Shown here: positions 1 to 36,288 of the stretch, one piece after another
Layout of the letters: every line of letters begins with the position of its first letter
Numbering within the stretch: the stretch's first letter is position 1
Origin: a virus
DNA: 36,288 nucleotides
Direction: 5' to 3' (one strand)
Virus record (IMG/VR): IMGVR_UViG_3300041809_001881
Coordinates: 1 to 36,288 of that record
Position numbers and translations under genes: made by a program
The notes under the pieces: model-generated
The model's input: the letters and a program-made list of their open reading frames with translations, nothing else
Told to the model about the DNA's origin: nothing
Databases searched by the model: none

Positions 1-59
1 CCGCGGGAGTTTGCATCGTGATCGTTGGTTGGTTTGTGCGTGAGGATGAGGATTCAAGG

Positions 60-1262
60 ATGAGAGATTACACCTGTACCGTGGCCGGCAAATCGGTGAT
101 CGTCCGCGAGGACTGGCAAGACCGCGCGGCCGTGCCGGTGGCCCGGCCGCCGCTGCCCGCCGTGGCGCCCAGTTCCCCGGGTCGCGGGGCCCCGATCGAG
201 CCTGGCGAGGACGCCGCCGAACTCCCCGCCAGGCCGCGGTTCAGCCACGTCCTGGCGCTGTTCGTGAAGAAACGGCTCTTGGACCGCAAGCGGCCGGTGC
301 GGCAGATCGAGGCCGTCCTGGAGAGCGGAAAACTCTTCCAGGAGGCCACCGCAGACCCATTCTTCGACGCGCTCGAGGAATCGACGCTCCTCCGCTATCT
401 CGAATTCCTGGAGGCCCGCACCTGGCGGGGCAAGCTGCTCAGGCCGCGGACCATACGAAAGCATTTCGCCAACCTGGGCGAACTGTTCCAGTACGCCGGC
501 CCGCGGCTGCGGACGGGCAAGATCAAGCGCACGGCCTGCCGCTGCGGCCTGTACGGCCTCGATCCAGAGACCGGCCGCCCGCGGGAGGCCCCCGGGCTCT
601 GCGCCGACGACCTGCCGGCGGCCACGGCCAAGCGAAAGCCGACCTTGAGCCTGGCCCAGATCGCCCAGTGGATCGACGCCTGCGCCGTGGTCACCCAGCC
701 GGTCATCGCCGGCGTGTCGACGGGGATCTGGCTGGCCTGTTTGATCACCTTCGCCCGCCACACCGCGGCGCGGATCGAATCGATCCTGCTGGCCGAGTGG
801 GACAAGCTCGACGGCCACTGGCTCACGCTGCCCGCGGAAATCGTGAAGGGCAAGAAATGCGAACAGGAGATCTACGTCAACAGTTGGGCCCTGGCGGCGG
901 CGCGGCAGGTGCGGACCAGCGACCCGCGGATCTTCTCCTGGCGGCACACGGAGCGGTATTTTCTGAGTTGCATCCGCGAGGCCTTCGCCGACCAACCTGC
1001 TTTCCGCATGCACCGCCTGCGGGCCACCTTCATCACCGAGCTGCTGGGCGAGAAGCAACAGATCGTGGCCCAGTGCCAGGTGGCCCACAAGGGCGGCGTG
1101 ACCAAGGAGAGCTACGCCGAGTTCAAGCGGATCGCGCCGAAAGTGCTGGAGGACGCCAAGGTGTTGCCCCAGCCGCGGCCGCGGATCGTCACCCTGCCGG
1201 ACCGCGTCTTCATTCGCCCCGAGGACGCCACCGGCCAGGACGATCAACTGAGGCTGTTTTAG
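60..1262 (+). CDS. int: Tyrosine recombinase / phage integrase with clamp-binding-like C-terminus
   Basis: This is a tyrosine site-specific recombinase, expected to integrate and excise the phage genome. Counting from the upstream GTG at 18, the visible catalytic residues are Arg252 (in AARIESIL), Lys277 or nearby (VKGKK), His332 and Arg335 (HRLR), His357 (VAHKGG) and the nucleophile Tyr366 (KESYAEF), in the usual order. A SAM-like core-binding region lies at about residues 75-165, followed by a Cys-containing linker (CRCG...LC) at about 176-200. I chose the ATG at 60 because a purine-rich stretch precedes it; the GTG at 18 would add 14 residues. The protein ends in DDQLRLF, which resembles the bacterial sliding-clamp-binding motif QL[SD]LF. 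The family call is firm; the clamp interaction is an inference. Confidence 0.9.
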   Translation: MRDYTCTVAGKSVIVREDWQDRAAVPVARPPLPAVAPSSPGRGAPIEPGEDAAELPARPRFSHVLALFVKKRLLDRKRPVRQIEAVLESGKLFQEATADPFFDALEESTLLRYLEFLEARTWRGKLLRPRTIRKHFANLGELFQYAGPRLRTGKIKRTACRCGLYGLDPETGRPREAPGLCADDLPAATAKRKPTLSLAQIAQWIDACAVVTQPVIAGVSTGIWLACLITFARHTAARIESILLAEWDKLDGHWLTLPAEIVKGKKCEQEIYVNSWALAAARQVRTSDPRIFSWRHTERYFLSCIREAFADQPAFRMHRLRATFITELLGEKQQIVAQCQVAHKGGVTKESYAEFKRIAPKVLEDAKVLPQPRPRIVTLPDRVFIRPEDATGQDDQLRLF

Positions 1263-1282
1263 GCAACTGAGGCTGTTTTAGG
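1245..1282 (+). repeat. Perfect 19-bp tandem duplication over the integrase stop codon
   Basis: Units 1245-1263 and 1264-1282 are identical (caactgaggctgttttagg). The first encodes the last residues of the integrase and its stop codon. The second is non-coding and supplies the ttaggaga leader of the next gene. A near-identical 17-nt copy sits at 2344-2360, at the end of another gene. Confidence 0.95.
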
Positions 1283-1291
1283 AGACCGTAA

Positions 1292-1639
1292 ATGAAAGCC
1301 CAATTGAAAGTGCGAGCCAATCTCACGCTGGAATTGGAGGCGGACCAGCAGACGGACCTCTTCCGCCTGCTGGCCTCCGCCCAGGAGGTTTTTGGGGAGG
1401 CGAAGTGCGGCAAGTGCAAGAGCGGCAACCTCCTCTTCCGCACGCGGAAGAACGCGCAGGACAACGAGTTTTTCGAGATCGTCTGCGGGGGCTGCCACGC
1501 CGTCTTGCAACTGGGCGCGCACAAGAAGGGCGGCACGCTCTTTCCCCGCCGGCACACGGAGACGGAGGCCGGCGACAAGGAATGGCTGCCCGACAACGGC
1601 TGGCAGCGCTGGGACCCCGAGAACAAGAGGATGTTCTGA
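1292..1639 (+). CDS. Zinc-ribbon early phage protein of unknown function
   Basis: A 115-residue protein. Two Cys pairs (CGKC at about 39-42 and CGGC at about 65-68) form a probable zinc ribbon. The C-terminal part (HKKGGTLFPRRH...GWQRW) resembles a conserved tail I associate with small early phage proteins, possibly linked to DNA metabolism; I cannot name the family. The N-terminal part contains QQTDLF, which loosely fits the Qxx[LM]F sliding-clamp motif but lies inside a likely helix. The start has a good ribosome site (aggaga) about 6 nt upstream, provided by the second copy of the 19-bp tandem repeat. It overlaps the next gene by TGATG, so the two are probably co-translated. Confidence 0.8.
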   Translation: MKAQLKVRANLTLELEADQQTDLFRLLASAQEVFGEAKCGKCKSGNLLFRTRKNAQDNEFFEIVCGGCHAVLQLGAHKKGGTLFPRRHTETEAGDKEWLPDNGWQRWDPENKRMF

Positions 1640-1779
1640 TGGCCAGGAAACGCAAGCGATCGCCAGCGGCGAAGACGAAGACCGGCCTGCCGGGCCTGCC
1701 CTGGCAGGCGCGGATCGTGCTGGCGATCGCCACGGCCGTCGTGGCGCTGATTTTGATCTGGAGACGGTGCATTTACTGA
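1639..1779 (+). CDS. Small single-span membrane protein (46 aa)
   Basis: A 46-residue protein with a strongly basic N-terminus (MARKRKRSPAAKTKTG), one hydrophobic helix (about 26-41, RIVLAIATAVVALILIW) and a short basic end (RRCIY). The start codon overlaps the stop of the preceding gene, which supports translation by coupling. The basic N-terminus suggests it stays on the cytoplasmic side. I do not recognise the family. The short length leaves some doubt, but a clear membrane segment plus coupling argue for a real gene. Confidence 0.6.
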   Translation: MARKRKRSPAAKTKTGLPGLPWQARIVLAIATAVVALILIWRRCIY

Positions 1780-1792
1780 GTCGGCAAACGGA

Positions 1793-1864
1793 ACCGCGAA
1801 GGCGCGAAGGACGCGAAGAGAAAAGCATGCCCTTTGGCCTTTGCGTTCTTCGCGCCTTCGCGGT
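1793..1864. repeat. 17-bp perfect inverted repeat, host-type intergenic element
   Basis: Left arm accgcgaaggcgcgaag (1793-1809) and right arm cttcgcgccttcgcggt (1848-1864) are exact reverse complements, separated by 38 nt. The gcgaagg-type heptads resemble dispersed intergenic repeats I associate with GC-rich environmental bacteria, including Planctomycetota. The element occupies the only gap in this part of the early operon and could act as a hairpin in the mRNA. Confidence 0.75.
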
Positions 1865-1879
1865 GGAAAGAATTTTGCA

Positions 1880-2140
1880 ATGGATGGATTTTTCAAGCAC
1901 GTCGTGGAGTCGCTGAAAAAGCTGGTTCCGGGCTCGACCGTCGAAGTCGTTATGCCCGGAACGGCGCAGGCTGCGGAGGACCTGGCCGCCAAAATCCTCG
2001 CCGACCTGAAGGCCGGCGGGGCGACGATCGTCCCGCTGGGCAAGATCGAGATCGTGCCGCTGGGCAAGATCGAGATCGGGCCGCAAGCGCCCTGCAACTG
2101 CAAGGCCTGCCGCATGCGGGCCGCGGCCCCTTGGAACTGA
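1880..2140 (+). CDS. Hypothetical protein with internal tandem repeat and CxCxxC tail
   Basis: An 86-residue protein starting at the ATG at 1880, chosen because ggaaag lies about 9 nt upstream. The N-terminal half (MDGFFKHVVESLKKLVPGS) looks helical. The middle contains two copies of VPLGKIEI, encoded by a 24-bp direct repeat (2030-2053 and 2054-2077). The end contains CNCKACR, a possible metal-binding CxCxxC motif. I do not recognise a family. It is in line with its neighbours, and the next start follows 11 nt later, which suggests operon membership. Confidence 0.6.
   Translation: MDGFFKHVVESLKKLVPGSTVEVVMPGTAQAAEDLAAKILADLKAGGATIVPLGKIEIVPLGKIEIGPQAPCNCKACRMRAAAPWN
2030..2077 (+). repeat. 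24-bp direct tandem repeat in a coding region
   Basis: Two adjacent 24-bp units differ at one position (gtcccg versus gtgccg at the start) and encode the repeated octapeptide VPLGKIEI. Confidence 0.9.
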
Positions 2141-2151
2141 GAGGCAGACAG

Positions 2152-2361
2152 ATGACCGAGCCCGAACTGCGAAGCGAGATCAAGGCCCTGGCCCCGAACG
2201 TTGAAGTCGACTACGGCGGGCCGGTGCAAACCTACGAAGAGCCGGAAGCGATCGTCCGGGACCCCTGGGGCCAATACCTGTGGAGCCATTACAAAAAAGA
2301 ACACGGGCTGAACGGCACACCGAAAGCGCCTGCATTGCCCGGACAACTGAGCCTGTTTTAA
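2152..2361 (+). CDS. Small acidic protein ending in the sliding-clamp motif QLSLF
   Basis: A 69-residue protein. Its last five residues are QLSLF, an exact match to the consensus pentapeptide QL[SD]LF by which bacterial proteins bind the beta sliding clamp (DnaN). It is placed at the extreme C-terminus after a Pro-rich flexible linker (GTPKAPALPG), a typical arrangement for such tails. The body is acidic (EPELRSEIKALAPNVEVDYG) and resembles no family I know. It sits 2 nt upstream of a FEN-type exonuclease gene and may help bring early proteins to the clamp, or act on the host clamp; both roles are inferred. Confidence 0.7.
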   Translation: MTEPELRSEIKALAPNVEVDYGGPVQTYEEPEAIVRDPWGQYLWSHYKKEHGLNGTPKAPALPGQLSLF

Positions 2362-2363
2362 CC

Positions 2364-3122
2364 ATGAGACTTTTTCTAGGCATCGACGCCAGCAACTGGA
2401 TTTGCTGCCTATGGCACGCGCAGAACGGGCGGGGAGTACTCGACGCCGTCTGCCGCCGGCTGGAAGCCCTGGTCGAGTACCTCGAACCGTCCCACGTCGT
2501 GGCCTGCTTCGATCGCCGCAGCTTTCGCCACGATCTTTATCCCACCTACAAAGCCCACCGCAAACCCAAGCCCGCGGGCCTGCAAGCCGTACTGGACGAA
2601 GGCCCCGCGGCCCTGGGTACGATCGCCGTCCCCTGCGCGGTCGACGGGTACGAAGCGGACGACTGCCTAGCGACCGTCGCCCGCGATGCTATCGCCGCCG
2701 GCAGCCGGGCGGTGATCGCCAGCCCGGACAAGGATCTCAACCAATGCCTCGTCCCCGACCAGGTGACCATCCTGCGGCACTTCATCCTCGGCAACGACGG
2801 CCTGCGGTCGCTGGACTGGTGGAACGCCGCCGCCTTGCAAAAGCACTTCGGCCTGACCCCGGCACAGTGGATCGATTTTCAAACGCTGGTCGGAGACAGC
2901 GGCGACGGCGTGCCAGGCTGCAAGGGGTGGGGCGAAAAGACCACGCTGCCGGCGCTCCAGGCCGCCGGCACGATCGAGGCCATGCTCGCGAACCCCTGGG
3001 CACTGAAGATCAGCCCGAAACAACAGCAGGCATTGCTGGCCTTCCGGCCGCAACTGGACCTGATGCGTCAACTGATCACGTTACGACCGGACGTCCCGGA
3101 GGTTTGGGACGCCCTACGTTAG
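2364..3122 (+). CDS. 5'-3' exonuclease (FEN / Pol I N-terminal domain family)
   Basis: A 252-residue stand-alone flap exonuclease, the size of the Pol I 5'-nuclease domain or T5/T7 exonucleases. Visible motifs: GIDAS with metal ligand Asp8; CFDRRSFRHDLYPTYKAHR at 48-66, the helical-arch region; GYEADD at 95-100 (Glu97, Asp99, Asp100); SPDKDL at 120-125 (Asp122, Asp124); and GDSGDGVPG at 177-185, the metal-binding and helix-three-turn-helix entry. It should remove RNA primers and flaps during phage replication. It follows the QLSLF protein by 2 nt and precedes the initiator, so all three probably form a replication operon. Confidence 0.92.
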   Translation: MRLFLGIDASNWICCLWHAQNGRGVLDAVCRRLEALVEYLEPSHVVACFDRRSFRHDLYPTYKAHRKPKPAGLQAVLDEGPAALGTIAVPCAVDGYEADDCLATVARDAIAAGSRAVIASPDKDLNQCLVPDQVTILRHFILGNDGLRSLDWWNAAALQKHFGLTPAQWIDFQTLVGDSGDGVPGCKGWGEKTTLPALQAAGTIEAMLANPWALKISPKQQQALLAFRPQLDLMRQLITLRPDVPEVWDALR

Positions 3123-3137
3123 ATCGAAGGAATGATC

Positions 3138-4274
3138 ATGGACAACCGTAAGGACTCACAACGGGAACTGGATTTTGCGCAGGCCGAGGCCATGTTTCGC
3201 GAAAGCCTTTCGAGCTTGGGCAACCTCGCCAAGGTGATGGGGGCCAGTTGCTACGAGGCAAACGTGCTGCGGTTCATTTTTGAAGAGGGCGGCTACCACC
3301 GCGACGTGGAACTGTGGATCGAGCGGATCGCGGGCATACCTTGGATCCAGGCTGGCGAAAATACGGTTCGTCGCGCCCTCAAGTTCTGGGAGGACGCGGG
3401 TATAATTGAGATAGAGCGCGATCGGCGTGGCGCCAACAGACAGGCGCCCAACACTGCTCGTTTACTCCGGAGTTCCATTCTCCGGAGACTCTTGGGCGAG
3501 GGGCGTTCTACCGCCTCCTCGCCGTCACCTTCCGCGGGTCAGAGTGAAGCCCCTGGTGGTCACTCTGACCCGCGGTTTTCAGATACCCAGGGTGGAGCTT
3601 CAGATACCCAGGGTGGAGCTTCAGATACCCAGGGTGGAGCTTCAGATACCCAGGGTGGAGCTTCAGATACCCAGGGTGGGTACCTGAAACCGCCATTTTC
3701 GCGCAGTCCTATACGCGTGCTCGCGTGCGCCCGCGGTCTTCTGTCTCTGTCTTCTGTCTGTACTGTCGTCGACGACGTCAGTTTAGACAGAAGGGTGGAA
3801 TACAGCGCGATCTGGGACCTGGCGGAAGAGGCACGGCTGCCGTTGTACCCAGGCAACTGGCCGCGCGATCCCCAGGTCAAGCAAGCCTTCGTCCAGGGGG
3901 CGGTTCTAGCCTGCATGCTCTTCTCCCGCAAATGGATCCTGGCCGGCACGCGGGCCGCCCAGGCCAAAAGCGGAGTGGTGCTCTGGCGATATTGGATCGG
4001 CTGCCTGCGAAACGGGCTCACGGAGGTCGAGGGCGTCGAACCGTTTCCCACGCAGCAGGAAACCGCCAGCTACTTCGCCACGCTCATGAACGCCGTCGCA
4101 CCCGTGGCCGAGGCCGTGATCGCCGAATACGGCCAGGCGGAGCTCGTGCCGGCGGCAATGCCCTCCGAGCCACCATCGACCAGCGATCCCAGTCCCCAGG
4201 CCCGCGCCTGGCGCGAGAAGCTCGAGCGCCGCCGCGAAGCCCAAAACCGCCGCAACCGGGAGGACCCGCAATGA
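3138..4274 (+). CDS. Replication-initiator-like winged-helix protein with in-gene iterons
   Basis: A 378-residue protein from the ATG at 3138, chosen because aagga lies 6 nt upstream; an ATG at 3132 is too close to that site. Residues about 30-100 look like a winged helix (ANVLRFIFEEGG...TVRRALKFWEDAGIIEIE), typical of phage initiators. Then comes a low-complexity linker with five copies of SDTQGG(A) at about residues 148-182. The C-terminal part (about 215-310) is helical with conserved Trp residues (LWRYWIGCL) and may recruit a helicase or loader. The layout parallels lambda O, where origin iterons lie in the middle of the initiator gene. The function is an inference from architecture; a helix-turn-helix regulator is the alternative. 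Confidence 0.65.
   Translation: MDNRKDSQRELDFAQAEAMFRESLSSLGNLAKVMGASCYEANVLRFIFEEGGYHRDVELWIERIAGIPWIQAGENTVRRALKFWEDAGIIEIERDRRGANRQAPNTARLLRSSILRRLLGEGRSTASSPSPSAGQSEAPGGHSDPRFSDTQGGASDTQGGASDTQGGASDTQGGASDTQGGYLKPPFSRSPIRVLACARGLLSLSSVCTVVDDVSLDRRVEYSAIWDLAEEARLPLYPGNWPRDPQVKQAFVQGAVLACMLFSRKWILAGTRAAQAKSGVVLWRYWIGCLRNGLTEVEGVEPFPTQQETASYFATLMNAVAPVAEAVIAEYGQAELVPAAMPSEPPSTSDPSPQARAWREKLERRREAQNRRNREDPQ
3532..3575. repeat. 15-bp perfect hairpin beside the iterons
   Basis: Arms 3532-3546 (ccgcgggtcagagtg) and 3561-3575 (cactctgacccgcgg) are exact reverse complements with a 14-nt loop. The right arm ends 4 nt before the first iteron. Such a strong dyad next to direct repeats is common in replication origins. 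Confidence 0.9.
3580..3680 (+). repeat. Five 21-bp iterons (candidate replication origin)
   Basis: Four complete, identical units cagatacccagggtggagctt start at 3580, 3601, 3622 and 3643; a fifth, 17-nt unit runs 3664-3680. Immediately after, gggtacctgaaaccg is an imperfect inverted copy of the sequence entering the array (cggttttcagataccc). The length is a multiple of three, so the frame is kept (SDTQGGA repeats). Initiator binding to these iterons is an inference. Confidence 0.85.
3751..3793. repeat. Imperfect dyad centred on tcgtcgacga
   Basis: Arms cttctgtct (3751-3759) and agacagaag (3785-3793) are exact reverse complements. They flank a 10-bp palindrome, tcgtcgacga, at 3766-3775. It lies 70 nt after the iteron array inside the same gene and may be part of the same origin-like region. 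Confidence 0.65.
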
Positions 4275-4615
4275 GATTCCTGGACGGACCGGCCAAAGAA
4301 ACCGTGCTCGACCTGCGCAGGGCGCCGCTGCTGTTGCGGGTCGTGATCGACGCCGACGGCACGGTCGATGCCTTGGACCAGCTCCACGACGCGCCCAAGC
4401 CGAGCGAGGCGATCCACGTGTATCTCCGCCAGGGCCAGCCGACCAGGTACCACGTTTGCTGCTCCCCGCGCCGCCTCAGCGGCTGGCACATTTCGGCCGA
4501 TTACCGGCTCTACGAGCGGCAGCCCGACAACGCCACGGCCCGCGATGAGCACGCCTGGCGACAGTGGGCCGCCGAGCAATGGCATCGGATGGCCGTCGCG
4601 GAGCGGCCGGCATGA
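4271..4615 (+). CDS. Hypothetical early protein (114 aa)
   Basis: The start overlaps the stop of the initiator gene (ATGA), indicating translational coupling. The protein has a beta-rich first half (TVLDLRRAPLLLRVVIDADGTV, split at about residues 12-35), then a polar region with HVCCSPRR, and a helical end rich in Trp and Arg (EHAWRQWAAEQWHRMA). No membrane segment or catalytic motif is visible and I do not recognise the family. Position suggests a role in early replication or its control. Its stop codon overlaps a 15-codon mini-ORF (4612-4659) ahead of the next gene. Confidence 0.65.
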   Translation: MRFLDGPAKETVLDLRRAPLLLRVVIDADGTVDALDQLHDAPKPSEAIHVYLRQGQPTRYHVCCSPRRLSGWHISADYRLYERQPDNATARDEHAWRQWAAEQWHRMAVAERPA

Positions 4616-4659
4616 CCGACAATCCCCAACCCCAACCAACCCAAGGAGGTTCAACGTGA
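4612..4659 (+). other. 15-codon mini-ORF carrying a strong Shine-Dalgarno (possible coupling leader)
   Basis: An ATG at 4612 overlaps the preceding stop and opens a 15-codon frame (MTDNPQPQPTQGGST) that ends at a TGA overlapping the next start, GTG 4656. The aaggaggt at 4643-4650, a near-perfect ribosome site, lies inside it, 5 nt before that GTG. Translation of the mini-ORF could couple the two genes, or the frame may be incidental. Confidence 0.4.
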
Positions 4660-6059
4660 CGACGATGACCAAACCCAGACCCAAAAAAAGCAAAGCCATT
4701 GGCCTCAGCGAGGCCGAATGCGCGGACCGATGCCAAGATCGCTGTGCCGGACTGACGGACGCCCAGTCTTGCGTGCTGAAGGACCTGGCGGTAGCATCCC
4801 GCGAGATCGACGACGGATGGTGCACGGAAAAGCAGATCTGGCCGACGCCCAGCGCCCGCGAGTTCGCCAGCCTCAAGGCGCTCGCCACGAAACTGCTGGT
4901 CGAGATCCGATCGACCCAACACGGCGCCCTGTACCGCTTGACCGCCGACGGCCACGCCCGTCTGCCGCCGAAGCTCCGGCTGCGAACGCCGCTGCCCATC
5001 TCCCGGCAAGCGGCCAGTCCCCTGAGTTTCGATCCGCAGCGGATGGCCAAACTCAAGCGATCGGCGGAGCCCGCCACGGCGATCGCCGTCAGGCCCGCCC
5101 CCGCGGCGATCGTGGACGCGGCCAGCACGCCCGCCGACGACCTGACCCCGGAGGAACGCAAGGCCCTGGCACGCTGCGAGGCCGAATTCGAGCGCGGCAG
5201 CCGCAAGGCCCTGGAGAACTTCGTGGCGATGGGCCGCGCCTTGCGAGAGATCCGAGACAGCCGCCTTTACCGCCGCACACATGCCACCTTCGAAGCCTAC
5301 CTGGCCGATCGTTGCGGCCTGCGAAAGACCTCGGGCTACGAACTCATCGACGGCAGCACGGCCTATGAGCTGGCCCAGCCGATCGCCGCCAAGCTGAACC
5401 TGCAGTTCACCGCCCCGGCCCAACTCCGACCGCTGGCCAAGCTGGAGAGCAAGACGGAGATGCAGGACGTCCTGCGACGGGCGGCACGCAACATCGAACC
5501 GGACCGGCATGGCCACAAGGTGCCGACGATGGTCGGGCTCGAACAGGCCGTCCGCGATTCGACCGCCACGGTCGATTACACGCCTCAGCAGCTTCGCAAG
5601 GATGCCCAGCAACGACGGTGGGATGAAGCCGACCGCAAGCGGCAGGCAAAGGCGGCCGAGTCGCTGGGCGCTCACCAGGAGCCTGACGAACCAGGCCCCG
5701 GCACGTTTGCAGGCGGGATCACGCCGCACGTCGCCGCGGGGGACCTGGTGCCCAAGAACTTGGCCGCCCTGGGCACCTCGGACGAATGGCACGCCATCCT
5801 CCTCGGCACGCCGTCGGACGGATCGCTGCCGGGCTGGTGGCGCGGCGAGCCGCGATACTACGCCCCGCAACTCGTCGGCCTGCGGGAAATTTTCGATCGC
5901 CTGATCCACGCCCACTCAGGCCAGCATGACGAGGAGGTCGCCTTCCGGCGAGATCTCGCCCGCCTGCTCGACCAGGCCCGCAGGGACGCCGCCTGCGTCG
6001 GCTGGAGAGCGGCGGAAGAGAACCACGAAGGACGCAAAGGAAACGAAGGGAAACCATGA
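4656..6059 (+). CDS. Hypothetical DNA-binding-like protein (467 aa)
   Basis: The start is the GTG at 4656, fixed by the excellent aaggaggt 5 nt upstream. Residues about 30-110 look like a small winged-helix domain (VLKDLAVASREIDDGWCTEKQIW...LKALATKLLVEI). Residues about 165-250 contain an F-x2-MG-x-ALREIRDSRLYR-x-THATFEAYLADR pattern, found in plasmid and phage proteins with DUF3102- or ParB-like helical domains. The rest (about 330-460) is unrecognised, with a GWWRGEPRYY segment. No enzyme motif is visible. It may be a DNA-binding partition, replication or regulatory factor; this is uncertain. It overlaps the next gene by ATGA. Confidence 0.6.
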   Translation: MTTMTKPRPKKSKAIGLSEAECADRCQDRCAGLTDAQSCVLKDLAVASREIDDGWCTEKQIWPTPSAREFASLKALATKLLVEIRSTQHGALYRLTADGHARLPPKLRLRTPLPISRQAASPLSFDPQRMAKLKRSAEPATAIAVRPAPAAIVDAASTPADDLTPEERKALARCEAEFERGSRKALENFVAMGRALREIRDSRLYRRTHATFEAYLADRCGLRKTSGYELIDGSTAYELAQPIAAKLNLQFTAPAQLRPLAKLESKTEMQDVLRRAARNIEPDRHGHKVPTMVGLEQAVRDSTATVDYTPQQLRKDAQQRRWDEADRKRQAKAAESLGAHQEPDEPGPGTFAGGITPHVAAGDLVPKNLAALGTSDEWHAILLGTPSDGSLPGWWRGEPRYYAPQLVGLREIFDRLIHAHSGQHDEEVAFRRDLARLLDQARRDAACVGWRAAEENHEGRKGNEGKP

Positions 6060-6382
6060 AATCACCAGCCAAACGCAGACGCCAATTATTGACCCCAGCG
6101 CAGGCCGCAGAGCATGCGCAGAAGATCGTGGACGAGTTCAACCAGCGATTCCCCGTAGGAAGTCGCATCTGGTTCTTCCGCACGCTGCCCTTTGGGCCGG
6201 TCGTGGAGACGACGGTCCGCGGCGAAGCCTTCACCTCGGACAGCGGCCACGCCGTCGCCTTCCTCCAGGGGATCTCAGGATTCGTCTATTGCTTGCACGT
6301 TTGGCCGGTTGACGAGTCGCGCCGACAGGACATGAACTTCGATGCCACCTTTCACCCGGATTGGGCGCGGAGGGCCAAATGA
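6056..6382 (+). CDS. Hypothetical protein (108 aa)
   Basis: The start overlaps the previous stop (ATGA). A basic N-terminus (MKSPAKRRRQ) is followed by a short helix (AQAAEHAQKIVDEFNQRF) and then a compact beta-rich region (GSRIWFFRTLPFGPVVETTVRGEAF, in part), which could be an SH3-like or KOW-like fold. No catalytic or membrane signature is visible. The sequence just upstream (aaccacgaaggacgcaaagg) resembles the host-type repeat at 1793, here absorbed into the 3' end of the preceding coding sequence. Confidence 0.6.
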   Translation: MKSPAKRRRQLLTPAQAAEHAQKIVDEFNQRFPVGSRIWFFRTLPFGPVVETTVRGEAFTSDSGHAVAFLQGISGFVYCLHVWPVDESRRQDMNFDATFHPDWARRAK

Positions 6383-6744
6383 AAACAGTAATTCAGCCGG
6401 CGACGACCGTGCGAACCGAGGCCGAGATGAAATTGGCACATCAGGAGCTAGCTGATTTCTTCCATCCGCGGAAGACTTACCGCCCTTGCGACGAGTGCGG
6501 CAAAGAAGACTTCCACGCCGTAACGTGCTCTGTGGGCCGTACCCGATTTCAGGGCTGGAGCACGAATATCCACGAGGAGTCTGAGGTCGGCGGACCTTGC
6601 GACAAAAACGGCTGCACCCTTGATGCGACGATGAGGATTCGGCTCAACATCTGGGGAAGCCTCTATGAATTCTACGTTTGCCAAGCCCACGGGCAGAACT
6701 CTGACGGCACATCCAGGGATGGCTGTTTGTGCGATTCCTTATGA
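6379..6744 (+). CDS. Cysteine-rich putative zinc-binding protein (121 aa)
   Basis: The ATG at 6379 overlaps the preceding stop. After a helical N-terminus, Cys pairs at CDECGK (about 37-42), CSVG, CDKNGC and C-x-AH, plus CLC near the end, suggest one or two zinc sites. Codon use looks slightly less GC-rich than in the neighbours, hinting at separate acquisition. A 9-codon mini-ORF (ATG at 6741, MKGVTERRS) overlaps its stop and carries the aaggag-like sequence upstream of the methylase. No function is assigned. Confidence 0.6.
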   Translation: MKTVIQPATTVRTEAEMKLAHQELADFFHPRKTYRPCDECGKEDFHAVTCSVGRTRFQGWSTNIHEESEVGGPCDKNGCTLDATMRIRLNIWGSLYEFYVCQAHGQNSDGTSRDGCLCDSL

Positions 6745-6773
6745 AAGGAGTCACAGAAAGACGAAGTTGACCC

Positions 6774-7601
6774 ATGCGATACCCCGGCGGCAAGAATCAT
6801 GGTTCGAGCTACCCCCGGATCATCAACCAGATCCCGCCGCACCACACCTACATCGAGCCCTTCGCCGGCTCGGCGGCCATCCACCGCATGATGCGGCCCT
6901 CGCAACGCTCGATCCTGATCGACCTATGCCCGGGCGCCCTCGGCAAACTTGCCGAGTGCGCCCGGGCGGGCACCGAACTGCTGCACGCCGATGCCCTGGC
7001 CTGGCTGGAACGCGACCCGCTCTGCCTGCCAGCCCCCAAAGTGCCGACGGTCCTTTATTGCGACCCGCCCTATGTCGCCTCGGCCTGCGCCAGCCGGCTG
7101 CGGTATGAGCACGTTCTGAGCGACGACCAGCATGCTCGGCTGCTCCGCCGATTAAAGCAGCTTCGCTGCTACGTACTGATCAGCGGCTTTTGGTCGGACC
7201 TGTATGCCGATCTGCTGGCCGGCTGGCGAGTGGTCTCCTGGCCGCAGATGACCCGCGGGGCGACCTGGTCCCAGGAGTTCCTGTGGTGCAATTTTCCCGA
7301 GCCGACCGAGCTCCACGACTACCGGTTTTTGGGGACGAACTTTCGCGAGCGACAGGATGTCAAGCGGCAGCAACAGCGGTGGCGGCGGAAGTTGGCCGCC
7401 ATGAGCACGCTCAAGCGGATGGCCCTGATGTCGGTGTTGGCCGATTTGCGACCTGGCCCCATCGGTGAAAATGCCGCGTGGGGCCCCGGGCCAGGGAACC
7501 TCGGCATTTCCGCCGAGCCGGACCGGCACGGCAAAGCTGCCGATGCCGGCAGCCAGCCCGCTCGATCGACCAACGGCAGAAATGCCGATAGCCGCGGCTA
7601 G
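6774..7601 (+). CDS. D12-class DNA adenine N6-methyltransferase (Dam-like)
   Basis: A 275-residue alpha-class adenine methyltransferase. Visible motifs: RYPGGK at 2-7 (motif X), YIEPFAGSAAI at 26-36 (motif I, SAM binding) and CDPPY at 96-100 (catalytic motif IV). It should methylate adenine in a short target such as GATC, protecting phage DNA or altering replication and transcription control. The usual core ends near residue 225 (TLKRMALMSVLADL). The last 45 residues come from a repetitive stretch of ggcagaaatgcc-type motifs and are probably a dispensable tail. No partner endonuclease lies beside it. Confidence 0.9.
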   Translation: MRYPGGKNHGSSYPRIINQIPPHHTYIEPFAGSAAIHRMMRPSQRSILIDLCPGALGKLAECARAGTELLHADALAWLERDPLCLPAPKVPTVLYCDPPYVASACASRLRYEHVLSDDQHARLLRRLKQLRCYVLISGFWSDLYADLLAGWRVVSWPQMTRGATWSQEFLWCNFPEPTELHDYRFLGTNFRERQDVKRQQQRWRRKLAAMSTLKRMALMSVLADLRPGPIGENAAWGPGPGNLGISAEPDRHGKAADAGSQPARSTNGRNADSRG

Positions 7602-7651
7602 CGGCAGAAACGCCGAGGCTGCCGGCGACCTTGGCAGAAATGCCTAGCAGG

Positions 7652-7751
7652 ACCTCATCGGCGAAACGGCCGATGATGGCCACCAACTAGGCCGCGGCGG
7701 TACCTCATCGGCGAAACGGCCGATGATGGCCACCAACTAGGCCGCGGCGGT
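7652..7751. repeat. 50-bp perfect tandem duplication between convergent genes
   Basis: Copies 7652-7701 and 7702-7751 are identical. Each contains the hairpin catcggc-gaaacg-gccgatg. The second copy holds the last 15 nt of the minus-strand gene, including its stop; the first repeats that end without the gene. It separates the converging methylase and minus-strand gene. The hairpins lack a T-run, so termination is possible but not shown. Confidence 0.9.
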
Positions 7752-8732
7752 CCTGTTGAGCCGCGCTTGCAGCTCGGTCACGAGCCGCGGGACCTCGGGC
7801 AGATCCTCGGGCTTGAGCCGCGCCAATAGCCGCTGGACGACGCTCAGCCGCACCGTCCGGAGCTTGCGGATCGAGACCGCGCGGGCCGGCAGGATTTTTG
7901 AGATTTCCTGGTCGACGACTGTGGCCGGCAGCTTTTCGGCCACGGCCCTGGACCACAACTCTTTGGCCGCTTCGGCATAGGCCGGTACGAGCTGCCAGCG
8001 ATCGCTATCGCGATCGCGCTTGCGCTCGAGCAAAAGCGGGAACAGCCGGATCACAGAGAACGGCACGCTGTTGGCCGCCTGGCGGGAAGATAGGCTGTCG
8101 GGCCGCCAGCCACCCAGGAGGGTCGCCACCCAGTAGCAGCGCACGAAGAGATCGACGCGGGCCTCCTTCCGCTCCAGCTTCGCGTCGGCCAGTTCGCTGC
8201 GGATCTTTTTCAGGGCCGTGGCCCGATCCAAGGCCGTCCGCTTTTCGAGCTGCGAGCGGATCCAGGCCTCGCTGAGCATCCCCAGCAACAGCACCTTGAA
8301 GGTGGTCGAGCGCTGCGCCTGCCGGTACTCGCTGAGCAAGAGCTCGATGCTGACATTCTCCGGGAGGAGACTCTTTTCCGCCCTGTCTTTTGCGGGGGCG
8401 TTCCGCACATGGGCCTTCACCGGGACTTCCGCCGCCGGCTGAGTACTGACCTCTCCCGCAAGAATTGGCCCATTGGCCGTGCCCGGCGGCACGCGATAGC
8501 CGGCCCCGTGGCCATAGGGGACGGAGCCGGGAGGGACTTGTTGCGTAGAAGGCGCGTCAGGCGCCGCGGAGACGGCCGATGGAGGGTTGCCTGAGGTTGG
8601 GTTATTGACCGCGGCCGCGGACGCCTGACGCGCCTCCAGGAACTGGGCGCTTGGCTGGGGGGATCGTCCCGAGGGTTTGGAGCCGAAACCGAACATAGAA
8701 GAAATCGCAGAACCGGCACGACTCGCAGACAT
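7737..8732 (-). CDS. Hypothetical protein, the only minus-strand gene
   Basis: A 331-residue protein. Residues 1-120 are Ser/Pro/Ala-rich and probably disordered. Residues about 125-225 look helical and charged (SEYRQAQRSTTFKVLLLGML; ELADAKLERKEARVDLFVRC), followed by a hydrophobic YWVATLLGGW segment and another helical region with many Arg and Leu (SIRKLRTVRLSVVQRLLARL). I do not recognise the family. Its orientation and isolation between early and later modules fit a lysogeny, immunity or superinfection-type gene, but no helix-turn-helix is obvious. The start has gaggg 8 nt upstream. An intrinsic-terminator-like hairpin lies in its leader. Confidence 0.65.
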   Translation of the reverse strand: MSASRAGSAISSMFGFGSKPSGRSPQPSAQFLEARQASAAAVNNPTSGNPPSAVSAAPDAPSTQQVPPGSVPYGHGAGYRVPPGTANGPILAGEVSTQPAAEVPVKAHVRNAPAKDRAEKSLLPENVSIELLLSEYRQAQRSTTFKVLLLGMLSEAWIRSQLEKRTALDRATALKKIRSELADAKLERKEARVDLFVRCYWVATLLGGWRPDSLSSRQAANSVPFSVIRLFPLLLERKRDRDSDRWQLVPAYAEAAKELWSRAVAEKLPATVVDQEISKILPARAVSIRKLRTVRLSVVQRLLARLKPEDLPEVPRLVTELQARLNRTAAA

Positions 8733-8989
8733 GGCGGAACCCTCACGGGAAGAAAAAAGGCCAGGGAAGTGACGCTCCTTCCATGGCCTCGCTGACTATC
8801 CAGCCCCCTAGCGATGTTGCTCTTCGGCATCATGCGATTAGGAACTGTGCAGGCCCTGCCAGATTTCCGCGCAGTGGATTTGCAACCGTCATAACCGCGA
8901 CGTAGGGTTTCCTAGCTACGGAAGTTTTGCAGCTGGCATCTGCCGCACGATCCTCCCACCTCACACTTTCCCACCAATCGGAGCCCGCC
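8733..8989. promoter_or_regulatory. Divergent intergenic region, presumed promoters
   Basis: This 257-bp gap separates the minus-strand gene from the rightward gene at 8990, so it should hold a promoter for each. I see no convincing -35/-10 pair. It contains the terminator-like hairpin at 8749-8788 and short frames of no clear coding value on both strands. Confidence 0.45.
8749..8788 (-). terminator. Intrinsic terminator / attenuator in the leader of the minus-strand gene
   Basis: Read on the minus strand, the hairpin ggccatggaagg / cttccctggcc (one mismatch, 7-nt loop) is followed by ttttttctt. It ends about 17 nt before the start codon of the 7737-8732 gene. No other minus-strand gene lies upstream, so it most likely controls this gene's own transcript. 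Confidence 0.6.
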
Positions 8990-9343
8990 ATGTCCAAGAC
9001 CGTTTTTGCCGTTTTTGCCGTCGTCGCCGACGAATCCGGCGTCACCGTTGAGATTCGCGGCGAGAGCACTGCCGCCGTCCGCGCTTACCTGCCCCACGCC
9101 AGCACGGCGCTCGACACGCTCGACGCCCAGGCAGCGTCCGTCTGCAGCACTCGCTGCAGCCACACCGCCACGGTCCACGCCCTGTGCGCGAAGTACGGCG
9201 TGAACGTCGGCGCGAACGGCCAGATCATCGCCGCCCTGATTGCCGCCCTGCAGGCAGCCGGCCCGGCGATCGAGCAGCTCCTGCCGGCGATCGAAGCCAT
9301 CATCAACCTGTTCGGCAAGACCCAGAGCACGCCGACTTCCTAA
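8990..9343 (+). CDS. Hypothetical small protein with hydrophobic C-terminal helix (117 aa)
   Basis: The start is the ATG at 8990, the first gene after the divergent gap. The N-terminal part is beta-like (KTVFAVFAVVADESGVTVEI), the middle has four Cys (CSTRCSHTATVHALCAKY) and the C-terminal third is Ala/Ile/Leu-rich (IIAALIAALQAAGPAIEQLL). That last part is amphipathic or membrane-associated. This could be a membrane-active or structural protein. I do not recognise it. There is no canonical ribosome site (cggagcccgcc upstream), so the start is only moderately sure. Confidence 0.6.
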   Translation: MSKTVFAVFAVVADESGVTVEIRGESTAAVRAYLPHASTALDTLDAQAASVCSTRCSHTATVHALCAKYGVNVGANGQIIAALIAALQAAGPAIEQLLPAIEAIINLFGKTQSTPTS

Positions 9344-9395
9344 CCGTACTGACCTGGCAGTCAGCACGGGGTCCACGTACCTCGCTCCCAGGAGG

Positions 9396-9451
9396 CCCGG
9401 CGGCCGTCGCTCGCTAACAGGCGTAAGCCTGTGGAGCGACTAGCCGCCGGG
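9396..9451. repeat. Long compound hairpin (REP-like) just before the HNH gene
   Basis: Nested arms cccggcgg/ccgccggg, gtcgctc/gagcgac and acaggc/gcctgt fold the whole 56 nt into one long hairpin with a gtaa loop and small internal bulges. It ends 11 nt before the start codon at 9463, where a ribosome site would be expected. It resembles a chromosomal REP-type element. Confidence 0.8.
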
Positions 9452-9462
9452 GCCACTTTGCC

Positions 9463-9897
9463 ATGCCCCCACTTCCCGCCCTAATCTTGTTCGCCTTCCT
9501 GGGCCTGGCTGCGCTTTTCGCCAGTCTGATGCTCGTAGAGGACGCCTATCACTACGTCCTGCACCTCTGCGGCGACAGGAACAAGCATTACACGGCGAAC
9601 GGGCATCCGCGATCCGGCAAGTGGCGGGCCTTCGAACACAAATTGATCGAGGCGCGCGGCGGCGTGTGCCAGGCCTGCGGCGGGAAGGACGATCTGGAAG
9701 GGCACCATATCGAAGATTTTCACGCCCATCCGGAAAAGGAACTCGACCCGGACAACGTCGAAATCCTTTGTGGACCGCAGGGACACAACTGTCACCTGCG
9801 GATCGGCCACAGCTTCGACTATAAGGCGATCAACCCGAATTGCCGCGAAGACGCCGCCCGTCAGCGCCAGCGGATCAAGAACAGGGTGTACGAATGA
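9463..9897 (+). CDS. HNH nuclease-like protein with N-terminal membrane segment
   Basis: A 144-residue protein. Residues 5-24 form a hydrophobic helix (ALILFAFLGLAALFASLMLV). The C-terminal part is an HNH/zinc domain: C69-x2-C72, HH81-82, Asn98 in PDNVEIL, C103 and H108-x-C110-H111, all typical of small phage HNH proteins that assist packaging. A membrane anchor on an HNH protein is unusual. A start at ATG 9529 would remove most of the helix, but I see no better ribosome site there; the 9463 start has none because a large hairpin precedes it. It overlaps the next gene by ATGA. Confidence 0.75.
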   Translation: MPPLPALILFAFLGLAALFASLMLVEDAYHYVLHLCGDRNKHYTANGHPRSGKWRAFEHKLIEARGGVCQACGGKDDLEGHHIEDFHAHPEKELDPDNVEILCGPQGHNCHLRIGHSFDYKAINPNCREDAARQRQRIKNRVYE

Positions 9898-10121
9898 GCA
9901 CGCTGGCCCTGATCCTGGTCGTGTGGCTCTCGTTGCCCCTGGCAGCGACCGCCTACTTCGTCTACGTCGACTACTTCGGACCGCCGGCAGCCGATTACGA
10001 AAAGATACCGCCGCCGATGGCGTTCCTCTTGGCGCTTGGCTGGCCGGTCTACTTGCTATTCTTCGTCGTTTGGATGGCGTTTTCCCTGCTCTGCTCCTTG
10101 ATCTACGGAGACGACCCGTGA
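9894..10121 (+). CDS. Two-span small membrane protein, paralogue of 32665-32880
   Basis: A 75-residue protein with two hydrophobic helices (about 4-23 and 42-68) joined by a conserved loop AYFVYVDYFGPPAADYE, and a short acidic end (GDDP). Size and topology suit a class II holin, but nothing proves this. A close paralogue lies 22.7 kb away at 32665, sharing the loop and the second helix (LALGWP-x-Y, FSL-x-CS). Start and stop overlap both neighbours (ATGA, GTGA), so it is co-translated with the HNH gene and the next small gene. Confidence 0.75.
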   Translation: MSTLALILVVWLSLPLAATAYFVYVDYFGPPAADYEKIPPPMAFLLALGWPVYLLFFVVWMAFSLLCSLIYGDDP

Positions 10122-10357
10122 AGGCCCCCAGCGACAGCGAACTCTTGATGCAGGCATACCAGAGGCACCTCGGCAAACTGTACGACGTGTTCTTCGACGC
10201 CTGCATTTACGATCCACCCGACAAGGCCCTTGACCGCATGCACACCGGCCTGGTCAACGCGCAACACGCCTGCGACATGGCCCTCAAGCGGGTCGCCGCC
10301 GCCAACCTGGAAACCCTGAAACAAGCGAGGGAAGGGACATCGTCGAAAGGAAGATAA
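10118..10357 (+). CDS. Hypothetical helical protein (79 aa)
   Basis: The start is the GTG at 10118, which overlaps the preceding stop (GTGA). The protein is polar and helical (SELLMQAYQRHLGKLYDVFFDACIYD, in part; LDRMHTGLVNAQHACDMALK). There is no membrane segment or recognisable motif. Tight overlap with the two genes before it suggests a small co-translated cluster. Confidence 0.55.
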   Translation: MKAPSDSELLMQAYQRHLGKLYDVFFDACIYDPPDKALDRMHTGLVNAQHACDMALKRVAAANLETLKQAREGTSSKGR

Positions 10358-10493
10358 AGCTTTGAGAGTGGGAGCAGCCGGTTGCCGGTGGATTGCCTTT
10401 CCGCCAATCAAAGGCGGCCGTCGGTTTAGCTTCCAAGCATGCCTCTCATCTTCCTTTCGACCATTTTCCTTCCAACCGGAAACGAGGAACGCC

Positions 10494-11294
10494 ATGAAAG
10501 AAGAGTCCACCTTCAAAGCCGCGACCAGACTGGTTCTCGCCGCGCTGACCTGCTTTGCCCTGTTCTATTTCTGCGGCAAGATCCATGCCCAGACGCCCAA
10601 CCTGGTCGTGTCGGCCGGTTCGACCGGGCAGGCATCGGCCTTGACGATTACCAGCGATAGCCAGGCCCCGTGGAAGTGTTTTACGGTTTCTGGATCCAAC
10701 GTGATATGGGCCGAATCGAACGGCACCACGGGCGGGATTTTCTACGGCACGATCGCCACGGCCACCTCCGGAAGCGCCGGGCCCGTCACACCGCCGGCAC
10801 CGGCCGACACGCTGCCGATCGCCGCCCTGACAACCAGCGTCTCCGCGGCCGTTGCCGGCGTCGATGATGCCACGGTTAGCGCCGTAGCGACCGGATACGA
10901 AACCATCGCCAAGGAAGTGGACGCGGGCGCGATTACCACGCCCACACAGCTTTACCTCACGACCGGCGTGCAGTTGCTTGCCTTGACCAGCGCGCAACAG
11001 ACGGCCGTCGAGCCGCTGACCTCGACGGTCAAGAGCTGGCTGAACGCACAACAGACGGCCGGCAAGCTGAGCGAGGAAAAGATGGCCGACTATGCCCGCG
11101 TGTTCCACGCGATCGCCGCCAGCCTGAATCGCCCGCGACCCGGAGTACCGGGTACCCCGCCCGCGCCGGCAGTCGCCAAAGCCAAGGCCGTACCCAAGGA
11201 AGCGCCGCCCAAGCCCGTGGGGAATTCCCCATGCGCCAACGGCCAATGCCCAACGAACGAGCAACCGACGCGGCGCCTGCGTTGGAGACAGTGA
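10494..11294 (+). CDS. Exported Ala/Thr/Pro-rich protein of unknown function
   Basis: A 266-residue protein. Residues 1-32 look like a signal peptide or anchor: basic start, hydrophobic stretch (LVLAALTCFALFYFCG) and an Ala-x-Ala-like end (KIHAQT). Then comes a Ser/Thr/Gly-rich, probably beta domain (about 35-95), a helical Ala-rich domain (about 105-210), and a Pro/Ala-rich tail with CANGQC. Export suggests action at the cell envelope. It is preceded by a pyrimidine-rich ccattttccttcc element at 10461, shared with two other exported-protein genes. I do not recognise a family. Confidence 0.65.
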   Translation: MKEESTFKAATRLVLAALTCFALFYFCGKIHAQTPNLVVSAGSTGQASALTITSDSQAPWKCFTVSGSNVIWAESNGTTGGIFYGTIATATSGSAGPVTPPAPADTLPIAALTTSVSAAVAGVDDATVSAVATGYETIAKEVDAGAITTPTQLYLTTGVQLLALTSAQQTAVEPLTSTVKSWLNAQQTAGKLSEEKMADYARVFHAIAASLNRPRPGVPGTPPAPAVAKAKAVPKEAPPKPVGNSPCANGQCPTNEQPTRRLRWRQ

Positions 11295-11506
11295 CAAAAC
11301 ACGTTCCCCATGCCGGAAACAAGTCCGGGCAAGTTGAGTGCTCGGTGGCAGACGGGCCGTCCACGGGAAGCCATGCAGTCGCAGGATGGCTTGCCGGGGA
11401 CGGTGGCAAACCCGACATCGACGCCTAGCCTCGACAGTAGCGGGTAGCCGTCCGGGTTCAAATCCCGGTGGGGACACTGACCACGAACCGCACGAAAGGG
11501 AAGAAC
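11295..11506. other. Non-coding gap with hairpins and a tRNA-like 3' end
   Basis: About 212 bp without a convincing gene. It contains a hairpin with 7-bp stem aagccat/atggctt and loop gcagtcgcagg (about 11368-11392), and a perfect T-arm-like hairpin at 11452-11468. A short frame running to 11428 from inside the previous gene has no ribosome site and low coding quality. Confidence 0.5.
11452..11476 (+). other. tRNA T-arm plus acceptor-strand-like fragment
   Basis: ccggg-ttcaaat-cccgg is a perfect 5-bp stem with a canonical 7-nt T-loop. It is followed by tggggac and a, which read as acceptor 3' strand plus discriminator base. A partner gtcccca is absent at normal tRNA distance upstream, so this is not a complete tRNA. 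It may be a tRNA-derived fragment, as found at attachment sites. Confidence 0.35.
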
Positions 11507-11809
11507 ATGACGAACTTCGGCCTAATCCTGATTGCCGTCGGCTGCTTGTGTCTGGCGATCGCGGTTGGATATAGCGTCGTCTACGGGCTTGGCTACCCCT
11601 GGGTGATTCCCACCTGGGTCATCCGATGGTGGCTCGGCGGGTTCGTCGCCGCGGGGGCGCTACTGAGCTACGTGGGAGTGGCCCTGGGCTACGCCCCGCG
11701 TTGGATGGCAGAGCGCGGAGACGACGATGACGACGCGTTCGACCCACCCGAGCCCGGACCGCGGGACGAAGGCCGGTTTTTCAGGATCGATCCCGCGCAC
11801 TTGAACTGA
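11507..11809 (+). CDS. Two-span membrane protein with acidic tail (100 aa)
   Basis: Two membrane helices (about 4-28, LILIAVGCLCLAIAVGYSVVY in part, and about 43-64) are joined by a Trp-rich loop (YPWVIPTWVIRWW). A strongly acidic cytoplasmic-type tail (RGDDDDDAFDPPEPGP) follows. Holins often have two helices and a charged tail, so it is a holin candidate given the nearby peptidase gene. The ribosome site aaaggg lies about 8 nt before the ATG. Confidence 0.65.
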   Translation: MTNFGLILIAVGCLCLAIAVGYSVVYGLGYPWVIPTWVIRWWLGGFVAAGALLSYVGVALGYAPRWMAERGDDDDDAFDPPEPGPRDEGRFFRIDPAHLN

Positions 11810-11916
11810 GAGCCGTCGCTTAACTGACCATGACCGCTATCCGAGCCGGCTTCCCCAACAGACGTTGCAGGGGCGGCCGGATGCACCACATCCGCGATTA
11901 CAAAGGACCATCACCA

Positions 11917-12399
11917 GTGACCACGAAACTCCGCACCGATCCCGCCCACACCACCGAGGTCAAGCCTAACACGCTACTCACCGCAGTCGGCATGACCGTG
12001 CTCGGCAAGCTGCAGAGCGAAAAGGAATCCAAGGCGAACCGGGCCATGCTGGAGCCGGCCCTGCACAAAATCAGCCTGGCGGTCAGCGGCACGATCGACG
12101 GCAAGCAATGGACGCACTGCATCGGGGGAACCCTGTGCATCGCGCCGGACGGAGCGCCCACCGCATCCTCCTCCACCCCCTGGGCGGAACTATTGCACTC
12201 GGCCGTTTGCGTGATGAGCGCTACCGAACGGCAAGCCTGGCTGGAGGAAGTGGCCAAGGGCGGCATTCCCGAGCCGAAATGCGGGGAAGAGAAGTCCGCC
12301 ACCGTCAGCGCCGAGCTGGAGCCCGCACTGAAAGCCTACCGGGCGACGAACCCGGTCACCAAGAAGGGAACCGTCACGTTCGCGCGTGCCACTGCCTGA
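11917..12399 (+). CDS. Hypothetical protein
   Basis: The start is uncertain. GTG 11917 (after caaagga) fits best; ATG 11881 or ATG 11830 in the same frame would extend the N-terminus with Arg-rich sequence. From 11917 it has 160 residues. The middle (HKISLAVSGTIDGKQWTHCIGGTLCIAPDG, in part) looks beta-rich, followed by helices (TERQAWLEEVAKGG). The pattern suggests a small globular protein; no motif is recognised. It lies 2 nt upstream of the next start. Confidence 0.55.
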   Translation: MTTKLRTDPAHTTEVKPNTLLTAVGMTVLGKLQSEKESKANRAMLEPALHKISLAVSGTIDGKQWTHCIGGTLCIAPDGAPTASSSTPWAELLHSAVCVMSATERQAWLEEVAKGGIPEPKCGEEKSATVSAELEPALKAYRATNPVTKKGTVTFARATA

Positions 12400-12401
12400 C
12401 C

Positions 12402-12626
12402 ATGAGCGAATTCGCGGCACAACTTGAAAAGGCGAAAGAGCTGGCCGTCAGCGGTTCGTTGGTTGTGCCGCCGGCACAGTCCGAAACCCTGTGGTTGCCG
12501 CCAGTCAAAGAGCCCGAGCCCGACTTTACGGACGTAACGTGGCACAGCTTCATGCACTACGGCCTGTCGAATTTTGCCCCACCTCCATCCCACCCTAAGA
12601 AGGAAATTCCATGTCCCGCGTTTTGA
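12402..12626 (+). CDS. Hypothetical small protein (74 aa)
   Basis: Begins 2 nt after the previous stop and ends 16 nt inside the peptidase gene. A helical N-terminus (MSEFAAQLEKAKELAVSG) is followed by an extended Pro-rich region (VVPPAQSETLWLPPVKEP). No motif is recognised. Its 3' end contains the ribosome site (aagaagga) of the peptidase gene, so the two are probably coupled. Confidence 0.5.
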   Translation: MSEFAAQLEKAKELAVSGSLVVPPAQSETLWLPPVKEPEPDFTDVTWHSFMHYGLSNFAPPPSHPKKEIPCPAF

Positions 12627-13690
12627 AGCACAACGGCCGACTGGCCCGTTTCGGTTATCGCCCCAATCCCGAGCACCGCGGCGAACTGGCCGTCCGCACC
12701 GCCCATCACCTGTTCGCCTTGAACATGCTGACCTCGGCCCCGGACGACAACGGCGATCGGCTGAACTACCGCATGGTGATGGCCTGCGCCAAGGCCGCCC
12801 ATTTGTCGCCATGGTTGACCAGCGCCGACGGCACCGAGCGGCTGAATTCCTACGATCAAAACCAGAGCGAAGCCTGCACCGGCCACGGTCGATCGATGCA
12901 GATCGCCCTGGAAGATGCGGCCACCTGCGTAATGGCCGGTGCGCCCGGTACCGCCGGCGCGCCGGTCTTCAAGGCCATGCCAGCGCCCGAGGTGCAATAC
13001 GCCTTCGGCCTGGAAGTCGACGGCACGCTCGGGCACGATGACGGCTGCTCGGGGAGCGGCATCGTCGAGGGTTCGGAGCGCTACGGCACATGGTACGAGA
13101 TGGACGTCGACCTCGACAGCCAAGGCGACAACACCGAAACCCTGAGCCAGGGCAACTGGGCGGGCACTACGTCCGCGGACGTGGCGCGGATCGCCGCCTG
13201 GTACCAGCGGATCGAGCGGTTCGCGACGAAGGGCGTGCCCGCCAACGTCGCCGCAATGGCCGCGCAGCACAAGAGCGTCTCGCACGCGAACGTGACGACC
13301 GTGTCGCAGGCCTGGGCCGCGATCGGCAACGCCTATGCCGTGCTCATTTGTTCGAACGTCTCGTTCGAAGGGCAGAGGAACGCGGAAGGCATCATCGGGG
13401 CCACGGGACACGACTGGCCGCACTGTATGGTGGTGTCGAGCCGCCGCACGTCGCCGACCTACGGGCGTTTGTACCTGGTTCACCAGAGCTGGGAAATCGA
13501 CTGGACCACGGGGCCATACTACGCGGACCAACCCGCGGGTTCGTTCTGGATCACGGAGAAGGACCTGCAGAGCATCCTGGTCTGCCAGTGGAACCGCAGG
13601 ACGGTCGTCCGCGACTGCTGGACGTCGACCGGGCACCAGGGCTTCACCGCGCGGGCCGATGCCTTGCCGCAGTGGGTCAAGGCGGCATAG
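12611..13690 (+). CDS. Papain-like (C1-type) cysteine peptidase, possible lysis enzyme
   Basis: A 359-residue protein with a papain-fold signature: Gln85-...-Cys89 in NQSEACTGHG (papain has Q-x5-C), a His in HDWPHCMVV (His271 most likely), and then VHQSWEIDW at about 290-298, the position of the papain NSW motif, where Asn is replaced by Gln292. The remaining sequence has hydrophobic cores typical of the fold and no signal peptide. Peptidoglycan-cleaving enzymes of this fold exist. Given the membrane proteins around it, this may be the endolysin, but a processing or host-directed protease is equally possible. The ribosome site aagaagga is well placed. Confidence 0.6.
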   Translation: MSRVLKHNGRLARFGYRPNPEHRGELAVRTAHHLFALNMLTSAPDDNGDRLNYRMVMACAKAAHLSPWLTSADGTERLNSYDQNQSEACTGHGRSMQIALEDAATCVMAGAPGTAGAPVFKAMPAPEVQYAFGLEVDGTLGHDDGCSGSGIVEGSERYGTWYEMDVDLDSQGDNTETLSQGNWAGTTSADVARIAAWYQRIERFATKGVPANVAAMAAQHKSVSHANVTTVSQAWAAIGNAYAVLICSNVSFEGQRNAEGIIGATGHDWPHCMVVSSRRTSPTYGRLYLVHQSWEIDWTTGPYYADQPAGSFWITEKDLQSILVCQWNRRTVVRDCWTSTGHQGFTARADALPQWVKAA

Positions 13691-13741
13691 CAGCGAAGCA
13701 ACTGTTACGGGAGGGACGGGGCCGGCGGATTCCAGACGGGC

Positions 13742-13759
13742 GGATCCGCCGGCGGATCC
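13742..13759. repeat. 18-bp perfect palindrome after the peptidase gene
   Basis: ggatccgcc-ggcggatcc is a perfect palindrome and can also pair with ccggcggattcc about 20 nt upstream. It lies in the 155-bp gap 13691-13845. With no T-run it is not a classical terminator; nothing else stands out in the gap. Confidence 0.6.
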
Positions 13760-13845
13760 CGTTAAAAAGGTAGGTCCTAGACATCGACCCGAGGCCCGAA
13801 CTTCGATCCTGGCGCAAATTGGGGCCATGCGAGAAAGCACGAATC

Positions 13846-14124
13846 GTGAAAATCACCTCAAACGCCTTGATCGGCTGGGGTACGGTCGCCGGATCGGCCC
13901 TCGGCCTATTGGTCGCTCTGGTCGCCGTCATTCGCTACGAAGTCACGACGGGCGAAGGCGTCGCACATTGCGTGCAGCGCCTTGACTCGATGGAGACCCG
14001 CGTGAACGGCATGGACGATCACATTCTCACCCTGGCCGAGAACCTCGGCGCGCTGACCGGCCGACCGCCCGCCATTGATCGCAAGACGCCAGCAGCGCCG
14101 CACATCGCGTCCAACGAACCCTAG
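13846..14124 (+). CDS. Membrane-anchored coiled-coil protein (92 aa)
   Basis: The start is the GTG at 13846 (gagaaag upstream); a TTG at 13819 in frame would add 9 residues. One membrane helix at about 9-31 (GWGTVAGSALGLLVALVAVI) is followed by a predicted coiled coil with heptad-like spacing (CVQRLDSMETRVNGMDDHIL), then a polar Pro-rich tail. This topology resembles XhlA- or spanin-type accessory lysis proteins. The assignment is by topology only. It is the last gene before an AT-rich gap. Confidence 0.55.
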   Translation: MKITSNALIGWGTVAGSALGLLVALVAVIRYEVTTGEGVAHCVQRLDSMETRVNGMDDHILTLAENLGALTGRPPAIDRKTPAAPHIASNEP

Positions 14125-14138
14125 TCGCTCACCTGGCA

Positions 14139-14147
14139 CCCCCCCCC
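14139..14147 (+). repeat. Homopolymer run of nine C
   Basis: C9 lies 15 nt after the coiled-coil gene and 150 nt before the methyltransferase. A second, longer C-run ends that gene. Confidence 0.9.
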
Positions 14148-14196
14148 ATACGAAGGTACTACCCGGCCCTTTCCACGCGAAGCTGCCTTCGGACAG

Positions 14197-14236
14197 AATC
14201 GCGAAATTATTTGATTCATAAACGCGAGATTTTTTT
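14197..14236 (+). terminator. Possible weak intrinsic terminator in an AT-rich gap
   Basis: aatcgcg (14197-14203) pairs with cgcg-(ag)-att (14223-14231), followed by a run of seven T. The 19-nt loop and bulge make it weak. The surrounding 14125-14299 is the most AT-rich stretch nearby and may also hold a promoter for the packaging genes, but I see no clear -35/-10 pair. Confidence 0.35.
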
Positions 14237-14299
14237 CCTGAGCGATGTTGGAAATTTCGGCAAACAAGCTGAACCGCACGCCAAGGGGTCCACCGCCTG

Positions 14300-15133
14300 A
14301 TGTGCGGCGACTCGACCAAGCAAGACCAGGTCGAGGCCCTGCTAAACGGCGTGCGGCCCTTCCTGATGGTCACCGATCCGCCCTACGGGGTCGAGTACCA
14401 GCCCAACTGGCGGAACGAAGCCGCCCGGACCAGCAAGGGCATGGGCAACCGGCACCTCGGCGCAGGCGCCTGCGGTCAGGTGACCAACGATTCTCGCGCC
14501 GGCTGGTCTTCAGCCTACGCCCTGAGCCAGGCCACGGTTGCCTACGTCTGGCACGCGGGCCTGTTCGCCGACGTAGTAATCCAGGGCCTGGAGGCCGCGG
14601 GGTTCGTGCGGCGCTCCCAAATCATTTGGTGGAAGACTCGCTTTGCCATCGGCAGAGGCGACTATCACTGGGGACACGAGCCCTGTTGGTACGCTGTCCG
14701 CCGCGGAGCAAGCGCCGATTACCGCGGGGGCCGAAAGCAAGCGACCAACTGGGGCGAGATCATCGACACCTTCGAGCCCAAAGACCCAGCCATCTACGCA
14801 GCCCGGCTTGACGAGCGGACGATCTACGCCTTCCCAGCCGACTGCCAAACCGTCTGGCAGATCAAGAACGACAAGCAATGCGAAGGGGGCCACAGCACGC
14901 AAAAGCCGCTGGAGTGCATGGCCCGGCCGATACGGAACCACGGCGGCAAGGGAGATGACGTCTACGATCCGTTCTTGGGGACCGGCACAACCATCATGGC
15001 AGCCGAGTCCCTGGGGCGCGTCGCCTTTGGTTGCGAGATCAGCCCGAATTACACCGCCGTGATTTTGCAGCGAGCAAAAGACGCGGGGATGACACCCAAG
15101 CTTACCTCCCTTGCCCCCCCCCCCCCGAAATAA
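14300..15133 (+). CDS. DNA (adenine-N6) methyltransferase, beta-class (N6_N4_Mtase family)
   Basis: A 277-residue protein. DPPYG at 26-30 (motif IV) comes before YDPFLGTGTT at about 222-231 (motif I), the order typical of beta-class enzymes. The DPPY form points to N6-adenine. STQKPLE near 200 is the usual motif X region. The start MCGDST matches the typical internal motif HRLMCGDST of longer ParB-methyltransferase fusions. Here the in-frame upstream codons read ARKGVHRL but hit a stop at 14270, so this looks like a truncated or trimmed form. A 13-C run ends the gene (APPPPK). It lies just before the terminase genes. Confidence 0.85.
   Translation: MCGDSTKQDQVEALLNGVRPFLMVTDPPYGVEYQPNWRNEAARTSKGMGNRHLGAGACGQVTNDSRAGWSSAYALSQATVAYVWHAGLFADVVIQGLEAAGFVRRSQIIWWKTRFAIGRGDYHWGHEPCWYAVRRGASADYRGGRKQATNWGEIIDTFEPKDPAIYAARLDERTIYAFPADCQTVWQIKNDKQCEGGHSTQKPLECMARPIRNHGGKGDDVYDPFLGTGTTIMAAESLGRVAFGCEISPNYTAVILQRAKDAGMTPKLTSLAPPPPK
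15114..15126 (+). repeat. Homopolymer run of thirteen C at the 3' end of the methyltransferase
   Basis: C13 encodes the PPPP before the final Lys and stop. Slippage here would change the last residues and the distance to the next start at 15139. Such tracts are classical phase-variable sites, but they are also prone to sequencing error. Confidence 0.85.
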
Positions 15134-15138
15134 CGTAA

Positions 15139-15606
15139 ATGCCTGTTGCACCGGAAGTCGCCGAGAAGCTGAAGGAGATGCGGAAGCGTCTCCGGGAGGC
15201 AGAGCGCCTGGCGGGAGTTAAGCCTGACTACCGGCAGCCGGCGCAGGAGCCACCGGACGAACCGCAGCAGCCATCCCCGGAAGGCCAACCGCCGAAAACA
15301 GACTTGGTCATCCAGCCGCCGACAACGCCGGCAGGGAAGGCCAACCAGGTGCTGAAGTGGATCGTCAGCGGAGCGAGCGAGTTCGACGTTGCAGAGGCCA
15401 TAGCGACCACGTTTCCCACGGATGACCAGGCCGAACTGCTGTTGGCAGGAATACGGCTGCTCAGGGAAGCCACGGCGATCGACCCGGACACCCTCCGGGC
15501 TTTCTCCTTTGAAGCGACCAGAGACATTTACCGCAAGGCCCTGGAGATCAGCGACTTCCCCACGGCCCTGCGAGCACTCCGACAACTCCAAGACATCGCG
15601 CACTAA
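15139..15606 (+). CDS. Putative terminase small subunit
   Basis: A 155-residue protein directly upstream of the large terminase, overlapping it by TAATG. The N-terminus is a charged helix (EVAEKLKEMRKRLREAERLAG), then a Pro/Gln-rich linker (about 30-65), then a helical domain (about 70-150) starting VLKWIVSGASEFDVAEAI, which could be a helix-turn-helix for pac/cos site recognition. The pattern suits a small terminase but the sequence alone is not diagnostic. If correct, it binds phage DNA and hands it to TerL at the portal. Confidence 0.6.
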   Translation: MPVAPEVAEKLKEMRKRLREAERLAGVKPDYRQPAQEPPDEPQQPSPEGQPPKTDLVIQPPTTPAGKANQVLKWIVSGASEFDVAEAIATTFPTDDQAELLLAGIRLLREATAIDPDTLRAFSFEATRDIYRKALEISDFPTALRALRQLQDIAH

Positions 15607-17795
15607 TGGGCATCTTCACAGCTACCTCCGGAGCCGACGATGACCGCGCTCGAGAGGGAGCCAAAAAGAAAAAGAAGACCAGCGCCGCCCAGAACGCTTA
15701 TCACCAGGCCAAGAGCCGCGACGAACGCGACATCGCTACAAAGTTCAAGTGGGGACCGGCCGATCCCGAGCGACGCGAAGCCTGCCGTCTGGACCTGCGG
15801 CTTTTCCTCGAAACCTACTTTCCCGGCACGTTTCGCCATCCCTTCAGCCCGACCCACCTGAAGCTGATCGAACTGACGCAAAAGGCCATCCTCAACGGCG
15901 GCCTGCACTGTTGCAGTTTTTTCCGCGGGGGAGGAAAGACAAGCGTCTTAGCCCGCGCGGTGCTCTGGGCGATCGCCTACGGACATCGCCGCTACGCCGT
16001 CATCGTCGGGGCAACCGAGGAACTGGCGGGAAAGCTGATGACGAAACACATCCGGAGCGAGTTGACCAAGAAGGAACTATTGGCCGCCGACTTCCCTGAG
16101 CTATGCTCCCCCTTCCAAGCCCTGGAAGGCCACGGCCGCAAGTGCGCAGGCCAAGTCTTCAACGGCGAGGCCACGGGCATCCAGTGGTCCAACAGCGAAC
16201 TAAAGGTCGCCGCCTTCAAATGGTCGATCGAGCGGGGTAACGCGGGCAGCGTCATGCTCGTCAAGAGCATCACCGGCGCGATGAAGGGCCAAACGGACAC
16301 AGCGCCGATCCTGGTGCCGGGCGATCCCGAGCCCACCGTGCTGATCGAGACGATCCGCCCTGACATCCTCTTGCTCGACGACATTCAGACGCGGGAAAGC
16401 GCCAACAGCCCGGTCAGCACAAAGAAGCGAGTGCAGACCGTCCAGGGCGATGCCCTGGGCCTGGCCGGTCACGATCGCAAGATCGCAGCCATCCAAGCGG
16501 TCACCAAGATCTGCGAGAACGACCTGGCCTGCCAGTTCCTCGATCGCGATCGGATGCCGGAGTGGAGGGGCGAAACGACCCGCATGGTCATCACCATGCC
16601 GGAGAAAGAGGAACTCTGGGACGAATACCGGGCCATCCTGCACGACGCCATGCGTACCGACGGCGATGAAAACGCCGCCGCCCGCTTCTACGTGGAGCGC
16701 CGCGAGGAAATGGACCGTGGTGCCGTGATGGCCTGGCCGGAACGGATCCCGGAAGGGTACGTCAGCGCCCTGCAGTACGCGATGGAGCTGAAGTTCCGCG
16801 ACCCGGAGGCCTTCGCCGCGGAATACCAGAACGATCCCCTCAGCAGCCAACTCAGCGCCGGCCTGATGTTGCCGCGCGACGAAATCGCCCGCAAGGTGAA
16901 CGGCCTGAAGCGGGGCATGGTGCCTCAAGAGACCGAATGGCTGACCTGCTTCCTTGACGTCAACGACGCTTACCTGTACTACGCGGTCTGCGCGTGGCAA
17001 AAGGACTTTACTGGGGCCTGCCTCGAGTACGGCGCGTGGCCGGAGCAAAACAAGCGCTACCACACCAAAGCCGACGCGAACCCGACCCTCGCCGCCTACC
17101 TGGCCAAGCAGGAAAAGGCCCTCGCCGGCAGCCCCATCAAGACCCTTCTCGCCGCCGGCCTGGACGAATCTGTCCCCTGGTTGCTTGGCTTGACCTGGAA
17201 GGACGACCAAAACCAGGTCTACGCCATCAAGCGCCTGCTGATCGATACCCGCTATGAGAAGGACGTCGTCTCCGGAGCGATCGAGCGGCTGAAGCAAAAG
17301 GCCGAAAAGACGCCCATCGTCATGCCCAGCATGGGCGTGGGCTACGGAGCCAAGCAGAAACCGATGGCCGAGATCGCCAAGAAGGCCGGCGATCTGACCG
17401 GCTGCCACTGGCGGGCCGCCCAGCCCGACGCCGGCAAACACCGCACGGTCACGATCGACACGAATTACTGGAAAACGACCCTCCATGAACAGCTTGCCGT
17501 GCCCCTGGGGGTCAGCGGCTGCTTTTCGGTCTACGGCACCCCGCGGGCAGACCACAGCATGTTCGCGGACCACTTGACGGCCGAACTCGGCCACCGTGTG
17601 ACCAACGAAACGAAGGGCGAGGAACGCAGGGTCGTCGAGTGGACGCTGAAGCCCAACCGCGAAAACGAGACCCTCGACGCCGTGGTCGGGTGTTTCGTGG
17701 GGGCGTCGATGCTCGGATCCGAACTGACCGGGGCCGGCCGCACAACCAAGCCCTCAAAACGCAAAGCCGATTGGAGTCAATATGCCAAGCTTTAA
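15606..17795 (+). CDS. Terminase large subunit, GpA-like
   Basis: A 729-residue packaging motor. Walker A is at 106-113 (FRGGGKTS) and Walker B at 254-260 (ILLLDDI, with Asp258/Asp259). The following regions (QTVQGDALGLAG, about 282-292; AEYQNDP, about 400-406) match the GpA-type large terminase layout. The C-terminal half, with FLDVND at about 447 and NETLDAVVG at about 685, is the RNase H-like nuclease that cuts DNA during packaging. The length fits GpA-like terminases. It docks on the portal encoded at 19128. The first 45 residues are basic (KKKKK). It overlaps the next gene by 14 nt. Confidence 0.93.
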   Translation: MGIFTATSGADDDRAREGAKKKKKTSAAQNAYHQAKSRDERDIATKFKWGPADPERREACRLDLRLFLETYFPGTFRHPFSPTHLKLIELTQKAILNGGLHCCSFFRGGGKTSVLARAVLWAIAYGHRRYAVIVGATEELAGKLMTKHIRSELTKKELLAADFPELCSPFQALEGHGRKCAGQVFNGEATGIQWSNSELKVAAFKWSIERGNAGSVMLVKSITGAMKGQTDTAPILVPGDPEPTVLIETIRPDILLLDDIQTRESANSPVSTKKRVQTVQGDALGLAGHDRKIAAIQAVTKICENDLACQFLDRDRMPEWRGETTRMVITMPEKEELWDEYRAILHDAMRTDGDENAAARFYVERREEMDRGAVMAWPERIPEGYVSALQYAMELKFRDPEAFAAEYQNDPLSSQLSAGLMLPRDEIARKVNGLKRGMVPQETEWLTCFLDVNDAYLYYAVCAWQKDFTGACLEYGAWPEQNKRYHTKADANPTLAAYLAKQEKALAGSPIKTLLAAGLDESVPWLLGLTWKDDQNQVYAIKRLLIDTRYEKDVVSGAIERLKQKAEKTPIVMPSMGVGYGAKQKPMAEIAKKAGDLTGCHWRAAQPDAGKHRTVTIDTNYWKTTLHEQLAVPLGVSGCFSVYGTPRADHSMFADHLTAELGHRVTNETKGEERRVVEWTLKPNRENETLDAVVGCFVGASMLGSELTGAGRTTKPSKRKADWSQYAKL

Positions 17796-18033
17796 GTGGG
17801 AGGATTACAACCTGGGCGTTGACGGCACCTCAGCCAAGCGCACGAACCGCACCTGCCCGAACTGCGGGCAAGACGTGTTCGCCTGCGTGCGATCGCTCAA
17901 GCTGGCGGACGGCAGCGTCTGGCGGGAACGCCACTGCCAGCAATGCGGCCATATCGAGGAACGAATTCAACCGCCCGAAAAACGCCTGGCGGCGGCCGAC
18001 GTCGATGGCGACGTGACGGTCACACAGGACTAA
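17782..18033 (+). CDS. Zinc-ribbon protein overlapping the terminase end (83 aa)
   Basis: Starts 14 nt before the terminase stop in another frame. CPNCG (about 26-30) and CQQCG (about 52-56) form a probable zinc ribbon flanked by basic residues. The C-terminal tail is acidic (ADVDGDVTVTQD). It may be a nucleic-acid-binding accessory of packaging or transcription. I cannot assign a family. The overlap suggests coupled expression with the terminase. Confidence 0.7.
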   Translation: MPSFKWEDYNLGVDGTSAKRTNRTCPNCGQDVFACVRSLKLADGSVWRERHCQQCGHIEERIQPPEKRLAAADVDGDVTVTQD

Positions 18034-18050
18034 CAGAAAGGACAGCAGAG

Positions 18051-18200
18051 ATGAACGGCAAAGGAGACCGACCGCGGCCGATGGACATCAGCCGCCAGAA
18101 GTGGGAAGCGAACTGGGAAGCCTGCTTCGCGCCAAAAAAGAAGAGCAGCAAACCACGAAAAACACGAATCACACGAAAGGGGAAAACGAAAACATGTTAG
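18051..18200 (+). CDS. Small phage protein with an NGKGDRPRP motif (49 aa)
   Basis: The start is the ATG at 18051 after aaaggacagcagag. The N-terminal sequence MNGKGDRPRP followed by KWEANWEACF matches a pattern (N-x-KGD-x-RP ... Y/W-x3-W) that recurs in many tiny phage proteins of unknown function. The C-terminal part is very basic (KKKSSKPRKTRITRKGK) and its DNA resembles the host-type caacgaa/cacgaa repeats, so the tail may derive from a repeat. It overlaps the next gene by 7 nt. Confidence 0.6.
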   Translation: MNGKGDRPRPMDISRQKWEANWEACFAPKKKSSKPRKTRITRKGKTKTC

Positions 18201-18463
18201 CCCCTCACGTCCTCCGAAAGTATGAGAACGATGCCACGTTCCGGCAAGGCGACACGGTTGAAATCATCGACGAAACCGGCGCGGTCGTCGGCAAGATCGA
18301 CCCCGAGGATATGTCCTTCCTGCCACCGCCCCTCAGCGCAGAGGAGCGCGAAATCTTCGACGCGATAATGCGGGACGCAACCGAGAAACTGCGGCTGCCT
18401 GTCAACCTCGTGGAGGTCGATTCGGACGCCCATAACTATTCCAGCGCTCGAATCTGCGGGTGA
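18194..18463 (+). CDS. Hypothetical protein (89 aa)
   Basis: The start is the ATG at 18194, inside the end of the preceding gene. The sequence begins with a region of beta character (FRQGDTVEIIDETGAVVGKI), followed by LSAEEREIFDAIMRDATEKL, a helix. It looks like a small soluble protein; no family is recognised. It is the last gene before the regulatory gap at 18464-18639. Confidence 0.6.
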   Translation: MLAPHVLRKYENDATFRQGDTVEIIDETGAVVGKIDPEDMSFLPPPLSAEEREIFDAIMRDATEKLRLPVNLVEVDSDAHNYSSARICG

Positions 18464-18507
18464 CGCCCCCATTTTCTTAACTTGAATCTTTCCCGCCGGC
18501 CGGTCAC

Positions 18508-18529
18508 GAATTGCTAGATCTAGCAATTC
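18508..18529. promoter_or_regulatory. 22-bp perfect palindrome, candidate operator
   Basis: gaattgctaga-tctagcaattc is fully symmetric and contains a central GATC. It sits between outer arms gtcacg (18503-18508) and cgtgac (about 18541-18546), giving a nested dyad. It lies in the gap between the packaging and head genes, where a regulator of late transcription could bind. The AT-rich centre contrasts with the GC-rich surroundings. Confidence 0.6.
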
Positions 18530-18612
18530 CGCGCCTCGGGCCGTGACACCGCGGGAACCTGGCATAGATTACCTATTGACGAGCCGCCCGGCCAGGCGGC
18601 AATCGGTTTCGA

Positions 18613-18650
18613 GCCCATGCGGGGGCCGCATACCCCCGCATGGGCTTTTT
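18613..18650 (+). terminator. Strong intrinsic terminator ahead of the head genes
   Basis: gcccatgcggggg / cccccgcatgggc form a perfect 13-bp stem with the 7-nt loop ccgcata, followed directly by ttttt (18646-18650). This is a textbook rho-independent terminator. It overlaps the start codon (ATG 18640) of the next gene, so the structural genes would need readthrough, antitermination or a promoter within it. Confidence 0.9.
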
Positions 18651-19131
18651 CGTGGCTCTGACCTTCAAGAAATCGTGGACGGTGAACGGCACCCCGACCG
18701 AGGCCACAAGCGCCACGATCGGGATCTACGACGACACCGCCGGCCTGCAGGTCCTCGCCGCAGGGACCGCGATGGCGAACCCCAGCACGGGGCAGTACTC
18801 CTACGCCTTCACCTCGGCCCTGCCTGAGCACAGCTACACGGCCACGATCGTCGTGACCTACAACGGCCAGACGTACACCTTCACTGCCACGGCCCAGGCC
18901 GCATCGCAAACGAGCGAGCAGGGAGCGGGGGGCAGGGAGCCGGACCTGGAAAAGGCCCTTCGCGAAAACGCCGCCAGCGCCGAGAGCGTGCAATCGGCCG
19001 CCGGCAGCGTCAAGAGCCATCCCATCCCCGACCAGATCCTGGCCGCCGATCGGGAGGCCGTCATGCGTGCCCGCCGCCGCGGTCAGATCGGCGCGCCCCT
19101 CTTCACAATCATGAGCGAGGGACCGCGATGA
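18640..19131 (+). CDS. Ig-like plus gpW-like head protein (head-tail joining candidate)
   Basis: From the ATG at 18640 it has 163 residues. Residues about 5-90 look like an Ig-like beta sandwich (VALTFKKSWTVNGTP... YAFTSALPEHSYTATIVVTY, in parts), similar to BppU-like N-terminal domains. Residues about 105-155 (LEKALRENAASAESV ... IPDQILAADREAVMRARRRG) resemble the small gpW-type head completion region usually found next to a portal. The start lies inside a terminator hairpin; GTG 18652 is an alternative. It overlaps the portal gene by ATGA. A role at the portal or neck is inferred. Confidence 0.55.
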   Translation: MGFFVALTFKKSWTVNGTPTEATSATIGIYDDTAGLQVLAAGTAMANPSTGQYSYAFTSALPEHSYTATIVVTYNGQTYTFTATAQAASQTSEQGAGGREPDLEKALRENAASAESVQSAAGSVKSHPIPDQILAADREAVMRARRRGQIGAPLFTIMSEGPR

Positions 19132-21482
19132 CCTCGATTCTCGATCGCTACGGCAGGCCCTTCGCTCCGGACGAACCGCCGGGTACCCGCGAGCGGGTGG
19201 CGAAGGCCACCCACTACGACATCGCCGACACGAACCGCGAGAACCGCGAGCAATGGCGGGACGCCGATTCCTGGGACGCCGACAAGTGCAACGATCCGCA
19301 GACGCGGCAACTCGCCCGCAACCGCAGCCGGCTCGAAACCGACAACAACCCGAGCTTGAAGGGCAACATCAAGACCCTCGTAAATTACGAGCTGGGGCGT
19401 GGCAGCACGCTGCACGTCGACCACGACAACCAGGACTATGCCCGCGACGTGGAAGAGAACTATGGCCTGTGGCGCGAGGCCACGAACCACGTCGGCAAGT
19501 TCTGGACGATGCTTTACGCCCGGACGCAGGACGGCGAATCCTTCGCGCGGATCGGCCGGAACCCGAACCTGCGACACCCGGAAGACATCGACAAGCCGTT
19601 CCCTGTCCAGTTGGACTGGCAGCCCTTCGAGTGCGATCGCTGTTACACCTACTGGTTGCCGCCGTACACGCCAGGCCGCGTCGACGGGGTGTGGTTCGAT
19701 GACTGGGGCAACGAGACTTACTTCGACATTTTGCGTTATCACCCCGGCGGCGTCTTCCCCCTGGGCGTGATCCAGTACGACACGATCCCCGCGCAGTACA
19801 TCTGCCACCTCTACTTTCCCGAGCGCCCGGGCCAACACCGCGGCGTGCCCGAGTTTGCCAGTTCGATCGGCTTCCTGGGCATCCGCCGCCGCTACACGCT
19901 GGCCACCGTGGAAGCGGCCGAGACGGCAGCCAAGATTGGCGTTTACCTCAAGACCAACAGCCCGCCCGGCATGGAACCTGACGAGGCCGGCCCGCCAATG
20001 GCGATGCGGATCCCGCGCGGTTCGGCCTGGCCGCTGCCGCAAGGCTGGGACATTGCCCAGCCCAAGGCCGAGCAGCCGACCCAGACCTACGAATCGTTCA
20101 GCGAGGTGAGCCTGAACGAGGCCATGCGGCCGAAGTCGATCCCCCGCAACGTCGCGCTGTGCGATTCGTCGAACTACAACATGGCCAGCGGCCGGCTGGA
20201 TATCACCACCCTCTGGGAATCGATCGGCATCGACCAGCGGAACAACACCTGGCGGCTGGAAAATCCGCTGTTTCGCGCGTGGTATGCCGAGGCGCGGCAG
20301 GTCTACAAGACCGAAGGCAAGCGCTGGAGCGACATCGACGGCGGCACCATCCCCAAGCGGATTTTCATGTGGCAACGCGAGCGCTACAGCGACCCGGAGG
20401 TCCAGCAGGGAGCCGACGCCGAGGCCGTGCAGACCGGTTTGCGGGGAATCCAAGACATCTACGCCGACCGCGGCCTAGACTGGAGCCGGCAGCAAGTTCT
20501 CAACGCCAAGAACCTGGGGTTCAAAGACCAGCCCGGCAAGACGGCCGTGGAGCAATACCTGGAGTGGACCCGCGGCAATCTCACGATCGCCAAGGGTGGC
20601 ACGGCAACGCCACCCGCCAAACCGAAAGAGAACGATGCTAATTCTGCCGCCGATACTTCCGATCCCGACGCCAATGCCGATCCCGCCGCAGCCGCGGCCG
20701 CCGATCCCAAGGCCGTAGAGCAGGCAGCCAACGAATCGGCGAAGGCCGCCGCCCGCGCGGCGCTCGGTCCCGATCTTGCCAAGCTGTTTCCCGGCCTGGC
20801 CAGCCGCCTGAACGGGCACAACGGCCGCCGCAAGGCCAAAGCCGCGGCATCGCTCATTTCCGGCGTGCCCGATATCCGCCAAGACACCGATTACCGTTGC
20901 GGCGCGGCTGCCAGCATGGCCGTGGGCCGGTTCTTTGGAGTCGGCCCCGAAACGCTCGACGAGTGGAGCGAGGCCCTCGGCACCACGGCCGCCAAATCGA
21001 CCAGCCCCGATGCCATCGTCTCCTACCTTTCGGCCCTCGGCCTGGAAGTCAACGCCCGGCAGAACATGAGCGTCGATGACCTGGCTTACGAGACCCGCGA
21101 GGGACGGCCCGTCATTGTGTGCTGCCAGGACTACGTCGCGCAGAACAGCGACCCGCGCGACGAGGCCGCGGAGTGGGACTACGGGCACTGGATGGTCTGT
21201 CTGGCCGTGCAGACGATCGGCGACACCCGCTTCCTGATTTTTCAGGATTCGTCAGAGGAAAACATGGAGCGCCTGCCCGGCGGCGACGTGCCCAAGGCAG
21301 ACGAGGATCCCGAAATGGTCGTGGAGGAACCGGGCCGCCGCTTCGTCTCTGAGAAGCGCTGGCTCCCGGCCTGGCACGACGAAGCGGTCAACGGACTGCT
21401 CTTCGATCACTACGGCATCGCGGTCGGTTTGCCGGAAACAGCGACACCGTCCGCGGCACTCTTGGAGGATCTAGCCCAATGA
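19128..21482 (+). CDS. Phage portal protein fused to a C39-like cysteine peptidase domain
   Basis: A 784-residue protein; lambda-type portals are about 530. Residues about 1-510 are a lambda-like portal (NPSLKGNIKTLVNYELG near 77; FPERPGQHRGVPEFASSI near 232-249), the dodecameric channel for DNA entry. After an Ala/Asp-rich linker (about 515-575) comes a C39-like peptidase: VPDIRQDTDYRCGAAAS with Gln585 and Cys591, GHWMV with His687, and FQDSS with Asp707, a complete Cys-His-Asp triad. C39-family enzymes cleave double-Gly-type leaders or other peptides. The tail after about 715 is unrecognised. The gene overlaps the capsid gene by 4 nt (ATGA). I find no frameshift separating the two halves. 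Confidence 0.88.
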   Translation: MTSILDRYGRPFAPDEPPGTRERVAKATHYDIADTNRENREQWRDADSWDADKCNDPQTRQLARNRSRLETDNNPSLKGNIKTLVNYELGRGSTLHVDHDNQDYARDVEENYGLWREATNHVGKFWTMLYARTQDGESFARIGRNPNLRHPEDIDKPFPVQLDWQPFECDRCYTYWLPPYTPGRVDGVWFDDWGNETYFDILRYHPGGVFPLGVIQYDTIPAQYICHLYFPERPGQHRGVPEFASSIGFLGIRRRYTLATVEAAETAAKIGVYLKTNSPPGMEPDEAGPPMAMRIPRGSAWPLPQGWDIAQPKAEQPTQTYESFSEVSLNEAMRPKSIPRNVALCDSSNYNMASGRLDITTLWESIGIDQRNNTWRLENPLFRAWYAEARQVYKTEGKRWSDIDGGTIPKRIFMWQRERYSDPEVQQGADAEAVQTGLRGIQDIYADRGLDWSRQQVLNAKNLGFKDQPGKTAVEQYLEWTRGNLTIAKGGTATPPAKPKENDANSAADTSDPDANADPAAAAAADPKAVEQAANESAKAAARAALGPDLAKLFPGLASRLNGHNGRRKAKAAASLISGVPDIRQDTDYRCGAAASMAVGRFFGVGPETLDEWSEALGTTAAKSTSPDAIVSYLSALGLEVNARQNMSVDDLAYETREGRPVIVCCQDYVAQNSDPRDEAAEWDYGHWMVCLAVQTIGDTRFLIFQDSSEENMERLPGGDVPKADEDPEMVVEEPGRRFVSEKRWLPAWHDEAVNGLLFDHYGIAVGLPETATPSAALLEDLAQ

Positions 21483-24070
21483 GCAAGCAATCCCGCCGCC
21501 GCCTGGCGGCCAAACGACTGGCAACGGCCGAGGCCGTCCCCGTGGCAGCCGCCACCGATGCCTATTTGCCGACTTCGGCGGAACACGCGGCCTGGATCAC
21601 CAAGACGCCGGAGAAGTTCCTGCACGCCAGCTTCAAGAGCGAGGCCGTCGCGGAAGGCATCCGCTGTGTTACCGCCGAGTTGCGGGAAGATCCCGGCCAG
21701 CGCGAAGCGATGGCCTATCACTTCGACCAGACCAAGTTCACGCAGATGGAAGCGCAGGCCTGGTGTACGGCCAAGGGCCTGATGGTTGCCGACTTCGTGC
21801 CCAGCAAGGAAACGAACTATCCGCAAGTGACGGCACACGCCCCGCGGGAAGTCACGATCTACGAAGGCACGGCCCGCATCGTCCGCGCAGCCGGGAAGTT
21901 GCCGCGGATCACCATCGACCCGCTGTACAGCGGCGGCGACTTGAATCTCGACGGCCACCCGTTCCCCCTCGTAATCGAGATCTCCGGCATCGAGCTGGAC
22001 CCGCCCACGTCGATCCTCTACGCGCACGATGACAAAGAGCCCGTGGGCGAAGGCCGCGCGGTCGTCGCGCACGGCGTGCTGTCGATCGTCGACGGCACGG
22101 TCACGGGCACGGGCGCACAGGCCAAGCGGGTCGTTGCCGACGCCGCCAATGGCTACACCTGGCGGGGTTCGCTGGGGGCCGAAGTCATCGGCGACATCGT
22201 TTTCATCCCGCCCGGTCAAACCCTTCAGGCCAACGGCCGGCAATTCACCGGCCCGCTGGAGTACTGGCCCCACTCCCGACTCAAAGAAGCTTCAGTGCTC
22301 GGCAACGGAGCCGACCACACCTCGCGAGTGTCGATTGCCGCGCACGCGAAAACCCCTGTTTTTCATTCCACCCCCAGGAGTCCACAGAAAATGGAACCCG
22401 AATTCGTTCAGTGGGTCAAGGAAACCTTTGACCTCGACGCGCCGGCACTTGCGGAAGCCACCCAACGCAAGATGCAGGCCGCATGGCAGAAACACCAGAC
22501 GGTCACCAGCAAGGGCGCGGACCTCAACGCCGCCATCGACGCCGCCCTGGCCCAAGTCGGCCCCCGCGCCGCCCAGGCCGCCGCCCAGGCCGCCGCCCAG
22601 GCCAACGAGCGCGTGGCGAAGGCTTACGACCTCTGCAAGCGCGTCCACAACACCTGGAAACTCGACCAGGAGCAACACCGCACCGTCCGGGCGCAAGCCA
22701 CCGAGATGCGGGACAAAGCGATCGCCGAGAGTTGGACGGCCGACAAGATCGAGCTGGAAATGCTCCGGCTGGGCATGCCGACCAACACGGTCACCAGCGG
22801 CGGCACGGAAAGCGCCGCCGTGAGCAACGCCCTCCTGGAGGCCAGCTTTGCCCGCGCCACGGGTTGCCTGAAGGATTTTGATAAGCAGTACTCGCCGCAA
22901 GTGCTCGAAGCCCTCGACAAGAATGACGATCTCCGTCGCGGCATCACCTTGAAGGGGCTCATCGTCCGCACGGCAACCGCGCACGGCTTCACCGGCCGCT
23001 ACATCGAGGCCGGCCCGGGCGCAAACGCCACCATTCACGAGTGCCTCGACCGCTCCTATCACGGCGCGCCGCGGTACGCCAAGGCCGCGGACAGCACGAT
23101 CAGCCTGCCGGGCATCATGTCGAACCTCGCGCAGAAGTTCCTTTACCAGGGCTTCTGGGGCATCGACCCGTCGTGGCGGATGGTTTCGTTCACCCGCAGC
23201 GTGACCGACTTCAAGCCCACGCCGGCCTTCCGGATCTTCGGCGCGACGACCTTCGAAAAGCTGGGCCCGCACGGCGAGATCAAGCACGGCATCCTCGGCG
23301 AGACGGCCTACAGCAACCGCGCTGAGCTGTACGCCAAGATGCTCACGACCAGCTTCGAGGACATCCGCAACGATGACCTCGGGGCCCTGAGCTTCGTGCC
23401 CCAGGCCCTGGGCCGCGGTGCCGCCCTCGGCTTGCTCGACGTGTTCTACACGATGGTCCTGTCGGGGAAGGATTTCTTCGGCAACGCCATGTACTACGCG
23501 GCCAGCGGCAAGGACGGCAAGGGGCAGACCATCAACGTGAACAAGTTCACGGGGGCCGGTTCCTCGATCGCCCTGGGCGCGTCGAACCCGATCGGTGCCC
23601 TGAGCCAGTCCCGCCAGGCCTTCCGCCAGCAGGTCGGCCCGGACGGAAAGCTGATGGGCTACGCCCCGCAGTTGATCTTCGTGCCGCCGGCGCTCGAAAC
23701 CGCGGCCGAGAACGCCATGAAGGCCACCGAGCTGCGGCAGATCGCCACGGGCCAGGGTGACAGCGCCGCGAGTCAGACCTACATGACGCGCAACCCCTTC
23801 GAAAACGCGTACAAGATCGTCGTCTCGCCGTATATCGGCACGAACAACAACCCGGCCGGCACCACGGGCAGCGATACCGCCTGGTATCACCTGGGCGACA
23901 AGGGCCAAGTGCCCGTCTGGGAACTCTTGTTCCTCGACGGCAACCAAGCCCCCGTGATCGAGTCCAGCCAGATGGAGTTCACCCGCCTCGGCCTGGTCCA
24001 CCGCGGCTACCACGCCTACGGCGCGGGTGCCGTGGAGCCCCGCGGCGTCGTTTACAACACCGGCGTCTGA
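21479..24070 (+). CDS. Prohead protease-scaffold-major capsid polyprotein (Mu gpT-like capsid)
   Basis: An 863-residue fusion. Residues about 60-300 look like a phage prohead protease (EGRAVVAHGVLSIVDG; GYTWRGSLGAEV; NGRQFTGPLEYW). Residues about 305-450 are Ala/Gln-rich and helical (AAQAAAQAAAQANERVAKAY), as expected of scaffold. Residues about 455-863 resemble Mu gpT-type major capsid protein (FEKLGPHGEIKHGILGE; FEDIRNDDLGAL; ALGRGAALGLLDV). An internal start at ATG 22391, with aggag 10 nt before, could make a protease-free scaffold-capsid product (560 aa). The mature capsid presumably arises by proteolysis. The domain order is clear; processing is inferred. Confidence 0.85.
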   Translation: MSKQSRRRLAAKRLATAEAVPVAAATDAYLPTSAEHAAWITKTPEKFLHASFKSEAVAEGIRCVTAELREDPGQREAMAYHFDQTKFTQMEAQAWCTAKGLMVADFVPSKETNYPQVTAHAPREVTIYEGTARIVRAAGKLPRITIDPLYSGGDLNLDGHPFPLVIEISGIELDPPTSILYAHDDKEPVGEGRAVVAHGVLSIVDGTVTGTGAQAKRVVADAANGYTWRGSLGAEVIGDIVFIPPGQTLQANGRQFTGPLEYWPHSRLKEASVLGNGADHTSRVSIAAHAKTPVFHSTPRSPQKMEPEFVQWVKETFDLDAPALAEATQRKMQAAWQKHQTVTSKGADLNAAIDAALAQVGPRAAQAAAQAAAQANERVAKAYDLCKRVHNTWKLDQEQHRTVRAQATEMRDKAIAESWTADKIELEMLRLGMPTNTVTSGGTESAAVSNALLEASFARATGCLKDFDKQYSPQVLEALDKNDDLRRGITLKGLIVRTATAHGFTGRYIEAGPGANATIHECLDRSYHGAPRYAKAADSTISLPGIMSNLAQKFLYQGFWGIDPSWRMVSFTRSVTDFKPTPAFRIFGATTFEKLGPHGEIKHGILGETAYSNRAELYAKMLTTSFEDIRNDDLGALSFVPQALGRGAALGLLDVFYTMVLSGKDFFGNAMYYAASGKDGKGQTINVNKFTGAGSSIALGASNPIGALSQSRQAFRQQVGPDGKLMGYAPQLIFVPPALETAAENAMKATELRQIATGQGDSAASQTYMTRNPFENAYKIVVSPYIGTNNNPAGTTGSDTAWYHLGDKGQVPVWELLFLDGNQAPVIESSQMEFTRLGLVHRGYHAYGAGAVEPRGVVYNTGV
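22376..22393 (+). promoter_or_regulatory. Internal ribosome site and start inside the capsid polyprotein
   Basis: aggag (22376-22380) precedes the in-frame ATG 22391 (codon 305). It lies exactly at the junction of the protease and scaffold domains. Lambda C/Nu3 and Mu I/Z use the same in-frame internal start to make scaffold. Confidence 0.55.
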
Positions 24071-24081
24071 TCGAAACCCTG

Positions 24082-24120
24082 ACGCGCCGGGCGCAAGAGC
24101 GCCCGGCGCGTTCTCCCTTT
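24082..24120 (+). terminator. Intrinsic terminator after the capsid gene
   Basis: acgcgccgggcgc / gcgcccggcgcgt (13 bp, tetraloop aaga) is followed by the T-rich tctccctttccctttg. It is a strong stem with an imperfect T-run, 12 nt after the capsid stop codon. It may limit downstream transcripts or stabilise the capsid mRNA. Confidence 0.75.
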
Positions 24121-24167
24121 CCCTTTGAACGCAACGAACCAATTCACTTTTGCAGGAGATCCGAAAC

Positions 24168-24764
24168 ATGAGTTTCCCCGAATACCAATCGCCAGGCGTG
24201 CGAACGTCGCGCGGCAAGGGCGAAGGCTTCTCGTACTATGTGCCCTTCACCCAGGCGCAGCTCGTTACGATGTTGCCCGGCCTGAACGTCTTCAACAAGC
24301 TGCCCGCCGGCACGATCATCGACATCGGCGGCCACCTCTACCGCACTCTGCAGGATCTGGATGCCGGCTCGCCGGGCCCGCAGATCGGCGTCATGGAGCC
24401 GATGGGACCGCACCGGCCCACCGTGATCGGCCCGAAGGACAACTCGGTCTTTGCCGATCGCGCCAACGTCTACTGGGACGCCGTGAACAACTGCTTCACG
24501 GCCACCGTGGGCACCAACATCAAGGTCGGCTATGCCATCAGCAATCCGCAGATCGGCAGCGCGGTCAACCCCAGCGGCGGCAGCACGCTTTCGCTCACGA
24601 ACCTGGCGGGGGCCTTCCCGCCGTCCGGACAGGGCACGAGCCTCACCGGCCTGACCGAGTACAACGCCGTGGCCACGGTCACCGGCGGAACCTCCGCAGA
24701 CGGTCTGCCGGGCGCTTACGCGGCCACCGACACCAGCGTCGAAGTCGAGCTGATCGGCACCTGA
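24168..24764 (+). CDS. Capsid-associated protein, DUF2190-like (decoration candidate)
   Basis: A 198-residue protein right after the capsid gene. The sequence pattern LPAGTIIDIGGHLYRTLQDL, IGVMEPMG and ANVYWDAV resembles the DUF2190 family, which is regularly encoded beside capsid genes and thought to decorate or stabilise heads. Ser/Gly/Thr-rich beta segments dominate. The start is supported by caggag about 12 nt upstream. A capsid-stabilising role is inferred from position and pattern. Confidence 0.7.
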   Translation: MSFPEYQSPGVRTSRGKGEGFSYYVPFTQAQLVTMLPGLNVFNKLPAGTIIDIGGHLYRTLQDLDAGSPGPQIGVMEPMGPHRPTVIGPKDNSVFADRANVYWDAVNNCFTATVGTNIKVGYAISNPQIGSAVNPSGGSTLSLTNLAGAFPPSGQGTSLTGLTEYNAVATVTGGTSADGLPGAYAATDTSVEVELIGT

Positions 24765-24774
24765 GTCAACCATT

Positions 24775-24858
24775 TCTCACGCCAAGGCGAGGGGCACCCG
24801 GTACGCCGGGTCTACGCGAAGCTTCCACCCTTTGCGAGCTTAGCGCCTTGGCGTGAGA
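24775..24858. repeat. 15-bp inverted repeat element with inner hairpin
   Basis: tctcacgccaaggcg (24775-24789) and cgccttggcgtgaga (24844-24858) are perfect reverse complements, with an inner hairpin acccggtacgccgggt. The right arm region (gcgccttggcgtgagacct) has a near copy at 32895-32913. It looks like a mobile or host-type intergenic element. Confidence 0.85.
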
Positions 24859-24913
24859 CCTCCCCCCGCATTTTCCTTTCCCCCATTTTCCTTTCCACGA
24901 AAGAACCGAATCC

Positions 24914-25306
24914 ATGAAGACCAAGAAAATCGTCGCGGGCGCTTGCATCGCCCTTTCCCTGTGCCTGTTGGTTGCCGCCCTGATCGGCATCAACTCCGTC
25001 CAGCCCAAGCCGGCTTACGGCAACGTCGCCAGCGGCATGCCCGTGTTCGGCAGCACGCAGCTCGTTGCGACGGGCACCAACGCCCTGTGCCTCTCGGGCA
25101 CGGCCGCGACTTCGATCCCGTGCAACAACATGCTCCTGACCGCCTCGGCTACCGGGGCCCTGATCGGCAGCACGTCCGCCACGGCGACCTTCCCGCTGCC
25201 CTCCGGACTGACGACCACGACTTTCCCCGTCACGAACGTCAACCAGGTCTGGGTCATGCCGCCGTCATCGGGCACGGTGACCGTCAACGCCTGTTACGCG
25301 CAGTGA
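24914..25306 (+). CDS. Exported small Ser/Thr/Gly-rich protein (130 aa)
   Basis: A clear signal sequence: basic MKTKK, then a hydrophobic stretch (IVAGACIALSLCLLVAALIG), then a polar mature region. The rest is rich in Thr, Ser, Gly and Ala with scattered Cys (CLSGTAATSIPC) and looks beta-rich. A head-region gene with an export signal is unusual and suggests an envelope-associated or cell-surface function rather than a capsid part. A pyrimidine-rich cattttcctttcc pair precedes it. I do not recognise the family. Confidence 0.65.
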   Translation: MKTKKIVAGACIALSLCLLVAALIGINSVQPKPAYGNVASGMPVFGSTQLVATGTNALCLSGTAATSIPCNNMLLTASATGALIGSTSATATFPLPSGLTTTTFPVTNVNQVWVMPPSSGTVTVNACYAQ

Positions 25307-25434
25307 TTACGCCCCAACGGGAGAGGCCGATGGGGCGCGCGGGCGAAACTCGGAGGACATCCGGCCGCCCGCCGCCCCCGGCCTTTGTCCGCAATTGCGC
25401 ACCTTTCCCCCATTTCCTTTTTCCAAGAACGACC

Positions 25435-25929
25435 ATGAAAAAGATTCTCGCCATCGCCTGCCTCTTGCTCTGTGCGGCCTCGCTCGTCTGGGCGGCCGAC
25501 GCCGTCGTGACCACAGTCAACAAGACCTGCCAACAGAACGGTTTGCCCTTCGCCTCCAGCCCGTACACGATCTCGGGAAGCCAGGCCCCCTACGCGGAAT
25601 ACACGGTCACGACCGGCACGCCCTCGCTCTTTACTGACGGCATCGGCAACGTGCAGATCAGCAACCTGCAGATGTTCTACCTGCTCTCGGACCAGTTGGA
25701 CGTCACGGCCAAGTTCTATGCCAACTCGTCGGGGACCGGCTCGCCCGGCGCGACGCTCTCGGTGCAGCAGGGCATCCCTTACGAGTGGGACCTGAGCGCC
25801 GGGACCGTGGGCCAACCCTCGGCCAGCAATTGGGCCTCGCTCTCGGTCACCGCCGGCACCACGGCCCAGGGCATTTCCAGTTCCGGCACCGCCACCAACA
25901 TCCACATCCGCAGTTCCCTGAGCCAATGA
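25435..25929 (+). CDS. Exported beta-rich protein (164 aa)
   Basis: The ATG at 25435 begins a typical signal peptide (MKKILAIACLLLCAASLVWAADA) with a likely cut after WAADA or AxA. The mature part is 140 residues, polar and beta-rich (YAEYTVTTGTPSLFTDG; LQMFYLLSDQLDVTAKFY). It lies next to another exported gene and uses the same upstream pyrimidine-rich element (cccatttccttttt, near 25410). Export of these two proteins from the middle of the head-tail module is notable. The stop overlaps the next start (ATGA). Confidence 0.7.
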   Translation: MKKILAIACLLLCAASLVWAADAVVTTVNKTCQQNGLPFASSPYTISGSQAPYAEYTVTTGTPSLFTDGIGNVQISNLQMFYLLSDQLDVTAKFYANSSGTGSPGATLSVQQGIPYEWDLSAGTVGQPSASNWASLSVTAGTTAQGISSSGTATNIHIRSSLSQ

Positions 25930-26303
25930 ACGGTTCGCTCTCCCGCAACATCGCGCAAAAACTCATGCCCGCCCTCGAGCGCAGCCAGGGCGTCGAGGGG
26001 AGCTACGTGCGCGCGGGCCAGGTCCAACGGCTGCGCGTGATTCCCACGTCGCCCGACTGGGAAGCGGAGGACGACCGCGGGACGGTGATCGAAGAGTTCA
26101 CGGAGTTGGTGTTTATCGCCGGCGCTTCCGACTTCGGCTTCTTGGGACTCGGCACGCCGCAGCAAAGCGACCGCCTGACGGTCATCCTCGCCGATGGCGT
26201 CGCGCGGACCTACGCGCTACTCGCCAAGAAGGGCGTCAGGCCGTGGAGCCTCGACGCCACGGGCAGCAACTATTTCCTCCGCATGAAATGGGTGAAGGCA
26301 TGA
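25926..26303 (+). CDS. Probable head-tail joining protein (125 aa)
   Basis: Starts within the stop of the preceding gene and stops within the start of the next. It has a helical start (NIAQKLMPALERSQGVEG), beta-type segments (VRAGQVQRLRVIPTSPDWEAED) and PWSLDATGSNYFLRMKWVK. Size and position between the capsid-associated genes and the tail completion gene match head-closure or connector proteins. There is no diagnostic motif, so the assignment rests mainly on synteny. Confidence 0.55.
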   Translation: MNGSLSRNIAQKLMPALERSQGVEGSYVRAGQVQRLRVIPTSPDWEAEDDRGTVIEEFTELVFIAGASDFGFLGLGTPQQSDRLTVILADGVARTYALLAKKGVRPWSLDATGSNYFLRMKWVKA

Positions 26304-26791
26304 CGACGCCAGCAAGCTACGCCAAGCAGATCGCCACGGATTGCATTGCGCAAATGGCGGCCGAGGGAGCGCCGTCCTGGGGCGTCCCGCTGTCGGCCGA
26401 ATTCGACCGCATGTACTTGAGCGACCTGGAGGACATGGCGCCCGCCGGCGGGGCGACGAACCAAATGCAGCTCGTCTTCGCGCCCGTGGAGGAGAAGTAC
26501 GAGCGGACCGGCTCGGGCGGGGTGCGAATCACGGTCACGATCGGCGTTTTGTTCGATTGCATGGTCACCACGGCTAACGGCGTGGTCACCGATCCGAACA
26601 TCGACGCTTACGACCAGCTCGTTGACGCGTTCACGACCTGGCTAATGGGGCCGCGGAAGTTTGCCACGCTGTGGTGTGCCTCCGATCCCGTCGCCGTGAA
26701 GGGCGATCACTACAACGATCACCTCTACGAGAAATCCGAGTTCCATGTTCCGGTCTTGATCGACTTCTTTTGCGATGTGACGGTGAGCTGA
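26300..26791 (+). CDS. Probable tail terminator / minor tail protein (163 aa)
   Basis: Coupled to both neighbours by overlapping codons. An N-terminal helix (YAKQIATDCIAQMAAEG) is followed by mixed alpha/beta segments with an acidic surface (FDRMYLSDLEDMAPAGG) and hydrophobic beta strands (VRITVTIGVLFDCMV; FHVPVLIDFFCDVTVS). This is compatible with a lambda U-type tail terminator. It sits just before the HK97 gp10-like gene. The assignment is by position and fold guess only. Confidence 0.5.
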   Translation: MTTPASYAKQIATDCIAQMAAEGAPSWGVPLSAEFDRMYLSDLEDMAPAGGATNQMQLVFAPVEEKYERTGSGGVRITVTIGVLFDCMVTTANGVVTDPNIDAYDQLVDAFTTWLMGPRKFATLWCASDPVAVKGDHYNDHLYEKSEFHVPVLIDFFCDVTVS

Positions 26792-27471
26792 TGGCCAGCA
26801 AGATGAAAAACTACATCGAGCACCAACAGCGACACTTGTCGCCCGCGGAGTTCGACGCCTGGGTCAAATCGGACATGAAGGTCCAGGCCTGGGTCAACAA
26901 GCAGAACAAAATCCCGGCCGTCACACGCGCCCTGGACGATCTGGCGCGCGACATTGGCAAGAAGGCCATCCTGCCCGGCTTGCAAGCGGCCAGCGACTAT
27001 CTCGCCTCCATTGAGAAGGGCGACGCGCCCACGGCCGCGGGCGTCCTAAAGCAGTCGATCGGCAGCACCAAAGCCAAGATGCTGCGGGGCGGCTCCTCAT
27101 TTTGCGGCTGGGTCGCTAGCGGACCGCGGCGGGGATTCGCGAGGGGAGTCGTCGAAGGCAACTTTACCGTACAACAGGCGGCCAAGCGCGGCGGCTGGCT
27201 CAAGCGGCTCTCGAAGAAAGCTACGCTGGCGATGACCGGCGGGCGCAAGCAAAACCCGACCGAGTACGCCTATTACCTGACCCACGGTCACAAGGCCGTC
27301 AAGCCGATCCGCAAGAAGGCCCTGCTCATTGCCGGCGAATTCTTTGCCCGCACCAAGGCCGTCCCCGCGCGGGACTTCATGGCCCCGGCCCGGGCGCAAG
27401 GACCCACGGCGGCAGACAAGGCCACGGAAATCATCAACACGAACCTCAAAGCACTTCTACCCGGAGAGTGA
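26791..27471 (+). CDS. HK97 gp10-like tail completion protein (226 aa)
   Basis: A 226-residue protein starting at an ATG that overlaps the preceding stop. The ending pattern YAYYLTHGHKAVKPIRKKA and ARDFMAPA matches the C-terminal region of HK97 gp10-like proteins, which sit at the head-tail interface. The N-terminal half is helical (AVTRALDDLARDIGKKAIL). It fits well between a joining protein and the tail tube candidate. Confidence 0.65.
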   Translation: MASKMKNYIEHQQRHLSPAEFDAWVKSDMKVQAWVNKQNKIPAVTRALDDLARDIGKKAILPGLQAASDYLASIEKGDAPTAAGVLKQSIGSTKAKMLRGGSSFCGWVASGPRRGFARGVVEGNFTVQQAAKRGGWLKRLSKKATLAMTGGRKQNPTEYAYYLTHGHKAVKPIRKKALLIAGEFFARTKAVPARDFMAPARAQGPTAADKATEIINTNLKALLPGE

Positions 27472-27473
27472 AC

Positions 27474-28250
27474 ATGGCCAACATCACCTGGAACGGCTCG
27501 GCGGCCACCCTCGGCGGCGCAGCCGTCACACCCCTCACCGAACTGCACGCCCCCGACGATCCGCCCACGTTCGACACTACCGGCGCCGCGGACACCACGA
27601 AGACCAGCGGCACCGGCAAACACAAGTGCCAGGCCACGTGCGGATTCCTGGGCAGCCACTTCCCGCCCCCGGGCGTTCCCGTCTCGCTGGCCTTCCAGAT
27701 CGGCGCCACCGGCAGCGGCGCGACGTACACCAACCTCAACCAGCCAGGCGACCCGGCCCTGGCCTTCGCCACGCAAGTCTCCGTCAGCGGACGGAAGGAC
27801 GGGCGGATCGAGGGTAACGGCACGCTGGTGCCCGCCGACCTGAGCCTGACCCCCATCGCGCAGGGTTGGGTGGCCGCCGATGTGGGCTTCAACGGACACG
27901 CCTTCAGCTTCGCCGGGAACGCCTTCACGGGCATCGTCGCCTGCCAGTACTCCGGCACGAGCCAGGCCATCGACAGCACGGGGGCCGAGGCCAGCGCCCC
28001 GGCGGCCACGGTGAGCCTGCCGGGGATCACCGAAGAGACCGTCACGGTCACGACCCTCGGACCGCCGCAGTGCGCGGCCAAGGCCGTGGGTGTGACCGTC
28101 AACGCCTGGAACGACGGCGGCACGCTGGGGACCACTCCCGCGGGCTACACGGCCGAGTGCGTCAGCACGCATCCCGGCGGCCAGATCGACGGCCAGGCCA
28201 CCACCGAGCACAGCTTCAGGTGGCGGCGGACGGGCGCCGGAAATTCGTAA
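27474..28250 (+). CDS. Candidate major tail tube protein (258 aa)
   Basis: A 258-residue protein rich in Gly, Thr and Ala. It begins with a short beta segment (NITWNGSAATLGGAAVTPL) and continues with repeated strands (VPVSLAFQIGATGSGA; FSFAGNAFTGIVACQYSG), a composition usual for tail tube and tail-fold proteins. It lies where the tube gene is expected, after tail completion and before the tail genes. A direct match is not seen. The ATG at 27474 has ggagag 7 nt upstream. Confidence 0.55.
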   Translation: MANITWNGSAATLGGAAVTPLTELHAPDDPPTFDTTGAADTTKTSGTGKHKCQATCGFLGSHFPPPGVPVSLAFQIGATGSGATYTNLNQPGDPALAFATQVSVSGRKDGRIEGNGTLVPADLSLTPIAQGWVAADVGFNGHAFSFAGNAFTGIVACQYSGTSQAIDSTGAEASAPAATVSLPGITEETVTVTTLGPPQCAAKAVGVTVNAWNDGGTLGTTPAGYTAECVSTHPGGQIDGQATTEHSFRWRRTGAGNS

Positions 28251-28269
28251 ACCGTGGACCAAGGGAGTG

Positions 28270-28322
28270 AATGACGAATCGCGAATAGCCCAGCGTCCTT
28301 CCTCCCTTTGTCATTCGTCATT
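28270..28322. repeat. aatgacgaat inverted repeat (host-type intergenic element)
   Basis: aatgacgaat (28270-28279) and attcgtcatt (28313-28322) are reverse complements, flanking gcgaatagcccagcg and tccttcctccc. The element fills the gap before the tail fibre gene. It resembles chromosomal miniature repeats more than phage sequence. Confidence 0.75.
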
Positions 28323-28341
28323 TGGATTTTGGATTTTTGTC

Positions 28342-31338
28342 ATGACCACGCCAGGCCAGCCATTCCCCGTCGCGAACATCACGGCGGCGACCCCGACCAC
28401 GTTGGCGGGGCTGCTCAAGGGTACGGGTTCGCTCATCGCGGCAGCCACGGCGGGTGTGGACTACGTGACGCCTACGGAAGCGGCCGCGGCTTACGATGCC
28501 CTGGGGGCGGCGACAACGGCGCAGAGCAACGCGGAGGCGTTTGCCAGCAGCGCGGCAGGCACCGCACAGTCAAACGCCGAGTCCTACGCAGCTTCGCAGG
28601 CGTCAACTGCGCAGTCAAACGCGGAAAGCTACGCGGCTTCGCAGGCCTCGGCGGCCCAGGCAGCGGCAGAGTCCTTCGCCACCGGCGCGGCAAGCACGGT
28701 CCAAGGCAATCTCACGACGCACACCGGATTGACCACGACGGCCCATGGCGGCATCGTGGCGAGTACGGACAGCCGCCTGACCAACGCCCGCACGCCCACG
28801 GCGCACGCATCGAGCCACGCGGCGGCGGGCAGCGACCCGCTGAGTCTGTCGGCGGCGCAGGTCAGCGGGCTGGCGACCGTTGCGACCAGCGGCAGCTACG
28901 ACGACCTGAGCAACAAGCCGACGATTCCGGCGGCGCAGGTCCAGTCCGATTGGAACGAGGCCACCACTTCGGCGGCGGATTACATCAAGAACAAGCCTAT
29001 GCTTGGCACGGCAGCCGCGCACGCGGCCACGGATTTTCAGGCCGCCGCATCGGATTATCTGAAAAGCCCGGCCGTGGTCTACACCTCGACCATCGCGGGC
29101 ATCCACGGCGACGGCGTGACCGACGACGGGAACTTGATCAAGGCCGTGGCCATCGCGCTCTCGGCTGCCGGCGGGGGCACGATCATCGCGGATATGCCGC
29201 ACGCGATCCGCAGCGGCATGATGACTGCGCCCTCGAATGTGACATGGGAGTGCCTGCCCAGCGGCCAGTACATCTATTTCGGCGCGGCGGCGACCCCGGT
29301 GGCCGTGACGACGCTGACCGGGAGCATCGGCACGGGGGCGGCCCCGTTCAACATCACCGTGGCCTCGGTCGCGCTGCTGCCAAACTACGCGGTTTCGTTC
29401 ATTTTGACCATCGACTCGGAGACATTCACGATCCAGGGGCCGCCCAGCGGTACGACGCTCTCGGTAACGGCCCGCAGCGGTTCATCGGCCCACACCAGCA
29501 GCACCCAGGTATTTATGGGCGGCGTCGATGATACGTGCTGGATGAACCAGCACCCGCGACGGGCGATGCCTGTCACGGGTAACGTGTGGCCCATTCAGCG
29601 CGGGCAGGGAAGTTCGAGCGCGGCAACGCACTCTGCGGGGGAAACCGTCACGATCTATGGCCCGGCACTCTTCGGGGCCAACAATTCCTACAACGGCCCC
29701 AAGACAACGATTACGAACTCGGGCGGGATTTCCAGTTCGGCAACGTCGATGAACGTGGCGAGCGTATCGAATTTTCCGTCTGCCTCTCAACTTCCTTTCG
29801 ACGTTCAGATCGGCAGCGAAATCGTTTCCGTTACCGGGATGGGCGGGAGCGGCAACAAGACGTGGACCATCACGCGGGCGCAAAACAGCACGACGGCCGC
29901 TAGTCATAGCAACGGCGCGACGCTTTACTGGACTCTGGCATCAACCGGCACCACCGCCATTTGCCTCGGCAACGCCCCTTCCACTCCGCCAAAAACACCG
30001 TTTACGATCCTCGTCGATTCCGAACAGATGACCGTCAACTCGATCGTCAACGGACTGTTCGCCGTGGCCTCGGTAACGCGCGGGGCCAACAGCACGACGC
30101 CAGCGATGCACAGCAACGGGGCCAACGTCTTTTTCATCGGGGCACCCTATGGAGTCACGACGCTTGCCGCCGCGATTACCTCGACCGGCCAGGCAACCAT
30201 GCAGGTCAATTCGTGGCTGCCGTTCGTGAATGCAGCGGCCCCTTACAACAATCCGTTTACCGTCTACGTCGCCAGCGAACAGATGTATGCCCAACTCGGC
30301 AGCACCACGCTGGACAATAGTTCCAACACGGTGGCCCTGCCGATCCAGGTGTCCGTGGACAACGGCAGCACGATTGTACTCGGCGCGCTGCAAGCGGAAT
30401 TCTTGACCACGGTTCCCAGCGGTGGCCTGTTGCTGGACATTAGCCAGAGCGGCACGGGCCCGACGGAGACCGTGCTATGCACCGCCGTGGCAGGCGACAA
30501 CGCCACGCTCACCGTAACGCGGGCGCAACTCGGCACGACTCAGCAAACATGGTCTGCCGGCGCGGTGGTGACGGAGCACATCCTCGACGACAACATCGTA
30601 TTCCGGCGGTTCAACCTGAATTGCCAGGGGCAGACCTACGCAAACGTAAATAACTGCTCGACGGCAAACCGCTGGTCTGTGGCAATGCTCCTGACGGGCA
30701 TTAACCACCTCGCGTTCGACCAATGCACGATCATCGACTCGCCCACGTTCTGCATCAACATCGGCAACGTCGAAGTCTTCACCGCGTTGGACAATCTCTT
30801 GACGTATGAGAATTGGTCTCCCGGTCAAAACGACGACCGGATTCATATTTGGGGGCCGTGCGAGACCGTACTCGTGCGCGGCGGATTGTTGCAATCAAAC
30901 GACAATTCCTTCGCTTTGAATTTCAATGAACTCGGTGCCCAGAACGATCTTCAGCCGCAGTTTGGCAGTGGGGGCAATATCGGCACGGTCATCGTGGACG
31001 ATGTGCAGATAGCGGCTGGCGGAAAGCCGCCAATCGCTTTCTATGGTGACGTGAACACCTACGCTACGACCGTGCTGCTGTCGAATCTCGACCTGACGCA
31101 ATCCGGTCTCCCCAACCTGGAGGATTATTCGAGTTACACGCAGATCGGTTCGCTGGTGCTGAATAACGTAATCGCCAATCCATTTGCGACCTACTATTCC
31201 GCCGTTATCACGCTGGGGTTGCATTCCACGATCACCACACTCTGCATGATGGGCGTGAGCTTTGCGACGGCTTCCTCGCTGGTCAGCGGCGGCACCATCA
31301 CCAACAAGGAAGTAGCGGCCTGCTACCCGACTTCGTAA
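28342..31338 (+). CDS. Tail fibre / tailspike-like protein (998 aa)
   Basis: The start ATG 28342 follows a repeat element. Residues about 40-135 are Ala/Gln/Ser-rich coiled-coil repeats (AQSNAESYAASQAS occurs several times). Residues about 145-230 contain typical fibre modules (NARTPTAHASSHAAAGSDPL; YDDLSNKPTIPAAQVQSDWN; ADYIKNKPML). Residues about 245-300 (GDGVTDDGNLIKAV, AGGGTIIAD) are a pectate-lyase-like beta-helix start. A repeated module of type D-x-E-x-M-x-V...TRG-x-NST...HSNGA occurs about six times (about 330-770). The protein likely binds host surface glycans. It lies between the tube and chaperone genes, an unusual place for a fibre. Confidence 0.8.
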   Translation: MTTPGQPFPVANITAATPTTLAGLLKGTGSLIAAATAGVDYVTPTEAAAAYDALGAATTAQSNAEAFASSAAGTAQSNAESYAASQASTAQSNAESYAASQASAAQAAAESFATGAASTVQGNLTTHTGLTTTAHGGIVASTDSRLTNARTPTAHASSHAAAGSDPLSLSAAQVSGLATVATSGSYDDLSNKPTIPAAQVQSDWNEATTSAADYIKNKPMLGTAAAHAATDFQAAASDYLKSPAVVYTSTIAGIHGDGVTDDGNLIKAVAIALSAAGGGTIIADMPHAIRSGMMTAPSNVTWECLPSGQYIYFGAAATPVAVTTLTGSIGTGAAPFNITVASVALLPNYAVSFILTIDSETFTIQGPPSGTTLSVTARSGSSAHTSSTQVFMGGVDDTCWMNQHPRRAMPVTGNVWPIQRGQGSSSAATHSAGETVTIYGPALFGANNSYNGPKTTITNSGGISSSATSMNVASVSNFPSASQLPFDVQIGSEIVSVTGMGGSGNKTWTITRAQNSTTAASHSNGATLYWTLASTGTTAICLGNAPSTPPKTPFTILVDSEQMTVNSIVNGLFAVASVTRGANSTTPAMHSNGANVFFIGAPYGVTTLAAAITSTGQATMQVNSWLPFVNAAAPYNNPFTVYVASEQMYAQLGSTTLDNSSNTVALPIQVSVDNGSTIVLGALQAEFLTTVPSGGLLLDISQSGTGPTETVLCTAVAGDNATLTVTRAQLGTTQQTWSAGAVVTEHILDDNIVFRRFNLNCQGQTYANVNNCSTANRWSVAMLLTGINHLAFDQCTIIDSPTFCINIGNVEVFTALDNLLTYENWSPGQNDDRIHIWGPCETVLVRGGLLQSNDNSFALNFNELGAQNDLQPQFGSGGNIGTVIVDDVQIAAGGKPPIAFYGDVNTYATTVLLSNLDLTQSGLPNLEDYSSYTQIGSLVLNNVIANPFATYYSAVITLGLHSTITTLCMMGVSFATASSLVSGGTITNKEVAACYPTS

Positions 31339-31347
31339 AGGCAAACC

Positions 31348-31938
31348 ATGTCCCGTGAAATGCAATACGATTCGACCGCGCGGGCGGTAGTTCACACGCT
31401 CTACGGCGTGTGGTTCAACGCGCAGCTCCAGGTCTTCAACGGCACGGGCTTCGTGGAACTGAGCGACGGCACGGCCACGGCTGCAAATTGCTGCATCGCG
31501 CTGAGCCAACTGGAATCGAGCGTCTTCTACGTCGCCAACGCCCCGGCGGCAATCGACCTCACGCAGCCCTACACGATCAGCTACTGTGATTCGGCCGAGC
31601 CGACGTTGACCGGCGAGATCGGCCAGCAGGCATGGGACCCGCTGGCCGCGGCGATCGCCGCCAATCCGGCCGCGGTCATCGCGGCCCTGATCACCGCCGG
31701 AGTACTCCAATATGTCTCCGGTTCCACCGGCCCGCTGCAACTGACGGCCCAGAGCCAGGCACTGCGGCCGTCCACCGTGGTCAACGTCGCCAGCGCCACC
31801 AACGTCGACCGCCTCGATCCGGACCGCCGCGATCCAGCCCGGCCTTGCGCCCCCGCGATCCAGGTCCAGGGCCAAGAGACCCTGCCGGGGAACATCTCGA
31901 CCGAAACCACGATCGAGGAAGTCCCGCCGCGCCGCTAA
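31348..31938 (+). CDS. Hypothetical protein following the tail fibre (196 aa)
   Basis: Starts 9 nt after the fibre stop. The first half (FNGTGFVELSDGTATAANCC; FYVANAPAAIDLTQPYTISY) looks beta-rich, similar to small fibre-accessory proteins, followed by a helical Ala-rich stretch (PLAAAIAANPAAVIAALITA) and an Asp/Arg-rich end. It may be a fibre chaperone or minor structural protein. No family is recognised. The next gene (31974) is a tail chaperone. Confidence 0.5.
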   Translation: MSREMQYDSTARAVVHTLYGVWFNAQLQVFNGTGFVELSDGTATAANCCIALSQLESSVFYVANAPAAIDLTQPYTISYCDSAEPTLTGEIGQQAWDPLAAAIAANPAAVIAALITAGVLQYVSGSTGPLQLTAQSQALRPSTVVNVASATNVDRLDPDRRDPARPCAPAIQVQGQETLPGNISTETTIEEVPPRR

Positions 31939-31973
31939 CCCACACCACCATTTTTCTGCCGGAGATTCCTGAA

Positions 31974-32393
31974 ATGAGCATCCTCGAACAAATCCTCGGC
32001 CGGCCCAATAAAGGCCCGGTCCCCGTGCCCACGCCCGAGTGGCCGGAGCTCGACGGCCAGCTTTTCGTCCGCCGGCTCTCGCCCGCCGAACGGGTCGCCT
32101 TCGACGCCGCAACGGCCCGCGAGAAGGCCACCAGCGGCGCGGCCTTCATTACCTTCGTTGCGTTCTACTGCCTGGTGACGGCAGACGGCAAGCCGGCCTG
32201 TGATGAGGGCGGCCAGTGGCAGGCCCTGATGGACGATCCGGGGAGCGGCGGCACGATCGACCGCATCTTCGAGATCGCCGACGAGGTTAACACCTTGAGC
32301 AGCGCGGCGCGGGAGCGGCTCAAAAAAAAATCCGCAATTGCCCCCGCCTGCGGCAGCAACTCGCCCTCGGCCGAGAGGCCGGAGTCCCGCTAG
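31974..32393 (+). CDS. Tail assembly chaperone, short form (gpG-like)
   Basis: A 139-residue protein starting at ATG 31974 after ggagattcctgaa. The sequence LDGQLFVRRLSPAERVAFDA, then FIAFVAFYCLVTADG-type hydrophobic stretch and EVNTLSSAARERLKKK, fits tail assembly chaperones that bind the tape measure protein before tail assembly. It ends with codons over a run of nine A (32322-32330), where -1 frameshifting produces the long form. The position before the tape measure gene is canonical. Confidence 0.7.
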   Translation: MSILEQILGRPNKGPVPVPTPEWPELDGQLFVRRLSPAERVAFDAATAREKATSGAAFITFVAFYCLVTADGKPACDEGGQWQALMDDPGSGGTIDRIFEIADEVNTLSSAARERLKKKSAIAPACGSNSPSAERPESR

Positions 32394-32668
32394 GAGAACT
32401 GTGGGCGCGGTGGGGCGAGGAACTGCCGCTGTGGGAGGCCAGCCTGGAACTCGATCCGCCCATCGCCAAGCGGGTCGAGCACGTCGCCTGGCAGCTTGCC
32501 ATGGCGGGGCGGAACAAGCCCACGATTTATAAAACCGATTTCGACGGCACGGAGCGGCCGCCAAATGCCGAGGCCCCGGCCCAAACGGAAGAGGCCATGG
32601 CCGAGGAAGCTGAGAAGCTGCAGAGCATCTGGCCGCGGCCGACAACCACGCAAAGGAACAACACATGA
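31974..32668 (+). CDS. Tail assembly chaperone, -1 frameshift long form (gpGT-like)
   Basis: Not a single open frame. Ribosomes shifting -1 at the A9 run (32322-32330) leave the frame ending at 32393 and enter one that continues IRNCPRLRQQLALGREAG and ends at the TGA at 32666-32668. The extension has about 112 codons, with LWARWGEELPLWEASLEL and a helical acidic end (EEAMAEEAEKLQSIW). Lambda G/GT uses the same strategy. The hairpin ctcggccgag lies just downstream. The fused product is an inference. Confidence 0.7.
32322..32330 (+). promoter_or_regulatory. A9 programmed frameshift site
   Basis: Nine A residues after cggctc, with codons AAA AAA AAA in the zero frame. A -1 shift keeps all tRNA pairings. 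The downstream -1 frame stays open for about 112 codons. Confidence 0.75.
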
Positions 32669-32880
32669 CCTGGCTGATTTTGCTGACCCTGTGGCTTTCC
32701 GTGCCGGTCTCGGCCGCGGCCTACTTCGTCTACGTCGATTATTTCGGGCCGCCAACCGCGGACTACGAGCGGGTGCCTCCGCTCTTGGCCTTCGGGCTCG
32801 CCCTGGGCTGGCCCATCTACGCCTTGGCGACGGCAGCCTGGATGCTGTTCTCGCTTTTTTGTTCCTGGCTCTACGACTGA
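32665..32880 (+). CDS. Two-span small membrane protein, paralogue of 9894-10121
   Basis: A 71-residue protein with two hydrophobic helices (about 2-21 and 41-66) and the loop AYFVYVDYFGPPTADYE. It is a clear paralogue of the 75-residue protein at 9894; most loop and second-helix residues match (LALGWP-x-Y). Its start overlaps the stop of the frameshifted chaperone (ATGA). A membrane protein between the tail chaperone and tape measure genes is unusual. It may be a holin-like or membrane-interacting accessory. Confidence 0.7.
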   Translation: MTWLILLTLWLSVPVSAAAYFVYVDYFGPPTADYERVPPLLAFGLALGWPIYALATAAWMLFSLFCSWLYD

Positions 32881-32918
32881 ACCCTTGCGGCGTAACGCCT
32901 TAGCGTGAGACCTTTTCG

Positions 32919-34652
32919 ATGTCCGGTTCCATCGGCAAAGTGATTATCCCGGTCGTGTCGACCTTCGACGCCTCGGGCATTGCCCAGGCGAAGTCCGGCC
33001 TGAAGGAGCTTCAGCAGGCGGCCCCGGGCGGCGGCAAATCCGCCGCGGGCGCGGCTCCGCGATCGTCCTATGCCGACGAGGTCGACGCCGTCTTCGAGCG
33101 GACCCGCACGGCCAACGAGAAGTACGAGTACCAGGTCCGGAAGCTGGACGACCTGCACCGCCGCGGGGCCATCTCCAGCGAGACCTACCACCGCGCGCAA
33201 AGGCAGGCCGCCGAGATCCTCCCCAGGGCGGACGGGAAGCTGGGGCTGGGAGACGCGGCCCGCGGGGCAATCTCCCAATACGGCGGCCCGCTGAGCAGCC
33301 TGGCCGGGCTGGGCGCAGGCGCCGGCATCGCCGGCGGGGCCCTGGCCGGCATCGGCGTCATCGCAGCAACCATGCACGACTTCAGCGCCATCAGCAGCGA
33401 ACTGAAGCGTTCCAGCGCGGCCGTGGGAATGAGCACGCTGGCCTTTTCCAAGATGTCGGTTTCCGCGCAGTCGGCCGGCCTCTCCGTAGGGGAGCTCTCT
33501 CAGGCGGTGAGCGAGTTCCGCGACGCGGGCTACTCGGCCAGAATGGGTGACCGGCGGGGATCCGCCCTCTTCGCCTCGCTGGGCATCGACGCCACGGGCA
33601 GCACCGATCAGCAGATCAGCCAGGCCCAGGCCGGACTCGGCAAGCTGACGGGCTCCGCGCGAACCCGTGCGGCCGTGGCCCTGTACGGGGAGCGGGGCCT
33701 GGAGATCGCCGACGCCAACGATAAGTCCAAAAACGCCTCGGGCTACACAGCCCGCCAGACCCAGACCATGAACGATTTCGGCAACACGCTGTACGGCACG
33801 AAGAATAGCCTCCTCGGACGCGTGGTTAGCGGCATGAACTGGCTGGAGGACCGGATCAACGTGCACCACGGGAGCCTGTGGTACGGCGAGGGCGAAAACG
33901 AGAAGCGCGCCAAGGCCCTCGAAGACAAGCAACTGCAGGTCGAACAGCAGTCGATCGAGTCCCACCGCCAGCAGGAGGCCAAGGGCCTGTACGAGACGGG
34001 CAGGTCGGCCCAGCAGGTCTATGAGGAGGCGATCGCCAAGGCCACGGCGCTGGCCAATCAGCGGGCTTACATGCCCACCGGCAGCGCGGAACAAAACATG
34101 GGCATGGCGGCGGGGGCCATGAACAACGCCCGCGCGCAGCGCTACGCCGCCACGTCGAGCTACATGACGGCCCGCGAACGACAGGAAGAGGAGGAAGCGA
34201 TCCTCCGCGAGAATCCCCGCCTGAACCCCACGCAACGCGAGCGGGGCATCCTCTCCACCCAACAGACCCTGGCCGACCAGCTCGCCCCCGTGCGCTCCCT
34301 GGGCGAGAACCTCCGCGCCCAGATCGACCTGGCCACGCAGGCCTTCGGCGGCCGCGCGAAGACCGGCGAGGAGCGGCAGGAGATCGCCCGCGGCCTGGGC
34401 AACCAGATCGGCGACTACGCCGCCGCGGTGGCGCATGCCGGCGGCCTGGCGGGCGCGGCCGACATGAACAGCGTGGCCGGCTACGGCCAGGTCGTCGGCG
34501 CGGAGGAAGCCATGCGGCAGTCCAGCGACCAGTTGCAAATGATGAAGCAGATCATTTCTCACCTCGATCCGTCCATCCAGGAGCAGGTCCTCAGAAACGT
34601 GGGCTACCAGTTCGGCACGATCGATTTCATCAACGGCGCAGGGAGACGCTAA
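32919..34652 (+). CDS. Tape measure protein (577 aa)
   Basis: Starts after the repeat-like gcgtgagacct. It begins with a typical N-terminus (GKVIIPVVSTFDASGIAQAKSGL, in parts), contains a hydrophobic segment (about 125-150, SLAGLGAGAGIAGGALAGIG) and long charged helical regions rich in Gln/Glu/Ala (KALEDKQLQVEQQSIESHR). Tape measure length sets tail length; at 577 residues this is short, implying a tail under about 100 nm. The position after the chaperone genes is canonical. Confidence 0.75.
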   Translation: MSGSIGKVIIPVVSTFDASGIAQAKSGLKELQQAAPGGGKSAAGAAPRSSYADEVDAVFERTRTANEKYEYQVRKLDDLHRRGAISSETYHRAQRQAAEILPRADGKLGLGDAARGAISQYGGPLSSLAGLGAGAGIAGGALAGIGVIAATMHDFSAISSELKRSSAAVGMSTLAFSKMSVSAQSAGLSVGELSQAVSEFRDAGYSARMGDRRGSALFASLGIDATGSTDQQISQAQAGLGKLTGSARTRAAVALYGERGLEIADANDKSKNASGYTARQTQTMNDFGNTLYGTKNSLLGRVVSGMNWLEDRINVHHGSLWYGEGENEKRAKALEDKQLQVEQQSIESHRQQEAKGLYETGRSAQQVYEEAIAKATALANQRAYMPTGSAEQNMGMAAGAMNNARAQRYAATSSYMTARERQEEEEAILRENPRLNPTQRERGILSTQQTLADQLAPVRSLGENLRAQIDLATQAFGGRAKTGEERQEIARGLGNQIGDYAAAVAHAGGLAGAADMNSVAGYGQVVGAEEAMRQSSDQLQMMKQIISHLDPSIQEQVLRNVGYQFGTIDFINGAGRR

Positions 34653-34654
34653 CC

Positions 34655-35707
34655 ATGCCCGCCTTAGCTTACCAGCGCTACAGCAACCGCAGCGTCACCC
34701 ATCGCTCCGGTGGCCGCTACGACGCCACCGAACTGTGGCTCGTGCCCAACATCGCCAACGGCGCCGCCAGCATCCTGAACAATTTCGCCAACTCCTGGCA
34801 GGGGGCGGCCCTCAGCGACACGAACCTGCCCCAGATCGGCGACATCGACATCACCAAGGGCAACATGGTGTGCGTGAGCGTCACCCCGCGCTCGCTGGAC
34901 GACCAGGGCACCGCCTACGTCGACGTCAAGTGGCAGGAGGACCCCCTCACGCTGCCCACACAGGTGCACTACTTCGCCGACCGCAAGGTCAAGCCGGCCT
35001 GGCGGGGCGTGTACGACGACGTGACCAGCTCGCCGCCGGACTTCCCGCCCAGCGGCCAGTACAACGACAACATGGACATCCGCAATGCCGCGGGGGACCG
35101 CTTCAACCCGCCGGTGACCCGCACGGCCCCGCTGTTGCGCGTGGAGATCGCCCGCCATTGTTCTTTAGACTGGTTCGACAACGTCAACTGGGACAATTAC
35201 CTCAACCGCTGGAACAACGCCGGCTTCAACGTGTGGACCAACGATCCCGACAACGCGGACAACAGCAGCGTGCGGGCCTTCGCCGCCGGCACGCTGTACC
35301 TGGCCGACGTCCGCGCCCCTGAGACCCTGGACCCCTATTTGCACCGCATCCTCACGTGCACCTTCCTGCACGATCCTGACAGTTTCGGCGTGCGGGTGCC
35401 CAACCTGGGGCCGCGCTGCTTCCAGCGGCTGGCGCTGGACGGCAGCGGCCACCTCATCCTGGCCCCCCAGGCCGGCAACACCGACGGCAAGGCCACCGGC
35501 CCGGTGACCGACTGCCTCGGCCGGCCCTTCGGCGGTATCGCCGAACTGGACGACGACGGCAACCAACTCATACCGACCGGCACCCCGCCCGTCTTTCCGC
35601 CGGCCATCGTCTATGCCTGGTTCCCCGCGGACGACGACGGCAACACCTATTCCTGCGACTTCGCAGACCTCGACCTGTTCACCCCGGAACGGACCATGGC
35701 CCTTTGA
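34655..35707 (+). CDS. Putative distal tail protein (350 aa)
   Basis: Begins 2 nt after the tape measure gene. It is a polar, Trp- and Asp-rich protein (LDWFDNVNWDNYLNRWNNAG; FNVWTNDPDNADNSSV) with several beta-type segments and Pro-rich linkers (TPPVFPPAIVYAWFP). No domain is recognised. The position after the tape measure suggests a distal tail or hub component. Confidence 0.5.
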   Translation: MPALAYQRYSNRSVTHRSGGRYDATELWLVPNIANGAASILNNFANSWQGAALSDTNLPQIGDIDITKGNMVCVSVTPRSLDDQGTAYVDVKWQEDPLTLPTQVHYFADRKVKPAWRGVYDDVTSSPPDFPPSGQYNDNMDIRNAAGDRFNPPVTRTAPLLRVEIARHCSLDWFDNVNWDNYLNRWNNAGFNVWTNDPDNADNSSVRAFAAGTLYLADVRAPETLDPYLHRILTCTFLHDPDSFGVRVPNLGPRCFQRLALDGSGHLILAPQAGNTDGKATGPVTDCLGRPFGGIAELDDDGNQLIPTGTPPVFPPAIVYAWFPADDDGNTYSCDFADLDLFTPERTMAL

Positions 35708-35724
35708 AAGGACAGTGCCCACCG

Positions 35725-36225
35725 ATGCAAATCCCCAAATCCAAACTCCCCGTCCGCGACAACAACGCCCTGAACGTCGTGATCCACAGCGCGATCACCA
35801 CCAAGGAGACGCTCTCGCTCGGCCCTGGCGCCAGCCAGCGGGCCACCGACGTCGGCGCCAACACCGTGCTGCGGCTGCACCCGGCCAGCGCCCCGCCGGC
35901 CGCGGCCAAGGCCCATTTCGCCGCGACCCTCAACGACGGCTCGGCCATAATCGATTTGCTCACGCTGACCAACGACAACGGCCGCACGATCGCCGCCGCG
36001 GGCCTGCGGGTCCAGGCGCTGAAGGTGCAGAACCCCAATCCCGATCCGCTGCTGATCGGCCCGGCCGGCCCGGCCGGTTATCCCCTGGTGCACCAGGTGC
36101 CCCCGCAGGGCGAATGCCTGGTGACGTGCAACGACCTTCTGCCGGAGATCGAGGGCAACTGCCATTTGCTCGCGCTTTCCGGCACGGGCAGCGAGACGTC
36201 CAACTGGCTGATCATCCTGGGCTGA
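35725..36225 (+). CDS. Putative tail protein (166 aa)
   Basis: Starts at ATG 35725 (aaagga about 12 nt upstream); a TTG at 35704 in frame is possible. It has beta-rich segments (NALNVVIHSAITTKETLSLG), a hydrophobic core (AAKAHFAATLNDGSAIIDLL) and GPAGPAGYPL, a short collagen-like tract. It is probably a minor tail protein in the distal module. Function unknown. Confidence 0.5.
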   Translation: MQIPKSKLPVRDNNALNVVIHSAITTKETLSLGPGASQRATDVGANTVLRLHPASAPPAAAKAHFAATLNDGSAIIDLLTLTNDNGRTIAAAGLRVQALKVQNPNPDPLLIGPAGPAGYPLVHQVPPQGECLVTCNDLLPEIEGNCHLLALSGTGSETSNWLIILG

Positions 36226-36245
36226 GCTTTTAGAAAGGCGCCGCC

Positions 36246-36288
36246 GTGACCGATTACCTCCGAGGCGACCAGTTCGCGCCGCCGTCGC
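36246..36288 (+). CDS. Start of a further tail-module gene (partial)
   Basis: A GTG at 36246 with aaagg about 8 nt upstream opens a frame (VTDYLRGDQFAPPS) that runs off the window. It continues the tail operon. Too little is visible to name it. Confidence 0.5.
   Translation, partial: MTDYLRGDQFAPPS

Follow-up and report, generated by a model that had tools for sequence, protein, structure and literature searches.

Enzymatic domains on head proteins of the phage portal vertex have been described in several systems. Fusions of portal or MuF proteins to PBECR, 2H, Nudix and ART domains have been reported as effectors that are packaged and then injected (PMC5512222; PMC9503650), and for polyvalent proteins four peptidase superfamilies have been named, none of which is papain-like (PMC5512222, main text). 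In the MuF polymorphic toxins of temperate phages, a protein of the portal vertex carries a variable C-terminal enzyme, metallopeptidases included (PMC5576092). In the giant phage SPN3US, the portal and the ejection proteins are cut at a common motif by the prohead protease (PMC5694885).

Here we describe a portal gene in a viral stretch of 36,288 nucleotides (IMG/VR record IMGVR_UViG_3300041809_001881; hereafter the window) that continues in frame into a C39-like cysteine peptidase domain. The features of the head module described below are all on the plus strand.

The fusion gene and its head module

The fusion gene (19128..21482) encodes 784 residues in one open frame with 0 internal stops, with matches to PF05136 and phrog_21, and is conserved in the related contigs L001-L005 and L008. 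The portal core covers residues 1 to about 493 (19128..20606) and contains a match to the lambda-type portal family Phage_portal_2 (PF05136) at residues 43-366, with an E value of 7.9e-33 and 114.5 bits against a curated cut-off of 32.9; the match to the portal family phrog_21 spans residues 3-547. The core is followed by an Ala/Asp-rich, poorly conserved linker (residues 494-573, 20607..20846; dN/dS 0.5-1.1 between the window and its relatives), and then by the C39-like domain (residues 574-784, 20847..21479). At the end of the core, Gly490-Gly491 (20595-20600) is invariant in the fusion alignment and is retained in relatives whether or not they have C39.

A previous reading of the sequence only had proposed this arrangement of portal, linker and peptidase in one frame, and the arrangement is borne out by other contigs. 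An 11.9-kb stretch of a second contig is 100% identical to the window and holds the same fusion, and five further contigs carry it in frame as well (L002-L005, 59-61% identity in the alignment; L008, 48%), which excludes a frameshift or misassembly as its origin. Furthermore, there is no break in GC or GC3 at the portal/C39 junction.

The fusion gene is flanked by the terminase large subunit gene (15606..17795; phrog_38, 1.2e-34; PF20454) and by a protease/capsid gene (21479..24070), and the relatives show the same order. The small gene directly upstream of the portal (18640..19131) has tblastn matches in L002, L003, L008, L011 and L012 and no family match in Pfam or PHROG; judged by position only, it is possibly a gpW-like connector. 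It looks composite, its C-terminal part being common to the small connector-like genes of all relatives and its N-terminal part being found in L002 and L003 only. An integrase gene at 18-1262 (phrog_1, 4e-17) indicates that the phage is probably temperate, which fits the report of MuF toxins in temperate phages (PMC5576092). The 36-kb contig also has two DNA methyltransferase genes (14300-15133 and 6774-7601) and an exonuclease gene (2280-3122).

The C39-like domain and its carriers

The assignment of the C-terminal domain is based on Pfam, the predicted fold and conserved residues. The profile search suggested by the sequence-only reading was clear for the portal and sub-threshold for the peptidase in the window itself, where PF13529 scored 16.8 bits (cut-off 24); homologous domains in L008 (27.1 bits), L038 (37.2), L040 (28.8), L043 (30.9) and L042 (33.5) pass it. 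The C39 catalytic set, Gln585 (20880-20882), Cys591 in RCGAAAS (20898-20900), His687 in GHWMV (21186-21188) and Asp707 in FQDSS (21246-21248), was found exactly at the residues that the reading had named. All 22 homologues compared, unrelated carriers included, have the same Cys, His and Asp, and all 21 that cover its position have the oxyanion Gln. An AlphaFold2 model built from an eight-sequence alignment (pLDDT 74, pTM 0.78) matches the C39 peptidases of PCAT1 and ComA, PeiR, staphopains and a CdiA-CT toxin, with best Z scores of 17-18; as modelled, the C-terminal domain is a papain-like fold of C39 type, in line with the earlier expectation. A chance match of the catalytic motifs was rejected on the basis of this predicted fold and of the residue conservation. 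Pfam found no ABC transporter domain in the fusion protein, which is thus not a peptidase-containing transporter.

Between the window and L002-L004 the C39 domain is 81-82% identical, with a dN/dS of 0.11-0.13, and the portal core 53-55% identical, with a dN/dS of 0.35-0.44. No other part of the protein is as constrained as the C39 domain, which is under purifying selection. Recent acquisition as the cause of its high identity is unsupported, since dS in the C39 domain (1.2-1.25) is as high as in the portal core (0.96-1.2). The score below the Pfam cut-off would suit an inactive remnant, or a binding domain that keeps the papain-like fold and has lost catalysis, but the identity of the three catalytic residues across unrelated carriers and a dN/dS of about 0.12 make this extremely improbable.

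What stands at the C-terminus of the portal differs among close relatives. The L009 portal ends shortly after the core and the L010 portal a few residues past an LKA motif, both without C39; L011 has another tail in place of C39, with no convincing Pfam match, and L012 and L013 have an LPD3 polyvalent-protein domain (PF18798, 1.3e-14). The L011 tail (L011:9381-10169) shows a D...ExK pattern, for which a PD-(D/E)xK nuclease is possible, and the LPD3 domain at L012:9159-10115 stands after an RRLRAGVV site. In the portal tree, the C39-bearing L002/L003 are sister to the C39-less L010-L012 (support 100/99), and well-supported branches require the C39 label to have switched three times or more, although one of these switches may stem from the very long branch of L041. 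In the C39 tree the L008 domain falls outside the clade that holds the domain of the window (96/92), although the two portals are close. Since sister portals have nothing, LPD3, another tail or C39 at the same place, the C39 domain is a mobile cargo on the portal C-terminus.

The domain was also found on other carriers. The search for other portals with C39, as advised by the sequence-only reading, gave, besides the relatives named above, an additional lambda-type portal (L041) and HK97-type portals (L040, L048, L050 and L053), one more of the HK97 type being combined with both C39 and MuF (L037). MuF is joined to C39 in L043, whose sequence around the junction is shared by L044 and L045, and multi-domain MuF proteins with C39 occur in L046, L051 and L052; in L038, C39 lies in a polyvalent protein of 2291 residues with ART-PolyVal, MuF and ADPrib_exo_Tox domains. 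PF04233 (MuF) is present in L037, L038, L043, L046, L051 and L052. In L036, C39 is encoded by a gene of its own, which follows the genes for a Mu-type portal and MuF. One peptidase domain is thus paired with three portal families (lambda-, HK97- and Mu-type).

Intein-like insertions were seen near the C39/MuF domain at L054:3824-7498, L056:6020-9937 and L052:6200-9775, with weak PF14890 matches in L054 and L052; the insert in L054 ends just before the catalytic Cys. A frame of 876 residues with a ferritin-like match (PF00210, 1e-6), at L049:1141-3771, also has a C39-like domain close to its start. At the sensitivity of tblastn, 50,697 records of cultured phages gave no portal-C39 fusion and only distant matches to C39, and no relatives were found in plasmids or in a pattern scan of bacterial genome contigs. 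Synechococcus phages have distant homologues of C39 that bear lysozyme or endolysin annotations (L061, S-CBS1 gp24; L062, S-CBP2_0045).

These annotations, together with the presence of the pseudomurein endoisopeptidase PeiR among the best fold matches, would suit a cell-wall entry enzyme, by which C39, attached or released, cuts cross-links of the host wall for DNA passage in the manner of virion-associated lysins. However, the lysozyme and endolysin annotations are putative, the fold matches peptide-cutting C39 enzymes and toxins equally well, the companions of the domain in polyvalent proteins are ADP-ribosyltransferases, which have cytosolic targets, and no wall-binding domain was found. 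We consider this role unlikely, though the least unlikely of the alternatives weighed here.

The sequence-only reading had offered two ideas for the function of the peptidase, trimming of scaffold or capsid and ejection into the host. The second is the better one, since C39 turns up again in MuF and polyvalent settings and the portals of sister phages bear other cargo. Trimming is unlikely, as the next gene already supplies a probable assemblin-like protease on the capsid protein, C39 is absent from close sisters that share the head module, and it is present on portals of unrelated families.

The predicted cleavage site and the neighbouring protease

The gene after the portal (21479..24070) encodes a protease-scaffold-major capsid polyprotein of 863 residues, with matches to PF25209 (residues 534-859, 8.5e-36), to phrog_4523 (major head and protease protein) and to NF045541 (prohead protease/MCP fusion; residues 268-862). 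It is likely to comprise both the processing enzyme and its main substrate. Residues 139-288 (21893..22342) were assigned to an assemblin-like protease domain by fold match and invariant residues: His183 (22025-22027) and Ser231 (22169-22171), a candidate catalytic pair, are invariant in seven sequences, and the model of this region (pLDDT 72.5, pTM 0.50) has herpesvirus assemblins in all of its top 24 rows, with Z scores of 5.7-8.1, the next unrelated row being at 5.2. Foldseek alone gave no significant match for the same model, and there was no sequence match to Peptidase_S78 or to solved proteases in Pfam, PDB sequences or hhalign, for which the alignments were shallow. From the model, we regard this domain, with moderate confidence, as a candidate assemblin-like prohead protease.

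Assemblin-type sites have Ala before the cut. The scaffold/capsid junctions of nine genomes resemble them, having mostly a hydrophobic residue or Ala, then a mostly polar residue, then Ala; in the window the junction reads RYAKA↓ADS (23072..23095; the arrow marks the cut). A search of the literature for an assemblin site consensus yielded nothing useful. A plain count of the site motif showed no enrichment in portals, so that position alone is informative, and we therefore used a profile built from the scaffold/capsid junctions only, never from portals, with the tested genome left out. This profile placed the position before the cargo at rank 1 among the 687-777 portal positions in the window, L002, L004, L008 and L012, and at rank 2 in L003. 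In the window, the highest-ranking of the 777 positions is RKAKA↓AAS, with the cut predicted after Ala572 (20829..20852). Against shuffled linkers, the p-values were 0.0045 for the window, <0.0005 for L002, 0.008 for L004, 0.004 for L008, 0.04 for L012 and 0.02 for L003; as the six genomes are related, these values are not independent and are not to be multiplied. In L011 and L041 the profile did not pick the cargo boundary. The cleavage site before C39 is thus a predicted one, supported statistically.

A tentative second site, VAKA↓THYDI, lies near the portal N-terminus (19197..19220). Its pattern (R/K)A(S/T)HYDI is kept in relatives, but the junction profile gives it no high rank. The portal as modelled in the lambda virion structure lacks its 23 N-terminal residues (PMC10721106).

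The predicted site just before C39, which was absent from the sequence-only reading, suggests that the peptidases may come off the portal ring. If they stayed on it, C39 would play a structural or regulatory role at the DNA channel, attached to the crown, and the linker is long enough to keep it clear of the channel. This is very unlikely in view of the site predicted at the domain boundary, the catalytic residues kept in all homologues and the recurrence of the domain beside other effector domains.

The domain could also act in the head itself, either by cutting the portal linker, for instance near Gly490-Gly491, and so releasing itself, or by trimming scaffold and capsid as a maturation protease. 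C39 peptidases of transporters cut after a double glycine, and this preference of the family is in keeping with a Gly pair that no aligned fusion lacks. Self-processing peptidases are, moreover, often contained in polyvalent proteins (PMC5512222). On the other hand, the Gly pair is retained in the C39-less L009, L010 and L012, phages without C39 have a working head module of this kind, the capsid protein already comes with a probable assemblin-like protease, and C39 also occurs in unfused or MuF settings. We judge such a role to be quite improbable, though less so than a domain that remains attached or inactive.

The release-and-ejection model and its relation to known systems

We propose that the portal C-terminus serves as a slot for cargo, turned towards the inside of the capsid and occupied here by a C39-like cysteine peptidase. 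The sequence-only reading had placed this end of the protein inside the capsid, and in the lambda portal structure the C-terminal domain is indeed the crown (PMC10721106). About 12 C39 copies would be carried automatically into each prohead on the crown of the portal ring. During head maturation, the assemblin-like prohead protease would cut after Ala572, where the sequence is of the kind found at the scaffold/capsid junction. The portal would thereby be reduced to the usual length, and peptidases of about 23 kDa would be free inside the head. When the DNA exits, they would go out with it and, as early effectors or counter-defence factors, cleave some protein or peptide in the cell just infected or in its envelope. 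As a target, proteolysis of a host or defence protein is our first choice, and a role at the cell wall the second.

The exchange of cargo among sister portals and the recurrence of C39 on HK97-type portal, MuF and polyvalent carriers support this model. So do the ranks of the site before the cargo, together with the assemblin-like fold next door and its invariant His and Ser, and so do the low dN/dS of the C39 domain, its universal catalytic residues, the integrase and the published precedents (PMC5512222; PMC9503650; PMC5694885). It is weakened by the profile missing L011 and L041, by the relatedness of the genomes, by the moderate fold match of the protease and by the fact that no immunity gene was recognised near the portal, as well as by the lysozyme and endolysin labels of the cyanophage homologues, which would suit a wall enzyme. 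The actual cleavage, the ejection, the catalytic activity and the target of C39 are inferred, and we regard the model as a whole, in which the prohead protease frees about 12 C39 peptidases for ejection with the DNA as effectors, as reasonably probable. Whether it describes a general delivery device, a polymorphic crown slot that provides twelve enzymes per virion by ring symmetry and is emptied by the phage's own assemblin-type protease, with C39 as an unrecognised class of injected effectors in phages with lambda-, HK97- and Mu-type portals, seems to us an evenly balanced question.

If the model is true, a fixed enzyme dose would be loaded per virion without a separate packaging signal, and a cysteine peptidase domain of three portal families would join the likely injected anti-host or counter-defence effectors. 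The model predicts a testable site and protease. The site rule is also a route to further injected effectors, because cargo could be read from portal C-termini after such sites.

The sequence-only reading had held that portals, usually of about 500-550 residues, are not known to carry a protease. Text searches, which covered main texts, mostly from outside the subscription journals, brought up no portal or MuF protein fused to C39, so that C39 as portal cargo appears to be new; as a class, however, portal-effector fusions are already known (PMC5512222; PMC9503650). Like these portal- and MuF-fused effectors, the window has an enzyme domain on a head protein at the portal vertex, and the variable domain (none, LPD3, another tail or C39) is exchanged among related carriers. 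It differs from them in that its cargo is C39/papain-like, outside the four named peptidase superfamilies, and in its predicted site for release by the prohead protease. The link to polyvalent proteins is given by the LPD3 domain of sister portals and by the same C39 in the polyvalent protein with ART-PolyVal and MuF (L038); polyvalent proteins in the strict sense have at least two effector domains, as L038 does, whereas the window protein has only one besides the portal. In comparison with MuF toxins, the window protein is without a MuF domain (no PF04233), the carrier is the portal itself and no immunity gene was recognised. The window domain agrees with the C39 domains of PCAT1 and ComA in fold (Z 17-18, rmsd about 2) and in its set of Gln, Cys, His and Asp, but it is 16-21% identical to them and has no ABC transporter. 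PeiR, at 15-18% identity, is likewise papain-like in fold (Z about 17) and comparable in size, and it is not fused to a portal. Finally, in SPN3US it is an N-terminal propeptide that is removed from the portal, whereas in the window the C-terminal cargo would be freed.
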